From: Candidatus Hydrogenedentota bacterium
Lineage (GTDB): Bacteria > Hydrogenedentota > Hydrogenedentia > Hydrogenedentales > JAEUWI01
NCBI GenBank assembly: GCA_019637335.1
Contig: JAHBVV010000031.1
Coordinates: 1-64,000, forward strand
DNA: 64,000 nucleotides
Direction: 5' to 3'
Below are positions 1 through 64,000 of the stretch, one piece after another; positions within the stretch are counted from its first letter, which is position 1, and the number at the start of each line of letters is the position of its first letter. The position numbers were made by a program, and so were the translations under genes. The notes under the pieces were generated by a model. The model worked only from the letters and a program-made list of their open reading frames with translations, searched no databases and was not told where the DNA came from.

Positions 1-1462
1 TCTCAATGGCGCTGAACCACATTTTTTCGGGGCGCGCGTCGTTGACCAGGGACATTTCCTCCAGCCAGAACTGCCGGAGATTGCGTTCCTTGTCCAGTTT
101 TTCCACCTGCGCCTGCAAGCCCGATATCTGGTTCCGGACCTGCTGGAATTCGTTCAATTTCGAGGAAGGCGGCACGTTGGCATCCTGGAAGCCACGCAGG
201 ACCACCTCCGGATCATATTGGCGGATCCGCTCCTGGACGCGTGTGATTTCCTCCAGGACCTTCTCGTTTTCCTTGGCGCTCTGCGGGATAATGCACGCCA
301 TCGTGAGCGCGAGCGTTGCGATGGACAGGCCCCAGTAGAAGGCCGCTTCCCGGCGCCGCGCCGCTTCCTGCACGCGCGGGGGGATCAGGTTGATTTCGAG
401 GGCGACCGACTGCTGGCAGCGCAGGGCCATGCCCAAAACGCAGCAGGCCTGCTCCGGCTTTTCGCTGACCGGCTGCGCGCCCGGGGCCACCGCCAGCCCC
501 GCCAGCGGCTGCGCGATGCGCACCTCCAGCCCGAGCTGGCGCTGCATGAAGGGAACAATGTTCCGGAGGCACGCGCCGCCGCCGCACAAAACGACCCGGT
601 TCACCTGGCCGCCGCCCGGAAGGGAGCGGAAGTAGGCGAATGATCGCATGATCTCCGAGACCATGCGCTGCAAAACATTTCCGATGACCTCGCCGCCCTG
701 GCCGTCGGTGTTCGGATCGCCGGTGGGCGCGAAGCCCCGCTGGCGCTTGAGGCGCTCCGCGTCGGCGAATTTCATGCCGAAAGCCGACGCGATGGCGAGC
801 GTAATGTCGTTACCGCCGAGGTTGAGCGGGCGCGTGAAGCGGAACTGCCCCTCCCGCTCGATCACAATGTCCGTCGTGGCCGCGCCAATGTCGATGAGGG
901 CGACGCACTCCGACGAATTTCCGAATTCCCCCGTGTATTTCAGCCAGTTGTACGCCGCCAGCGGGTTGACGTCCGCAATATCGATGGTCTTGCGAGACGC
1001 CTGGAGGATGTCGATCAGCTTGTCGACCACGTCCACCTTGATCGCCGCCATCATCACATCGTAGCCGCCCGCCTCGGTGCGCCCCAGGATCTGGTAGTCC
1101 ATGGCGATCTGGTCGAGCGAGAAGGGGATCTGCTGCTGGATTTCGTAGCGGACGATCTGGCTGACCTTGTATTCCGGCACCGGCGGCAGCGATCGGCTGC
1201 GCGTGAACACCGACTGGCCCGGCACGCCGAAGATCGTTTTGCGCGTGCGGACCTTGGCCTCCTTAAGGAGTTCCGCCAGGGCCTTCTGCTTGAGCGCCTT
1301 GCGCTCTTCCTCGTCTTGCGCCGGGTCCGAGTTGAACTCTCGCTGGTGGTACTTCACCAGCTGGAAGCCAGCCTTGGTTTGCGCCAATTCCGCCAGGCGG
1401 ATTGCACTCGCACCAATGTCCAGCACCAAACGCTTTTTACGTCCGCCTGTTAATCCAGCCAT
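1..1462 (-). CDS. PilM-PilN fusion protein of a type IV pilus inner-membrane platform (3' end outside window)
   Basis: At least 487 residues can be read and the frame is still open at the window edge, so the gene is partial at its C-terminus. Residues 1-350 are PilM-like, an actin-fold ATPase: an early LDIGASAIRLAEL nucleotide-binding segment, then ALIDIGAATTDIVI, and a late VVLCGGGACLRNI loop. After that comes EINLIPP at about residue 356, the motif that normally opens PilN, then a single membrane helix (about 372-390) and a charged coiled coil (EKVLEEITRVQERI). PilM and PilN are usually separate proteins; fused, they resemble GspL of type II secretion. The ATG at 1462 is chosen because it directly precedes the conserved N-terminus, although the ribosome site is weak. 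A good promoter lies upstream at 1612-1640. PilO, PilP and PilQ would be expected beyond the left edge (inference). Confidence 0.88.
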   Translation of the reverse strand, partial: MAGLTGGRKKRLVLDIGASAIRLAELAQTKAGFQLVKYHQREFNSDPAQDEEERKALKQKALAELLKEAKVRTRKTIFGVPGQSVFTRSRSLPPVPEYKVSQIVRYEIQQQIPFSLDQIAMDYQILGRTEAGGYDVMMAAIKVDVVDKLIDILQASRKTIDIADVNPLAAYNWLKYTGEFGNSSECVALIDIGAATTDIVIEREGQFRFTRPLNLGGNDITLAIASAFGMKFADAERLKRQRGFAPTGDPNTDGQGGEVIGNVLQRMVSEIMRSFAYFRSLPGGGQVNRVVLCGGGACLRNIVPFMQRQLGLEVRIAQPLAGLAVAPGAQPVSEKPEQACCVLGMALRCQQSVALEINLIPPRVQEAARRREAAFYWGLSIATLALTMACIIPQSAKENEKVLEEITRVQERIRQYDPEVVLRGFQDANVPPSSKLNEFQQVRNQISGLQAQVEKLDKERNLRQFWLEEMSLVNDARPEKMWFSAIE

Positions 1463-1611
1463 AAGTCACTCTGTTCCCATTCCCCCCGTGTTACGGCCCC
1501 GCCTGCCGTCCCACAGGCGTTCAATTCGTTGTTCCGGCGCACGCTGCGCCCGCAGAGGGTAAAAAGTGTTAATTACCCTATTTCCCGATTTATCGTAAAC
1601 CCTTGAGAGTT

Positions 1612-1640
1612 ATTGTAGTGCACGCTTAAACGCTTGTCAA
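1612..1640 (-). promoter_or_regulatory. sigma70-type promoter for the PilM-PilN gene
   Basis: Read on the minus strand, a perfect -35 box TTGACA (1640-1635) is followed by a 17-base spacer and the -10 box TACAAT (1617-1612), one mismatch from consensus. Transcription would begin near 1605, leaving a leader of about 140 bases before the ATG at 1462. The leader contains G+C-rich inverted repeats, but I recognise no riboswitch class. The position just after the stop of the preceding gene shows that the PilM-PilN gene can be expressed independently. Confidence 0.75.
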
Positions 1641-1664
1641 GACCCCTGCCTGTTTGACAACAAT

Positions 1665-3101
1665 TTACCTCGCACTCGATTCCGGCGCGCTAATCGCGCA
1701 ACGGAACCCGTAATCCTCGCGCGTCGCCGATACCCGGTCAAAATGCCGTTTCGCGGTTCGCACGTCAAAGCGCTCGGAGCGGAACGATCCGCCCCGTAGT
1801 ACGCGGAAAATCTGGCCGTAGTCCTTCGTTACAAAACGGTTCCCGGGGTAGGCCTGGTACCAGTCCTGTGTCCACTCGTAAACGTTCCCAGCCATGTCCA
1901 CCACCCCGTATGGCGACATGCCCTCGATAAAGCGACCGCGCTCCGCGGGCGCATTCAGGCCCGTGCCAATCATGTTGCAGAGGGTCGGGTCGAACTCGTT
2001 ACCCCACGGGAACTCGAGTCCGTCCGGCCCGCGCGCCGCCTTCTCCCACTCCAACTCCGTCGGCAGGCGCTTGCCGACCGCCTTGGCGAAATCGACGGCC
2101 ATATTCCACGACACACCGGTCACGGGATAGTTCTCCAACCCCTCCGGAAATTCATGCAGCGGAAATACATCCCTGAATTCTGCGTTAGTTACCTCGTATT
2201 TGTCAATGTAAAATGCGGGCACGTCAATGGTGTCCAGCGGGGCCTCGTCGGGGGCCCGGTTCGCCGCCCCGCGAATGAAGGGGCCGCCCGGCACCAGCAC
2301 CATCCCCGGCGGGACATTCCCAGGCTTCATGGTCAGCGAAACCCGAACCTCCTGGTTCGGCTCCAACTTGACCCGATCACCCGTCATAATATGGCCCGGG
2401 GCGTGAACATCGACAATATAGTTCCCCGGGGGCAGCGTGAAATCCTTCGGCGTTACCTCGGGCCGCTTGCCGCCGTTGATCCATATCGTCGCGCCCGTCG
2501 GGGTGGACGTCACGATCAGGCGCCCCTCAAGGGGCTTCAAATTTATCGTCGTATTCGTCCCGTACTGGTGGTCCGCCTTGACGTCCAGCATGTCCGATTT
2601 ATACGAGTAGTAATTCTCCAGCAGCACCTCGAACTGGTGCTCTCCCACTCCCAGCGGGTGACGCCGGATCGGCGTCACGCCGAGGCGATCGCTTCCGTTG
2701 AGGATCACCTCCGCCCCTTCGGGCCTCGACTCCACCGTCAGATACCCCACCAGGGGCTCCATCTCGATAACATACGCCTGCGGCTCGCCCACCGTCACCC
2801 GGATCGCGTCCTCCGTGTCCCGGTACCGATCCATTTGCAGCAGGACATTGTAGCGGCCGGGCGGCAGGCCCGTGAACGTCACCGGCGTCTCTCCCGTGTA
2901 GCCGCCCTCCACCAGCACCCGCGCCCCCGACTCCGGGGCGCTGTCAATCTTCACCGCCGTATCCGGTTCCCTCGAACCGCACCCCGCCGCCATCACCGCC
3001 ACGAGCAGCAGCCCCGGAAGGTAGATCCGGCCCCAGCGCGCTGCCCGGCCGGCAACACCCGAAAGGCTTGGACTCTTCCTCGGCTTCCTCCGCCCCGGCA
3101 T
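1665..3101 (-). CDS. lipoprotein with three PEGA repeats and a SUMF1/FGE-like domain
   Basis: The protein has 478 residues from the ATG at 3101. An in-frame TTG at 3158 is an alternative start, but the ATG places a basic region and hydrophobic stretch sensibly before the lipobox MAAGC (Cys about 41), so it is probably a membrane-anchored lipoprotein. Three consecutive PEGA-type beta repeats follow (about 48-116, 117-192, 193-260), each with a 'G.TP' turn. A SUMF1 (formylglycine-generating-enzyme fold) domain occupies about 261-470, with GMVLVPGGPF, GKRLPTELEWEKAARG, PWGNEFD, DMAGNVYEWTQDWY and RVLRGGSF. The two redox cysteines that true FGE carries after the RGGS motif are absent (RGGSFRSERFDVRTAKR), so sulfatase activation is unlikely. 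It is better viewed as an envelope binding or scaffold protein. Its partner is unknown. Confidence 0.85.
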   Translation of the reverse strand: MPGRRKPRKSPSLSGVAGRAARWGRIYLPGLLLVAVMAAGCGSREPDTAVKIDSAPESGARVLVEGGYTGETPVTFTGLPPGRYNVLLQMDRYRDTEDAIRVTVGEPQAYVIEMEPLVGYLTVESRPEGAEVILNGSDRLGVTPIRRHPLGVGEHQFEVLLENYYSYKSDMLDVKADHQYGTNTTINLKPLEGRLIVTSTPTGATIWINGGKRPEVTPKDFTLPPGNYIVDVHAPGHIMTGDRVKLEPNQEVRVSLTMKPGNVPPGMVLVPGGPFIRGAANRAPDEAPLDTIDVPAFYIDKYEVTNAEFRDVFPLHEFPEGLENYPVTGVSWNMAVDFAKAVGKRLPTELEWEKAARGPDGLEFPWGNEFDPTLCNMIGTGLNAPAERGRFIEGMSPYGVVDMAGNVYEWTQDWYQAYPGNRFVTKDYGQIFRVLRGGSFRSERFDVRTAKRHFDRVSATREDYGFRCAISAPESSAR

Positions 3102-3201
3102 CCTGTAGGTCCAATCTACCGCCCATACGGCGGAACCCTGGGAACCCGCCAGCGTCAATCATGGCGGGCGCCCGGAGCATTCCCTGTCATAAGCGGCGTC
3201 C

Positions 3202-3207
3202 ATTATA
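3202..3207 (-). promoter_or_regulatory. possible -10 box before the PEGA/SUMF1 lipoprotein gene
   Basis: The minus strand reads TATAAT at 3207-3202, a perfect -10 hexamer in the otherwise G+C-rich gap between the beta-helix-type gene and the lipoprotein gene. No good -35 box is found 16-18 bases upstream, so this is only a candidate. If real, it would give the lipoprotein a transcript independent of the pseudopilus operon. Confidence 0.3.
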
Positions 3208-3233
3208 AACAATAATCCCAAAAATTACACGCG

Positions 3234-6200
3234 TTAATCCTTGACAAAGGACTTGATCGGCTGGTCGTCCTTTTCCCCGCGCTCCCGGCCCGACGTCACC
3301 GTGAATTCCACCGTCGCCGGGGTGCGGTCGAAAACGGCGTTACCCGGCGATTCCTCGTAGAAACTGCTGAACAGGGCCGTATACTTGACGTCCCGCTGGC
3401 GCGCCGGCGGCTCGAGGCCAATCGGGCCGTCGTCACCCAGACGATCATTGACGCCGGGGAAACACTCGGAATTGTTCAGGAACGGCGCCACGATGAAGCC
3501 GGGGTTCGCCAGCAGATCATACGGCGCCACCAGCGTCAGGTTCGGCCCGCCGGGTATCTGGCCGCTTGCCACAAGACGCCCGTCTTCGTACAGTTCAAAC
3601 GCCACCCCGCGCGCAGCCGCGGTAGGCACCACGTCGGGCAGGGTCATCCGGATGGAAAAGCCCGCCTCCACGCGCTCGCAGGTTTCCGCGGGCGGCAACG
3701 GAATGCGAGCGAGCGAACCCAGCCCCTGCTCCCCGGCATCCCGCGTGCGGTTGCCGATGGTGCCGCCTGCCCGCTCGTACCAGAACTCCGTCACGACCTG
3801 CGTGTCGAGCCCGAGGGAGGCGTCCGCGCCGGGATCGGTCCAGCGGCGGTAGTCATAGACCGCCGCCTCCAGATCGGCCACGCTCGCCAGATTGCCGAAG
3901 GCGCCGCCGGCCTGCATATTACCGGCCTCGTCGTAGCCCTGCACCGAAATCAGGTACTCCGATCCCGGGGGGCCAACGAGCAGGTCCCGCAGCCGCGTGG
4001 TCCCGGTGAAGATGGTGTCCAGGGTGATGGTCTTGTTGGCCGGGTTCATCCAGGCGCTCCAGCCGCCCGAGATGTCCGTCCAGGACGTGAACTGCGCCCC
4101 CGCGGCGTCCGCGCCCCAGACCCGCCAGCGGACGGTGGAGAAGCAGGGCAACGGGTCCTTGGGGTCCTGGCCGCCGCCGAGGCGGCTGATGCCCCAGGTG
4201 AAGGTCGGGTCGGCCACTTCCTGGCCCGATGGCCCGGCCCGGAGTTCGCCCCGCACGTTCGGGAACCACCACAGGTGGAATGGCTTCAGCGGGATGAAGG
4301 TCTGGCCGGAGGGATCCAGCGTCGCCTCGTTACCGGCCAGGTCCGTCACGCGGACATTCGCGATCGCGTGCCACTGGTTCACGCCATCGTGCAGCAGGTC
4401 CGTGAAGAGCCAGGAGGTCTCCAGGGTGTTCCCGCCCACGTTGTTGTACGTCACGGTCAGCTCGGCGGCGCTGTTGATCAGCTCCGCCGCGGACTCGGAG
4501 TTCGGCGTCCACCAGGCCATGCCGGGCACGCCCGCGAAGTTCCGGTAGAGCACGGCGTCCTTTTCCCCCGGCGCCGTGTAGGTGATCGTTCCATCCGGCA
4601 GGCCGTCAATCGCGAAGCCGGACCCGACGTCCGTGAAGGTCAGCGAAATCCCAATGCCGTTCCTGGGCAGGTCGAAGAAGACCGAGGGATCGCCGGTGGT
4701 CCCGTTGAGGTAGCCCGCGTTCGCGCCAGTTTCACCCAAGAGGGCGCCCGCGCCCCAGTTCCCGGGCACCGGGGTCGCGATATTCAATTCCGGAGGCGGC
4801 CCGGCATCGCCCGTAAGTGTAAAACCGCTCAAGTACTGGTCCGCCAGGAGGTTGAAATTCGTCACGATCACCGGCGGGATACTGTCGAAGCCGAAGCGGC
4901 GCCCGACAAAGGCCTGGCTCCCGGCCGTGTCGCTCTCGTCGAGGAAATTGACATCGGCTCCGTCGGGCAGGCCGCCCGTCGCGTGGATGAAGATCTCGTA
5001 GTTGTCCGTGTTTACGTCCGCGATGGCCGGAAACTCCGTCTCGAAGTTCTCCAGCACCACGTTGTAGTCCACGAACGCGAACGTCGCGTCGACCGCGCTC
5101 ACCGGATTCACGTCCAGGGGCCCGATGCGGTTGTTCGCGTCGAACACGGACGCGCCCTGCAGGGGATTAGCGATCCAGATCACCGCGTTGGTCAGATCCA
5201 CCGTCGGCGTCACCACCTGGATCGTGATCGGGCCCTCGCCGATCCAGCGGCGCTGCTGGCCCCGCTGGATGATGTAGCATTCGGTCCACGTGGCCGCGGT
5301 GATATCGGCGGTTTCCTCGTCCGCGCCGACCACCAGGTCGGAGGAGGAGCGGCCCAGGTTGCCGAAGTCGCGGCTGAAGAATTCCACCGAACTCAGCGTG
5401 GCGGAGTCCGCGCCGGTGCGGCGCACCTGCGTCAGGTCCGCGAGTTCGCCCGGGAACGCGTCCGGATCGGCGCTGAAGACAATCGCCGGATCGAGCGTAT
5501 CGGTCACTTCGTGGGCGTCGGTCACGCCCGCGGGCAGCGGTAGCGGATTGCCGCCGCCGTCCGTCACCCACAGCCCGCCCACATCGAGCGTGGTGTCCGT
5601 GCCGGCCACGCCCGCACCGCAATTGTGAATGAGGGTCGCCTCGATGGTGGCCACGCCGTCGATCGCGTTCACGCCGCCCGTGGTGTCGAGGAAGGTGCAC
5701 TGCGTGATGTTCAGCGCGCCGCCCTGGTCGATGCGGACGGCGTCGCCCGTGCCGCCGGACACGATGGAGGCCGCCATGTAGACCTCGGCGGGGTCGACGC
5801 AATCGACGCTGACGCCGCCGATGCTGTCAAAGAGCACGCGGCGGATGTCCACGTCGCTGCCCTGCATCGCCAGGATGCCGGTGGTCCCGCCGGTAATGGT
5901 CACGCCGCTGATCGTGAAGCTGAAGTTTTCCTCCACGGTAATCACCGGCGCGCCGCCGGGCCCGACGATGCGGATCCTGTGCGGGTGCGCCGAGCTCTTC
6001 CCCCGGATCGTGAGGCCGGCCAGGTTGCCGTCGATCACCAGCGCCGAGCCGAGGGTATAGTCCACCGCCGGATCCGTTACGTCCGTGGGGCCGTCCAGCA
6101 CGATCACGTCGCCCGGGGCCGCCGCCGCGAGGGCGCCGTCCAGTGTTGTCTCCGGGCAGGTCGCGCACACATCGATTACAGCCGCGCGCGCGCCCCCCGC

Positions 6201-6260
6201 CGCCAGCAGCGCCAGCAGCGCCAGCGCGCCGGCCCATCCGCCTTTTCGTCCGTACCACAT
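3234..6260 (-). CDS. large secreted protein with an N-terminal beta-helix-like region
   Basis: The protein has 1,008 residues from the ATG at 6260. This start has a GAGGAG ribosome site about 12 bases upstream and begins a clean Sec signal peptide (MWYGRKGG followed by an Ala/Leu core ending GGARA). A TTG further upstream would only add a basic tail. The mature N-terminus (VCATCPETTLDGALAAAAPGD) and the repeated short strands over about residues 30-250 look like the start of a right-handed parallel beta-helix, as in polysaccharide-binding or lyase-like surface proteins. The remainder is beta-rich and reads like Ig-type modules; no catalytic signature is visible. It sits 95 bases downstream of the giant K-like gene on the same strand and may be the cargo or a surface partner of that system (inference). 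No C-terminal sorting signal is seen. Confidence 0.75.
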   Translation of the reverse strand: MWYGRKGGWAGALALLALLAAGGARAAVIDVCATCPETTLDGALAAAAPGDVIVLDGPTDVTDPAVDYTLGSALVIDGNLAGLTIRGKSSAHPHRIRIVGPGGAPVITVEENFSFTISGVTITGGTTGILAMQGSDVDIRRVLFDSIGGVSVDCVDPAEVYMAASIVSGGTGDAVRIDQGGALNITQCTFLDTTGGVNAIDGVATIEATLIHNCGAGVAGTDTTLDVGGLWVTDGGGNPLPLPAGVTDAHEVTDTLDPAIVFSADPDAFPGELADLTQVRRTGADSATLSSVEFFSRDFGNLGRSSSDLVVGADEETADITAATWTECYIIQRGQQRRWIGEGPITIQVVTPTVDLTNAVIWIANPLQGASVFDANNRIGPLDVNPVSAVDATFAFVDYNVVLENFETEFPAIADVNTDNYEIFIHATGGLPDGADVNFLDESDTAGSQAFVGRRFGFDSIPPVIVTNFNLLADQYLSGFTLTGDAGPPPELNIATPVPGNWGAGALLGETGANAGYLNGTTGDPSVFFDLPRNGIGISLTFTDVGSGFAIDGLPDGTITYTAPGEKDAVLYRNFAGVPGMAWWTPNSESAAELINSAAELTVTYNNVGGNTLETSWLFTDLLHDGVNQWHAIANVRVTDLAGNEATLDPSGQTFIPLKPFHLWWFPNVRGELRAGPSGQEVADPTFTWGISRLGGGQDPKDPLPCFSTVRWRVWGADAAGAQFTSWTDISGGWSAWMNPANKTITLDTIFTGTTRLRDLLVGPPGSEYLISVQGYDEAGNMQAGGAFGNLASVADLEAAVYDYRRWTDPGADASLGLDTQVVTEFWYERAGGTIGNRTRDAGEQGLGSLARIPLPPAETCERVEAGFSIRMTLPDVVPTAAARGVAFELYEDGRLVASGQIPGGPNLTLVAPYDLLANPGFIVAPFLNNSECFPGVNDRLGDDGPIGLEPPARQRDVKYTALFSSFYEESPGNAVFDRTPATVEFTVTSGRERGEKDDQPIKSFVKD

Positions 6261-6355
6261 ACTGCTCTCGCTCCTCGGTGGAACCCCGCCCTGGATTCCG
6301 GGCGCCCGCTTCCGGGCCGCCCGTTGCTTGCTTCGCACCTTCAAATCCGGCTGCG

Positions 6356-14227
<7,872 letters not shown>

Positions 14228-14352
14228 CCGTACTACACCTCTCGCTCGCCGCATTCCCTGCGGCCCACTCCACTGCCCGGCGCCGGCCCCAATGGCCCGC
14301 GCCCGCACCGCCCGCGGGATCCGTCCCGCCGGGCCACCGCCACCGCGCGCCG

Positions 14353-15903
14353 CTACAGCGCGCCGCCCGGCCCCTGCGCGATCGCCGTGCTGGACGATCG
14401 CCCCTGGGCGGAGGGCACATGAATGGCCTGAATAAACAACCGGCGCACATCGGCGGCGTTGGGATCGCGCTTGGACCGCGTTATCCAGATCTGCGGCGTG
14501 ACCACGGCCGGGATCCGGGGCGCCAGAGGCGATCCCAGGTTTTTCCTGCTGGAGCGATCGCCCAGAAGGTTGTCCGCCAGCCGGTTGTCCGCAATAACGA
14601 GGTCCGCGTTGTTGATCGCGGCGCCGCCGTTCACCAGCATGGGCACGCTCCGCATCCGCGGATCCGCCGCATCTGGATCGTCCGGATCGCGCAGGTTCTG
14701 AAAATCGTTGAAATACGGGAGCGGGACGTGTTCCCCGTTGCCGTAGGTGAAGCGGAGGTCCGCGTCGAGCGCGTCGATGGGCTCGAAGACGCCGAAGCCC
14801 ACCGGGATCGGCGCGCTGAAGGCGGGATTGAAGACCGAGGCGCGCGCGATGACCCCGTCGGCCACCACGTACTCGTTCACGATCTTGCGATCGGTGTTCG
14901 GGAGCACCGAGTCCTCGTCGTACCAGTACGGCGTGATGGCGCGGAATGCGCCGTCGTAGATGTCGCCGGAGAGCCAGCGCACCCAAAACTCCCGCTTGCG
15001 GGCGTTGATAATCTGCTGGAAGGTATCGCGGCCCAGGACGCGGAGGTAGAGCCGGTCGCCCGTGATCGGGTGCGCCCAGCCGCCCGGTTGAATGGGCGGA
15101 TAGTTGATGTCCTGATACCTGGACCGCAGATCGGTGGCGTTGTTGCCCGGGACCGGGTTCAGTGCGGAAACGACGAACTCCAACTGCGCCGCGCCTTCCG
15201 GAGAGGCGGACAGCTGATCCTCGGTTGGGTCGACGGGGTCGATATAGGGCCAAGGCAGTTCTAAGCCGGTCTCCACGGTCATGTTGAAGGTGTTGAGGTC
15301 GCTCAGGCCGGGCTCCTCGAAGCGGATGAGGCTTTCGAGCTGGAGCTCGACATTCAATTCCACGATGGCGTCGTCGGGCACGTCCGAGGCGACGGTTCCG
15401 AGGCCATACGCGACCACCAGGCTGTCCACGACGGCGTTGGCCTGGTTGGCCACGGCGGTTCCGGAAAGGCCCTGCTCCCGGAAGAGGCGGGAGGCCTGCC
15501 GGTGCACCGCCTGCCGGATGGTGAGCCAGGGCTCGCGGAGCGTCGTGCGGAAGGGCGGATTCTTCAGCTCGGGGTGAAACGCGTAGGTCACGCGGCCGAG
15601 CTTACCGTCTTCGAGCGCCCCGACGAACATGAAGGCGTCGTGGCGCCCGTAAAAGTTGTACATATCGCCAAATTCGCGGCTGGTGAAGGCGCCGTTGAGG
15701 TCGCGGCTGATCGTGGTCATCGCCATGCGGCCCTGCTCGAAGGCCGCGATGCTGGCGTAGCCCTGGCGCACGGAATGCACCGCCGAGGTGAACAGGGTGG
15801 ACAGGGCCGCCCCGAGAATCAGGAAGATCGCCATGGCGACCAGCAGTTCGGTGAGGGTGAAGCCCGCCGACCGCCGTTTTACTCGCGTTATGTTCGTGCC
15901 CAT
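14353..15903 (-). CDS. J-like minor pseudopilin (PilW/GspJ type), enlarged
   Basis: The protein has 516 residues from the ATG at 15903, chosen over upstream ATGs at 15975 and 15933 because GAGG immediately follows the preceding gene's stop and gives normal spacing. The prepilin signal is clear: KRRSAG^FTLTELLVAMAIFLILGAAL, with Glu at +5. The helix and following QGRMAMTTISRDLNGAF are typical of GspJ/PilW. The C-terminal globular part is about twice the normal size, and its function is not recognisable. It lies in a G-H-I-J-K pseudopilin series, between the I-like gene (13 bases upstream) and the giant K-like gene (125 bases downstream). In T2SS, I, J and K form a tip complex, so an enlarged J next to a giant K fits co-evolution of the tip. 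Confidence 0.85.
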   Translation of the reverse strand: MGTNITRVKRRSAGFTLTELLVAMAIFLILGAALSTLFTSAVHSVRQGYASIAAFEQGRMAMTTISRDLNGAFTSREFGDMYNFYGRHDAFMFVGALEDGKLGRVTYAFHPELKNPPFRTTLREPWLTIRQAVHRQASRLFREQGLSGTAVANQANAVVDSLVVAYGLGTVASDVPDDAIVELNVELQLESLIRFEEPGLSDLNTFNMTVETGLELPWPYIDPVDPTEDQLSASPEGAAQLEFVVSALNPVPGNNATDLRSRYQDINYPPIQPGGWAHPITGDRLYLRVLGRDTFQQIINARKREFWVRWLSGDIYDGAFRAITPYWYDEDSVLPNTDRKIVNEYVVADGVIARASVFNPAFSAPIPVGFGVFEPIDALDADLRFTYGNGEHVPLPYFNDFQNLRDPDDPDAADPRMRSVPMLVNGGAAINNADLVIADNRLADNLLGDRSSRKNLGSPLAPRIPAVVTPQIWITRSKRDPNAADVRRLFIQAIHVPSAQGRSSSTAIAQGPGGAL

Positions 15904-15916
15904 CCCTGGCGCCTCG

Positions 15917-16306
15917 TTATGGTTGCGTGACATAGGTGACAAACCGCTCGCGGCGGCCGTCGTACATTTCGACATTGAAGGTGACCCGGTAGAGGTCCAC
16001 GTCGCTGCTGACGCGCTGCACGGAGCTGGTCCACGACTTGTACATGCCGTAGCTGCCGCCCGCCGCCTCCATGTTCCGGTAGGCGTTGGCGCTGGCCCAC
16101 GCGAGCAGGCCCTCGATGCCGCCGGCGCGGAGCTGGCCGAGTTCCGTCTTCGCGAGAAACGCCGTCTGCTGGCGCTCGTTGGCCAGGCGGGTCTGCCGCA
16201 CCGACTGCGGGAAGAGCCGCATGATGGCGATAATCCCGATCGACAGGATGGTCAGCGCGACCATGACCTCGATCAGCGTGAATCCGCGGTTGTCTGTCCG
16301 ATACAT
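15917..16306 (-). CDS. I-like minor pseudopilin (PilV/GspI type)
   Basis: The protein has 129 residues. The ATG at 16306 has AGGTG ten bases upstream; an ATG at 16318 that overlaps the previous stop (TGATG) would add only four residues. The prepilin motif is RG^FTLIEVMVALTILSIGIIAIMR, with Glu at +5, followed by the QT..ANERQQTAFLAKTE helix usual for GspI/PilV. The length is normal for the family, in contrast to the enlarged J and K partners. It is translationally coupled to the H-like gene and ends 13 bases before the J-like start. Role: minor pseudopilin at the tip of the pseudopilus. Confidence 0.88.
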   Translation of the reverse strand: MYRTDNRGFTLIEVMVALTILSIGIIAIMRLFPQSVRQTRLANERQQTAFLAKTELGQLRAGGIEGLLAWASANAYRNMEAAGGSYGMYKSWTSSVQRVSSDVDLYRVTFNVEMYDGRRERFVTYVTQP

Positions 16307-16317
16307 GGCGCACCTCA

Positions 16318-17247
16318 TCAGAAATCGTCCGGCACGCTGATGCGCGCGGTGGACCTGTGCAGGTAGATCTTGCGGTGGCGGAGGTTGGAACCGCCACTGC
16401 CGTCGTCGAAGCTTGTCGATTCGGGGAAGATCAGCCGCTCTTCGAGCGGGCGGTCCGCCCCGGGGGCGATGAACATGGTGTAGCGCTCTCGCCCGCAATC
16501 GCCGCACTCGGGATCTTCAAACTGATCCGGCACGGCGAGCCGCCCGCCGGGCCTGAAGACGTGCGCGGGAAAGGCCGCCGCACTCCAATTGCCCGGGGCC
16601 GACATGTAATTCAGCAAATCGATTCCCGACAGGCCGACGGGCATCCCCAGGGCGACCTGAACGCCACTCATGCCCAGACTCCCGATTACGTTCACATCGG
16701 CATCGAAGCGGGCGTAGTTCGAGTAATCGAACTCCGAGTAGTAGGGCGCCCACGTCGCGGGCGCGCCGCCTACGCTGAGCGGGTTCGGATCCTGGAGCAG
16801 GATGGTCATGCCGAAGGGCAGCGGCGTAAACTCGCCCAGCTCGCCGGGGATCGGCACATACATGCCCGAAATCGGGCCCATGGTCGAGGGAAGCTGGTAC
16901 ATCACGGCGGCCGCCTCGATCTGGCGGACGGGAGCGCCGGAGAACGAATCGACGACCGGGCGCGCCACGGGCTGGTTGGCCACGGCGCCCCAGGCCTCCT
17001 CGGCGGCGTAGTTGTCCATGCTGTAGACCACGGCGGCGTTGACGTTGTAGGTGCGGGAGTAGATCTGCGCGGCGCGCAGGTGCTTGTCCACCTCGGAGAC
17101 GGCGCGCTTGAACTCGTCGCGCGAGAAGGCGCCGAGCCGCGCGAGGCCGGGGATGGCGATCGCCGAGAGGAGCGCGATCACGCCCAGCACCACCAGCACC
17201 TCCACCAGCGTGAAGCCGGTGTTCGCCTTGCGTTGTCCGCCGTTCAT
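16318..17247 (-). CDS. H-like minor pseudopilin (GspH/FimT type)
   Basis: The protein has 309 residues from the ATG at 17247, with AGGAG at normal spacing. The N-terminus KANTG^FTLVEVLVVLGVIALLSAIAIPGLARL is a standard class III signal with Glu at +5. The SEVDKHLRAAQIYSRTYNVNAAVVY segment is the GspH/FimT pattern: a helix, then the first strand of the globular domain. A CGDC pair late in the protein could form a disulfide or bind metal. It overlaps the start region of the I-like gene (TGATG), so the two are coupled. Upstream is the major pseudopilin gene. At about twice the usual GspH length it carries extra loop sequence of unknown role. Confidence 0.85.
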   Translation of the reverse strand: MNGGQRKANTGFTLVEVLVVLGVIALLSAIAIPGLARLGAFSRDEFKRAVSEVDKHLRAAQIYSRTYNVNAAVVYSMDNYAAEEAWGAVANQPVARPVVDSFSGAPVRQIEAAAVMYQLPSTMGPISGMYVPIPGELGEFTPLPFGMTILLQDPNPLSVGGAPATWAPYYSEFDYSNYARFDADVNVIGSLGMSGVQVALGMPVGLSGIDLLNYMSAPGNWSAAAFPAHVFRPGGRLAVPDQFEDPECGDCGRERYTMFIAPGADRPLEERLIFPESTSFDDGSGGSNLRHRKIYLHRSTARISVPDDF

Positions 17248-17338
17248 CTCAGGTCTCCTGTGCCGCCCGCCGGGGTCCCGCCGCGGGGGAAAGGCGGCGC
17301 CGGCCGGCCCGCGCGGGCACGGCCGGCGCCCGCTCAAA

Positions 17339-18217
17339 TCAGTTGTAGAACACCATGAAGGACTGCTCTTTGTCCCAGTTGTTGATGTCGTCGCCACCGC
17401 CCATCAACTCGGGCTCCTGTCCATCTTCGTAGTTCGAAAGGCTGTTCGGCGTGTAGGTCACGGCGCCCGGATTGTTCGGGTCCGGGGCGGTGTAACGCGC
17501 CTGGCCGCTATTCAGGTTTGCGCCGTAGGACCAGATGTACACTTCCTTCTGCTTGTTCGCGGGCGCGCCAATACGCTCAATGATCTCGCCGGTCCCCGGG
17601 TCAATCAGGCTGAAACCCGCCCCGGACACCAGCGTAAGGGCGTCCTCGAGGTCGGCGGGCTTGTCGCCCGGAAGCATCGGCGTGCCGGGCGCCGGTTCCA
17701 CCGCGCGATACACGCGGAACGGGATCAGGCCATAGCGCGCCGGCCACGGCCCGGGGTACACCCGGTACAGGTTGCCCCACGGATCGTAGGCCAGATCGGT
17801 CATGTACGACGTGCCCAGATTCCGCACCACGTCCACGCGCATGAGGTTAATTCCATTGGTGCTGGTGCGCTGGTTGGTGTCCAGCGCGCCGCGGCCCTTG
17901 CGGAGAAGCGCGGTGACGGTTTCCGTGTATACCTGGATGACATCTTCGAAATCGTTGTCCGTCCACGTATAGTGGTCGCCGCCGAGCTGGTCCACGAAGT
18001 ATTCCGGATCGAAGATGTCCGCCAGGCCGGGGCGCCCGGCGTCGGACAGCATCTTCGTGATCGCCAGTTCCATGTTCCTGATTTCCGTGATCGCCTGGGT
18101 GGCCCGCCCGCGGGCGATCCAGCGCTGCACATTGGGGATGGCGATCGCGGCGAGGATGGCGATGATCGCCATCACCACCAGCAGCTCCACCAGCGTAAAA
18201 CCTTTGTTCCGTTTCAT
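17339..18217 (-). CDS. GspG-like major pseudopilin, enlarged
   Basis: The protein has 292 residues from the ATG at 18217, with GGGAGGAAA upstream. The signal is MKRNKG^FTLVELLVVMAIIAILAAIAIPNVQRW, with Glu at +5 and the AAIAIPN turn typical of major pilins and GspG. The motif DPWGNLYRVYP and a later YGANLNSG resemble the GspG calcium-loop region 'DPWGNPY...GAD', so this is closer to a T2SS major pseudopilin than to a PilA pilin. It is twice the usual 130-150 residues, so each subunit carries a larger head domain. It lies directly downstream of the inner-membrane PilC/GspF gene. Predicted shaft subunit of the hybrid pseudopilus. Confidence 0.85.
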   Translation of the reverse strand: MKRNKGFTLVELLVVMAIIAILAAIAIPNVQRWIARGRATQAITEIRNMELAITKMLSDAGRPGLADIFDPEYFVDQLGGDHYTWTDNDFEDVIQVYTETVTALLRKGRGALDTNQRTSTNGINLMRVDVVRNLGTSYMTDLAYDPWGNLYRVYPGPWPARYGLIPFRVYRAVEPAPGTPMLPGDKPADLEDALTLVSGAGFSLIDPGTGEIIERIGAPANKQKEVYIWSYGANLNSGQARYTAPDPNNPGAVTYTPNSLSNYEDGQEPELMGGGDDINNWDKEQSFMVFYN

Positions 18218-18281
18218 TGCTCGTTTCCTCCCTGACGGCGCCGCCGGCGCCGGCCATGGACTTCATTTAGGCCGACTGTCG

Positions 18282-19526
18282 TCAGCTGCCCGGGTTATTG
18301 ATCTGGTCGCCCAGGGTGAAGATCGGCAGGTACAGCGACACCACGATGAAGCCGATGATACCGCCCAGCACCACGATGATGATGGGCTCCATCAGCGTCA
18401 GCATGGCCTCGACGGCCACCTCCACTTCCTGGTCATAAATATCGGCCACCTTGTTCAACATGGCGTCGAGCTGGCCGGTCTCTTCGCCGACGTCGATCAT
18501 ATTGACCACCATCGGCGGGAACACCTTGGTTTCGTCGAGCGGCGCCGCGATGGTGTCGCCCTCCTTGATGCTGTCGTGGACCTTGTCGACGGCGTCCTGG
18601 ATGACGCTGTTGCCGATGGTCTCGCGCGTAATTTTCAGCGCCTGGAGGATCGGCACGCCGGAGGTAATCAGGGTGCCCAGGGTCCGGGCGAAGCGCGCCA
18701 CGCCCACCTTGGTCACCAGGTCGCCGAGCACCGGGAGTTTCAGGCTCACAATATCGAAGATGCGCTGGATGAACCGTATCTTGAGCAGCAATTTGATCGT
18801 GATAATGGTGGAATTGATCACGAGGAGCACGATCCACCACTTGTACACCATGAAATCGCCCGCCGCGATGAGGAAGCGCGTCGGCGCGGGCAGCTGGCCG
18901 CCGAGTTCCCCGAATATTTCGGCAAACACGGGCACCACCTTGATAAGCAGGAACGACACGATGGCGGCGGCGATGACGAGCACCGCGATCGGGTATACCA
19001 TGGCGCCCTTGACGCGGCGCTTGAGCGCTTCGCGGCGTTCCAGGAAGTTCGCCACGCGCTGCAACACGACTTCGAGCTGGCCGCCGACCTCGCCGGCGCG
19101 GACCATGTTCACGTAGAGCCGGTCGAACTGCCGGGGGTGCTTCGCGAGCGCCTCGGAGAAGGTGGAGCCAGTCTGGATGTCCTGCGCGCATTCCTTGAGG
19201 ATATCGCGCAGCTTGCAGGGTTTGAGCTGCGCGATGAGCACGTTGATGCTGCGCAGCAGGGGCAGGCCCGCGTCGATCAGCGTGGAAAGCTGGCGCGTCA
19301 TCACCACGATTTCCTTGTTCTTCACGCCGCCGAAGTAGAGCTCGTCGATGCCCTTCTTCTCCTTGCGGGCCCGCTTCTCGTCGCGCTTGGTCGCCTCGCG
19401 CACCGACGTCGGGTAGAGCCCCAGCGTGCGCACGTCGTTGATCGCCAGCGCCTTGCTGTCCGACTGCACTACGCCGAATACCTGCTTGCCTTCCTTGTTC
19501 AAGGCCTTGTAGGCGTACTTGGGCAT
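18282..19526 (-). CDS. pilC: PilC/GspF inner-membrane platform protein
   Basis: The 414-residue length is normal for the family. The ATG at 19526 has AGGAGA upstream. It begins with the conserved KYAYKALNKEGK strand. Two T2SSF domains are visible, each with the 'FAR.LG.LI.SG.P.L.AL' or 'TRQLSTLIDAGLPLLRSI' pattern and an internal AGEVGGQLE. Three membrane helices are present: about 185-205, 240-255, and the terminal PIIIVVLGGIIGFIVVSLYL. Family role: platform that couples the assembly and retraction ATPases to pilin insertion. The gene follows the second PilB-like ATPase by 15 bases and precedes the major pseudopilin, so it belongs to the hybrid cluster and is distinct from gspF at 31010-32239. 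Confidence 0.93.
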   Translation of the reverse strand: MPKYAYKALNKEGKQVFGVVQSDSKALAINDVRTLGLYPTSVREATKRDEKRARKEKKGIDELYFGGVKNKEIVVMTRQLSTLIDAGLPLLRSINVLIAQLKPCKLRDILKECAQDIQTGSTFSEALAKHPRQFDRLYVNMVRAGEVGGQLEVVLQRVANFLERREALKRRVKGAMVYPIAVLVIAAAIVSFLLIKVVPVFAEIFGELGGQLPAPTRFLIAAGDFMVYKWWIVLLVINSTIITIKLLLKIRFIQRIFDIVSLKLPVLGDLVTKVGVARFARTLGTLITSGVPILQALKITRETIGNSVIQDAVDKVHDSIKEGDTIAAPLDETKVFPPMVVNMIDVGEETGQLDAMLNKVADIYDQEVEVAVEAMLTLMEPIIIVVLGGIIGFIVVSLYLPIFTLGDQINNPGS

Positions 19527-19541
19527 GGGGGTTCTCCTGGC

Positions 19542-21290
19542 TTACTCTTTGTAGCTGTCGGTGTGGTAGAGCACTTCGGCGGCGCTGGTGATGCCCTGGG
19601 CCGCCTTCAGGAGGCCGGCTTCGCGCAGCGTCATCATGCCCAGGTGCTTGCGGGCGTAGTCGCGGATGTCCATGGCCATGGCGCGCTCGATCACCAGGTC
19701 CCGGATGTTTTCATCCACCGTAATCATCTCGTACAGGCCGGTGCGGCCGTTGTAGCCGGTGTACTCGCAGTTCACGCAGCCCTTGGGCTTCACCAGCTGG
19801 AACTTCGGGTCGTCCCGCCAGTTCTTGGGGATGTCGAGCTCGTCCATTTCCTTCGGATCGGGCTTGTAGGTCTCGCGGCAGAAGCGGCAGACCTTCCGGC
19901 AGAGCCGCTGCGCGAGCACCGCTTCCAGCGACGCCGTGATCAGGAAGGGCTCCACGTCCATGTCGAGCAGGCGCGTGATGGTCTCGGGCGCGCTGTTGGT
20001 GTGGAGCGTGCTCAGCACCAGGTGGCCCGTGAGGGAGGCCTCGACCGCGATCTGCGCGGTCTCCAGGTCGCGGATCTCGCCCACCATCACGATGTCGGGG
20101 TCCTGGCGCAGAATCGAGCGAAGGCAGCGCGCGAAGGTCAGGCCCACGTCCTCGTTTACGTTGCACTGGATCAGGCGATCAATCTGGAATTCGACCGGGT
20201 CTTCCGTGGTGATGATCTTCACGTCGGGCTGGTTGAGGATGTTCAGGCAGGCGTAGAGCGTGGTCGTCTTGCCCGAACCCGTCGGCCCGGTCACCAGCAT
20301 GATGCCGTTGGGCTTGTGGATGACTTCGTCGATCTTGTGGAACACGTCTTTCGGGAAGCCGAGGGCGAAGAGGTCGTGCTTGACGGCGTTCCGGTCCAGG
20401 ATACGCATGACGACGCTTTCGCCGTAGAGGGTCGGCAGCGTGGAAACGCGGATGTCGATGATGGTGTCGCCAACCTTCAGCTCGATGCGGTTATCCTGGG
20501 GGAGGCGCCGCTCGCTGATGTCCATGTTGCAGATGACCTTGATGCGCGAGGTCAGCGCGAGCGCGAGCTGCTTGGGCGGGCTCACGATCTCGAGCAGGAT
20601 CCCGTCCACGCGCACGCGGATGCGGAAGGTATCCTCGTACACCTCGAAGTGAATATCGGAGGCGCGCTTGAGCACGGCCTCCAGGAACACGAGGTTCACG
20701 ATCTTGATCACTTCGGGCTGCTGGGCCAGCTCCACCAGGTTGTCGACGTCGCCCTGGACTTCCTGGATCTTCTGCTCTTCCAGGCTCAGCTCCGCCGTGC
20801 CAACGCGCTCCTGCAGGTCCAGCAGCATTTCGTGGAGCGATTCGCCCTCGAAGCTGTAGTTGTTCTTCCAGGCGTTGGAAACGTCCTGCTGGTTGCTGAC
20901 CGCGCCCTGCACCTCGAGGCCGGTGATCTGCTGGAGGTCGTCGAGCACCTGGAGGTTCAGCGGATCCGCCATCGCCACGATCAGCCGGCCGTTGGCCTTG
21001 CGGATCGGGATAATATTGTAGAACTTGGCGACGTCCGGCGTGACGGTGCGGATGACCTCCTCGCTGATCTTCAGTTTGGAGAGGTCGACGCGCTCCATGC
21101 CGGACTGCACGCCGAGGGACTCGATGATGTCCTGCTCCTCGCACAGGCCCATCGTCACCAGCACGCGCCCGAGCATGTCGCCCGTCAGGCGCTGGCGCTG
21201 GAGCGCCTCGTCCAGCTGGAGCGGGCTGATTACGCCCTGCTCGACCAGGATGTCACCGAGCTGTTTTTCGCGGCTTCCGAGTGTGCTCAT
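19542..21290 (-). CDS. second PilB/GspE-type assembly ATPase of the hybrid cluster
   Basis: The protein has 582 residues. The N-terminal T2SSE_N/MshEN-like region starts with [24 protein letters not shown]. The catalytic core has Walker [14 protein letters not shown] near residue 335, an Asp box ([11 protein letters not shown]), Walker B region [16 protein letters not shown] and a His box [17 protein letters not shown] zinc-binding CxxC pair is present (CRFC and CVNC). These features mark an assembly ATPase, not a retraction ATPase. It overlaps the upstream pilT by 4 bases (ATGA), so the two are translationally coupled. The PilB-like protein at 22444-24288 is also in this operon, so two assembly-type ATPases serve one platform protein; division of labour is unknown. 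Confidence 0.93.
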
Positions 21291-22402
21291 GATCCCTTAC
21301 CCGCCGCCGGTGCGACCGGTGCGGGCCCTCCTTCGAGCCCGAGGGCCCGGGCGTTGACTTCGAACTCGTCGCGGTACTGCGCCCTGGAAGCGCAATCCTC
21401 GTACTTGCAGATCCCCTTGCGGTAAAGCGCCAGAAGGTGCTCGTCGAGAAGGTTCATGCCGTACTTGTGGCCGGTCTGGATGGCCGACGTGATACGGTAG
21501 GTCTTGTTTTCGCGGATCAGGTTCTGGATGGCGGGCGTCGTGATCATGATTTCGAACGCGGCCACGCGGCCGAACCCGCTCTTGCGCGGCACCAGCGACT
21601 GCGATATCACCGCCTTGAGGTTGCCCGCGAGCTGCGTCCGGATCTGCTCCTGCTGGTTGGTCGGGAAGGCGTCCACCAGCCGGTCCACCGTGCGCACCGC
21701 GCCGGTCGTGTGCAGGGTGCCGAACACCAGGTGGCCGGTTTCCGCCGCGGTCACCGCCGCCTCGATCGTTTCGAGGTCGCGCATTTCGCCCACGAGAATC
21801 ACGTCCGGGTCCATGCGCAGCGCGCGCCGGAGCGCCTCGGAGAAGGTGGGCACGTCGACGCCCACCTCGCGCTGCGTGATGATGCTCTTCTTGTGGTAGT
21901 GGTAGTACTCGATCGGGTCCTCGATCGTGATGATGTGGTGGTCGTACGTGATGTTGATCCAGTCGATCATCGTCGCGAGGCTGGTCGATTTACCGGAACC
22001 CGTCGGGCCGGTGACCAGAATGAGACCGCGCGGCTGGGAGATAATCTCCTTGAGCCCCATGGGCAGCCCGATTTCCTCGAAGGTCAGGAGCGTGCGCGGG
22101 ATCAGGCGCAACACCATGCCCACATAGCCGCGCTGCTTGAAGACGGAGACGCGGAACCGGGCCACGTCCTCAAACGCGAAACCGAAGTCCGTCCCCCCGA
22201 CCTCCTGCAGCTCCTGCTGGTTGTCCACCGACGCGATGCTTTTCATCAGACTCTCGGTGTCTTCGGCCGTCAGCGGGTTGTCCCCGAAAAACTGCATGTG
22301 CCCGTGCACGCGGCCGGCCGGCGGGTCGTCGACCGCAATGTGCAGGTCGGAACCGTCCCGGTCGATCAGCATCCGGAGCAAACTCACCATCTCGTAGGCC
22401 AT
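21287..22402 (-). CDS. pilT: PilT retraction ATPase
   Basis: The protein has 371 residues with GGGAGAAG before the ATG at 22402. It has the short PilT architecture: a PAS-like N-terminus opening [22 protein letters not shown], then GRVHGHMQ, Walker [13 protein letters not shown] near residue 131, an Asp box TIEDPIEYY, Walker [16 protein letters not shown] and a His box [21 protein letters not shown]. There is no CxxC zinc module, which separates it from PilB/GspE. The PilT-specific segment [21 protein letters not shown] is present. Family role: disassembly of the pilus fibre. It sits between two assembly ATPases in an operon whose fibre genes are T2SS-like; canonical T2SS has no retraction ATPase. 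Confidence 0.94.
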
Positions 22403-22443
22403 GTATATCTTCTCCCAGGTGGGCCTTTCTATCTATCAGGGGA

Positions 22444-24288
22444 CTAATCCGGCCGAACGACCTTCTTGAGGGGATCGTCCAGGCGGGTTCTGCGGTTTAC
22501 TTCTTCGAGGGTCGTGATGCCGTTGAGCGCCTTCTTCCAGGCGTCCTCGCGCATCGTCACCATGCCCGACTCGCGGGCCGCGCGCTTGATGTTCGTCGCG
22601 GTCTCGCTCTTCATGAGCAGCTGCCGGATGCGATCGTTCGTCACCAGCAGCTCGTACACGCCGAGACGCCCCGCGTGGCCGGTGTCGTTGCAGTTGTCGC
22701 ACCCCTTGCCGTGGAACAGCTCCACCTCCTCCATATTCACCGGGAAGCCCAGGCGGCCGATCTCGGTCAGATCGGGCTCGCAGCGCTCCTTGCAGTTCGT
22801 GCAGATCGTCCGCACGAGGCGCTGCGCCAGAATAGCGCGCACGCCCGACGCCACGAGGTAGGCCTTGATCCCGATATCGATAAGACGGGTGAACGAACTG
22901 GCGGTGTCGTTCGTGTGCAGCGTGGAGAACACCAGGTGGCCGGTGAGGGCCGCCTTGATCGCGATTTCGGCGGTCTCGCTATCGCGGATTTCGCCCACCA
23001 TCACGATGTCCGGGTCCTGGCGGAAAATGGCGCGCAGCGCGCGCGTGAAGTCGAAGCTGATTTCGTGGTGGATCTGCACCTGGTTGATGCCGGCGAGCTG
23101 GTATTCGACCGGGTCCTCCACCGTGATGATCTTCACGTCGGGCTTGTTCAGGTTGTGCAGGGAGGCGTAGAGCGAGGTCGTCTTGCCGGAACCCGTCGGG
23201 CCGGTGACCAGGATAACGCCGGTGCTCAGCCCCAGGAGCTGCTCCCAGCGGCGCTGGTGCTCCGGCGAAAAGCCCAGCTGGCCCAGGCCGAGCAGCAAAC
23301 CGCTCTTGTCCAGGATACGCATGACCACGCTCTCGCCGTAGTAGGCCGGAAGCGCGCTCACGCGCAAGTCCACCATCTTTCCCCCCATCATCATCTTAAT
23401 GCGCCCGTCCTGCGGCACGCGCTTTTCGGTAATGTCCATGCCGGACATGATCTTCAAGCGCGAAATAATGGAGGCCTGCGCGCGCTTGGGCGGCGGGGGC
23501 ATCAGCTGCATCACGCCGTCGATGCGGTAGCGCACCTTCACGTCCGTCTTGGACGGCTCGATGTGAATATCGCTCGCGCGCAGCCGGAACGCTTCCAGGA
23601 TGAGCTGGTTGACGTAGCGCATGACCGGGCTATTGTCGTCCGCGTCCTCCGCCTCGTCCGTCCCCGCCGCGAACCCATCCTTGTCGATGGAGTCCATCCC
23701 GATGCTGCTCATGCTGATGTCGCTGGCGCTCATGCTGCCCAGGCTGCTCATCGACGAATCCAGCGAGCTCAGGTTTGACATGGTGCTCAGCGTGCTCATG
23801 CTGCTCGCCGAACTCACCGACGACAACATGGTCTCCACCGTGTTTTCCTGGAGGCCGTAGCACTTGTTCAACGCGACGCCGATTTCCTCGTTGGTCGCCA
23901 GCACCGGATCCACGTCGCGGTCCAGCAGGCGGCGGAGGTTGTCGAGGTTGTTGATGTTGGTGGGGTCGGCGGTCGCGATCACAATGGTGTTGCCGCGCTC
24001 TTCAATCGGAACAACGCGGTAGAGCGTTGCGATGCCGCCGTCGATCAGGCTGCGGATGCGTTCGGGGATCTCGCGATCGGCGAGCTTTACAATGGGGATG
24101 CCCAGCTGATCGGCCAGGCCTTCGGTGACGTGGTGCTTGCTGATGTAGTTGAGGCGCACCAGAATCTCACCGATCTTTCGGTGAGCCATGGTCGTCTGCT
24201 GCTTGTGAATGGCCTCGTCAAGCTGCTGTTGCTTGATAATGCCCTTTTCCACCAGGCGCTGGCCAAAGAGGGTGTACGTGGTTTGCAT
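22444..24288 (-). CDS. pilB: PilB/GspE-type assembly ATPase with a Ser/Met-rich linker
   Basis: The protein has 614 residues from the ATG at 24288, preceded by GAGGTG. It is the first gene of the hybrid operon. The N-terminal regulatory domain (LFGQRLVEKGIIKQQQLDEA) is followed at about residues 152-200 by a striking Ser/Met-rich low-complexity stretch (units such as SSMSTLSTMSNLSSLDSSM), then an acidic patch (DEAEDADD). The core has RASDIHIEP, Walker [14 protein letters not shown] near residue 362, [32 protein letters not shown] and the CTNC/CDNC zinc module. Role: powers pseudopilus or pilus polymerisation. Promoter-like boxes lie upstream at 24320-24547. The linker is not standard for PilB and may be flexible, a modification site or a partner-docking segment. 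Confidence 0.93.
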   Translation of the reverse strand: MQTTYTLFGQRLVEKGIIKQQQLDEAIHKQQTTMAHRKIGEILVRLNYISKHHVTEGLADQLGIPIVKLADREIPERIRSLIDGGIATLYRVVPIEERGNTIVIATADPTNINNLDNLRRLLDRDVDPVLATNEEIGVALNKCYGLQENTVETMLSSVSSASSMSTLSTMSNLSSLDSSMSSLGSMSASDISMSSIGMDSIDKDGFAAGTDEAEDADDNSPVMRYVNQLILEAFRLRASDIHIEPSKTDVKVRYRIDGVMQLMPPPPKRAQASIISRLKIMSGMDITEKRVPQDGRIKMMMGGKMVDLRVSALPAYYGESVVMRILDKSGLLLGLGQLGFSPEHQRRWEQLLGLSTGVILVTGPTGSGKTTSLYASLHNLNKPDVKIITVEDPVEYQLAGINQVQIHHEISFDFTRALRAIFRQDPDIVMVGEIRDSETAEIAIKAALTGHLVFSTLHTNDTASSFTRLIDIGIKAYLVASGVRAILAQRLVRTICTNCKERCEPDLTEIGRLGFPVNMEEVELFHGKGCDNCNDTGHAGRLGVYELLVTNDRIRQLLMKSETATNIKRAARESGMVTMREDAWKKALNGITTLEEVNRRTRLDDPLKKVVRPD

Positions 24289-24319
24289 GGTGACACCTCA
24301 TCGCTGTTCACACACTAGA

Positions 24320-24348
24320 ACTTTACCAGAGAAGGCTGATCTTGTCAA
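24320..24348 (-). promoter_or_regulatory. sigma70-type promoter proximal to pilB
   Basis: Minus strand: TTGACA (24348-24343), a 17-base spacer, then TAAAGT (24325-24320). The expected start site is about 25 bases before the pilB ATG, so the leader is very short and contains the GAGGTG ribosome site. This is the nearest of three similarly built boxes in the 287-base gap between gspM and pilB. Confidence 0.65.
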
Positions 24349-24374
24349 TGTAAATACTGAGAGTAATTACTGAT

Positions 24375-24403
24375 ATAATTGGACTTACGGCATTTTTTGT
24401 CAA
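24375..24403 (-). promoter_or_regulatory. second promoter-like box upstream of pilB
   Basis: Minus strand: a perfect TTGACA (24403-24398), a 17-base spacer and AATTAT (24380-24375), 4 of 6 matching the -10 consensus. The surrounding sequence is much richer in A+T than the genome around it, which supports a promoter region even if the -10 is imperfect. Confidence 0.5.
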
Positions 24404-24518
24404 GTAATTACCTCGGTGAGCCAACAAGAATTGACCGGGAACCCGCCCCAATTCAAGACACCCGCGCACCTGTTGACCCAAGTTCCCATGGATTCACTTC
24501 GAGCTTGGCCCGCATCCC

Positions 24519-24547
24519 ATTGTCACTTATCACTGACCTAATGTCAA
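24519..24547 (-). promoter_or_regulatory. third, distal promoter-like box upstream of pilB
   Basis: Minus strand: TTGACA (24547-24542), a 17-base spacer and GACAAT (24524-24519), 4 of 6 matching the -10 consensus. It lies only about 30 bases after the gspM stop, so it separates the T2SS operon from the hybrid pseudopilus operon. I see no convincing intrinsic terminator in this gap, and read-through from gsp is possible. Confidence 0.45.
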
Positions 24548-24575
24548 GAGGACCGTGACCGGCAATCGGACGCGG

Positions 24576-25100
24576 TCAAACCTTTACGCTGACAAAAGTG
24601 ATATCGCACTCCAGGCCCTGCTCCCGCAACATGGGCCGGATTTCCATCCTGTAGACCGCCACCAGGCTGTTGCTGCCGCGAACTTTGTGCAGCAGATCCG
24701 TCAATTCCTCGAGCGAAACCCCGGCCAGTTTGAGATCGACCAGGGGATGGTTCTCCGAGAGGCCGCGGGGGCGCCGGCCATTCTCGAGGCGCGCCCGATC
24801 GCTCAGGCCGGTTTCGGTGACCATGCGGTTAATGAAGGGAAACAGGTCAAAGCGCGGATCGCGGGCATTGAGGACGCGGAGCAGCTCTTCCTGGCTTTCG
24901 ACCCGCAATTCCTCCTCGGCCTTCTGGAGCCGCGCCAGTTGCAGGTCCTGCTGCGCCTGCGCGAACTGTTGCCGCGCCTGCTGGTGGCGGCTGCCCCAGT
25001 TTTTGGGCACGTAAAACAACATGAACACGGCGAGCAGCAGAAAAAGAGCCGCGAAGAACAGCGTGCCCCGCTCGCGCCGGTCGAGATCATTCATTCCCAT
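24576..25100 (-). CDS. gspM: GspM/PilO-like T2SS platform protein
   Basis: The protein has 174 residues. The ATG at 25100 has a strong GGGGGAGG ribosome site. A short cytoplasmic basic segment (DRRERG) is followed by one membrane helix (about 12-30), then a coiled coil rich in Gln, Arg and Leu, then a small ferredoxin-like periplasmic domain (VDLKLAGVSLEELTDLLHKVR), the GspM/PilO plan. The start overlaps the end of gspL by 14 bases, as is common for the interacting L-M pair. It is the last gene of the gspC-M operon; no gspN or gspO follows. Assignment rests on architecture and gene order because this family diverges strongly in sequence. Confidence 0.8.
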   Translation of the reverse strand: MGMNDLDRRERGTLFFAALFLLLAVFMLFYVPKNWGSRHQQARQQFAQAQQDLQLARLQKAEEELRVESQEELLRVLNARDPRFDLFPFINRMVTETGLSDRARLENGRRPRGLSENHPLVDLKLAGVSLEELTDLLHKVRGSNSLVAVYRMEIRPMLREQGLECDITFVSVKV

Positions 25101-26544
25101 CGGAAGCCTCCCCCGTCCTGCGGAACGCGCGGATGCCGAACGTCACCTCGCTCCCCTCGGCCGACTGCCGGAAATTCGGGTCCACCGCGAAGACCGCCGA
25201 CTGGGCAAGCGCGTCCTTCACGACGCCCACGTTCTCCGCGTTCGTCGTCTTGCCTTCAATGAGCACCCACCCGCTCTGCATTTCGGGTGGCTGGAGCTTC
25301 ACGGACGTCACCAGCACCGCGGACTCGGGCATCCGGGCGCTGATGTCCGCGAGGATATCGAGCACGGGCGGGTCGCGGAACAGGTTCACATCCACATTCT
25401 CGCCCAGGCCCTTGCCGGCAAGCTCTTCGATTTCCTTTCGAAGCTGATCGATTTCCAGCTGGATCTGCGCCGTCTGGGCCTTGAAGTGGTTCACTTCGAA
25501 ATAGTAGTAGAGGCCCCACAGCAGCAGGGCGACCAGCGCGAAACCGGATGAGTACACCACGTGGGGCGCGACGTCCCGAAGCAGCCGCGCCGGGGAGCGC
25601 CCGGACGGATTGAAATTCAACGCGAGCACGCCGCCCGCGCCCGCAAAGGCCGCGCCGGCCGCCGCCTCCCACGCGTTGGGGCCGCACGAGGCGGGGTCCG
25701 CCTCCAGGGCGCGCGCGCCGCCCGCGATCTCCCGCAGCATCACGCGGGATCGCACCGGCAGGCGCAGGGCCTCGGAGAACACATCGGCCTCCGCCGGCGA
25801 AAGCTCGATCCCGGTCACGTCCAGCGCCGCGATCTCGCCGCCCGCGCGCCACTTGGCGAGGAAGGCGCGCAGCGTGTTCTGCACTTCCCGCGCCACCGCC
25901 CCGGGCGAGCTGGCCAAGGCCTCCGCCCCGGCGCCCAGGCTCCGGAAGTAGGCGATAGTTCCATTGAAGACCACGGCCAGGCTCGCGCTCTGCCCGCGAA
26001 CGTGCAGCACGGCCTCCAGGCCCTTCTGCGCCTTCCGCCCGGCCTGCCACAGGCCCGTCAGGGCCACGGCGTCCAGGTTGACCGCCTCCACCTCGACGCC
26101 GGCGGCCGCCACAATGGCCAGCTGCTCGTCGAGGTGGTTCCGGCGCACGCCCACCGCCAGCACCTCCGTCTCCCCGTCCACTTCGGCCACCAGGTTGAAA
26201 TCCAGCAGCAGCTCGTCGATGGGAATGGCCAGGTGCGGCTCCAGTTCAAAACGCGCGGCGGCCAGCACCCGCTTACGCCCGCGCATCGGTATCGTAATCG
26301 ACCGCACCACGCTGTGCATCGCGTTGGCGCACAGGATAAACACGGCGGGCGTGTGTTTGAGGCTGTCCACCGCCTCGCCCAGCGCCTGCGCCAGCGCGGC
26401 GATCCGGTCCTCCGGATCGGCGAACTGGGCGGTACGCTCCCGCACCTCCAACAGCACGGGCTTTCGCCCGCCCGTCTTGACCACCGCCACCCGGACCGTG
26501 TGGCCCACGATCTCGATGGCGCCCAACTTTGCACTCAACAGCAT
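25087..26544 (-). CDS. gspL: GspL, T2SS assembly platform protein (PilM-PilN-like fusion)
   Basis: The protein has 485 residues from the ATG at 26544, with GGAG upstream. Residues 1-300 form an actin-like cytoplasmic domain (LGAIEIVGHTVRVAVVKTGG; ARFELEPHLAIPIDELLLDF; GVRRNHLDEQLAIVAAAGVEVEAVNLD). A PilN-like part follows: LALNFNP near residue 308, one membrane helix about 329-349, a coiled coil (QIQLEIDQLRKEIEEL) and a periplasmic ferredoxin-like domain. This is the GspL arrangement: the cytoplasmic part recruits GspE and the periplasmic part pairs with GspM. It sits between gspK (73 bases) and gspM (14-base overlap). The same layout in the fusion protein at 1-1462 shows that two separate L-type proteins are encoded in this window. 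Confidence 0.88.
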   Translation of the reverse strand: MLLSAKLGAIEIVGHTVRVAVVKTGGRKPVLLEVRERTAQFADPEDRIAALAQALGEAVDSLKHTPAVFILCANAMHSVVRSITIPMRGRKRVLAAARFELEPHLAIPIDELLLDFNLVAEVDGETEVLAVGVRRNHLDEQLAIVAAAGVEVEAVNLDAVALTGLWQAGRKAQKGLEAVLHVRGQSASLAVVFNGTIAYFRSLGAGAEALASSPGAVAREVQNTLRAFLAKWRAGGEIAALDVTGIELSPAEADVFSEALRLPVRSRVMLREIAGGARALEADPASCGPNAWEAAAGAAFAGAGGVLALNFNPSGRSPARLLRDVAPHVVYSSGFALVALLLWGLYYYFEVNHFKAQTAQIQLEIDQLRKEIEELAGKGLGENVDVNLFRDPPVLDILADISARMPESAVLVTSVKLQPPEMQSGWVLIEGKTTNAENVGVVKDALAQSAVFAVDPNFRQSAEGSEVTFGIRAFRRTGEASDGNE

Positions 26545-26617
26545 GCGCTACTCCAGCGTCCGCGCGCCCGCACCGAGCGGGGCGCACCAGCCCACCCGCC
26601 GCGGCGGGTAAAGCCCG

Positions 26618-27859
26618 TTATTGTATAACTTTCCACGAAAGAATGCGATAGAACTCCTGCGGCAGCTCCAGGCCGCTGTACACGGGGTTCTGGAACGGAA
26701 GCGCCTCGTTGCCGCCCGGCCAGTCCAGCGTGCCCGGATCCTGCGGCACGCGCAGGACATAGGCCTCGTTGCGGATGAGGATGTCGTCCAGCATGGCGTC
26801 CCCATGGATCCGAAAGATGTGGCTGTGCACCGTGAAAATCTGGCGCAACACCTCGCGTTCGGCGGCAACCTGCGCGGCCTCCAGGTCCTGCGCCCCCCCG
26901 CGCGGGCGGCGGCTTTCCGCCACCGCGAGTTCCACGTGCGTCACGTAGCCGGCCAGGTCGTCCACATTCTGGTAGGCGCCCAGCTCCTCCTGAACGCTCA
27001 GCATGTCCTGGATCATCTGCTCGAAGTTGATATCCTCGGCCATGCCCGCCTCCACCCAGCCAAGACAATAGGCCTCCAGCGCGTCGCTCACGCCCGAATC
27101 CAGATCGATGTAAACCGTGTTGGGGTTGATGCGGCCGATCCAGTCGCCGTGCACGGTGAGGAACTCCGTCACGGGAAGCTGCGGCGGATCCACATCCCGC
27201 GCGCCGAAAAACAGGGCCGGGCTCATCCCCTTAATCAACAGCAGCTCGTCGATCGAGTCCATCGGGCCGTTCTTGCAGGAATAGGGCGTCTCCGCCGCCT
27301 GGTAGAACGCCGTCTCCGCGCCGTTGCCGTCAATTTCGTCGTCCTCGTCGAGCCAGTCGATGATGGCGTCCACCAGCGCCTCGGCGTCCACGTTCTGGCC
27401 CCCGGTGGTGGCCCGCTGCTGAAAAAAGAGTATGAGAGCCTGACGCACTTGTTCGCGTACGAATTTCTCGCCCGTGCTGTAGTCCACCAGGGCGTTCAGA
27501 TTGATTTTCCCGAACTCGTCCGAGATGGTCGCGCGCATCACGGCGTCGTTCAGCGGCTCGAACTCGCCCGGCAGCGCCCACGAACTCAAGCGGCTGTCCG
27601 CCGGGCTGGCCGATCCGTCGGCGGCGCCCAGCTCCGATTGCAGGCGGTCCGTCTCCAGCACGCTCAAGCCCTTGTATACCGCCGATCGCGCGGCGAGGCG
27701 CGCCTGAAAATCATTCCCGCTGTTCAGCGAATACGAGGCCTCCACCTGCGCTTCATACGCAAACTCCACGACCAGCACCGTGAGCAGCACGACAAACAGC
27801 AGCGTCAAAATCAGCGCGACGCCTTCATTCCGCTTCCGTGTCGTTGCTACCCTTCGCAT
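26618..27859 (-). CDS. gspK: GspK, T2SS tip minor pseudopilin
   Basis: The protein has 413 residues, a normal size for GspK, from the ATG at 27859 with AAGG upstream. The leader RKRNEG^VALILTLLFVVLLTVLVVEFAYEAQVEA lacks Glu at +5, as GspK does. It contains KINLNALVDY, DAIIDWLDEDDEIDGNGAE (a calcium-type acidic loop) and SIDELLLIKGM, then RINPNTV, the hallmark helix-hairpin-like segments of the family. Known role: caps the I-J-K tip complex and helps insert pseudopilins. The heptamer repeat array lies between the preceding gspJ and this gene. Compare the 2,623-residue K-like protein at 6356-14227. Confidence 0.92.
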   Translation of the reverse strand: MRRVATTRKRNEGVALILTLLFVVLLTVLVVEFAYEAQVEASYSLNSGNDFQARLAARSAVYKGLSVLETDRLQSELGAADGSASPADSRLSSWALPGEFEPLNDAVMRATISDEFGKINLNALVDYSTGEKFVREQVRQALILFFQQRATTGGQNVDAEALVDAIIDWLDEDDEIDGNGAETAFYQAAETPYSCKNGPMDSIDELLLIKGMSPALFFGARDVDPPQLPVTEFLTVHGDWIGRINPNTVYIDLDSGVSDALEAYCLGWVEAGMAEDINFEQMIQDMLSVQEELGAYQNVDDLAGYVTHVELAVAESRRPRGGAQDLEAAQVAAEREVLRQIFTVHSHIFRIHGDAMLDDILIRNEAYVLRVPQDPGTLDWPGGNEALPFQNPVYSGLELPQEFYRILSWKVIQ

Positions 27860-27888
27860 CCCATACCTTTCAATACAGCCAACACATC

Positions 27889-28112
27889 TTCACCCTTCAC
27901 CCTTCACCCTCCACCCTTCACCCTCCACCCTCCACCCTTCACCCTTCACCCTTCACCCTTCACCCTCCACCCTTCACCCTTCACCCTTCACCCTCCACCC
28001 TCCACCCTCCACCCTCCACCCTCCACCCTTCACCCTTCACCCTTCACCCTCCACCCTCCACCCTCCACCCTTCTCCCTTCTCCCTTCTCCCTTCTCCCTT
28101 CACCCTTCACCC
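27889..28112 (-). repeat. 32-unit heptanucleotide tandem array between gspJ and gspK
   Basis: There are exactly 32 head-to-tail 7-base units, reading on the coding strand as GGGTGAA (17 units), GGGTGGA (11) and GGGAGAA (4, consecutive near the gspJ side). No unit deviates from these three forms. The first two transcribed units lie inside gspJ and supply its last codons and stop. The array ends 29 bases before the gspK ATG. Because 7 is not a multiple of three, three neighbouring GGGTGAA units put TGA in every frame. Junctions after GGGTGGA create GGAGG, an anti-16S-like motif. The array resembles the short tandemly repeated heptamers known from cyanobacteria in form only. Confidence 0.97.
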
Positions 28113-28942
28113 GCCGCTTCCGCCGCCTGATCGGTGCTCCGGTAGTGGTTCGGGTCGAGAAACTCGCCCAGGACTCCCGAGCCCGCCGGCAGTATCGCCA
28201 CCATCTCCAAATCGAAATCCCGTGTGGGATCGACCCCCGCGGCGCGATCGGCCTCCAGTTGAGACTTCGTTTTCGCCAGATTGATCTGGATCCGTACGGC
28301 CCACGGCAGGAATCCCAGTTCGTCGGAATTCCATTCGGGCGTCCACTCTTCCGCCAGCCCGTCGTAGTACTCCACATTAAAGGAGCGGATCGGGATTTCC
28401 CGCTCCCATACGCCCTCCTCCGAATCCTGGCGCAGCTCGGCGGCCGGAAAGAGCTCGTCCCCGCCGGCCAGAAGCACCAGCGGCTTTTCCGTAATGAACA
28501 GGGTGGTCCCCTCCTGCTCCTCGCGCTCCACGCCATCAAACGTGCGAAACAGGCCCTCGCCCTCGCCGCTGCCGTCGTCGATATAATATTCGACCAGCTT
28601 CACGATACCGGGCAGCGACTTCGCCCCGGACAACGGCAGGGAGGTCGCGAAACGCAGGGTGTCGGCATCGCCGAAGGGGCCCGATCCATCCTCCCCTATC
28701 AGGGCGTATTCCCCGTCCGGCTTGGCGCTGATGGAAGCCAGATCATCGCGAAGCTGGTTCCACAGAAACTGCCGCAAGCGCAGGCTCTCCGAAGCCTCCC
28801 GAGCGATCTCCGCGGTGGTCGCGACCGACGCAAAGCACACGTACACCCCGCCAACAAGCACAACGAGGATCGTCATCGCGACCATGATCTCGATGAGCGT
28901 GAAGCCCGCCTGGGCGCGGCGATATGACCGGGCGCGGTTCAC
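28100..28942 (-). CDS. gspJ: GspJ, T2SS minor pseudopilin
   Basis: The protein has 280 residues. The start is a GTG at 28942 that overlaps the gspI stop as GTGA; GGGAG lies about 12 bases upstream. A longer in-frame extension to 29104 would cover gspI and is rejected. The prepilin motif is YRRAQAG^FTLIEIMVAMTILVVLVGGVY with Glu at +5, followed by LRQFLWNQLRDDL, typical of GspJ. The C-terminus ends inside the heptamer array, whose first two units encode Gly-Glu-Gly and the TGA, so the natural end of GspJ has been set by the repeat. Role: forms the pseudopilus tip with GspI and GspK. Confidence 0.9.
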   Translation of the reverse strand: MNRARSYRRAQAGFTLIEIMVAMTILVVLVGGVYVCFASVATTAEIAREASESLRLRQFLWNQLRDDLASISAKPDGEYALIGEDGSGPFGDADTLRFATSLPLSGAKSLPGIVKLVEYYIDDGSGEGEGLFRTFDGVEREEQEGTTLFITEKPLVLLAGGDELFPAAELRQDSEEGVWEREIPIRSFNVEYYDGLAEEWTPEWNSDELGFLPWAVRIQINLAKTKSQLEADRAAGVDPTRDFDLEMVAILPAGSGVLGEFLDPNHYRSTDQAAEAAGEG

Positions 28943-29355
28943 CGCTGAACTCCCTCTCCCAGCACTTCCGTACTGCTGGTGTGGAACACGTAAAACGTCA
29001 CCGTTTCCTCGTGGCCGTCCGGGCCGCGAAGCATGGCGTTGACCTGGTAGTACGGGATCGGCGTCTCGTCCGAGGCGCCCGTGGGCGTACCCTCGAAACT
29101 CCATGTGTACCCCGCGTATGCGCCCTCGAAATCGCCCGACTCCGAAAGCGTGCCGCTGAGCACCTTGAATTCCGCGTCGCTGACCACGCGCTCGATGAGC
29201 TGGCGCCGCTCCACGGTCGCGGCCATCTCCTCGTGCAGGCGAAGCGCGCTGTAGTGCGTGTTGAGCAGGATAAACAGCGCACCCCCGAGTATCCCGACCG
29301 CCGCGAGCACCTCGACCAGCGTGAAGCCCCCGCGTTGTTGCAGTTCCGGGCGCAT
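28939..29355 (-). CDS. gspI: GspI, T2SS minor pseudopilin
   Basis: The 138-residue length is typical. The ATG at 29355 overlaps the gspH stop (TAATG). The leader RPELQQRGG^FTLVEVLAAVGILGGALFILL has Glu at +5. The helix continues with ALRLHEEMAATVERRQLIERVV, matching the GspI pattern of an 'ER' segment after the hydrophobic helix. It is tightly coupled at both ends, overlapping gspJ by 4 bases. Role: nucleates the tip complex of the T2SS pseudopilus with J and K. Confidence 0.9.
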   Translation of the reverse strand: MRPELQQRGGFTLVEVLAAVGILGGALFILLNTHYSALRLHEEMAATVERRQLIERVVSDAEFKVLSGTLSESGDFEGAYAGYTWSFEGTPTGASDETPIPYYQVNAMLRGPDGHEETVTFYVFHTSSTEVLGEGVQR

Positions 29356-30203
29356 TATTTGCCGTACTCCAGGCCCTGGACCATGCGCGTCCGCGCCTGG
29401 ACTGGATCCCAGATCACGGTATACGCATCGTCGCCGTTTTCGATGTGAAAGGCCACGTGCTGCGACAGGCCCAGCACGCTGAACTCGATTTCCGCCACGC
29501 CCCGCGTCAAATACTCCCCATCGATCTCCACGCCGGTAATCCGGGCATCGCCGCGCGGGCGCATGCGCCGCAGCACCGGGTCCGCCAGCTCCTCCTCTTC
29601 CGGCTCCTCCGCATCCAGAACGAAGGTGTTCTCCTCCCCCAGGATATTGCCGGCATCCGCGAGAAAGTCCGCGTTATGCTTGACGTTCGCCGCGCGCGCC
29701 TCCAGCGCCTTGCGCGTAAAGGCATTGAAGCGATCGTCCATCTGGTAGCCCGCCAGGTCCAGGTCAAACTCCTTGTCGCCCCCCAGCAGGCTGCTCAGCT
29801 CCCCGCCCTGCAACATCTTCTCCGCAAGATCGGCCTTGGAGCGGATCCCCTGATCGCGTAGCGCGGCGAACTTCGCCAGCTGATCCGGCTCTTCCGCGAG
29901 CGCCTTTTCCTCGTCAGTCTCCGGGTAGATCCAGTGGACGGCGAACATCTCCTGGGCATCCAGATCGACCCGCACCACCACGCGCTCGCGCAACAGCGCG
30001 GAATGCGCCATCGCGCCCTGGCCGTAGCCCGCCACATGGCGCGCCGTGCCTTCCAGTTCGCTGAACGCGATCACGGGGATGAGACGCGGCACGGCGATCG
30101 CCGCGATCACGCCAATCAGAAACACCACCACCGACAGTTCGAGCAGCGTGAATCCGGCGCGCCCCGCCGCGCGGGACGGGCTATGTCGGGGTAATTTCAG
30201 CAT
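29355..30203 (-). CDS. gspH: GspH, T2SS minor pseudopilin
   Basis: The protein has 282 residues from the ATG at 30203; an ATG upstream at 30314 would give an abnormally long leader. The signal is RAAGRAG^FTLLELSVVVFLIGVIAAIAVPRL, with Glu at +5. Next comes the GspH-like AFSELEGTARHVAGYGQGAMAHSALLRERVVVRVDLD, where the helix meets the first beta strands. The middle carries a long charged insertion (ADLAEKMLQGGELSS, EEPEEEELADP) that makes it larger than usual. It follows gspG after a 373-base gap filled by a hairpin-rich inverted repeat. The ribosome site is weak, so expression may be lower than that of GspG. Confidence 0.87.
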   Translation of the reverse strand: MLKLPRHSPSRAAGRAGFTLLELSVVVFLIGVIAAIAVPRLIPVIAFSELEGTARHVAGYGQGAMAHSALLRERVVVRVDLDAQEMFAVHWIYPETDEEKALAEEPDQLAKFAALRDQGIRSKADLAEKMLQGGELSSLLGGDKEFDLDLAGYQMDDRFNAFTRKALEARAANVKHNADFLADAGNILGEENTFVLDAEEPEEEELADPVLRRMRPRGDARITGVEIDGEYLTRGVAEIEFSVLGLSQHVAFHIENGDDAYTVIWDPVQARTRMVQGLEYGK

Positions 30204-30343
30204 GGTTCTCAGCCGGGAAGGGAACCGGCGCGGGTCCGCGGCCTCGCTGGTTACGGGTGGAGTTCTGCTATTTCCGATCGGCGAGGACGGGCATGTGTCG
30301 ATTCCCATTAACACGTTGTAACCCTCACCAAAATCTATGGTAC

Positions 30344-30526
30344 GGGCTTTCAGCCCTGGCCGAATTCTTCCACCATGTACCTGAGCCGTTGGCCCAGGCT
30401 GCTATGGGGCGCACCTTCGGTGCTGAAGATGGTTCCGTTTTTTTCAGGGCCGAAGGCCCGATCTATATCAGCATGGGGCAACGCCCCGGGAACAGGGTCA
30501 AAACCTGTGAAGGGCTGGAAGCCCGC
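30344..30526. repeat. six-hairpin inverted-repeat element between gspG and gspH
   Basis: Six short hairpins with three-base loops are arranged symmetrically: 30344-30356 (GGGCT/AGCCC), 30380-30398 (8-bp stem, one mismatch), 30411-30423 (GCACC/GGTGC), 30447-30459 (GGGCC/GGCCC), 30475-30487 (GGGGC/GCCCC) and 30512-30524 (GGGCT/AGCCC). Hairpins 1, 2 and 3 correspond to 6, 5 and 4 in inverse orientation, with centre spacings of 39 and 28 against 37 and 28 bases, and recognisably similar sequence between. The whole is therefore an imperfect inverted repeat about a T-rich centre near 30434. The rest of the 373-base gap (30204-30576) holds no gene. It is probably a non-autonomous repeat element that also structures the mRNA. 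Confidence 0.88.
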
Positions 30527-30576
30527 ACCATCGAATGCCCAAACGAATCATCGGCAATATCCAACAGCACCCCTTG

Positions 30577-30993
30577 TTATTCGCCGCCCATGTCGTCGCT
30601 TCGGATGTCGGCATCCACACCCTGGCCGCCGGCCACGCCGTCCGCGCCATAGGACATGATCACGTACTTGCTGGACCCTTCAATCGTGTACACGTAGGGA
30701 TTGCCCCAGGGATCCGTGGGGATCGATTTCGCGTTTAAGATGGAATCCCCGCTCGGCGGGTTAACCAGGCCGTCAAGCGTTTCCGGGAACTTCTTGAATT
30801 TAATCTTGTAGGCCGTCAGCGCGGTGTCAAACTGCTTGATCTGCGCCTTGGCCGCCGCGATATTGCCTTCGTCCACGGATCCGAGCACGTTGTAGCCCAC
30901 GATCGCCGCGAGCACCGCGATAATCGATATCACCACCATCAGCTCCACCAGCGTAAAGCCCGCATTCCCGCGCCGTTGCCGTTTCTTTTTCAT
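30577..30993 (-). CDS. gspG: GspG, T2SS major pseudopilin
   Basis: The 138-residue length is canonical. The ATG at 30993 has AGAGGAGCAAG upstream, the strongest ribosome site in the operon, consistent with GspG being the abundant shaft subunit. The leader MKKKRQRRGNAG^FTLVELMVVISIIAVLAAIVGYNVLG has Glu at +5. The C-terminus shows the full GspG calcium site: IPTDPWGNPYVYTIEG, then MSYGADGVAGGQGVDADI. It lies 16 bases after gspF and is followed by the hairpin element. Role: polymerises into the pseudopilus that pushes cargo through the secretin. Confidence 0.96.
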   Translation of the reverse strand: MKKKRQRRGNAGFTLVELMVVISIIAVLAAIVGYNVLGSVDEGNIAAAKAQIKQFDTALTAYKIKFKKFPETLDGLVNPPSGDSILNAKSIPTDPWGNPYVYTIEGSSKYVIMSYGADGVAGGQGVDADIRSDDMGGE

Positions 30994-31009
30994 TGTTTTC
31001 TTGCTCCTC

Positions 31010-32239
31010 TTACAGGTTCTGGCTCATATTCAATATGGGCAGCAGGATGGAAATCACCAGGAAGCCGACAAAGACCCCCATCACAATAATTATAACAGGC
31101 TCGATCAGGCCCACCACCGCGTCAATCGTCAAACGGACGTCCTCGTCGTAGGTGTCCGCCACCTTGATGAGCATCGATTCGATCTCGCCGCTGCGCTGGC
31201 CCAGTTCGATCATGTGGATCATCATCGACGGGAACAGCCCCGTCTCGCGGAGGGGCTGGGCCAGGTCGCGGCCCCGGCGCACCCCCGCCTTCACCTCGTC
31301 CATGTGCTCTTTGAAATAGGCATTGTCGAGCACGGAATTCACCACTTCCAGGGCCGGCAGCATGGTCAGGCCGCTCTGGAGCATGGTGCCCATGGTTCGC
31401 GCAAAACGCGCGCACACCAGCTTGAGGTGCAGGCCGCCGTAGAGCGGGAAGCGCAGCTTGACGCGGTCCCACGTGAGGCGGCCCTTCGGCTGCGAAATCC
31501 AGTAGCGCCATAGCGCGAACAGGCCGAAGACCGCGCCAACCATGAGGTACCAGTAGCTCCCCAGAATGTCGCTGCTCGCGATCAGGATCTGCGTGGGGCG
31601 GGGCAGCGCGGCTTCCTGGCGCTCGAAGATGAGCGTGATCCGCGGCACGATGAACGTCATCAGGAACACGACCACCGCGATCGCGAAGAGCCCCATGAAG
31701 ACCGGGTACGCCAGGCTGGACATGAGCTGGCCGCGCAATTTCGCCTGGTGCTCCTGGATGTCCGCCAGCCGGATCAGCACCTCCTCCAGCGTGCCGCTCA
31801 CTTCGCCCGCGCGAACCATGTTCACGTACAGGTTCGAGAACAGCCGCGGATGCTTCGCCATCGCATCGCCCAGCGACATGCCGCTGTTTACGTGATCGCG
31901 AATATCGTAGATCGCCGCCTGAAGCCGCTGCTTGCTTGTCTGCTCCTGCATGGCCGCCAGCGCGTCGACCAGCGGCATGCCCGCCTTCAACAGCACCGCG
32001 AACTGCCGCGTAAGCATGGCCAGATCCCGCACGGAAACCCGGCCCCCGCCCCCGCTCCGACCGGCCCCCCCGTCGCCCTTTCGCGACGCCGCCACGCTCG
32101 CGCTCTCGGCAATGTCTGTGGGGAACAGCTCCTGATCCCGGAGCTTCTGGCGCGCCTGCGCGGCGTTGTCCGCATCGATCACGCCCTTCGCGGTCTTCCC
32201 GGTCGCCTTGGCGATCGCTTTGTATTCGTAGACGGGCAT
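31010..32239 (-). CDS. gspF: GspF, T2SS inner-membrane platform protein
   Basis: The protein has 409 residues from the ATG at 32239, with AGGA upstream. It begins PVYEYKAIAKATGKTAKGVID, has a Gly-rich linker (GGAGRSGGGGR), then two T2SSF domains with RDLAMLTRQFAVLLKAGMPLVDAL and ARFARTMGTMLQSGLTML, each with a following AGEVSGTLEEVL- or GQRSGEIESML-type motif. Membrane helices are at about 175-200, 228-245 and the C-terminal PVIIIVMGVFVGFLVISILLP. Role: central platform that joins GspE to pseudopilin insertion. It is clearly a separate paralogue from PilC at 18282-19526. Confidence 0.95.
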   Translation of the reverse strand: MPVYEYKAIAKATGKTAKGVIDADNAAQARQKLRDQELFPTDIAESASVAASRKGDGGAGRSGGGGRVSVRDLAMLTRQFAVLLKAGMPLVDALAAMQEQTSKQRLQAAIYDIRDHVNSGMSLGDAMAKHPRLFSNLYVNMVRAGEVSGTLEEVLIRLADIQEHQAKLRGQLMSSLAYPVFMGLFAIAVVVFLMTFIVPRITLIFERQEAALPRPTQILIASSDILGSYWYLMVGAVFGLFALWRYWISQPKGRLTWDRVKLRFPLYGGLHLKLVCARFARTMGTMLQSGLTMLPALEVVNSVLDNAYFKEHMDEVKAGVRRGRDLAQPLRETGLFPSMMIHMIELGQRSGEIESMLIKVADTYDEDVRLTIDAVVGLIEPVIIIVMGVFVGFLVISILLPILNMSQNL

Positions 32240-32390
32240 ACGCTGTCCTGAATTCCTTTGCCATGGTCTGATGTAATAAACGCTTGCGGCGGGGCGATTT
32301 AGGACAGGCCGGAACGGAACGCCGTTCCCTGGGCGTGCGGGCGGCGGCGCACGGGACGCCTGGAACGAGGCCCGGGCGCGGGCGCGCCCT

Positions 32391-34118
32391 TCAGTCCATG
32401 AACTCTTCTTCCATATCGTTCCGCGTTACGCGAAGGATTTCCTCCGCCGAGGTCAGGCCCTTAATCGCCCGGTTGGCGCCGTCCTCCCGCAAGGTCCGCA
32501 TCCCGAACTTGCGCGCTTCGCGCTTGATCGCGTTGGAGTCCGCGCCCTGCAACGCCATTTCCTGGATCTTCGGGGTCATGATCAGCAGCTCGAAGATGCC
32601 CATGCGCCCGCGGTAACCGCGGTCCGAACACTTCTTGCAACCCACCGCGTGGTAGAGGATTGGGTCGCCGCTAGGCGGCTCGACGCCCAGGTCCGGCCAC
32701 GTTTCCGGCTCGGGCCGGTAGGGCTGGCGGCATTCGTTGCAGATCCGGCGCACCAGGCGCTGCGCCTGAATCGCGATCGTGGACGACGTCACCAGGAAGG
32801 GTTCGATGCCCATATTCACCAGCCGCGTGATGGCGCCGGCGCTGTCGTTTGTGTGCAGCGTCGAAAACACCAGGTGGCCCGTGAGCGACGCCTGGACCGC
32901 CATCTCCGCCGTCTCCAGGTCGCGGATTTCGCCCACCAGAATGATGTCCGGGTCCTGGCGCAGGATGCTGCGCAGGCCCGCCGCGAAGGTCAGGCCGATC
33001 TTCGGCGCAACCTGAATTTGGCCGATCCCTTCGAGCTGGTACTCGATCGGGTCCTCCACCGTAATAATGTTCTTCTCGGGCGAATTCACCCGCTGGAGCG
33101 CCGCATAGAGCGTGGTGGACTTGCCAGAACCCGTGGGGCCCGTCACCAGCACGATCCCGTGCGAGCTGAGGATGATCTTGTCGAGCTGCTTGTTATCGCG
33201 CGCCTCCATGCCCAGCTGCTCGAGGCTGAAGAGAAAGCTCCCTTTCTCGAGGATACGCATCACCACGCGCTCGCCGTGCGCAATCGGGATAATCGACACG
33301 CGGATGTCGATCTCCTTGCCGCTCAGCCGGATCTTGATGCGTCCGTCCTGTGGAAGCCGGTGCTCCGCGATGTTCAAATCGGCCATGATCTTCACGCGGG
33401 AGATTACCGCGGCCTGCTGCCCGCGCGGAACCGTAAACTTCTCGTAGAGCACACCGTCGATGCGGTACCGGACGCGCACCTCGCGCTCGAACGGCTCGAT
33501 GTGTATGTCCGATGCCCGCTCTTTCACCGCGCCGGTGATCACCAGGTTAATAAGCTTGATGATGGGCGCTTCGTTCGCCAGGTCGAGCAGGTCGCGCTCG
33601 GAACCGATGCTCGCAAGGGACTTGTACTCGTCCGAATCGGCCATCGTGATGCTGTCGATCATCTCGGCCGCGTTTTCGCTCTGCTGCTCGAAGTAGCCGT
33701 CGATAATCCGCTTGATGTCCGCCTTGGTGCACAGGACCGGGCTCACGTTCCCGTCGAGCAGCAACCGCAGATCGTCCAGCGGAAGCAGGTTGACGGGATC
33801 GTTCACCGCGACGAGGTAGCCGCTGCCGTTCTGCTTGTACGGCACCATCGAATACTCGCGGATGAAGGAAATAGGGACCTTGGTCGTCAGCGAGGCGTCC
33901 ACCTGCTCCGACAGATCCGCCTGGTAGGGGATATCGAACTGCTCCCCGAGCGCGCGCAGCACCTGCTCCTCCTCCACATAACCCAGATCGAGCAGGATCT
34001 CGCCCACGCGTTTGGGGCGGATTTTCTGGAGCTCCAGCGCCTCCGCGACCTGTTCCGCATGGACGGCCCCGTTGCGCAGCAAGATCTCGCAGAGTTGCAG
34101 GTCGTCGCCGTTGCTCAT
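32391..34118 (-). CDS. gspE: GspE, T2SS assembly ATPase
   Basis: The protein has 575 residues. The ATG at 34118 has AGAGG six bases upstream and immediately follows the gspD stop; the TTG one codon earlier is less likely. The N-terminal T2SSE_N region is LCEILLRNGAVHAEQVAEAL. The core shows RASDIHIEPFEREVRVRYRIDG, Walker [14 protein letters not shown] near residue 327, an Asp box [28 protein letters not shown] and FSTLHTNDSAGAITRL, plus the zinc module CNEC and CKKC. Role: hydrolyses ATP to drive pseudopilus extension through GspL and GspF. It is the third assembly-type ATPase in the window. Confidence 0.95.
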   Translation of the reverse strand: MSNGDDLQLCEILLRNGAVHAEQVAEALELQKIRPKRVGEILLDLGYVEEEQVLRALGEQFDIPYQADLSEQVDASLTTKVPISFIREYSMVPYKQNGSGYLVAVNDPVNLLPLDDLRLLLDGNVSPVLCTKADIKRIIDGYFEQQSENAAEMIDSITMADSDEYKSLASIGSERDLLDLANEAPIIKLINLVITGAVKERASDIHIEPFEREVRVRYRIDGVLYEKFTVPRGQQAAVISRVKIMADLNIAEHRLPQDGRIKIRLSGKEIDIRVSIIPIAHGERVVMRILEKGSFLFSLEQLGMEARDNKQLDKIILSSHGIVLVTGPTGSGKSTTLYAALQRVNSPEKNIITVEDPIEYQLEGIGQIQVAPKIGLTFAAGLRSILRQDPDIILVGEIRDLETAEMAVQASLTGHLVFSTLHTNDSAGAITRLVNMGIEPFLVTSSTIAIQAQRLVRRICNECRQPYRPEPETWPDLGVEPPSGDPILYHAVGCKKCSDRGYRGRMGIFELLIMTPKIQEMALQGADSNAIKREARKFGMRTLREDGANRAIKGLTSAEEILRVTRNDMEEEFMD

Positions 34119-34121
34119 CAA

Positions 34122-36647
34122 CTACCTCTTCATATCGCCGCGGCGGAAACTGCTCGACTGATCGCTGCCCGTGTCGCGGCCCGTAATGGCCGCGGATTCC
34201 TCGAAGGTCGGGCGGTGCGACTTGCGCCGGTCCTGCTTCTTCTTGACTCGCTTGAAGAAGCCCTGTTCAAGGACCTCCTGCAGGTTGGCGTCGTGGTATT
34301 CGTTCAGCTTGTACTGCGTAAGGCGCTCCATGTCCACGCTTTCCTTGACAATATGCGGGGTCACCAGCACCACCAGGTTGCTCTTCTGGCGCGTGTCGCG
34401 CTTCGATCGGAAAAGCCACCCGACCAGCGGCGCGTCGCCCAGGATGGGCGTCTGGTTCCGGGTCCGGTTCGTCGAATCCCGGATCAGGCCCGCGAGTACC
34501 GCCGTCCAACCGTCCTTTACGAGCACCTTGTTCGTGAACAGGGACTTGTTCGTCGTCGGGCCCACGATGTCGGGCGTGCCCACCCGCGGATCCGTGTCCG
34601 CAATGTCGGACACTTCGATCTCCACCTCGAGGAGGACATTGTCCCCCTCGCTGATCTGCGGCGTGACCTTGAGCTTCACGCCCACGTCTTCGCGCTGGAT
34701 CCGCGTGGTGCCAAAGCTGGTGTTGAACCCGTCCACGTTGTTGCCGCCCCCGGTCGTCTGGGGGCGCGAGCTGCCCGTAATGAACGGCACTTCCTTACCC
34801 ACGGTGATCGACGATTCCTCGTTGTCGATCGTCGTCAGGCTCGGCTGCGAGAGCACCTCCAGGTCCGAGAGCGTCTCCAGCGCCTGAAAAAGTACTGGGA
34901 CGAACGGTATCTTGAACTCCCGCCCGCCGATGTCCACGCTGATGTCGTCAAAGATACCGGCGCTGAAACCGCCGTTGCCGCCCAGGTTCAGGACGCTGCT
35001 CAGGAGGCCCACGCCGGCGGCCTCCGGGCTTGTGAGCGCCGTCGCCAGATCCGTCACGGGCAGGAGCGATGTGTCCGTCAGTCCAAAGCCGTCATTGCCG
35101 CCAATCGACGCCGCGTTGACCGCGATATTGAACGAATCGTTGATCGCAACGTCCATGACGCTGGCCTTGACGTACACCTGGCGCTGCGGCACGTCGAGCC
35201 GCGCGATATACGCCTCCAGCAGCTTGTAGTCCTGTGGCGAAGCAAGTATCAACAGGGAATTGGTCTGGTCGTACCGCGTAATCTGCACGCGCTGCTCGAA
35301 CGGCTGCACTTCCGCGGTCTGCGCCGGCGCCCCGCCGCCGCCCCCGCCGCCCCCCGCGCCTTCCTGGCGCCGCGGCGCCGTTCCGATCAGCGGCTGGAGC
35401 GCCTGCTCCATCAATTCCGCGTCCGCGTTCAGCAGCTCGTAGATGTGCATTGTGCCCTTCTCGTAGGGCGTCGGAGAATCCAGCCGGATCACCAGGTCGC
35501 GCACCCGCTCCATCATGCCCGCCGTCGCCACCACGATGAGCGCGTTAAGGCGCTCGTCCGGCACCATTCGCAACACCTGGGCGTTCGACCCGATGACTTC
35601 GGCCGTTTCCGCCCCGGGCACCGTGCGCGTGGTGGTGGGGCGGATCGGGCGCGTGGTGGGCCGGGTCGTGGTCGTGACCCGGGTCGCGGGTTGCGCGCCG
35701 CCGGCGCCCGCCTCCGGATCGATCAGCACCTGCTCGAGCTGGGTGGCGATCACTTCCGCACGCGTATACTCCAGGGTAAAAATCTCCATCGCCGTGTCGT
35801 TTCCGGGCACATCGGCGAGCTCGATAAACTTAAGCATGCGGCGCAGGCCGTTGGCCGTATCGGTAATGATTAGCGTATTCGTCGGCAGATAGGTGTCAAT
35901 GGCGGCCGATTTGCTGCCCAGCTTCTGCAGCGCCGTCATGATCTCCGTCGGCTCCGCGTACTTGATCGGCACCACGTGGGTGGAAAACGTATCGTAGCCG
36001 GGGGGAATATTGTCGCTCGTGATACCGACGTTCAACGGGGTCTTGGCCGACTGGGGCGCGTCCGGGGTCGGCACGATCTGGATGATGTGTCCGTCGATGT
36101 TTTCCACCATCGAGTAGCCGCGGCTGTTCAGCACCGATTCCAGCACCTCGAAGGCCAGCTCCGGCGGCAGCTTGTCGTGCGTGATGATCGTCACCGTCGT
36201 CGCCCCGATATTCGGATCGATATCGAAGTTGCGGCCGGTCAGCTTTGCGATATGCTGGATGACGTCGATGAGCGGCTCGTCGTTGTAGTTGAACATGACG
36301 TCTTCCGCCGGGATGCTGCCGGGAACCACGTTGGGCGCGCTTGCGGCCGCTGTAAGCTTCGCCCCGGACCCGGCCGTTGGGCGCGCGGGCGGGCGGGCCG
36401 TCGGCGGCGTGATGGGCGTCGGGCGCGCCACCCGCGGCCGCGTCGTGGTGGTTGGGGCGCCGGGCCGGGCCGTGCTGCTCGCCGGCGGCTCCCCCACCAT
36501 GCCGTCCTCGACGTATTCCTCTTCCACCACCACTTCCTCCTCCACGTACTCTTCCTCCGCCACCGGCTCGTCCTGCGCCCAGGCCGCGCCGGGCGCGAAC
36601 AGCCCCAGCAGAATCACGATGGTGAACGCGATTAAACGCTTCAGCAC
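34122..36647 (-). CDS. gspD: GspD, T2SS outer-membrane secretin
   Basis: The protein has 841 residues with a GTG start at 36647 and GGAAGGA upstream. A Sec signal peptide ends at AWAQ (about residue 25). An acidic segment (EEEYVEEEVVVEEEYVED) and a Thr/Pro/Arg-rich segment come next. N0 (VMFNYNDEPLIDVIQHIAKLTG), N1 (VVPIKYAEPTEIMTALQKL), N2 and N3 are all recognisable; N2 contains a Thr/Arg-rich insertion and N3 an eight-Gly run. The secretin core has VKASVMDVAI, SQPSLTTIDNEES, VGKEVPFITG, VGVKLKVTPQI and LAGLIRDS..R....P.LGD.P..GWLFRS, ending with a basic tail. Role: the outer-membrane channel through which folded substrates leave. Confidence 0.96.
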   Translation of the reverse strand: MLKRLIAFTIVILLGLFAPGAAWAQDEPVAEEEYVEEEVVVEEEYVEDGMVGEPPASSTARPGAPTTTTRPRVARPTPITPPTARPPARPTAGSGAKLTAAASAPNVVPGSIPAEDVMFNYNDEPLIDVIQHIAKLTGRNFDIDPNIGATTVTIITHDKLPPELAFEVLESVLNSRGYSMVENIDGHIIQIVPTPDAPQSAKTPLNVGITSDNIPPGYDTFSTHVVPIKYAEPTEIMTALQKLGSKSAAIDTYLPTNTLIITDTANGLRRMLKFIELADVPGNDTAMEIFTLEYTRAEVIATQLEQVLIDPEAGAGGAQPATRVTTTTRPTTRPIRPTTTRTVPGAETAEVIGSNAQVLRMVPDERLNALIVVATAGMMERVRDLVIRLDSPTPYEKGTMHIYELLNADAELMEQALQPLIGTAPRRQEGAGGGGGGGGAPAQTAEVQPFEQRVQITRYDQTNSLLILASPQDYKLLEAYIARLDVPQRQVYVKASVMDVAINDSFNIAVNAASIGGNDGFGLTDTSLLPVTDLATALTSPEAAGVGLLSSVLNLGGNGGFSAGIFDDISVDIGGREFKIPFVPVLFQALETLSDLEVLSQPSLTTIDNEESSITVGKEVPFITGSSRPQTTGGGNNVDGFNTSFGTTRIQREDVGVKLKVTPQISEGDNVLLEVEIEVSDIADTDPRVGTPDIVGPTTNKSLFTNKVLVKDGWTAVLAGLIRDSTNRTRNQTPILGDAPLVGWLFRSKRDTRQKSNLVVLVTPHIVKESVDMERLTQYKLNEYHDANLQEVLEQGFFKRVKKKQDRRKSHRPTFEESAAITGRDTGSDQSSSFRRGDMKR

Positions 36648-36698
36648 GGTTAGTCCTTCCCTGTCTCTTTTTCAGCGGCCGCGGGGCCGGGGGATTCC

Positions 36699-37622
36699 CT
36701 AGCGAAAATCGTAGGTAATTATCTTCTGCTTGCCATTCCGCATGATACCGATCCGGAATGAATTGGAACTCTGGTACTTCTGCACCATCTCCATGACCTT
36801 TTGCTCGCTGTCGATCTGCTCGTTGTTCACCGTCTGGAGCACGTCGCCATTCTGCAGGCCAAGCTGTTTCGCCAGCGGGATCTCGTCGATCTCCTGCGCC
36901 GTAATGCCCGCCACGTTGCCATTGGCGTCCCGGTACAGCTCGGGCTTCACCTTCGTCACCAGGTCGGCGTAGTTGACGTACAGTTCCTGAACAAACGCGC
37001 GCTTGTCCAGCTCCACACGCTCGCTCGGCAGCACCGTGGCCGATCGGGTCGCTTGCATCGCGGCGGTGGCCGTGTTTCCGCCGCCCTCCTCGTCGTCCAT
37101 GCTCAGGCGCTCCCGCTTCGGCGGATTCTCGCGGCTGTTGAGCAGGATTACCCAGCGCTGGTGAATCTCCTCCAGCACCACATCATCCACCACATAGTCC
37201 CCAATCCGGAAGAGCTGCCGCATACGGCGCCCGGTATCTTCAATGCTCGCCGTGGCGTACGGGCTGGTGGGAGAGAGGCTCGTCGTGCCCCAGAGCTTCA
37301 GCGTCAGCGCCGTTTCTTCCAGCGGACCGGTCTCCACCGGCGCCGGCGGCGGGGCCTCGGCGACGGCTGGCTTCTTGAAGCGCCCGGCGTCCCCGAAGAG
37401 CCCGTTTTCCATGAGCACGTTGTAGGCGCTCCGCTCCTTGATCGCCTCCAGCAGGCTCCCGCCGGACGGCGCGGGGGCGGCGACATCCACGGTCGCCGCG
37501 CGCGTCACGTTTGGCGTACGCACCATCGCCAGAAGGATCGCGCCAACCCCAAACGCGATGCACCCGATCAGGATCAGGTCCAGCGCCAGGAAGAGTTGCC
37601 GTATGATTAGACCTCGTACCAT
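36699..37622 (-). CDS. gspC: GspC, T2SS inner-membrane/periplasmic coupling protein
   Basis: The protein has 307 residues and is the first gene of the gsp operon; the ATG is at 37622. One N-terminal membrane helix (about 9-32) is followed by a linker and an HR-like domain (LTLKLWGTTSLSPTSPYATASIED; FRIGDYVVDDVVLEEIHQRWVILLN). The C-terminal PDZ domain contains GITAQEIDEIPLAKQLGLQNGDVLQTVNNEQIDSEQKVMEMV. Known role: the HR domain binds the N0 domain of GspD, and the PDZ domain helps substrate selection. It is followed after 51 bases by gspD. A candidate promoter lies 227-256 bases upstream. Confidence 0.93.
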   Translation of the reverse strand: MVRGLIIRQLFLALDLILIGCIAFGVGAILLAMVRTPNVTRAATVDVAAPAPSGGSLLEAIKERSAYNVLMENGLFGDAGRFKKPAVAEAPPPAPVETGPLEETALTLKLWGTTSLSPTSPYATASIEDTGRRMRQLFRIGDYVVDDVVLEEIHQRWVILLNSRENPPKRERLSMDDEEGGGNTATAAMQATRSATVLPSERVELDKRAFVQELYVNYADLVTKVKPELYRDANGNVAGITAQEIDEIPLAKQLGLQNGDVLQTVNNEQIDSEQKVMEMVQKYQSSNSFRIGIMRNGKQKIITYDFR

Positions 37623-37848
37623 TACCTACCTCGCCGTTATCCGCACCATCGGGAACACCGCTCCGGGGTAGACCGGCGAATGCCGCTTGGAGCGCCGGAC
37701 GTCCTGTGCCGCAAACTGTTGTAGCAACACAAGTAACGCCGACGCCGCCGGGGGGGTTGACACCGCCGCGCCCCGGCGGGGCTCGCGCATCACCCCGGGC
37801 GCCAATCCCTTCTCGGAACGCGGGACTTCCACGCCTGGACGGGCGGCT

Positions 37849-37878
37849 AGTGTAGCCCATCGTTGCCGGGGATCGCAA
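37849..37878 (-). promoter_or_regulatory. candidate promoter of the gspC-M operon
   Basis: Minus strand: TTGCGA (37878-37873), an 18-base spacer and TACACT (37854-37849); each box matches 4 of 6. It lies in the 513-base gap (37623-38135) between the terminator of the protease gene and gspC, where a T2SS promoter is required. The predicted leader is about 220 bases, very G+C-rich, and holds no convincing gene. Better candidates were not found in the gap. Confidence 0.45.
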
Positions 37879-38059
37879 AGACGGGCGAGCAGAATCCGCA
37901 GAACGTGCGCCACCGAAGAAGCGGGCGGCCGACACCCGGACGCGGCAGCGGGAAACTCGGGCGGCCAGGGGCGCGGGGCGCACGCAACGGGATAGGGCGC
38001 GCCACCGCAATCAGAGGCCTCGCTCAGGCGGATCATCGCCCGAACCGGGACGGCCCCGA

Positions 38060-38098
38060 TAAAAATCAATGCACCCGCGCCGGGCGCGGGTGCATTGA
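38060..38098 (-). terminator. rho-independent terminator after the protease-fusion gene
   Basis: A perfect 15-base-pair stem (38066-38080 with 38084-38098) encloses a CGG loop. On the minus strand it is followed at once by TTTTTA (38065-38060). It starts about 40 bases after the stop of the gene at 38136-40523 and closes the transcript that begins at the promoter at 53147-53175. It separates that unit from the gsp operon. Confidence 0.9.
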
Positions 38099-38135
38099 AC
38101 GCAAACTGTGGGGAGATGGTTGCGGCGACAACCGG

Positions 38136-40523
38136 CTACCGGGCCTGCTCCTTCGCTATGGCGCGAAGCTCGGCCATGTAATCCGTCAGCGAAAGCGTGC
38201 TGGGGACCGTTTCGCCCGGCTGCGCCTTCTTCTGCATCTTGGCGCGCAGGTCAAACGGCACGTCCACCGTTTTCTCGCCGGTCTTCCGGTTCAGCTTGAC
38301 CGGGGTCTTGCCGCCCAGTCCGTTGTGAACGACATAGCCGAAGTTTTCGACATACGTCAGGTAAAGAATCAAGTGCTCGCCCGCGCGGAACTTCGGAAAC
38401 TCACTGGCCTCGGTGATCCGCCCGTCCAGTTCGCCGCCGAGCTGGCTGAAGGTGACCGTGGACTGCTTGTTGAGCGTGCCCTTGGCCTTGTCTTCGATCT
38501 CGATGACGATGTCCGTGAAGATGTGGGAGGAATTTGGGTGGGTGCGCGATGTGGCCGACACCACCGTGCCCGAAATCACGTCGGACGCGCCGGCGACAAG
38601 CTGTTCCGTGGTCTGGTAGAGGATCCGCGCGTCCGCCTGCGGCGCCAGCACGGCGGCCAGAATTACCAGGCCGGCCGCGGCGCCGCGGCCCAGGCGCCGG
38701 CGGTACAACAGCGCGCCGAGGAATAGCGTACCGCCCAGTAACGACAGCATAAGCATTGCGTTTCGCATGCACCAGTACGCGAAGTCCACCCCGCCGACCG
38801 TCATACGGTAGGCAACCGGGCTGTCCAGCATCACGCGCGCAAACGCGGGCGAGATTTTGTAGTACGTATCCACGATAAAGCTCCCGAGCGCCGTCTCCAG
38901 CAGGATGCCGTCGCGCACCGACCGGACCGCCTGCGCGCCTTCCATGGCCGTGGTAAGGCCCGGGCCGCCGCCGGCGGCCTTCGCCGCGCCCACCACATTG
39001 AGAATACACACATCGTTCGGATCGCCGAACATCGGGTTGCCGCCGACGATGTCTTCAATACTCCGGCCCGTGTCCGCGCTCACCAGCGTACCGCGCTGGA
39101 AATCCCAGACCAGCGGCGTGCCAGCGTCCTTGTTCGAGACGTCGATGATGTTCTCCACTTCGTGGAAAACCTCGGAGGGGTAGGTGTTGAAAACGCCGCT
39201 ACGCCCGCCGATCGCGTCCATCGCTTCGATCGTGCCCGCGATGTCCGAGGGCGGCGCCTGCCGGTCCCATCCCGAACCGTTGAGCGGCACGAGCGTGTAC
39301 GTGTATGACGCGTTGAACAGGCCCGACTCCGTCTCCATCGTCTTCCACATGCCCGGCAGACGGAAGCGGCCGTCCCGCTCGAAGTTCTCCGGGTGCTCAT
39401 AGTAGGCCGTCAACGTGCTGAAAACAGGGACCCGCGGCGTGGTTTCGTCGTTGTCCACATCCGCCCAGGCGACGATGTGCCCGCCCGCGATCTGAACCGA
39501 AGGAATGCCGGTGCCGGGCCTCGTTTTCGTGCGCGCCTCGCCGCGAAGCTGGAAGAACAGGTCCTGGCTGCCGCGCGGGTACAGCCACGAGATCGCCGAG
39601 ATATCGTCCGGCGCCAGATCCGACTGTCCCTCGACCAGTGTTCCGCCTTCACCCACCGTGAGGAAGTAGATCGGGAACATGGTCGGCGTAACGCCGATAC
39701 GGCGGCGCACCCCGCCGATGCTGTGCGACATGGCGTGTACTTCCACCAGGTCGATCGCCGACGACGGATCGCTCGGATCGAGCAGCCGCGGGGACAGGTT
39801 GTTCAGGGGCGTGTGGCCCAATCCCAGGAAGTGCCCGAGCTCGTGAACCATCGTTCCTAGCAGGTCGGCCAGCGGCTCTTCGCCCAGCGCCTGCGGCCGG
39901 TGCGCGGTGGCCGATATGACGATATCGTTGTCGATAATCGTGCCCGCGCTAACCAGGTAGGACTCGCTGGGCGTGCTGATGATGATATCCTCGCCCGACC
40001 ACGTGCTCACCTGGTAACCGAGAACACCGCCGGTCGGCGGCTGGATTACCGTGCCAGGCGGATCCGGCACAACGTCCTCGTCCGGCAGTCCATCGCCGTC
40101 GAGATCCACCGTGGATTCAACGAACATAACGATGGTGTTCTGGAAGTTGCTGTCGCCGTCGGCGAATACCGGATCCTGGAATACGCCCGCTTCGTAAAAT
40201 GAAGCGTACGATTGCGGTACCCGCTCCCAAATAGCGAAGGCCTCGCGGATGATGTCGAGCTCGGCGGGGGTGAAGCCGCTCCGGCCGCCTTCCAGCAGCA
40301 CCTCGATACCCTCATCCTCTGTGATCCGCCCGTCATTGTTGCGGTCGAAATCATTGATGCGGTACGTCCGGTACCGGAGCACGCCGGCCGAATCGTACGC
40401 GCCCAGGGGGAAGAAGGCCCATATATCGGGGGCGATCGCCAGGCTGCAGCACAGCATGGCCAAGCCTATGCGTCGTGTACGCGATGTCACGATTCTCTTT
40501 CCTTTCATACCAGCTATTCTCAT
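38136..40523 (-). CDS. secreted metzincin-type metalloprotease fused to a second exported domain
   Basis: The protein has 795 residues. A signal peptide ends near IWA (residue 36). An EF-hand-like DFDRNNDGRITEDE follows, then a matrixin-like catalytic domain with the complete zinc motif HELGHFLGLGH and a downstream AMSH Met-turn candidate. Beta-rich sequence leads to a membrane helix at about 585-603 followed by RRRLGR, resembling a C-terminal sorting tail. Directly after it comes a second hydrophobic stretch ending QADA (about 611-633), resembling a new signal peptide. The 162-residue C-terminal domain (TTEQLVAGASDVISGTVVSATSR...DIVIEIEDKAKGTL) matches a family of small exported proteins often found alone. 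The protein therefore looks like two secreted proteins joined in frame. It is 60 bases downstream of the giant surface-protein gene and is terminated at 38060-38098. Confidence 0.85.
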   Translation of the reverse strand: MRIAGMKGKRIVTSRTRRIGLAMLCCSLAIAPDIWAFFPLGAYDSAGVLRYRTYRINDFDRNNDGRITEDEGIEVLLEGGRSGFTPAELDIIREAFAIWERVPQSYASFYEAGVFQDPVFADGDSNFQNTIVMFVESTVDLDGDGLPDEDVVPDPPGTVIQPPTGGVLGYQVSTWSGEDIIISTPSESYLVSAGTIIDNDIVISATAHRPQALGEEPLADLLGTMVHELGHFLGLGHTPLNNLSPRLLDPSDPSSAIDLVEVHAMSHSIGGVRRRIGVTPTMFPIYFLTVGEGGTLVEGQSDLAPDDISAISWLYPRGSQDLFFQLRGEARTKTRPGTGIPSVQIAGGHIVAWADVDNDETTPRVPVFSTLTAYYEHPENFERDGRFRLPGMWKTMETESGLFNASYTYTLVPLNGSGWDRQAPPSDIAGTIEAMDAIGGRSGVFNTYPSEVFHEVENIIDVSNKDAGTPLVWDFQRGTLVSADTGRSIEDIVGGNPMFGDPNDVCILNVVGAAKAAGGGPGLTTAMEGAQAVRSVRDGILLETALGSFIVDTYYKISPAFARVMLDSPVAYRMTVGGVDFAYWCMRNAMLMLSLLGGTLFLGALLYRRRLGRGAAAGLVILAAVLAPQADARILYQTTEQLVAGASDVISGTVVSATSRTHPNSSHIFTDIVIEIEDKAKGTLNKQSTVTFSQLGGELDGRITEASEFPKFRAGEHLILYLTYVENFGYVVHNGLGGKTPVKLNRKTGEKTVDVPFDLRAKMQKKAQPGETVPSTLSLTDYMAELRAIAKEQAR

Positions 40524-40583
40524 CCCCGCGGGGCTGTTCTCCTGGCCGCGCGGGCGGCCACGTTACGTTCCGCGTCTAGAATA

Positions 40584-43500
40584 CTACGCCTTCCGGGCGC
40601 CGCGCTTCCAAAGGCCTCCGCCCAGGAACAGCGCCGCCGCTATCAACACGAGCAGGTCGCCAAGCGGCGTGCCGCCGCCCGCGCCGCCCGCGCCGCATCC
40701 CGGCAGCTTGCCGACATCCGGCTGGCTTACGAAATCAAAGGCGTTGAGCTTCATCGCCTGTGTCCCGTTCGCCGTGTTGCGCACGGTCACATTCATCTTG
40801 CCAACGCCGGCGAAGCCGCCCTGCGGGAACCCAACCGTGATGGACGTCCCGCCACCGCTCACGAACAGGTCGTTCATGACCGTATTGCCGAACATCACCA
40901 CGAGATCCTCCGCATCCGGGAAATTCTCGCCGATAATGCGCACCGGGAAGTCCGACTTCTCGGCCCGCTGCGGGGTGACGCGCGTGATGGACGGCGCCAC
41001 ATCGCCGGTCCCGCTCACCAGCGTGAACAGGTTGGTGCGGCTCGCCTCCTTGCCCGTGTCCGGGTTGCGCACGATCAGCACGATCGGCTCCTGCGGCGAC
41101 TGGCCGGGGATCGTCCGTATGGTCACGGAGATACTCGTGTTGGTCGCCTGGTTTACCGTCACGTCATAGCCGGTCAGCACCACTTCGGGCTTGGAGCCGA
41201 AGCCGCTGCCGAAGATAACGAAGCTGAACGGGTTATCCTCCAGCGTCTGCGCCGGCAGTTCCGTGGTCGACGCGGAATTGATTACCACGGACGTCGGCCC
41301 AACCGGGACCGCGCGCGCGGTAAATACGCCAGACCGCTTCTTCTGGTTCGAGTGCGTGCGCACCCAGTTGAACCCGCTATTGTCCACCTTCAAGCCCGGC
41401 CGTGTGCCGTCCATGAAGTAGCGGACCGGACCATCCTTGAAGATGGAGATGAATCCGACGCCGCGGTTGCCCCACGGGAACTCCTGGAACTTCCGGAAGT
41501 CCTCGCGGGCGGGACCGCTCAAGCGGGCGAAAAGGTACGGATCCGGCTCGGTCGGGGTGCTCGGACCCCAGGAAACAATACCGATCCGGAAGTTGTCGTT
41601 CACCTGCATATCCTCGGAGGCGCGTATCACGACGAAGAAGTCGCTCTCCGCGTACTCGCCATCCCACGAGTTGGGCGCCCACTGCCGGTTGCGCGGCAGC
41701 GCCGCCGGATCGTCGCCGGCGAATCCCGTGCCCGGCAGGGAGAAGACGAACTTCACCTGCTGCGCGTCGCCCGTCGTGCCGAACAGCTGCGGCCTGGCGT
41801 CCAGGGGCACCGGTATATCGATATTGGCGTCGAAGTGGCCGTTCCGGTTTTCCGGATGGAAGTCGTTGTCCCGGTACAGGGCCACGCCACTGAGACGCTG
41901 GTCGATGTTCATCGGCAGCAGGTCCGTGGCCACGTCGAACTCCGCCGTGGTGCCTTCGTTGTAGAACTCCACGACAACCTGCTCCAGGAAGGTCGGGTTC
42001 TGCACGATCTTCCAGCCGCCGTCGCGCGGCTCGCCGCTCAGCAGCGTCAGCGCGGTCGCGGTGTTGCCCGTGATCTCGTAGGCCTCGTAACGCGAGTCGA
42101 TCAGGTAATCGCCCACAAACGCGCCCGGCGTCCAGCCGGCGCCCGCGACCGTGAAGGTGTTCGGCGTGCCGACACCCGTCCGGCCCGTCGCCCGGACTTC
42201 ATCCCGGCGGTTGGTCGAGATATCCAGGCCCATCGCGGCCACCGCCGCACCGCCGATGTCGATCGTAGCCGACTGGCTCGTGAGATCGCGCAGCTTCAGC
42301 GGTATGTTCATCGTAACCACATCGTGGCCGTAGAAATCCTGCACCGGCGCTTCGTCCGGGTTGGACTTCACCAGCGCGCCCGCGCTGGCGTGGCCCGTCG
42401 GCGTGAAGCGGATACCCGCCTCGCGGCGCCCTTCAGGGCGCGACGGCAACGTGGCCGGGATCAGCGCGCGGAACTGGCTGTTGGCCGCCGCCTTGTCGGA
42501 CACCTTCACCGTAATGAAGAGGTCGTCTCCGGACTGCGGCGCGTCGAGATCGAGCGCCTTGTTGGACAGGTCCGTGTTACCGCCCGCGATAACCAGCTTC
42601 GACGGTAGCGTGAAGTCGATCCGCGGGAAGGCCTCCACGGCCAGATCCAGCAGGCTGTCGGTGCTGTCCGTGCCGCTGATGAAGAACTCCGTGCTCGCGC
42701 GGAGCGCGTCGTTGTTTGGCAGCGTGCTGCCCGAACGCGTGTACTCCTCCTTAAGGCGGTGGCGGAGCCCCGCGCCCGCGCTCGCCGGGCGGGCCAGGAA
42801 CCCAAACCAGTCGAACACAACCACGTTTTTCAGGCTCGGATTGCGCGAGTTGTAGCCAGCCTGCCAGGTGTTCACCAGCCAGTCGGCCCACTGCCGCGCC
42901 AGGTCGGCCTCGGCGTCCGTTGTCTGCCCGGCGGGCAGCGGCGGCGCCGTCAGCACGACGAACATCATATCCGGGTTCGCCGCGAAGACGTCCTCGAGCG
43001 GCCGGTAAACCACGCCGTTCGGGCCGTTGTAGATCGCGCCCGTTCCGGGGCCCGACGGGTGCTGGAACACGGCCTTGTAGTTCTCGAAGGTCTGCGCGCT
43101 ACCGAACGGATCGCCGGGCACGCTTCCCACGCCTTCCAGCAGGTTGGTGAACGCATCGCTGTTGAACATGACGATGCGGTTGATGCCGTCCGCCGTGTCG
43201 TGATCCCGGATGCCGCGGAGGTAGTCGTTGAACCACAGCAGCCAGTGCCGGATATCCGTGAAGTTCCCCGGCGTCGGCGACAGCGAATCCGGCCGTCCCG
43301 AGTCCGAAGGCACGTCGGTCAACTCGCGGATGTCGTTCCGCTCGTCGACGTACGCCTTCGCCAGCAGCGCGTCCGAAAGACCGGCGGACAACCAGCTGCT
43401 TCCCGCGCCATGGTGTATGTACAGGACGTCGTCGGTCGTCCCGCCGCCACCGCCGCCGCCGCCGCCACCGCCGCCGCTACCCGTTCCGGCGCCGGTGGAA

Positions 43501-46500
43501 CCCTGGCACAGGAACAAGTTCGAGACGGCCGCGCCGACGCCACCGCTGTCATTGTGGGGCAGCGGCCACAGGGTGCGAAGCTGGAGCTTGAGCACCCAGG
43601 CCCGGTCGCCGTCGTCGATCAAGCCGTTGCCATCCAGATCGTCGGGGGCGCCATCGCCATCGAGGTCGATGAGCTCCGGCGCCGCACCCCAACGCGCGTT
43701 GTTCAGCGGCACGACCTGGTCTTCATTGAACAGGATCTGGCCCGGATCCAGGAAGTCATTGAAATCCGTCAGGTTGAGGTAGGCCCCTTGCGAGAGCAGG
43801 AAGTCTCCCTCGGTGTTCCGGTCTTCCCACAACAGGACGCCCGAATCCAGGTTGATGCCCGCCGGGTCAAGGGGATACAGCGTCTCCGGCGTAAAGTCCG
43901 GTCCCCAGAAGGCCAGGTTGATCTCCGAGATGTAGGTCTCGGATGCGGCATTAACGACCGGGTCCGCGCTGCCCACGGTATTGATGCCGAGCAGCGGCTG
44001 GTGGCGGTTGTTAATGTCGGTGCGCTGCACCAGCAGGCGCGCCCGGGCGTCCTCGGGAGCCCAGTCGCTCAAGCGCGGGTACTGGCCAGGTAGTAGCGCG
44101 CCGGGCCATGTGCCGAAGCGCGGCAGCGCCGGTTGGACCGGTTGCTGGCCGATTGCGGACGACCGCGGGGTTTCGTTCCGGGCGCCCGAGCCAAACGGCA
44201 CGGTCTCAAACGGATACTGGAAATCGCCGACCGAGAGCAGGGTCCGGATGGACTCCGAGTCGTCGAAGATCTGGAAATCGACGGTGTAGAGCGGCTGGAA
44301 GCTTTCAACGCCCACGCTGTGCACGTTCAGGAAGCGCGACTGCTGTATACCGAGCGGGTCCATCCAGCGATCGAAATCGGTCGGATCGAAGATGCCGTTC
44401 GAGAACCCATAGCAGTAGGATGCGCTGAAGGGGAATCCGAAGGCGAGATCCGAGCCTCGCGCGAACTCCAAGTTGTGCGAGCCATAGGTCATGGTGAGGT
44501 CGTGGACCTCCAAGCCGACGCGGATCGGCTTGGCCGATTTTTCGTTCATGGTCCGCTCGTTCCACCAGGGCTCGTCCGCGCCCCATCGCGGATCATCCTG
44601 CCACGTGGTGTATACGCGATCGTTCTGCGAGACGGCGAATCCGGGTCCCGGAATCTGGGCATTGACGTAAATGCCGCCCTCGAAGCTCTGGGTCGCGGTG
44701 TCGAAACGGCGCGGCTCAATGAACGCACGGAAGTCCGCGCCGGGCTGCACGCCCTGTCCGTCGCCGACACCTTGCGACACGTCCTTGAAGCCGCTGTCGG
44801 TCCGGATAACCACGAAGTAATCCGGGCTTATGTCGGTCGCCGGGAAATCATCCGCCAACTCGGAGTCGATGACGTCGTCCGGTATGGCCTCGATGCGTCC
44901 TTCATCTCCGTCACTCGTGCCGAAGATGCGCAGCAGGTCAAAGTCGAGCGAAAGCTTCCACCACGGGTCGCCGCCGCCCGGCGGGAATGGAATGTATTCC
45001 CAGATGGCGTCGCGCACCGCGAGCGGGCGAAGGGGGAAGTCGCCGTTGAACTGAACGCCGAAATTGTTTTCGGCGGGCGTCGGCGGGTCGAAGATTCCGT
45101 TGTTGTTTCCGTCTACCCAGACCCATGCGCCGTTGAAGGTGAAGTTGGGGGCCCGGGCAATTTCCGAACCGATCTGGCGTACGCTGGAGTAGGTGATGGA
45201 GTCGAGATCCGTGCGCGGATCAAAGCCGCCGTTCCCGGGGACGCCGAAGGGATCGGCGCCGATGTCCGTCAGGATGAGGTTCACCTGCTGGATGGACGGC
45301 TGCTTCCCTTCCGCGTAGAAGTGGCCCGAGGTCGCCAGCGGATCGAAGAAGTCAAAGTGCTCCGCGCGGGTCGCGTGCAAATTGATATTGATTACGTTGA
45401 CCCACTCTTCGATCGCGATCAGCTGGCGCAACTGAAGCCCTTCGGCGCCGGCCACGGTCAACAGCTTGCCCGGCGTGTTCCAGCGCGGGCGGGCGAATTC
45501 CGCCGTCGGCAGATGCAATACGAACGGGTGGTTCCAGTTGTTGTTGTTCGGGAAGAGATTGTCACCGTCGTTGTTGCCGCGGGCGTCAAAGACGCCGAAG
45601 CTCGACGAATAGCCGCCGTCCTCGTCCAGGATTTCGTTCTCGAAGAAGTTCGGCGTATAGGAGTCGATGGGCGCCCCTTCCGCGTCCACCGGGAAGGTGC
45701 CGTCGGCGTCTGGAATGACCATTTCGGCGTCTAGGACGGTGGTGGACAGCGACAGGTGCGTGCGCCAGGTTGCGGACGTGCGGAACGCGATGATGAACGA
45801 GTTGCCATCGATCGTGTTGTCGCCCGTGGGCCCGGCCGGCACGAAAACTTCCGGATCTTCCGGCGTGCCCGACCCGATGAAGTTCACCGTGTAGGTCAGG
45901 TTGCCTCCCGTGGTGTCGAGCGTGACGAGGTCGTCGCCCGCCGCGTCCCACGTCGCCAGCAGGAAGTCGTGCGCCGCGTTAAGGTTGTTGTTGTCCTCGT
46001 CATCCGTCGAGAAGTTCTCGTAGAAGATACCGAACTCAAGCAGATCCGATGCCTCCGGTCCGCCGGAATTGATATAGCCGAGGTCGGCGCTCGATCGCGG
46101 GTCCCCGTGCACCTGGAAGGTGATCGAGGAGAGGATGCGCGCGGCGGGGTTCTCCGGATCCGTCGCCATGACCACGTTCAGCAGCGGCACCCAGTTCATA
46201 AGCGGGATGAGCGCTTCCCCGTCCCGGATCATGCTGGTTACCGTGAAGTCCGCCGTGGGCTGGTCTTCGCCTTCGCCTTCACCCTCGCCTTCACCTTCGC
46301 CTTCACCCTCGCCTTCGCCCTCGCCGGGGTCGGCGCAGCCCGGGCCCACGCAGGGCCGGACCGTGATGTAGTTCAGCAACTCGATCGTGCGGACGACTTC
46401 CTCGTCCGTCTCCCGGTTGCGGAACACCACCTGCAGCGATACCGTGTAGAAGCCCTCCGCCGTGTAGCGGTGTACGGGGTTCTGATTGGTGGAGGTATTG

Positions 46501-49500
46501 CCGTCGCCGAAGTTCCAGCTGTACGAAACCACCTCGTAGTCCGGACCGCCCTGGCTCAGGTCGGTGAACTGCACATCCAGCCCGTCGGGCAGCTGGCCGC
46601 CCGGATCCGGCGTCAGGGCGCCGTCCAGCGGCGCGCCAATGAAGTCCGCAAACGGGAACGGCACGATCTGGATGACGTTCACGCGCGTGACCGTGTCCTC
46701 CACGCCGTTGCCATCCGTCACGGTGACCGAAACGGTATACGTGCCCTCGTCCTCGTAGATATGCTGGTATTCGAAGCAGGTTACGCTCGGATTGTCCGGA
46801 TCCGGCGCGATCGGCGTGGGATTCAGGTCCTCCAGCGTATTGCCGTCCCCAAAGTTCCATACCACGCGGGTGACGTCCGTGTCCGTAACGCACAGCGTGA
46901 AGGTGACCGGCTGCCCGACGGACTGCCGGTTGCGATCCACCGTGAAGTCGATCGTCGGCGACGCCGTCGAGACAATGGTCCTGCTGCGCCCGGCGACATT
47001 CGGGTTCGTGCGGATCCAGTGGCGGACGTTCTTGTCGTCCTGGCTGTGATCCAGTTCCGTCATCGGCTCGACGCGGCGGCGGTCCTTGTTGTAGGTCCAG
47101 TAGCGCACTTCCGGGCGATCCTTGAAGAAGGAGATGAAGCCCAGGCCGCGCGCGCCCCACGGGAATTCCGAAAAGATGTCGAACTCGTCCTCGCGCTGGC
47201 CGCTCGTGCCGCGGAGGTCGGGGCTGAAGTTGTCCGGGTCCGGTTCGGTCGGGGTGTTCGGGCCCCACGATACGATCGCGGCCTGGAAATCGTCGCCCAG
47301 GCTCATGTTGCGCGACGTGCGCACCACCACGAAGAAGTCCGAACCAAATTCCGGATCGCTGTTCGCCTGCCCGAAGCGGTTCGGGATGGGCTGGCGGAGG
47401 CGCGGCTGCGCCTCGTAGGCCAGCGCGTCGCGGCCGACCAGATTGTCCGTGCCCGGCGACGAGAAGACAAACTTCACCTGGCGCTCCGGCTCGCCCACGA
47501 GGCCGATGAACTTCGGCGCGTCGTCCAGCGCTATCGGCAGGTCGATGTACTCAAGTTGCTGCGTCTCGGGGTTGAGGAACGGCGGGTCAAATCGCCCGTT
47601 CGTGTTCAGCGGGTGCGCGTCGTTGTCGCGGTAGAGCGACAGGCCGCTGAGCGCGCCGTTCGCCGGATCCTCGTGATTCAGCGGCAGGAGGTCGCGCTGC
47701 GGATCGAATTTGCCGTCGTTGCCGACGTCGTACAATTCAACAATCACCTGTTCCAGGAAGGTCGGGTTGCGAACCACCTGCCAGGGGCTGCCGTTCGCCG
47801 GCGTGCCGGCGCGCAGCGTAAGCGTGGATCCGCTCACGGCCGTGATCTCGTAGGCCTCAACCCGATCCGGCGCGGTAATCCCGTCGCCATCCAGATCCGG
47901 GTCGCGCCACATCGCGATGAGCCAGTCGCCAACGATGTCATCGGTCCACGTGACGCCGGTCGTCGTAAACGCGCCCGTACCCGCCACGCCGGTCGCGCCC
48001 TCGCCGAGAATGTTCTCCGGGCGGTTGGTGGACGCATCGATCCCGAGCACCGCCCCGGGCGGGCTGCCCGGCTGTACGCTCGCCGGGAAGGACGACGCCA
48101 CCGCCGGCCCGTTGATGTTTTCCGTCACGATGCGCGCGGGCACATCGATCGCCAGCATGTCATGCCCGAAGAAGTCGCCCAGGGCGCCTTCGTCCGGGTT
48201 CACCTTCTCGAAGGACCCGACTACGGGATAGGTGCGCGGAGAGACCTCGATGCCGGCGATTTGCTCGGCCACGGGGCTCCGGTTCGGAAGCCGCGCCGGA
48301 ATAACCGCGCGGAATTCCTTGAACGCGCCTATCGTCTCGGAGGTGCGGACGACGATGAACAGGTCGTCGCCCTGGTTGCCGCCCGCCGGGAGGGCCTTGG
48401 GCTGCGGCGCGTCCAGGTCGAGCAGGGTCGGCGCGCTGGTCCAGAAGCTCGGCCAGCGCCCGCCAACGGACTTGTTGCGTCCCCGATCGTTGTCGTCATC
48501 GTCATCGCCGCCGCCGATGCCCGTGCCGCCACCGCCAGTGCCGCCACCGGCGTCGCCGCCACCGGTCTCGCCGCCCGTGTCGCCAAACGAGCCGTTCGGC
48601 CCGCCGGTGCGCGTGTCGGATTGCGGCACGGTCCACAGGTCGTCCAGGTGGAGGGTCAGCACCCACGCCCGATCGCTCAACCCGTCGAAGCGGGCGGCGT
48701 CTTCGGCGCTCAACGTGGCGCGGAAGGCGGCCACCTCGGCGGGATCGTTCTGGTTGCCTGTAAACACGATGCCGTCGCCGCTGAGGTCGTCCGCCGCGTA
48801 GTTGCCCGTATCCGGGTCGAGCTTGCCGTACAGGTTGATCGGCTCGGGCTCCGTGCGCCAGTTCAGGCTGCGCGGCTCGACGGGCACAATCCGGTCGATG
48901 AACTGCGGGGTCGATGAACCCTCGCGGAAGATCGGCGCGTCAAAGACGCCGTTCTGGTTGGTGTCTTCATAAAGCAGCACGCCCGACGACGACAGGAGCC
49001 CATCCGGATCCAGTCGCGCCAAATCGTTGATGCCGAATTCGGGGCCCCAGAACGCCACCGTGATCGCGTTCACCGAGAGATTCGGGAAGCTGTTCACGGT
49101 CTGGTCGTCCGCGCCGATCAGGTTGATGCCGAGCATCGCCGTCGGCTGCGAGTTGAACGACGCGTACTGCTTGAGCAGGCGCGCCGCGCGAAGGCCGCGA
49201 AGGTCCTGGGACACGTCGCGGTCGAGACCGGCGGGCCAGTTGCTCATCCGCGGGTATTCGCCGCGCACCAGCGTATCACTCACGATCATCCACTTGCCGC
49301 GCGCCACCCGGGCATTCTGCTGCACGCCGAACGGGTGCCGTGGCAGGGTCAATTCCTGGCCGGCCATGAGGAAGCGATCCAGGTAGAACCGGTGGCCGTC
49401 CTGGAGCGTAAGCGCGTTGCCCGTGTTGCTGAGAATGCGCGCCCGCGCGCCGTGCTCGTCGACCAGCCACATGCCGGCCACATTCCCTATCGCGCCGTAC

Positions 49501-52500
49501 TGCGGGTCCTGCGCCACAAATACATACACGTCGTCCGAATAGGTGAACTCGGACATCGAGGAAGTCGGGTTGTGGTAGGGCTCGTTCGCCATCGCGCCTT
49601 CGGACGCGAGATAAACCTCGCCCGCGTTGCCCGCGTTGATCAGCCCCGTGTCGAACGGAGGCCAGGAACTGTAACGCGGCAGCGTCGGCTGCTGCGGCGG
49701 ATTCGGGAAGAAAACCGACCGCGGATCGTTGAGCTGCGCGTCGATCGCGTCGCCGCTGAGCTTGAACGGCACCGTCTCGAAGGAATACTGCGACGACGTC
49801 AGGGTGTCGTCCGCCAGCAGCCCGCCCCGCCCCGCCACGGAGGCGCCGATAAGCGTGATGCCGTCGGTAATGTCCGGGAAACCGCCGAGGCTGAAAAAGC
49901 TGTTAAAGCGGGATTCGAGGATACCCACGCTGAACAGCGAAGCGCCGTCGAACGCGCCGGTCACGGGATCCACGCCGGCGAGCGAGGGATCGGTCCAGAA
50001 AGCGTCGCTTGCCTTGGCGCCGCTGTAATACGTAAACGGGGCCGACGCGCCGATGTTCTGCCCCATCTGAACGAAGGTCTCTTTGGCGTACAGGTTGTTC
50101 GTGCTGTAGGTCAGCACCAGGTCGTGCACTTCGAATCCGGAACGCTGCGGTTTGACCGTGTTGCGATCAGAGTAGCGCTCGGGCCACCACGGTTCCACCG
50201 GATAGAGCTGGTCCAGCGTCGGACAGGGGAACTGGTCCGGCGGGCACAAGTAATCCACAATCGGGTCGTCCTGCGCGTAGCCCGTGCGGAAATTCCGCAC
50301 GCCGCTCGGGTCGATCTGGCGGCCCGACGGGAACAGGTTGGCGGGGATTTGGTTGCTGAACCAGATGCCGCCTTCCCAGTGCCCCGGTTCGCTCGGCGCG
50401 CCGCTCGATGAGCCCGGGCGCCCGGTCGACCAGCGCCGCGGTTCAATAAAGGCCCGGAAATCCGCGCCCAGTGCCAGGCCGGTGCCGTCGCCCGGCACCC
50501 CGGAAATGTCCTGGAAGCCGCTGTCGGCGCGTACGGTGACAAAGTAATCCGCGCGCGGCCTGCGGGTGCCGTAGGGATCGGGGATGGACTCCAAGAGTCC
50601 GTTGGGGGTGTTGTTCAGGCTGAAGGAGCCTCGGCGGTTTACGCCAGCCAGCGGAATGCGGAGCTTCCACCACGGATCGCCGCCGCCCGGCGGGAAGGGA
50701 ATGTACTCCCACTCCAGCAGGCCCGGCTCGACAAATCCCTCGCCGCTGATATCCGCGCCAAAGAACGCCCCGGGGAACATCGGGTCGTCATCGAAGGTGA
50801 CGCCGATGCTGCCGGCGTTGGACGGAACGTCGAAGATGCCGTTGTTCTGATTGTCGCTGTCGTGGTAGACCCACAGGCCGTTGAAGGCGTAGTCCACATT
50901 GGAGGCTGTTCCGAGGATACCGTTCGTCTCCGACGTGACCGTGTCCAAGCCCTCGGTCGGATCAAAGCCCCCGTTGCCGCGCGGTCCGTAGGGATCCCCG
51001 CCGATATCCGTAAGGATGACGTTTATTTCACGCAAGGCTACCGCGTCGAGCGGCTCGACCAGGCCGAATTGCGCCGCGTGCGCGTTGATCGCGATTACCG
51101 GAATCCAAGTCTCGATCGGGAAGAGTTCGCGCAGGTCGAGCCACTCGCCGGTAACGGCGTTGATGATGGTGTCGCCCACGTCCCAGCGTGGGCGGATGTG
51201 CTCGCCGTAGGGCGTGTACATCTTGATGTCGTGGTTCACGCGGTCGTAGGAGCGATCGCCCGGCGCGGAGAAGAAGTCGTCCCAGCCGCTCTGATCCCAC
51301 ACCTCGAAACTGGCGGAGTAGCCCGCCTCCGCCGCCTCAACCTCGCCCGCGAAGAAATCGGGCGAGAAACTGTCCAGCAGATCGCCCTCCGCGTTGCGCG
51401 GCATCGGGTCCACGCGGCGGCCCTGGCTGTATGCGCCGTCCGCGACATAGGGCTGCATGCGGGCGCCCGAAATCACCACGCCCAGCGACTTTCCGGAGGT
51501 CCAGGCGCTCGAAAGGCGAACCGCAACAATGTACACGTTGTGCGGGCTCGGCCCGGCCGTTACCCATTCATTGAACGGGAATTTCGGGTTGATCCCGGTC
51601 GCCGCCGGAAAGTCCGCAAACGGATCGTTCGGATCGAAACCCGCCGCGTTGGGATCGAAGGTAAAGTTCAGGTCGTAGAAGGTGTCGTTGACCCGGTAGT
51701 TCCGGTTGTTCGGCCCGGAGACCAGGTTGCCGCCGCCGCGCGTCAGGCCCGGGCGCACCGGCATCTCGTACGGATAGCCGTGCGCGTCCCACGTCAAGAA
51801 AGGGAAGCTGGAATCGTAGCGCGTGCCCGTGCTGCGCCCGTCCCACACGCCATCGGGACCGTCTTCGCCGTTGTCCCGGAAAATCCCGAATTCGAGAAAA
51901 TCGATTTCCTGCGGCCGCGCGCCCGCGGGATACGGGCGGGAGGCCGGCCCCCCGTCCCAGAGGCCGGCGGTAATCTCAAACTGAAGGTTCGTCAGCGTGC
52001 GCGGCGCAAAATCATCTTCGCCGTGCGACATTTCAATGAGGAACAGCGGCACCCAGTCGTTCAACGGGAGCAGGCCCGCCTCGTCAAAGTCGCCCACGAG
52101 GGAGGTCGCCGTGAAGTTGGCGGACGGCGGCTGTTCCCCGGCGTTCGACACAATGATCTGCTCAATAAACGCGGCCCCGGCCGGCGGGCATCGCTGGCCA
52201 CCGGTGAATACGAGCTGAATGCCAACATCGTATTCGCCCTCCGCGAGGGGCAGCGTGTTGTCGCCGCCATCGCCATCCAGGCGCACCCGGCCGCCATTGA
52301 TGCTGGCGTCGCGGATAATGGTGCGGTCAACTTCGAAGTTTCCTTCCGCGTCCGCCTCCATACTGCGAATGCGCCAGATGACGTTCTGCAAACCGGGAAT
52401 GTTGGGCGAGCCGTTGAAGGTCGAGAGATTCGACAACGTAGGCTGGAACGCCGCCGGGCCCGTGGGGGGGTCAATCCCGATGTTCAGCGTGATCTGGTTG

Positions 52501-52892
52501 CAGTCCACCTGCTTCTCGCCGCCGGTGGCCCCGGCGGTCAGGGCGGGAAGCGCAACCGCCGCCGCGCTGGACGCAAGCCGGATCTCGGGCGCCTCCGGAT
52601 CGGCGCTGTCCACCGGCGCGTCCACCGTCACGTGGACTTCCGGAAGCCGTGGATCGCGCGCGGACGCGTTGATCGGAACAATGTTCACCACCGGACGGGC
52701 ATCCGCCGCGGGCTCGGGCGTCGCCGCCCCGTCCGCCGGAAGTTCGGGCGCACTGGCCGATGCGGGTTCCAGGGCGGCGGCCGCGGAGGCTGCCTCCGCG
52801 GCGCGTGGCCCGTTGCTCTGCCACGTCACTACCCCGATTGCCAGTAGACCCAAGAGGGTAAAGCCTGCCAAGGCGCCGTGCTTTTTGCTCAC
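40584..52892 (-). CDS. giant duplicated surface protein, 4,102 residues, with PKD, SGNH-like and IPT/TIG modules and a C-terminal sorting-type tail
   Basis: GTG start at 52892 with GGAGGAG about 10 bases upstream. A signal sequence (AGFTLLGLLAIGVV) precedes an Ala/Pro-rich region. Residues about 257-1975 and 2212-3865 are two long homologous copies, sharing for example NWVPL, LEFGIF, EVHDL..TY, FPWG.RG.GFIS.FKD and VSWGP.TPTEPDP. Between them are two PKD domains (VVWNFGDGNT; YSWNFGDGNT) and a Gly-Glu repeat. The second copy carries an extra domain of about 270 residues near 3155-3420 (VLYIHHGAGSSWL...), tentatively SGNH-hydrolase-like. Two IPT/TIG-like folds follow (about 3860-4060). The end PGCGAGGAGGGTPLG, a hydrophobic helix and WKRGARK form a tripartite sorting-type tail. 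It is probably exported and surface-anchored; the ligand is unknown. Confidence 0.9.
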   Translation of the reverse strand: MSKKHGALAGFTLLGLLAIGVVTWQSNGPRAAEAASAAAALEPASASAPELPADGAATPEPAADARPVVNIVPINASARDPRLPEVHVTVDAPVDSADPEAPEIRLASSAAAVALPALTAGATGGEKQVDCNQITLNIGIDPPTGPAAFQPTLSNLSTFNGSPNIPGLQNVIWRIRSMEADAEGNFEVDRTIIRDASINGGRVRLDGDGGDNTLPLAEGEYDVGIQLVFTGGQRCPPAGAAFIEQIIVSNAGEQPPSANFTATSLVGDFDEAGLLPLNDWVPLFLIEMSHGEDDFAPRTLTNLQFEITAGLWDGGPASRPYPAGARPQEIDFLEFGIFRDNGEDGPDGVWDGRSTGTRYDSSFPFLTWDAHGYPYEMPVRPGLTRGGGNLVSGPNNRNYRVNDTFYDLNFTFDPNAAGFDPNDPFADFPAATGINPKFPFNEWVTAGPSPHNVYIVAVRLSSAWTSGKSLGVVISGARMQPYVADGAYSQGRRVDPMPRNAEGDLLDSFSPDFFAGEVEAAEAGYSASFEVWDQSGWDDFFSAPGDRSYDRVNHDIKMYTPYGEHIRPRWDVGDTIINAVTGEWLDLRELFPIETWIPVIAINAHAAQFGLVEPLDAVALREINVILTDIGGDPYGPRGNGGFDPTEGLDTVTSETNGILGTASNVDYAFNGLWVYHDSDNQNNGIFDVPSNAGSIGVTFDDDPMFPGAFFGADISGEGFVEPGLLEWEYIPFPPGGGDPWWKLRIPLAGVNRRGSFSLNNTPNGLLESIPDPYGTRRPRADYFVTVRADSGFQDISGVPGDGTGLALGADFRAFIEPRRWSTGRPGSSSGAPSEPGHWEGGIWFSNQIPANLFPSGRQIDPSGVRNFRTGYAQDDPIVDYLCPPDQFPCPTLDQLYPVEPWWPERYSDRNTVKPQRSGFEVHDLVLTYSTNNLYAKETFVQMGQNIGASAPFTYYSGAKASDAFWTDPSLAGVDPVTGAFDGASLFSVGILESRFNSFFSLGGFPDITDGITLIGASVAGRGGLLADDTLTSSQYSFETVPFKLSGDAIDAQLNDPRSVFFPNPPQQPTLPRYSSWPPFDTGLINAGNAGEVYLASEGAMANEPYHNPTSSMSEFTYSDDVYVFVAQDPQYGAIGNVAGMWLVDEHGARARILSNTGNALTLQDGHRFYLDRFLMAGQELTLPRHPFGVQQNARVARGKWMIVSDTLVRGEYPRMSNWPAGLDRDVSQDLRGLRAARLLKQYASFNSQPTAMLGINLIGADDQTVNSFPNLSVNAITVAFWGPEFGINDLARLDPDGLLSSSGVLLYEDTNQNGVFDAPIFREGSSTPQFIDRIVPVEPRSLNWRTEPEPINLYGKLDPDTGNYAADDLSGDGIVFTGNQNDPAEVAAFRATLSAEDAARFDGLSDRAWVLTLHLDDLWTVPQSDTRTGGPNGSFGDTGGETGGGDAGGGTGGGGTGIGGGDDDDDNDRGRNKSVGGRWPSFWTSAPTLLDLDAPQPKALPAGGNQGDDLFIVVRTSETIGAFKEFRAVIPARLPNRSPVAEQIAGIEVSPRTYPVVGSFEKVNPDEGALGDFFGHDMLAIDVPARIVTENINGPAVASSFPASVQPGSPPGAVLGIDASTNRPENILGEGATGVAGTGAFTTTGVTWTDDIVGDWLIAMWRDPDLDGDGITAPDRVEAYEITAVSGSTLTLRAGTPANGSPWQVVRNPTFLEQVIVELYDVGNDGKFDPQRDLLPLNHEDPANGALSGLSLYRDNDAHPLNTNGRFDPPFLNPETQQLEYIDLPIALDDAPKFIGLVGEPERQVKFVFSSPGTDNLVGRDALAYEAQPRLRQPIPNRFGQANSDPEFGSDFFVVVRTSRNMSLGDDFQAAIVSWGPNTPTEPDPDNFSPDLRGTSGQREDEFDIFSEFPWGARGLGFISFFKDRPEVRYWTYNKDRRRVEPMTELDHSQDDKNVRHWIRTNPNVAGRSRTIVSTASPTIDFTVDRNRQSVGQPVTFTLCVTDTDVTRVVWNFGDGNTLEDLNPTPIAPDPDNPSVTCFEYQHIYEDEGTYTVSVTVTDGNGVEDTVTRVNVIQIVPFPFADFIGAPLDGALTPDPGGQLPDGLDVQFTDLSQGGPDYEVVSYSWNFGDGNTSTNQNPVHRYTAEGFYTVSLQVVFRNRETDEEVVRTIELLNYITVRPCVGPGCADPGEGEGEGEGEGEGEGEGEGEDQPTADFTVTSMIRDGEALIPLMNWVPLLNVVMATDPENPAARILSSITFQVHGDPRSSADLGYINSGGPEASDLLEFGIFYENFSTDDEDNNNLNAAHDFLLATWDAAGDDLVTLDTTGGNLTYTVNFIGSGTPEDPEVFVPAGPTGDNTIDGNSFIIAFRTSATWRTHLSLSTTVLDAEMVIPDADGTFPVDAEGAPIDSYTPNFFENEILDEDGGYSSSFGVFDARGNNDGDNLFPNNNNWNHPFVLHLPTAEFARPRWNTPGKLLTVAGAEGLQLRQLIAIEEWVNVININLHATRAEHFDFFDPLATSGHFYAEGKQPSIQQVNLILTDIGADPFGVPGNGGFDPRTDLDSITYSSVRQIGSEIARAPNFTFNGAWVWVDGNNNGIFDPPTPAENNFGVQFNGDFPLRPLAVRDAIWEYIPFPPGGGDPWWKLSLDFDLLRIFGTSDGDEGRIEAIPDDVIDSELADDFPATDISPDYFVVIRTDSGFKDVSQGVGDGQGVQPGADFRAFIEPRRFDTATQSFEGGIYVNAQIPGPGFAVSQNDRVYTTWQDDPRWGADEPWWNERTMNEKSAKPIRVGLEVHDLTMTYGSHNLEFARGSDLAFGFPFSASYCYGFSNGIFDPTDFDRWMDPLGIQQSRFLNVHSVGVESFQPLYTVDFQIFDDSESIRTLLSVGDFQYPFETVPFGSGARNETPRSSAIGQQPVQPALPRFGTWPGALLPGQYPRLSDWAPEDARARLLVQRTDINNRHQPLLGINTVGSADPVVNAASETYISEINLAFWGPDFTPETLYPLDPAGINLDSGVLLWEDRNTEGDFLLSQGAYLNLTDFNDFLDPGQILFNEDQVVPLNNARWGAAPELIDLDGDGAPDDLDGNGLIDDGDRAWVLKLQLRTLWPLPHNDSGGVGAAVSNLFLCQGSTGAGTGSGGGGGGGGGGGGTTDDVLYIHHGAGSSWLSAGLSDALLAKAYVDERNDIRELTDVPSDSGRPDSLSPTPGNFTDIRHWLLWFNDYLRGIRDHDTADGINRIVMFNSDAFTNLLEGVGSVPGDPFGSAQTFENYKAVFQHPSGPGTGAIYNGPNGVVYRPLEDVFAANPDMMFVVLTAPPLPAGQTTDAEADLARQWADWLVNTWQAGYNSRNPSLKNVVVFDWFGFLARPASAGAGLRHRLKEEYTRSGSTLPNNDALRASTEFFISGTDSTDSLLDLAVEAFPRIDFTLPSKLVIAGGNTDLSNKALDLDAPQSGDDLFITVKVSDKAAANSQFRALIPATLPSRPEGRREAGIRFTPTGHASAGALVKSNPDEAPVQDFYGHDVVTMNIPLKLRDLTSQSATIDIGGAAVAAMGLDISTNRRDEVRATGRTGVGTPNTFTVAGAGWTPGAFVGDYLIDSRYEAYEITGNTATALTLLSGEPRDGGWKIVQNPTFLEQVVVEFYNEGTTAEFDVATDLLPMNIDQRLSGVALYRDNDFHPENRNGHFDANIDIPVPLDARPQLFGTTGDAQQVKFVFSLPGTGFAGDDPAALPRNRQWAPNSWDGEYAESDFFVVIRASEDMQVNDNFRIGIVSWGPSTPTEPDPYLFARLSGPAREDFRKFQEFPWGNRGVGFISIFKDGPVRYFMDGTRPGLKVDNSGFNWVRTHSNQKKRSGVFTARAVPVGPTSVVINSASTTELPAQTLEDNPFSFVIFGSGFGSKPEVVLTGYDVTVNQATNTSISVTIRTIPGQSPQEPIVLIVRNPDTGKEASRTNLFTLVSGTGDVAPSITRVTPQRAEKSDFPVRIIGENFPDAEDLVVMFGNTVMNDLFVSGGGTSITVGFPQGGFAGVGKMNVTVRNTANGTQAMKLNAFDFVSQPDVGKLPGCGAGGAGGGTPLGDLLVLIAAALFLGGGLWKRGARKA
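46264..46330 (-). repeat. hexanucleotide Gly-Glu repeat inside the giant surface-protein gene
   Basis: About eleven near-perfect tandem hexamers encode an alternating Gly-Glu linker (residues about 2188-2209). It joins the second PKD domain to the second long copy. The length is a multiple of three, so changes in copy number would alter linker length without breaking the frame. Confidence 0.9.
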
Positions 52893-53119
52893 GTTTGAAC
52901 TCTCCTCCGGCGGAAAATAAGACTCCCCCGCACGGCCAGGCGCCGTGGGGGCGAAACAGCTCGCAGTTCTTCTAAGGGGGTGTAACCCAGATTCGGCAAC
53001 TCACCCGCCGGATAGATCCCTCCCATGAGATCCCCATCCTCCAGGTGGCCCGGCGCGACCGGGGAAAGCAATTTGCCTCTCCACGACCGGCGCCACGGCC
53101 TCAAACGTTGCAAAACCAT
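52889..53119 (-). CDS. possible 76-residue upstream ORF coupled to the giant surface-protein gene
   Basis: The ATG at 53119 has GGGGA about 7 bases upstream, and the TGA overlaps the GTG start of the giant gene as GTGA, the usual geometry of translational coupling. The peptide is basic (RPWRRSWRG at the N-terminus, FRRRR at the C-terminus) and has no recognisable domain. It lies wholly within the predicted leader downstream of the promoter at 53147-53175. The overlap could be coincidental in G+C-rich DNA, so I list it as a candidate leader or regulatory ORF. Confidence 0.3.
   Translation of the reverse strand: MVLQRLRPWRRSWRGKLLSPVAPGHLEDGDLMGGIYPAGELPNLGYTPLEELRAVSPPRRLAVRGSLIFRRRRVQT
52926..52951 (-). 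other. leader hairpin just upstream of the giant gene's ribosome site
   Basis: The stem pairs CACGGC with GCCGTG, extended by four C-G pairs after a one-base bulge (52926-52936 with 52942-52951). It lies about 15 bases upstream of the GGAGGAG site at 52905-52911 on the minus strand. No T-run follows, so it is not a terminator. It could affect translation or mRNA stability, which cannot be judged from sequence alone. Confidence 0.5.
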
Positions 53120-53146
53120 AAATGTCCCCAATTTGTTGTCCCGTTG

Positions 53147-53175
53147 TTTATAGCATAGCGGGGGCAGCGTGTCAA
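53147..53175 (-). promoter_or_regulatory. strong sigma70-type promoter for the giant surface-protein operon
   Basis: Minus strand: TTGACA (53175-53170, perfect), a spacer of exactly 17 bases and TATAAA (53152-53147, one mismatch). This is the best promoter in the window. The start site would be near 53140, giving a leader of about 250 bases that contains a hairpin and a short ORF. The 372-base gap (52893-53264) otherwise shows no gene. Confidence 0.85.
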
Positions 53176-53264
53176 TAGTAAAACCCGCTGCAATTGCCCA
53201 CACCACTATAAGTTAGGCGCGGTCCGGCTCGCCCCGGCTGGACAGTATTCGCGCTTTTTGTCTA

Positions 53265-55157
53265 TTAATTACCCGTTCTCCCGCCGCCCGAACGCGTACG
53301 GATACCCGCAACCGCCGAACCAACCTGCTCGATAAGCGACTGCTTCACCCGATACACACCCGGTCGGGACGCCGTGCGCGCAAAGCGCTCGTCATCAATG
53401 CCCGGCGTCACCGCCCCGATTTCGAGCGGTCCCAACACCACCGGATCACCGCCGTCATGCTCCGGCGCCAGCGTCACCTGGATGGTGAAGCGGGGCGCGT
53501 CAAAGCCATATTCCGGCGAATCCGCCTCCGTCGATTCCTCCACGGCAACCGCCCGAAGGCCCGCCACCGCCAGCAGCAGCGTCATCGCGTCCTGCTGGTT
53601 CGGCATGAACCGGTCTTCCGGCGCGGTCACCACCCAACGGTTATACGCTTTTTCGAGCGTATATTCCACCCCGTCAAATTGGAAGACCATCTTCTGCGCG
53701 CGATCCAGTGAAAACCGCAGTAGCGACAAGTCCCGGAAATGTTGCGGCGAAGCGATCGCGAAGGCCACGTGCTCCTTCGGCACGCCCGCCACTTCGCCCG
53801 CATCCGTCAGCGCGTAGTAGCGATCCGGGTCGCCGGGATCGGGCGTCAGCCGGATTTCCAGCGGCTCCTCGCCCTCCGCGCCGGAGAAGCGGATGATCGC
53901 CTCCGGGTCGTCCAGCCCGTAGACTTCGGGCCCCTCGGGATAGAACTGCACGCCCTCGACGGACTTCAGCGCCGCGATATAGTGCGTCACGTACAACTCG
54001 TCGGTGTCGTCCAGCGGCGGGTCCACCATGGACCAGGCGTCGCCCTCGGAGGCGAGGCGCTCCAGCGTAAACGACGAATCCCGCCCGATATACTCGAGCT
54101 TGCGGAACGCGCCGATCCGCCGTGCAATCAGACGCCGCTCGCGGAGCGCGTTGATCCGCGGGTACAGCCGCGTGATGTGGCCATCCATCAGGAACACCGC
54201 CGGCTCCCCCTCCTTCCGGACCCACACGCCGCTGGCCCCACCCTCGCCGCCGACCGCGCCCATATCCCCGAAATAGAAGGTTTGCCGCCCGCCGCCTTCC
54301 GCGCCGTTCTCGATCGTTATGCGGGCCGTCGCGGGTTCCAGGCCATAGTCGGCGTAGGACTCCGGCGCGTCCACGAAATGCCGACCTCGCGCGTACTGGA
54401 TCTCCTTGACCAGCTCGTCCACCTTCTCCTGGTTCGCCGCCGTGCTCACCGGGGAAATTTGCATCCACGGCGCCTCGGCGGAGGATCGCTCGACGATAAT
54501 CACCACGTCCGATTCCGTGCCCACCGGCGGCGGGTCGGTCACCACCTCGAGCTGCCGCTCGTATTCCGCTTCGGTCATGATGCGCGCGAACTCCAGGCGC
54601 AGCACCGGCGCCTCGTGCCGGTCCACCAGCCAGGACTGGCGCAGCAGTTCCAGCGGGCGGTCCAGCTCAAACACGGCCTCCTTCTTCACCAGAAACACCG
54701 GGCCATCGTCCAGCTGGGCGTAGCGCAGGGTCTGTGTTGGCTCGAGAAACCCGAAGCGCAACGTGTGCCGCGCGCCCCCCGACTCCAGGCCGACCACCAG
54801 CCGCGGCAGCTCCAGCCCGTACGCCTCCAGCCCCAGCGCGCCCTCCGGAAGTGTGCGCTCGTTCATCAGCCTGGCCGTCTGCTCCGCGACCCGGTCCCAA
54901 AGCTCCGCATTCGGCTTGATCGTCGGGTTCGGCTCGCGGATCGTCCAGCTCCCCGACTCGTCACGCGCGCCGGCGGTGGGCTCGGCGTCCACCTGATCGA
55001 TGGAGAGGCGCTCGATATCCGCCCCTTCGAAGCTGAACACGCGCTTCGCTTCCTGCGCCAGCTGCTCGCTCTGCGCCTGAAAATACTGCCAGCCAAAATA
55101 CGCCAGAATCAGCAGCGCGAGCAGCGCGCCCAATTGCACCGTGTTCCGAAACTTCAT
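53265..55157 (-). CDS. DUF4340 membrane-anchored protein of a Gld-like ABC cluster
   Basis: The protein has 630 residues from the ATG at 55157, which overlaps the previous stop as ATGA. One N-terminal membrane helix (LGALLALLILAYFGWQYF) is followed by a large beta-rich exported part. It has the repeated DUF4340 pattern of 'W.I..P....D...V..L...L' units, for example SWTIREPNPTIKPNAELWDRVAEQ, YARGRHFVDAPESYADYGL and NRWVVTAPEDRFMPNQQDAMTLLLAVAGLRAVA. DUF4340 genes commonly follow GldA/GldF/GldG-like genes. The biochemical role is not established; it probably acts in the envelope as a partner of the transporter. It is the last gene of its operon. Confidence 0.85.
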   Translation of the reverse strand: MKFRNTVQLGALLALLILAYFGWQYFQAQSEQLAQEAKRVFSFEGADIERLSIDQVDAEPTAGARDESGSWTIREPNPTIKPNAELWDRVAEQTARLMNERTLPEGALGLEAYGLELPRLVVGLESGGARHTLRFGFLEPTQTLRYAQLDDGPVFLVKKEAVFELDRPLELLRQSWLVDRHEAPVLRLEFARIMTEAEYERQLEVVTDPPPVGTESDVVIIVERSSAEAPWMQISPVSTAANQEKVDELVKEIQYARGRHFVDAPESYADYGLEPATARITIENGAEGGGRQTFYFGDMGAVGGEGGASGVWVRKEGEPAVFLMDGHITRLYPRINALRERRLIARRIGAFRKLEYIGRDSSFTLERLASEGDAWSMVDPPLDDTDELYVTHYIAALKSVEGVQFYPEGPEVYGLDDPEAIIRFSGAEGEEPLEIRLTPDPGDPDRYYALTDAGEVAGVPKEHVAFAIASPQHFRDLSLLRFSLDRAQKMVFQFDGVEYTLEKAYNRWVVTAPEDRFMPNQQDAMTLLLAVAGLRAVAVEESTEADSPEYGFDAPRFTIQVTLAPEHDGGDPVVLGPLEIGAVTPGIDDERFARTASRPGVYRVKQSLIEQVGSAVAGIRTRSGGGRTGN

Positions 55158-56830
55158 CGGTACTTTCTCCGCAGGATATACACCGCGATGCCCGCCGCGA
55201 TAATCAATTGCACCGTCAGCAGCGTGCTCACCCAGACGATGGCGCGCTTGTCCCGGTCGCTCAATACGATGGCCCGGTCCGTCTTCCCGGACGGGCGGAT
55301 CGCGATCAGGTCCTCGCGCTCGCTGAGCCACGCGAACGTGTTCAGCATGAGGTTCAGGTTGCCCTGGACCTCCGTCATCAGCTGGCCGTTCGTCACGAAA
55401 TCCGCATCGCCTACCACCACCACCCGGCTCGTCACCGGCTGGCCCGTTTCGTCCACGTTCTCCGTTCGCCGGACCGCCGCCGCCGCGATGGGCAACGGCC
55501 CGCCCCGCTCTTCCGCGTGCCGTACAAGCGGCCCGCCTTCGCGGAGTCCCTTGACGTCCGACTCGGCCCAGTAATCCGGCGTGCTGCGAAGCAATTCGGT
55601 CACCACCACGCCGTCCGGAACCTTCTCCGCGCGCGACACCGACCGGACCGACCCCAGCAGCAGCGCCTGGTCGAGGCTGTTCGTGATCGCGTGCTCCTTG
55701 TGGAACGACCCGTTGTACTGCATGAAGCCCGCGTCCACCCCTTCAAACGGCGCGTCGCTGTTGCGCAGTTCGAGCTGCCACGGCTTCTCCCGATCCTTCG
55801 AAAGCAACACATCGCTCCCCACCTGGATGCCAAACCGGGATTCCAGCCAGGGCCGTAACTGCTCGCCATGCCCGAGCGCGGCGTTCACCTCGGTCCACGG
55901 CTCCAGCAGCACCAGCAGGCGCCCGCCCTGCTCCAGGTAATCGTCGATCGCCTGAATCTCCAGCGGGTGCAGGTCGCCGCCCGGGTTGTTAATCACCAGG
56001 ATATCGAGCTCCGGGGGCACTTCCGGGTTGCTGATCTGAATCGCCACCCGCCCGATCTGATACGACTCGCCCACGAGCAGGTTGCCAAACGCCGAACCGC
56101 CCGTTTGCGGATCCGTGTCGCTCAAATCCCGCTCCTGGTGGCCCGTGAGAAAGCCCACGTGCAGCTCGCTGTCCCGCAGCACGTTAATCAGCGCATTGGT
56201 GAAATCGCGCTCCTCCAGCCGCGGGCTGCCCCCGCTCAGCGTAATCACCCGCTGCCGCCCCCCAGACCGGATCACGATAGTGCCCTGCGTGGAGACGTGC
56301 GTCAGCCCCATCGCCTCAAGCCGCGGCATCTCGATCTGCGGATCCAGCTCCTCCACCTTCAGCAGCCCCGTGTGTTTCCGGCACTGCTCCAGAAAGCGCA
56401 GCGTCTTGTCGCGCGCGATCCACACCAGTTCGTCGTCCAGCCGCAGGAAGAGACAAAGAACCTCCACTTCGCGGTTCATCGACTGGAGCACCTGCACCGT
56501 CTGCGGCGCCAGTTCGCGACGCCCCTCCTGCGTCAGATCCCACGAGGCGTCCCACTTGGAGAAAAAGACGAACAGCACAACGCAGATGCCCAGGAAAAAG
56601 AAGGTCGAAAGCGCCGCGTTCACGCCGCCCGCGGCCCAACCCTCCCAGCCGGCGCTCCCGGCGAGACCGGCGGTCGCCATCACAAGCCACGCCGCGCCAA
56701 GCGCCAGGCCGAGCAACAGCGCGCCCCACACCGCGCCCGCGTACGCGCTCTGCTGCCACACGAGCAGGTTCAATGAAATCGCCAGGCATCCCGCCGACGC
56801 CAGGCCCGTCAGGGTTCGTATACGTGACAC
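55154..56830 (-). CDS. GldG-like ABC transporter auxiliary protein
   Basis: The protein has 558 residues with a GTG start at 56830 and GGAGGGG upstream. Membrane helices are at about 15-30, 35-58 and 73-92 at the N-terminus, and a terminal one is at about 530-552 (TLLTVQLIIAAGIAVYIL). Between them is the GldG/ABC-auxiliary domain: YDLTQ-like WDLTQEGRRELAPQTVQVLQSM, then DFTNALINVLRDSELHVGFLTGHQERDL, DILVINNPGGDLHPLEIQAIDDYLEQGGRLLVLLEPW and VVVVGDADFVTNG. This domain resembles ThuA/DUF4350-type folds and typically pairs with a GldF permease. It ends 4 bases inside the DUF4340 gene. Gliding itself is not implied. Confidence 0.88.
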   Translation of the reverse strand: MSRIRTLTGLASAGCLAISLNLLVWQQSAYAGAVWGALLLGLALGAAWLVMATAGLAGSAGWEGWAAGGVNAALSTFFFLGICVVLFVFFSKWDASWDLTQEGRRELAPQTVQVLQSMNREVEVLCLFLRLDDELVWIARDKTLRFLEQCRKHTGLLKVEELDPQIEMPRLEAMGLTHVSTQGTIVIRSGGRQRVITLSGGSPRLEERDFTNALINVLRDSELHVGFLTGHQERDLSDTDPQTGGSAFGNLLVGESYQIGRVAIQISNPEVPPELDILVINNPGGDLHPLEIQAIDDYLEQGGRLLVLLEPWTEVNAALGHGEQLRPWLESRFGIQVGSDVLLSKDREKPWQLELRNSDAPFEGVDAGFMQYNGSFHKEHAITNSLDQALLLGSVRSVSRAEKVPDGVVVTELLRSTPDYWAESDVKGLREGGPLVRHAEERGGPLPIAAAAVRRTENVDETGQPVTSRVVVVGDADFVTNGQLMTEVQGNLNLMLNTFAWLSEREDLIAIRPSGKTDRAIVLSDRDKRAIVWVSTLLTVQLIIAAGIAVYILRRKYR

Positions 56831-56834
56831 GCTG

Positions 56835-57668
56835 CTAACCCCTCCAGTTCCGGCTTTCGAGCGCCCGGAACGTCAAGAAAATGAAAAACGCGCTGAAAAG
56901 CACGTAGTACGCAATATCGACCGGCTGCACCACGCCCAACGCCATCTCCTTGGCGTGCGCGTCGATCGGCAACTCCACCACCAGACCGCGGAACACGGCG
57001 TAAAACGTCGCCACGGTTTCGCGCAGGACCGGTGGCCACCCTTCGGGCGCCGGGCTCGTCGCCGGCATGTCGTCGCCGAGGTTGCCCAGAATGAAAAGGA
57101 TCAGTGTCAGGCCGAACGTGATCGTGCCCGACATAATTTGCGTCTTCGTGATCGACGATACAAAAAGCCCCAGGCTGATGCACGCCTGGCCCATCAGAAA
57201 TACCGTCAGCAACCCGAATACGAGCACCGGCGGCTCCACTCCCTCCACATACCAGCCCATGATGATCAGGTTCACCCCGATGCACAGCATCATCATCCCG
57301 AGCACCCCGAGCGCCGCCAGGAACTTGCCGAAGATGATCTCCCGGTCGCGCAGCGGCTGCGTGAGAAGAAACTCGATGGTCCCCCGATGCCGCTCTTCCG
57401 CCAACAGCCGCATCGTGATCAGCGGCGTCAAAAACATGATCAGCATCCCGCAAAACACCAGGTACGGGCTGAGAAAGGTCTCTTCAAAATCCGGCACCGC
57501 GGTAAACGCGTACATCGTCGGGTTCTGCGTCACCTCCGCGTGCATCGTGAAGGATATCGAAAAGGCCAGGCCCGCGATCAGCGCGACCATGCCCACCACA
57601 ACGTAGCCCACCGGCGTAAGGAAGAACGCCTTGAATTCGCGCTTGCATACCGCCCAGGTGTTCCGCAT
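56835..57668 (-). CDS. GldF-like ABC-2 type permease
   Basis: The protein has 277 residues from the ATG at 57668, which overlaps the ATPase stop as TGATG. Six membrane helices can be counted: YVVVGMVALIAGLAFSI, YLVFCGMLIMFLTPLITM, ALGVLGMMMLCIGVNLIIMGWY, a helix around LVFGLLTVFLMGQACISLGLF, TITFGLTLILFILGNL and a C-terminal one. The intracellular RLLAEERHRGTIEFLLTQPLRDREIIFGKFLA is the conserved coupling segment of ABC-2 permeases of the Nos/Gld group. It is tightly coupled to the ATPase upstream and the GldG-like gene downstream. The substrate is unknown. Confidence 0.92.
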   Translation of the reverse strand: MRNTWAVCKREFKAFFLTPVGYVVVGMVALIAGLAFSISFTMHAEVTQNPTMYAFTAVPDFEETFLSPYLVFCGMLIMFLTPLITMRLLAEERHRGTIEFLLTQPLRDREIIFGKFLAALGVLGMMMLCIGVNLIIMGWYVEGVEPPVLVFGLLTVFLMGQACISLGLFVSSITKTQIMSGTITFGLTLILFILGNLGDDMPATSPAPEGWPPVLRETVATFYAVFRGLVVELPIDAHAKEMALGVVQPVDIAYYVLFSAFFIFLTFRALESRNWRG

Positions 57669-58414
57669 CACGCGCCCTCCCCGGTCGCCAGCGGCGCCCG
57701 GTCCGCCGTGATCGCTTCCAGAAACAGCGTCTCCAGCCCGGTGCCGCCCCCTTCCCCCGGCAGATTCTCTATCGGCCGCTCCGCCACCACGCGGCCCTGG
57801 TTGATGATGATCGCCCGTTCGCACAGCATCGCCACCTCCGGTAGAATGTGCGTGCTGATCAAAACCGTGTGCTTTTCGCGCAACCCCCGGATCATCTGCC
57901 GGATCTCCACGATTTGAGCCGGATCCAGGCCCACCGTCGGCTCGTCCAGTATCAACACCGGCGGGCTGCCAATCAGCGCCTGCGCCAGCCCCACCCGCTG
58001 CCGATAGCCCTTCGAAAGGTTCCCGATCAGCCGGTTGGCCATGTGCGACAGCCCGCAGCGCTCCAGCGCGGATCCCACTTCATTCCGCCGCTGGCCTTTC
58101 TCCACCCCCTTCAGCTCCGCCACATACTGCAAAAAACTCGAAACCACCATCTCGTCGTACAGCGGCACGCGCTCCGGCAGGTACCCGATGCGCCGCTTCA
58201 CTTCCAGCGGCGACGCATGCACTTCGAAACCCGCGATCCGCGCCTCGCCCCGCGTCGCCGGCGCAAACGCCGTCAGAATGCGCATCGTTGTGCTTTTCCC
58301 CGCGCCATTCGGGCCCAGAAATCCCACGATTTCGCCCGATGCAACCTGAAAGGAGACATCCTGCACGGCCGCGATGGGACCGTAAAACTTTGTGATCCCC
58401 TGAACGTCAATCAT
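57668..58414 (-). CDS. GldA-like ABC transporter ATPase
   Basis: The protein has 248 residues. The ATG at 58414 is eight bases from GGAG; the GTG one codon earlier is closer than normal. It has all ABC motifs: Walker A GPNGAGKST (34-42), Q-loop region YLPERVPLYDEM, signature NLSKGYRQRVGLAQAL, Walker B VLILDEPTVGLD and the switch His in ISTH. The signature LSKGYRQR is typical of the GldA/CcmA-like subfamily that energises ABC-2 permeases. It is the first gene of the four-gene operon. Confidence 0.94.
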   Translation of the reverse strand: MIDVQGITKFYGPIAAVQDVSFQVASGEIVGFLGPNGAGKSTTMRILTAFAPATRGEARIAGFEVHASPLEVKRRIGYLPERVPLYDEMVVSSFLQYVAELKGVEKGQRRNEVGSALERCGLSHMANRLIGNLSKGYRQRVGLAQALIGSPPVLILDEPTVGLDPAQIVEIRQMIRGLREKHTVLISTHILPEVAMLCERAIIINQGRVVAERPIENLPGEGGGTGLETLFLEAITADRAPLATGEGA

Positions 58415-58727
58415 CACAGTTCTCCGTCAAAGTGGCAAAAAGTGGGCTCTCGCCAAGCAGCGAAAAGTGCGAAAAAAATTAAATCTCCGCAACGCTCGAT
58501 CCAAGTAATCTGTTGACACCCGGCAATTCCCGCAGGCTTTGCCGGGCAATTTCTGCCTTGATATCGCTCCAAAATGGAGCCGTTCTTGCCCATCCGCGCC
58601 GTAGCGACCACTTAGTGTATGGTTGGCCGCGTTTTTAATTCAAGTTGTCAAACAACTCCAGGAGTTGGCACGGTCCATGCTCCACCTATCGATGCAAGGA
58701 GTTCGCTGCAGAAAGGCAGGCATCGTT
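58415..58727. other. divergent intergenic region with a hairpin
   Basis: This 313-base gap separates the minus-strand ABC operon from the plus-strand zinc-ribbon gene. It contains an 8-base-pair stem (58519-58526 with 58539-58546, 12-base loop) and a small one at 58567-58581 (GCTCC/GGAGC). No T-run follows either. A+T-rich patches suggest promoters for both sides, but no pair of boxes is convincing. No gene seen. Confidence 0.6.
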
Positions 58728-58922
58728 ATGGTCGTACAATGTTGCGTTTGTAAGAAAGTCCGGATGGACGGAAACTGGGTCGATGCCCAGGCCGACCAGG
58801 TTCGGCTCGCGGAAGTCAGCCACGGGTACTGCCCCGTCTGCGCCGACGACGCGTTCCGGGAAGTCCGCGAATACCACCGCCACAACTTCCGGGGATTCAC
58901 CGCCCGTGCGCTCAACACCTGA
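58728..58922 (+). CDS. small zinc-ribbon protein resembling the cysteine module attached to some sensor kinases
   Basis: The protein has 64 residues. The ATG at 58728 follows AGGCAGG at normal spacing; upstream in-frame ATGs would add an unrelated tail. Two CxxC pairs are present, Cys5/Cys8 and Cys35/Cys38 (CCVCKKVR and SHGYCPVCA), with WVDAQ between. The pattern 'C..CKK.R...W........HG.CP.C' is seen as a short tail module in many two-component sensor or response proteins, here without any kinase part. Its 3' end overlaps the convergent PLP-enzyme gene by 11 bases. Role unknown; metal binding is likely. Confidence 0.7.
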   Translation: MVVQCCVCKKVRMDGNWVDAQADQVRLAEVSHGYCPVCADDAFREVREYHRHNFRGFTARALNT

Positions 58923-60012
58923 TATCGGGCGCCGGTCCGGCGCCCCCAAAGTAACGATGGAACGCCGCCGGAAGTTGATGGTGGTCCACCGATTTGACTT
59001 CGGGGCCAATCGGCCGTGAATTATACGTATTCCAGAATAGCGCCGGGCCGCCCCGCAATCGCCCCGCCGGCGCATCGTCCAGCAGGCACGCCAGCGCCTT
59101 GCCCGTGTACGTCGCTTCCAGCGTCACCCCCTCCCGCGCCCTGACCCGCGCCACCGCCTCGCGCGCCGCATCCGTCGCCCGCGCGTAGCCCGCTCCGAGA
59201 AAGCCCTCCCGTAGCCGGAACTGCGCCTCGGGGAATTCCAGGTTCGGAAAACCCGGATCCGCCCTTCGCAGCAGGCCCACCGTCCGCGCGAACAGCATCC
59301 GCGCGCGCTCGGGGCTCGTAAAGGGCGGCGCGGTGACGCGCACCGCGTGCACCTCGGTCTTGAGCCCCGCCACCATCAGGCCGATCAGCAGCCCGGCGCA
59401 CGTGCCCATCGTGCCCGACGCCACGTAGAGGGCCGCCGGTTCCGGCAATTCGCCCGCCCGCACCTGCTCCGCAAGCTCCAGGCCCGCGTTCACAAATCCC
59501 ACCGTGCCCAGGGGCGAGCTGCCGCCCGCGGGGATGATGTAGGGCCGGGGCGTCCCTTCCCGGACCGCACGCACGACTTCCTCCACCGTGCCCCGCGCCA
59601 CCGCCGCCCGACCGAGATACAGCCGAAGGTCGGCCCCCGCCGCGTGGCCGCGAAGCAGATTCCGCGGGATCGCCGAGGTATAAGGCTGCGGCGCGAGCAT
59701 GGAGATGGCCCCGAATCCCAGCCGCCGCGCGTAGATCGCCGTCGCCAGGGCGTGGTTCGACCCGGCCGCGCCAAACGTCAAGACGGTTTGCGCCCCCCGC
59801 GCGCGCGCCGCGCCAAGCAGGAACTCCAGCTTCCGCACCTTGTTCCCGCCGTATTCCGGGCCGGTGAGGTCGTCGCACTTCACATACAGCGCCGCACAGC
59901 CCGCCTCCGCGGCAAGCTCCGGCCACGCCCGCACCGGCGTCGGCAAGGCGGCGAGCGCCACGTGCGGCAGGGTCTCGCGTAGCTTGGGAAAACTATCGAA
60001 TAGGACACGCAT
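58912..60012 (-). CDS. PLP-dependent ACC deaminase/D-cysteine desulfhydrase family enzyme
   Basis: The protein has 366 residues from the ATG at 60012, which opens the conserved LPTPVRAWPELAAEAG. The PLP lysine motif is EYGGNKVRKLEFLLG (Lys58). GAAGSNHALATAIYARRLG is the Asn/Ser cofactor-contact loop, IIPAGGSSPLGTVGFVNAGLEL the phosphate region, and YVASGTMGTCAGLLIGL the Gly-rich cup. Family members deaminate 1-aminocyclopropane-1-carboxylate or desulfurate D-cysteine; the residues that separate these activities cannot be assigned safely here. It is monocistronic. The ribosome site is weak, and a TTG start further upstream is possible but adds a non-conserved segment. Confidence 0.88.
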   Translation of the reverse strand: MRVLFDSFPKLRETLPHVALAALPTPVRAWPELAAEAGCAALYVKCDDLTGPEYGGNKVRKLEFLLGAARARGAQTVLTFGAAGSNHALATAIYARRLGFGAISMLAPQPYTSAIPRNLLRGHAAGADLRLYLGRAAVARGTVEEVVRAVREGTPRPYIIPAGGSSPLGTVGFVNAGLELAEQVRAGELPEPAALYVASGTMGTCAGLLIGLMVAGLKTEVHAVRVTAPPFTSPERARMLFARTVGLLRRADPGFPNLEFPEAQFRLREGFLGAGYARATDAAREAVARVRAREGVTLEATYTGKALACLLDDAPAGRLRGGPALFWNTYNSRPIGPEVKSVDHHQLPAAFHRYFGGAGPAPDIRC

Positions 60013-60219
60013 ACCGCCGCGACACTGCTCCAAGGTAGAGGTCAGCCCAATCGCCCCCTTCGGCAACGCCCCCGCTCGGTCTTCCCGTTGAATCCTGTTT
60101 GCGGAACACGGCCACCACTTTGGCAAGGAGCACGAAATACGAATACTTCACGCCATCTCCGCGCCGCCCAGTTCACACGGGCGGGCAACCGACGCCCGGT
60201 CGCCCGCCCGCGTCAAACC

Positions 60220-61152
60220 TCAGCCGCGCAATTTGATCAGAAGCTTGTTCGCGGCCGCAATGCCGTCGATTTCGCTCATGATGTTGCCTTCATACTCGAT
60301 CCCGATATACCCGTTGTACCCGTGCTTGTCCACGCAGATCTGGAGCATCCGCTCAAAATCAACCATTTTCCGGTCCCGGTCCGTGTGGAGCCCCGTTTCC
60401 GCGTCAAAATCATAGCACTTGGCGGAAAGCGCCTTGGCGTAGGGCATCAGCCGGTCGATCCCCTCGTAAATATCGACATCTTCCGGGAAATTCCCGAAAT
60501 CGGGCAGCGTGCCGAAGCGCGGGTGATCCACCGCCGCCATCAGCTTGTCCATGCAGTCGGGGTACGACGACGGACCGCCGTGGTTCTCGATGATCACGTT
60601 GATATTCTTCTTGTCGCCATACTCGCAGAGCGCGTGAAAACCCGGCACGGACCGCTTCACAAAGTCGTCCAGCAGCGCCTCGTCCTTCTCCGTGCCCTTT
60701 TCCGCGCCCGCCCAGTTCATGCGGATGGAATGGCAGCCAAAGTCCGCCGCGTAGTCGATCCACTCCGAATGGCGCTTCACCGCGTCATCCCGCTGCTCCT
60801 GCGCCGCCCCGCCGATATTGCCCTGGCCGTCGATCATGATCAGCAGAATCTTCACATTATGATCCGAAGCGTTCTTCGCCAGCTGGTCGCGCCAGGCCTT
60901 TTCCGTGCTCGGCAGCATCCCGCTGACCAGCTCGATCGCCTCGATGTCCCACGTCTCCCGCGTCATCTTCGGCATGTCGAGCATGGGAACCTTCCCCTCG
61001 CCCTCGCCGATTGTGCGGTGCAGCGACCAGCCCGCCAGCGAAATCCCGTATTCGCGCTTCGTTGCGGCCATGGCCGATCCTCCCAGCGCCAGGGCCGCCG
61101 CCCCGGCCGCCGTCTGTTGCATGAATGTGCGGCGTGTCGTGTTCGTCTTCAT
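60220..61152 (-). CDS. Tat-exported sugar phosphate isomerase/epimerase-like TIM-barrel protein
   Basis: The protein has 310 residues from the ATG at 61152, with GGAG about 11 bases upstream. The N-terminus MKTNTTRRTFMQQTAAGAAALALGG is a twin-arginine signal (Arg7-Arg8), so the folded enzyme is exported. The rest is an AP-endonuclease-2/xylose-isomerase-like barrel: AIELVSGML, VKILLIMIDGQGNIG, CHSIRMNWAGAEKG, INVIIENHGGPSS (metal Glu), GTLPDFGNF (metal Asp) and GYIGIEYEG (metal Glu). Such proteins are abundant in PVC-like bacteria and usually act on sugars or inositol derivatives; the substrate is unknown. It is divergent from the cassette at 61327. Confidence 0.9.
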   Translation of the reverse strand: MKTNTTRRTFMQQTAAGAAALALGGSAMAATKREYGISLAGWSLHRTIGEGEGKVPMLDMPKMTRETWDIEAIELVSGMLPSTEKAWRDQLAKNASDHNVKILLIMIDGQGNIGGAAQEQRDDAVKRHSEWIDYAADFGCHSIRMNWAGAEKGTEKDEALLDDFVKRSVPGFHALCEYGDKKNINVIIENHGGPSSYPDCMDKLMAAVDHPRFGTLPDFGNFPEDVDIYEGIDRLMPYAKALSAKCYDFDAETGLHTDRDRKMVDFERMLQICVDKHGYNGYIGIEYEGNIMSEIDGIAAANKLLIKLRG

Positions 61153-61275
61153 GGAATGGATGCTCCGTTTCGAGGTGTGTCCAAGCATTGAGGGGCCGTA
61201 GGGAAGCCGGCTGGCTATTCCCGGCGCTATCAAACGCCCCTTACGTCAAGCCCATAGTACACGACAAAACGCGCG

Positions 61276-61304
61276 TTGATTGCAACCGGCGCCCCGGCTA
61301 TACT
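61276..61304 (+). promoter_or_regulatory. promoter of the TIGR04255 cassette
   Basis: Plus strand: TTGATT (61276-61281), a 17-base spacer and TATACT (61299-61304, one mismatch). The predicted start near 61311 leaves a leader of about 16 bases carrying the ribosome site GGAG at about 61315, and the ATG follows at 61327. Confidence 0.72.
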
Positions 61305-61326
61305 GGACGATACGGAGCACATCCGC

Positions 61327-62073
61327 ATGGCACTGGAGACGAATTTGATCGCCAAACTTCCAAGAAGGATCAGCCCCTGCCCGATTAACGAGGCCATTCT
61401 CGAAATCCGGTTTCAGACTCGGCCCGATTTTCTCGGCGGCGCGGTTTTTGGATTGCTCTACAAGGAATTCCGCAATCAGTACAGAGACGTTCAGAAGCAG
61501 CCTGTGCTACAGATCCCGGAGCAAATGAGGACGAACGACCCGGGACTCATGTACTTGCCCGAGTACCACTTGACCGGCGGCCCGTTTAAACTGCTTATCG
61601 GACAGCGGGTCCTATCTGTCGTTGTCGCCGGAGAATATTCCGGATGGCCGGCTTTCCTTGTGCGTGTTGAGGAGGTGTTGGAAGCAGTTCGCTCGCTTGA
61701 ATTCATAGACCGTTTAGAACGGCTCGGGCTCCGGTACATCAATGTCTTCGATTTCGACATATTCGATCATTCCACGCTTGCCCTCATACATGGCGGCGCC
61801 CCGCTGGAAACCAGGAGCACAAGAATCGTTTCGCGCATTGAGGCCGACGCATTTGAACACACCCTGACCGTGGCCAACGGGCTGAAAGTGCGCAACGAGA
61901 ATGATGTAATCGGCGAGAGTATTATCGATATCGACACAGCGACTTCAACTGGATTGGAAGGCTTTTTTGATTCGCCGCGCTCCGTTCTGGAAGAAGCCCA
62001 CAACCGCGAGAAGAAGCTATTCTTCAGCCTCTTGAGGCCAGAGTACATCGACTCGCTCAATCCAGAGTATTGA
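61327..62073 (+). CDS. TIGR04255-like protein
   Basis: The protein has 248 residues from the ATG at 61327, with GGAG upstream. An earlier in-frame ATG at 61276 overlaps the promoter and is rejected. The conserved N-terminal pattern PCPINEAILEIRF and the later RLGLRYINVFDF match the TIGR04255 family, known for sporadic distribution and unknown function. No signal peptide or membrane helix is present, so it is cytoplasmic. It is followed 13 bases later by a 103-residue gene and then a 206-residue gene. The visibly lower G+C of this block suggests horizontal acquisition. Function unknown. Confidence 0.75.
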   Translation: MALETNLIAKLPRRISPCPINEAILEIRFQTRPDFLGGAVFGLLYKEFRNQYRDVQKQPVLQIPEQMRTNDPGLMYLPEYHLTGGPFKLLIGQRVLSVVVAGEYSGWPAFLVRVEEVLEAVRSLEFIDRLERLGLRYINVFDFDIFDHSTLALIHGGAPLETRSTRIVSRIEADAFEHTLTVANGLKVRNENDVIGESIIDIDTATSTGLEGFFDSPRSVLEEAHNREKKLFFSLLRPEYIDSLNPEY

Positions 62074-62086
62074 AAAGGGATCGGCC

Positions 62087-62398
62087 ATGGTGGACGTTCA
62101 AAATGCATCAACAGGAAGCTCCATGACAGGACTGGTGCTGGGCGGGCTAATCACAGTATCCGCGGCTACAAATGCGGGCAACGCACCCGCGCTGGAATAT
62201 GGAACGCCGTTGCTTTCCGAGCAATTGAGGGAATGGGAGTGGGATTCAGGACGCGTTGTGTGCGGTTCAAGTGCGATTACCACTGAACAATGGAGGATGG
62301 CGTTGACCCAGTTCGCAGGCCGAATGTTGGAAAACACGGTGGCGCCAGATCCTGAATTCGACGCGATTGTGATGGAGCATTTCTGGGACCTGGCATGA
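62087..62398 (+). CDS. hypothetical protein, second gene of the TIGR04255 cassette
   Basis: The protein has 103 residues from the ATG at 62087, with AAGGGA upstream. I do not recognise it. A mildly hydrophobic stretch (MTGLVLGGLITVSAATNAG) near residues 13-31 is too weak to call a membrane helix. The acidic C-terminal half (EQLREWEWDSGRVV, EQWRMALTQFAGRML, DPEFDAIVMEHFWDLA) looks like a small helical domain. Its stop overlaps the next ATG as ATGA, so it is co-translated with the third protein. The size and coupling would suit an antitoxin or immunity partner, but nothing in the sequence proves it. Confidence 0.7.
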   Translation: MVDVQNASTGSSMTGLVLGGLITVSAATNAGNAPALEYGTPLLSEQLREWEWDSGRVVCGSSAITTEQWRMALTQFAGRMLENTVAPDPEFDAIVMEHFWDLA

Positions 62399-63015
62399 TA
62401 TCGGAAGGCCAGTTTGAAGAAATCAAACGGTTCCTCCCGCAATTCCTCTCGGCGGAAGCGCAAAGGGATTTATTTCGCAGCATTCTCCAGTTTCCAGACA
62501 ATCTTAACAGTCGAATGTATTCTCCGGCGTTGCTGCGGGAGACCGAATTTCTCCAGGGCGATGGCGTCAAAAGCATGCCGTTTGTGTTGCTGCCAAGAAC
62601 CGATTTCGGAAGGCAACCTGCGATAATCCTCTCAAATTCATGTGACTTGTCATTGGATAACAGCCGATTACTTGACCTCCGCGTGAATTATGCGCCGATA
62701 CATAAGCTTGAGAAGTACGAGAACCTGCTTCGAAACCAAAAACCACGAGATTCAAATCGAATCGCGAGCCACTTGGCGGCGATTCGGAGACAGGAAGTAT
62801 CACACCTGTTCTATTTGCCAGATGGGCCTGGTGGGCCGGGGTACGAAGGTCTGGTGAGATTGGATACAATTCAAAACGCATCACTGGGTGAGTTATCGAC
62901 TAACCGCATTCCTCAGGACCGGTTGTTTACGTTCAGCAATTATGGCCAATACCTGTTTCTCGTAAAACTGTCCATACATCTAACAAGAATTCGTGACGGT
63001 GTCGATAGACACTGA
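62395..63015 (+). CDS. hypothetical protein, third gene of the TIGR04255 cassette
   Basis: The protein has 206 residues and overlaps the previous gene by 4 bases. An N-terminal helical part (EEIKRFLPQFLSAEAQRDLFRSIL) is followed by a beta-rich core: FVLLPRTDFGRQPAIILSNSCDLSLDNS, HLFYLPDG and GLVRLDTIQ. The 'ILSNSCDL' strand-Cys-Asp motif recalls uncharacterised proteins with an 'I.S..CD' signature often seen in mobile or defence loci (from memory, not proven). No signal peptide is present. It is the end of the cassette, 63 bases before the sialidase gene. Confidence 0.7.
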   Translation: MISEGQFEEIKRFLPQFLSAEAQRDLFRSILQFPDNLNSRMYSPALLRETEFLQGDGVKSMPFVLLPRTDFGRQPAIILSNSCDLSLDNSRLLDLRVNYAPIHKLEKYENLLRNQKPRDSNRIASHLAAIRRQEVSHLFYLPDGPGGPGYEGLVRLDTIQNASLGELSTNRIPQDRLFTFSNYGQYLFLVKLSIHLTRIRDGVDRH

Positions 63016-63078
63016 CTGCCGAGATGCTGAATCCAATTCGTGTCGCGGGCCGCTTATTTCGGGGAGTCTACACCGATT

Positions 63079-64000
63079 ATGTCAAATCGTCAGTTACCTG
63101 ATTCTGTCGCACGGCGTCCATCGTACTGGACGGCGCCATTGTTCCTGATACTGTTCGCATGCGCAAGCGCAGCCCCATCACAGACAATCCCCGAATCCAT
63201 CCCCGTTTTCACCGCGGGCCAGGACGGCTACCACACTTACCGCATCCCCGCCATCATCACCACGCCCAACCACGTGCTCGCGTTTTGTGAGGGCCGCCGG
63301 GAGGGCCGCGGGGATTCTGGGCAGATCGACCTTGTCCTCAGGCGCAGTTCCGATGGCGGCGCGACGTGGTCCGATCTCTCCGTAGTCGCGTCCGAAGACG
63401 GCTATACCACCGGAAACCCCGCGCCCGTGTGGGTTCCGGAGACGGGCGAGGTGCTCTTGCTCCTTACCCGCAACCCCGCGAGCGCCCACGAAAAACGCAT
63501 TCTCACGGGCGAAGACCCGCCCCGCTCCATATGGATCACGCGGAGCGCGGACGAAGGCGCAACCTGGTCCGATCCGGTGGACATCAGCGCCACGACACGG
63601 CGCGCCGACTGGCGCTGGTACGCCACCGGCCCCTGCCACGCCATCCGCCTGCAATCGGGCCGCTTACTGGTCCCGGCGAACCACTCGAAAAGCCCGGATC
63701 ATGCGGACTGGTTTTCCCATGTCATCTACAGCGACGATCACGGCGCAACCTGGGCGATCGGCGGCGTCCATCAGGGCTATACCAACGAATCGGCCGTCGC
63801 CGAGCTGCCGGACGGCCGCGTTTATCAGAACATGCGCAGTTATACGGGTGAAAAGCGGCGGCGCGTGTCCTGGAGCGGCGACGGTGGCCTGACCTGGACG
63901 CCGGACCGCACGGACGAGGCCCTGATCGAGCCCGTTTGCCAGGCAAGTGTCCTCTACCTCCCCGAATCGGACGGTTTTCCCGGCGGGCTCGCTTTCTCGA
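63079..64000 (+). CDS. exported sialidase (BNR-repeat exo-alpha-sialidase), 3' end outside window
   Basis: At least 307 residues from the ATG at 63079, still open at the right edge. The N-terminus (WTAPLFLILFACASAAPS) is a signal peptide, with a weak lipobox at LFAC. The catalytic arginine motif appears as YHTYRIPAII, the equivalent of the FRIP box. EGRREGRGDSGQIDLVLRRSSDGGATW follows the usual order of catalytic Asp and first Asp box. Further Asp boxes are SADEGATW, SDDHGATW and SGDGGLTW. NESAVAELPDGRVYQNMRSY provides the nucleophile-region Glu and an arginine. Role: removes terminal sialic acid from glycans outside the cytoplasm. Likely start support: GGGGAG 12 bases upstream. Confidence 0.88.
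   Translation, partial: MSNRQLPDSVARRPSYWTAPLFLILFACASAAPSQTIPESIPVFTAGQDGYHTYRIPAIITTPNHVLAFCEGRREGRGDSGQIDLVLRRSSDGGATWSDLSVVASEDGYTTGNPAPVWVPETGEVLLLLTRNPASAHEKRILTGEDPPRSIWITRSADEGATWSDPVDISATTRRADWRWYATGPCHAIRLQSGRLLVPANHSKSPDHADWFSHVIYSDDHGATWAIGGVHQGYTNESAVAELPDGRVYQNMRSYTGEKRRRVSWSGDGGLTWTPDRTDEALIEPVCQASVLYLPESDGFPGGLAFS

Follow-up and report, generated by a model that had tools for sequence, protein, structure and literature searches.

A probable MITE at the gspG stop codon with a putative ISKra4-family helper and a body of hairpin modules related to the flanks of Y1 transposase genes

The window, that is the whole stretch of 64,000 nucleotides analysed here from a contig of a Candidatus Hydrogenedentota bacterium, contains on its minus strand the major pseudopilin gene gspG, followed in the operon by another pseudopilin gene which stands in the gspH position and reaches 21.1 bits only against the gspH model (cutoff 80). 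An array of six hairpins lies in the spacer of these two genes (Table 1). An earlier note had placed them at 30344-30526, mirrored about a T-rich centre and exactly between gspG and the following pseudopilin gene, and this description was borne out: all six were found within these positions, the hairpin region matches its own reverse complement with 66% identity across about 200 bp, and the insertion is exactly at the gspG stop codon. In the left half the stem-loop of H2 is CCTGAGCC-GTT-GGCCCAGG and H3 is GCACC-TTC-GGTGC, while the right half contains GGGCC-GAA-GGCCC as H3' and GGGGC-AAC-GCCCC as H2'. The folding analysis agreed that this set is more than a chance occurrence, since the predicted RNA fold of the hairpin region has an energy of -96.7 kcal/mol against -69.7 +/- 4.6 kcal/mol for shuffled sequences (n=200; z -5.9), and none of the 200 shuffles folded as well.

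Table 1. Coordinates of the element, its parts and the adjoining genes in the window
Feature	Position	Strand	Remarks
Next operon gene, gspH position	29355..30203	-	pseudopilin with prepilin N-terminus; TIGR02532 and PF07963 over cut-off
Left target site duplication, 8 bp	30247..30254	.	CTGGTTAC, 6/8 identical to right copy
Whole MITE	30255..30572	.	318 bp, no genes; from 21 aligned copies, ends checked
Left TIR	30255..30276	+	GGGTGGAGTTCTGCTATTTCCG, differs from family TIR GGGTGCAGTTCTGATATTACCG at 3 positions; chance expectation in window 0
Hairpin H1, left half	30344-30356	.	GGGCTTTCAGCCC
Hairpins H2 and H3, left half	H2 30380-30398, H3 30411-30423	+	Acido-Lenti-1 type module 30380..30424
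Central run of 7 T	30438-30444	+	A-run on gsp coding strand
Hairpins H3' and H2', right half	H3' 30447-30459, H2' 30472-30490	-	inverted Acido-Lenti-1 type module 30446..30490
Hairpin H1', right half	30512-30524	.	GGGCTGGAAGCCC
Right TIR	30551..30572	-	minus-strand reading GGGTGCTGTTGGATATTGCCGA, consensus matched with a single 1-base gap
Right target site duplication	30573..30580	.	CTTGTTAT, overlaps gspG stop codon
gspG	30577..30993	-	major pseudopilin, upstream of element in operon; TIGR01710 97.7 bits, cutoff 88.85

The length of 183 bases given in the earlier note covers the hairpin core, but the true extent of the element is 318 bp, out to its terminal inverted repeats (TIRs). When 21 copies were aligned together with their flanks, conservation was seen to reach far outside the hairpins and then to stop abruptly. 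The ends of the family are formed by a 22-bp TIR, with GGGTGCAGTTCTGATATTACCG at the left end and the same sequence reverse-complemented at the right, for which 40 matches at no more than 3 mismatches were found in the genome, compared to 0 for the reversed pattern. Target site duplications (TSDs) were evaluated in the elements having both ends (n=19), where the mean identity was 0.75 at a length of exactly 8 bp and only 0.26-0.41 at lengths of 4-7 and 9-12. A match of at least 6/8 occurred at the right register in 14 of these 19 elements, and no shifted register had more than 3 such elements. The window copy itself is diverged: besides the 3 mismatches in the left TIR, the gap in the right one and RF01687 scores under gathering, its TSD pair, CTGGTTAC and CTTGTTAT, matches at 6/8 positions (the chance of at least 6/8 being 0.004).

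Further copies had to be sought according to the earlier note, and the genome (7.16 Mb, 55 contigs) proved to hold the element's sequence or one half of it at about 40 dispersed places, so it is not single copy and the refuting case described in that note does not arise; this count was derived from 63 match rows, many of them the reverse reading of one and the same place. All 20 copies analysed by codon scoring were intergenic, beside unrelated genes, with 13 of the spacers co-directional, 3 convergent, 3 divergent and 1 unclear. The TIR-bearing MITE was not found outside the source species; the sibling genomes G002 and G003 matched hairpin parts only.

It was also proposed to look for a helper transposase, and a candidate emerged on contig C27. 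This autonomous relative (G000:C27:66515-68063, 1549 bp) has the TIR of the MITE, GGGTGAAGATCTGATATTACCGC, and a TSD which is perfect over 8 bp (ATTATTTG/ATTATTTG), and it encloses an intact ORF of 492 amino acids which marginally exceeds the cutoff of the ISKra4 model NF033572 (206.1 bits, cutoff 205) and gave no hit against Pfam. It exists in one copy in its own genome, homologues of its transposase are present in the sibling genomes, and beyond the TIR it has little in common with the MITE. GGG ends and an 8-bp TSD were seen in the C27 element. Since the ends and the TSD length are common to both, the C27 enzyme is probably the mover of the MITE, on which an ISKra4-family DDE transposase of this kind would act in trans. 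The suggestion that the hairpins belong to a small non-autonomous element is thereby upheld by TIRs, 8-bp TSDs, about 40 dispersed places and a likely helper. In being short, non-coding, intergenic and dispersed, with a TSD of fixed length and the TIR of an autonomous IS, it resembles the MITEs which are moved in trans by IS transposases, but its body, instead of being a deleted IS, is a pair of hairpin modules belonging to another (Y1) transposase system.

Regarding the gsp operon, the stop codon of gspG (TAA, 30577-30579) lies inside the right copy of the TSD; the 8-bp target was duplicated at this codon, and therefore the end of gspG is unchanged and its stop is kept. With the element taken away, some 50 bp would separate gspG from the next gene, a length inside the 6-174 bp range of six other genera. 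In the siblings G002 and G003 the gspG-gspH spacers, and in G002 also the region before gspG, hold other hairpin arrays of the Acido-Lenti-1 kind (L131, G002:C311, 1218-1408 and 2017-2552; L133, G003:C381, 64-652). These were considered as orthologues of the window element and rejected, having only the hairpin units in common with it, and those weakly. The sibling G001 carries in the same spacer a second gspG-like sequence (L130/L142, G001:C5:52643-53669), which is 55% identical to the query. From the arrays of G002 and G003 and the second gspG-like copy of G001 it follows that this spacer readily takes insertions in the genus, which could be a matter of tolerance or of mild benefit. A simple repeat was noticed near the pseudopilin genes at window positions 27780-28284; translated as HPSPFTLHPSPFTL, it yields long spurious ORFs.

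An alternative takes the hairpins at the 3' end of gspG for a resident regulatory structure of the gsp operon. It would stabilise the gspG mRNA and lower the expression of gspH-K, effects which the earlier note had proposed together with reduced read-through and an excess of GspG. The full 318-bp element indeed has a very stable fold on the gsp coding strand (z -4.1), REPs have been reported to stabilise mRNA or to cause termination (PMC6006769), and the unrelated Acido-Lenti-1 arrays in the gspG-gspH spacers of G002 and G003 speak slightly for the same idea. Nevertheless we consider this explanation unlikely, since the dispersed copies stand beside unrelated genes in every orientation, no terminator-like site was found in the window element on either strand, six other genera (more distant relatives) have a gspG-gspH spacer of 6-174 bp without such an element, and a function of this kind would be a by-product of the insertion and not the origin of the element. 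No promoter-like site was found in it either. The T-rich centre was rejected as a terminator for the gsp operon, because it reads as an A-run on the gsp strand. Any effect of the MITE on gsp expression would be incidental.

The body of the MITE could be related to a known motif. In a permissive scan the left module gave 30.6 bits (E 8e-5) and the right one 27.7 bits (E 5e-4) against RF01687, the Acido-Lenti-1 RNA, the two-hairpin structure of which corresponds to H2 and H3 of the window modules. Both values are under the gathering score of 37 bits, so that the Rfam scan of the window at gathering returned no match and the modules are filed as Acido-Lenti-1 type and not as members; several other copies in the same genome score above gathering. 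Ten H2+H3 sequences, partly tnpA flanks, were used to build a covariance model, R1, which gave 63 bits for the left and 59.9 bits for the right module, both sequences being included in R1. Both helices of the motif show covariation. RF01687 is filed as an sRNA gene, whereas here the motif does not stand alone but is embedded in longer ends with three hairpins, both at transposase loci and in a MITE.

These transposase loci contain IS200-like Y1 transposase genes (tnpA). In the own genome of the MITE one such gene (C3:158198-158647) is preceded by one three-hairpin module, and another, on C4, has RF01687 matches above the gathering score on its flanks. In relatives the order H3'-H2'-H1' was observed before tnpA and H1-H2-H3 after it (e.g. 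L070, L071, L072, L073, L087 and L064). R1 was run on 80 tnpA loci from Verrucomicrobiota, Planctomycetota, Acidobacteriota, Bacteroidota, Deltaproteobacteria and others, and matches were counted within 150 bp of the gene: the motif stood upstream on the minus strand at 43 of 75 loci, downstream on the plus strand at 46 of 78, and on both sides, facing outward, at 32 of 73. Its distance from tnpA was mostly 45-75 bp on both sides, the counts declining outward until few remained past 450 bp. RF01687 itself, as the independent Rfam model, gave a concordant result, exceeding gathering on both sides of the gene in Terriglobus albidus (L190), a member of Brocadiia (L194) and one of Deltaproteobacteria (L207). 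About 40% of the tnpA loci (L143-L222) are without a module on a given side, where the hairpins may be diverged or the ends of a different type. Across the genomes of 40 relatives RF01687 and tnpA were both present in 22 and both absent in 12, with 4 and 2 discordant cases (Fisher p 2e-5, the genomes being counted as independent of one another). The homology extends to the window element directly: over 89 nt its right half has 81% identity with the flank downstream of tnpA in the sibling G002 (L064), and its left half is 77% identical to a flank of tnpA in L147 (Verrucomicrobia). One half of L007 agrees at 78% over 91 bp with the flank of the own tnpA at C3:158198-158647, a relationship between inverted REPs and tnpA flanks which is characteristic of REPINs.

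In the tnpA proteins H55, H57, Y115, Q119, H122 and H123 are invariant (11 sequences), which gives HuH together with Y---Q--HH. This combination defines TnpAY1 subclass 1.2, described as generally lacking terminal structures of the IS200 type and as occurring mostly in Cyanobacteria and Bacteroidetes (PMC6006769). The present tnpA carries this signature; unlike in that description, however, sets of three hairpins flank it. TnpAY1 class 3 is known from Planctomycetes and Acidobacteria and has atypical structures, with about 600 copies in Solibacter (PMC6006769), thus it resembles the present system in its taxa and in the many dispersed structures that flank a Y1 gene. Its motif is Y----Q, NHVH and W[TA] (PMC6006769), while the present tnpA has Y---Q--HH and mostly DHVH and WQ, and assignment to class 3 was rejected on this ground. 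With the REP/REPIN-RAYT and IS200/IS605 systems it has in common a Y1 HuH gene between inverted hairpins and dispersed doublets in one genome; it differs from them in having three hairpins per side, and no GTAG or GTGG foot was noticed by eye in the 21-copy alignment.

IS200-type Y1 enzymes are not known to generate a TSD. An alternative in which the element would be a REPIN that the Y1 transposase mobilises, its TIRs and TSDs being a later addition or a coincidence, has to be weighed against this. The homology of the hairpins to tnpA flanks is in favour of it, as are the doublets of similar size in the siblings: in G002, where 234 exact H2 hairpins were counted, the motif often appears as H3'-H2'-H1'-short core-H1-H2-H3 (14 read), that is as the tnpA locus minus the gene. 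The window family shows the inverse order, H1-H2-H3 followed by H3'-H2'-H1', thus (+,-) and not (-,+), enclosed within ISKra4-type ends; REPINs are without TIR or TSD, whereas both are present here. The conserved outer ends, the 8-bp TSD, unexpected for a Y1 enzyme of the IS200 kind, and the autonomous element with the matching TIR are DDE hallmarks, and we regard the REPIN origin as very improbable. Direct mobilisation of the window element by the Y1 tnpA was likewise considered and discarded on account of the outer TIRs, the 8-bp TSD and the inverse hairpin order. Converging pairs of the motif also adjoin tnpA loci elsewhere (e.g. L169, L170 and L196), therefore the MITE likely began as such a pair captured between TIRs.

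Taken together, we assign a probability of roughly 0.9 to the reading that the window element is a DDE-type MITE with a probable ISKra4 helper, the body of which consists of two inverted hairpin modules of Y1 tnpA flanks. By this model a MITE with 22-bp TIRs and 8-bp TSDs landed at the stop codon of gspG, where the duplication of the target left the gene its stop. Its six inner hairpins are two inverted copies of the module H1-H2-H3, H2 and H3 forming the Acido-Lenti-1 motif, and these modules share homology with the flanks which, on either side and facing outward, border IS200-like Y1 transposase genes (Y---Q--HH) of several phyla. Around tnpA the modules most likely serve as single-strand DNA hairpins which the Y1 transposase would recognise and bind, and two of them, arranged inversely with the H3 ends inward, became the body of the MITE in the source species.

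It should be emphasized that, because of its outward-facing position mostly 45-75 bp outside tnpA in several phyla, Acido-Lenti-1 is most likely not an sRNA but the DNA structure that forms the end of a Y1 transposase system. It also appears likely that it represents the paired DNA ends of an unrecognised multi-phylum Y1 system with REPIN-like offspring, recruited as the body of a DDE-MITE in a lineage related to Hydrogenedentota. That it is a genuine trans-acting small RNA, of which the window would hold two gene copies, is very improbable: Rfam classes it so, both helices covary and a table of Weinberg et al. 2010 (PMC2864571) gives it as a probable RNA found in Acidobacteria and Lentisphaerae, graded 'y' for RNA and not cis-regulatory, but REP DNA hairpins can give the same covariation, the hairpins of G002 stand mostly in doublets, and a favoured distance and outward orientation on either side of Y1 transposase genes from several phyla are against it. 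A text search of the literature, largely without subscription papers and preprints, found neither a link between Acido-Lenti-1 and transposases nor an ISKra4 MITE.

If this interpretation is true, an orphan 'sRNA' of Rfam would be explained as mobile DNA, and the annotation would change wherever RF01687 is called. A clear set of candidate ends would be supplied for a Y1 subclass reported to be generally without IS200-type end structures, and transposon ends of one type would be seen travelling with a transposition system unrelated to them (DDE). Furthermore the insertion at the gspG stop codon would offer a natural experiment, with the short-spacer relatives for comparison.

A second MITE-like family was also recognized in the genome, with the ends GTAACACTTTAGCGG...ACTTC (L031:2118-2428 in G000:C3, and inside L124-L127). 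Its ends look IS66-like, it has an apparent target repeat of 7-8 bp, and it is nested several times within copies of the window MITE, these copies having a length of 560-884 bp.
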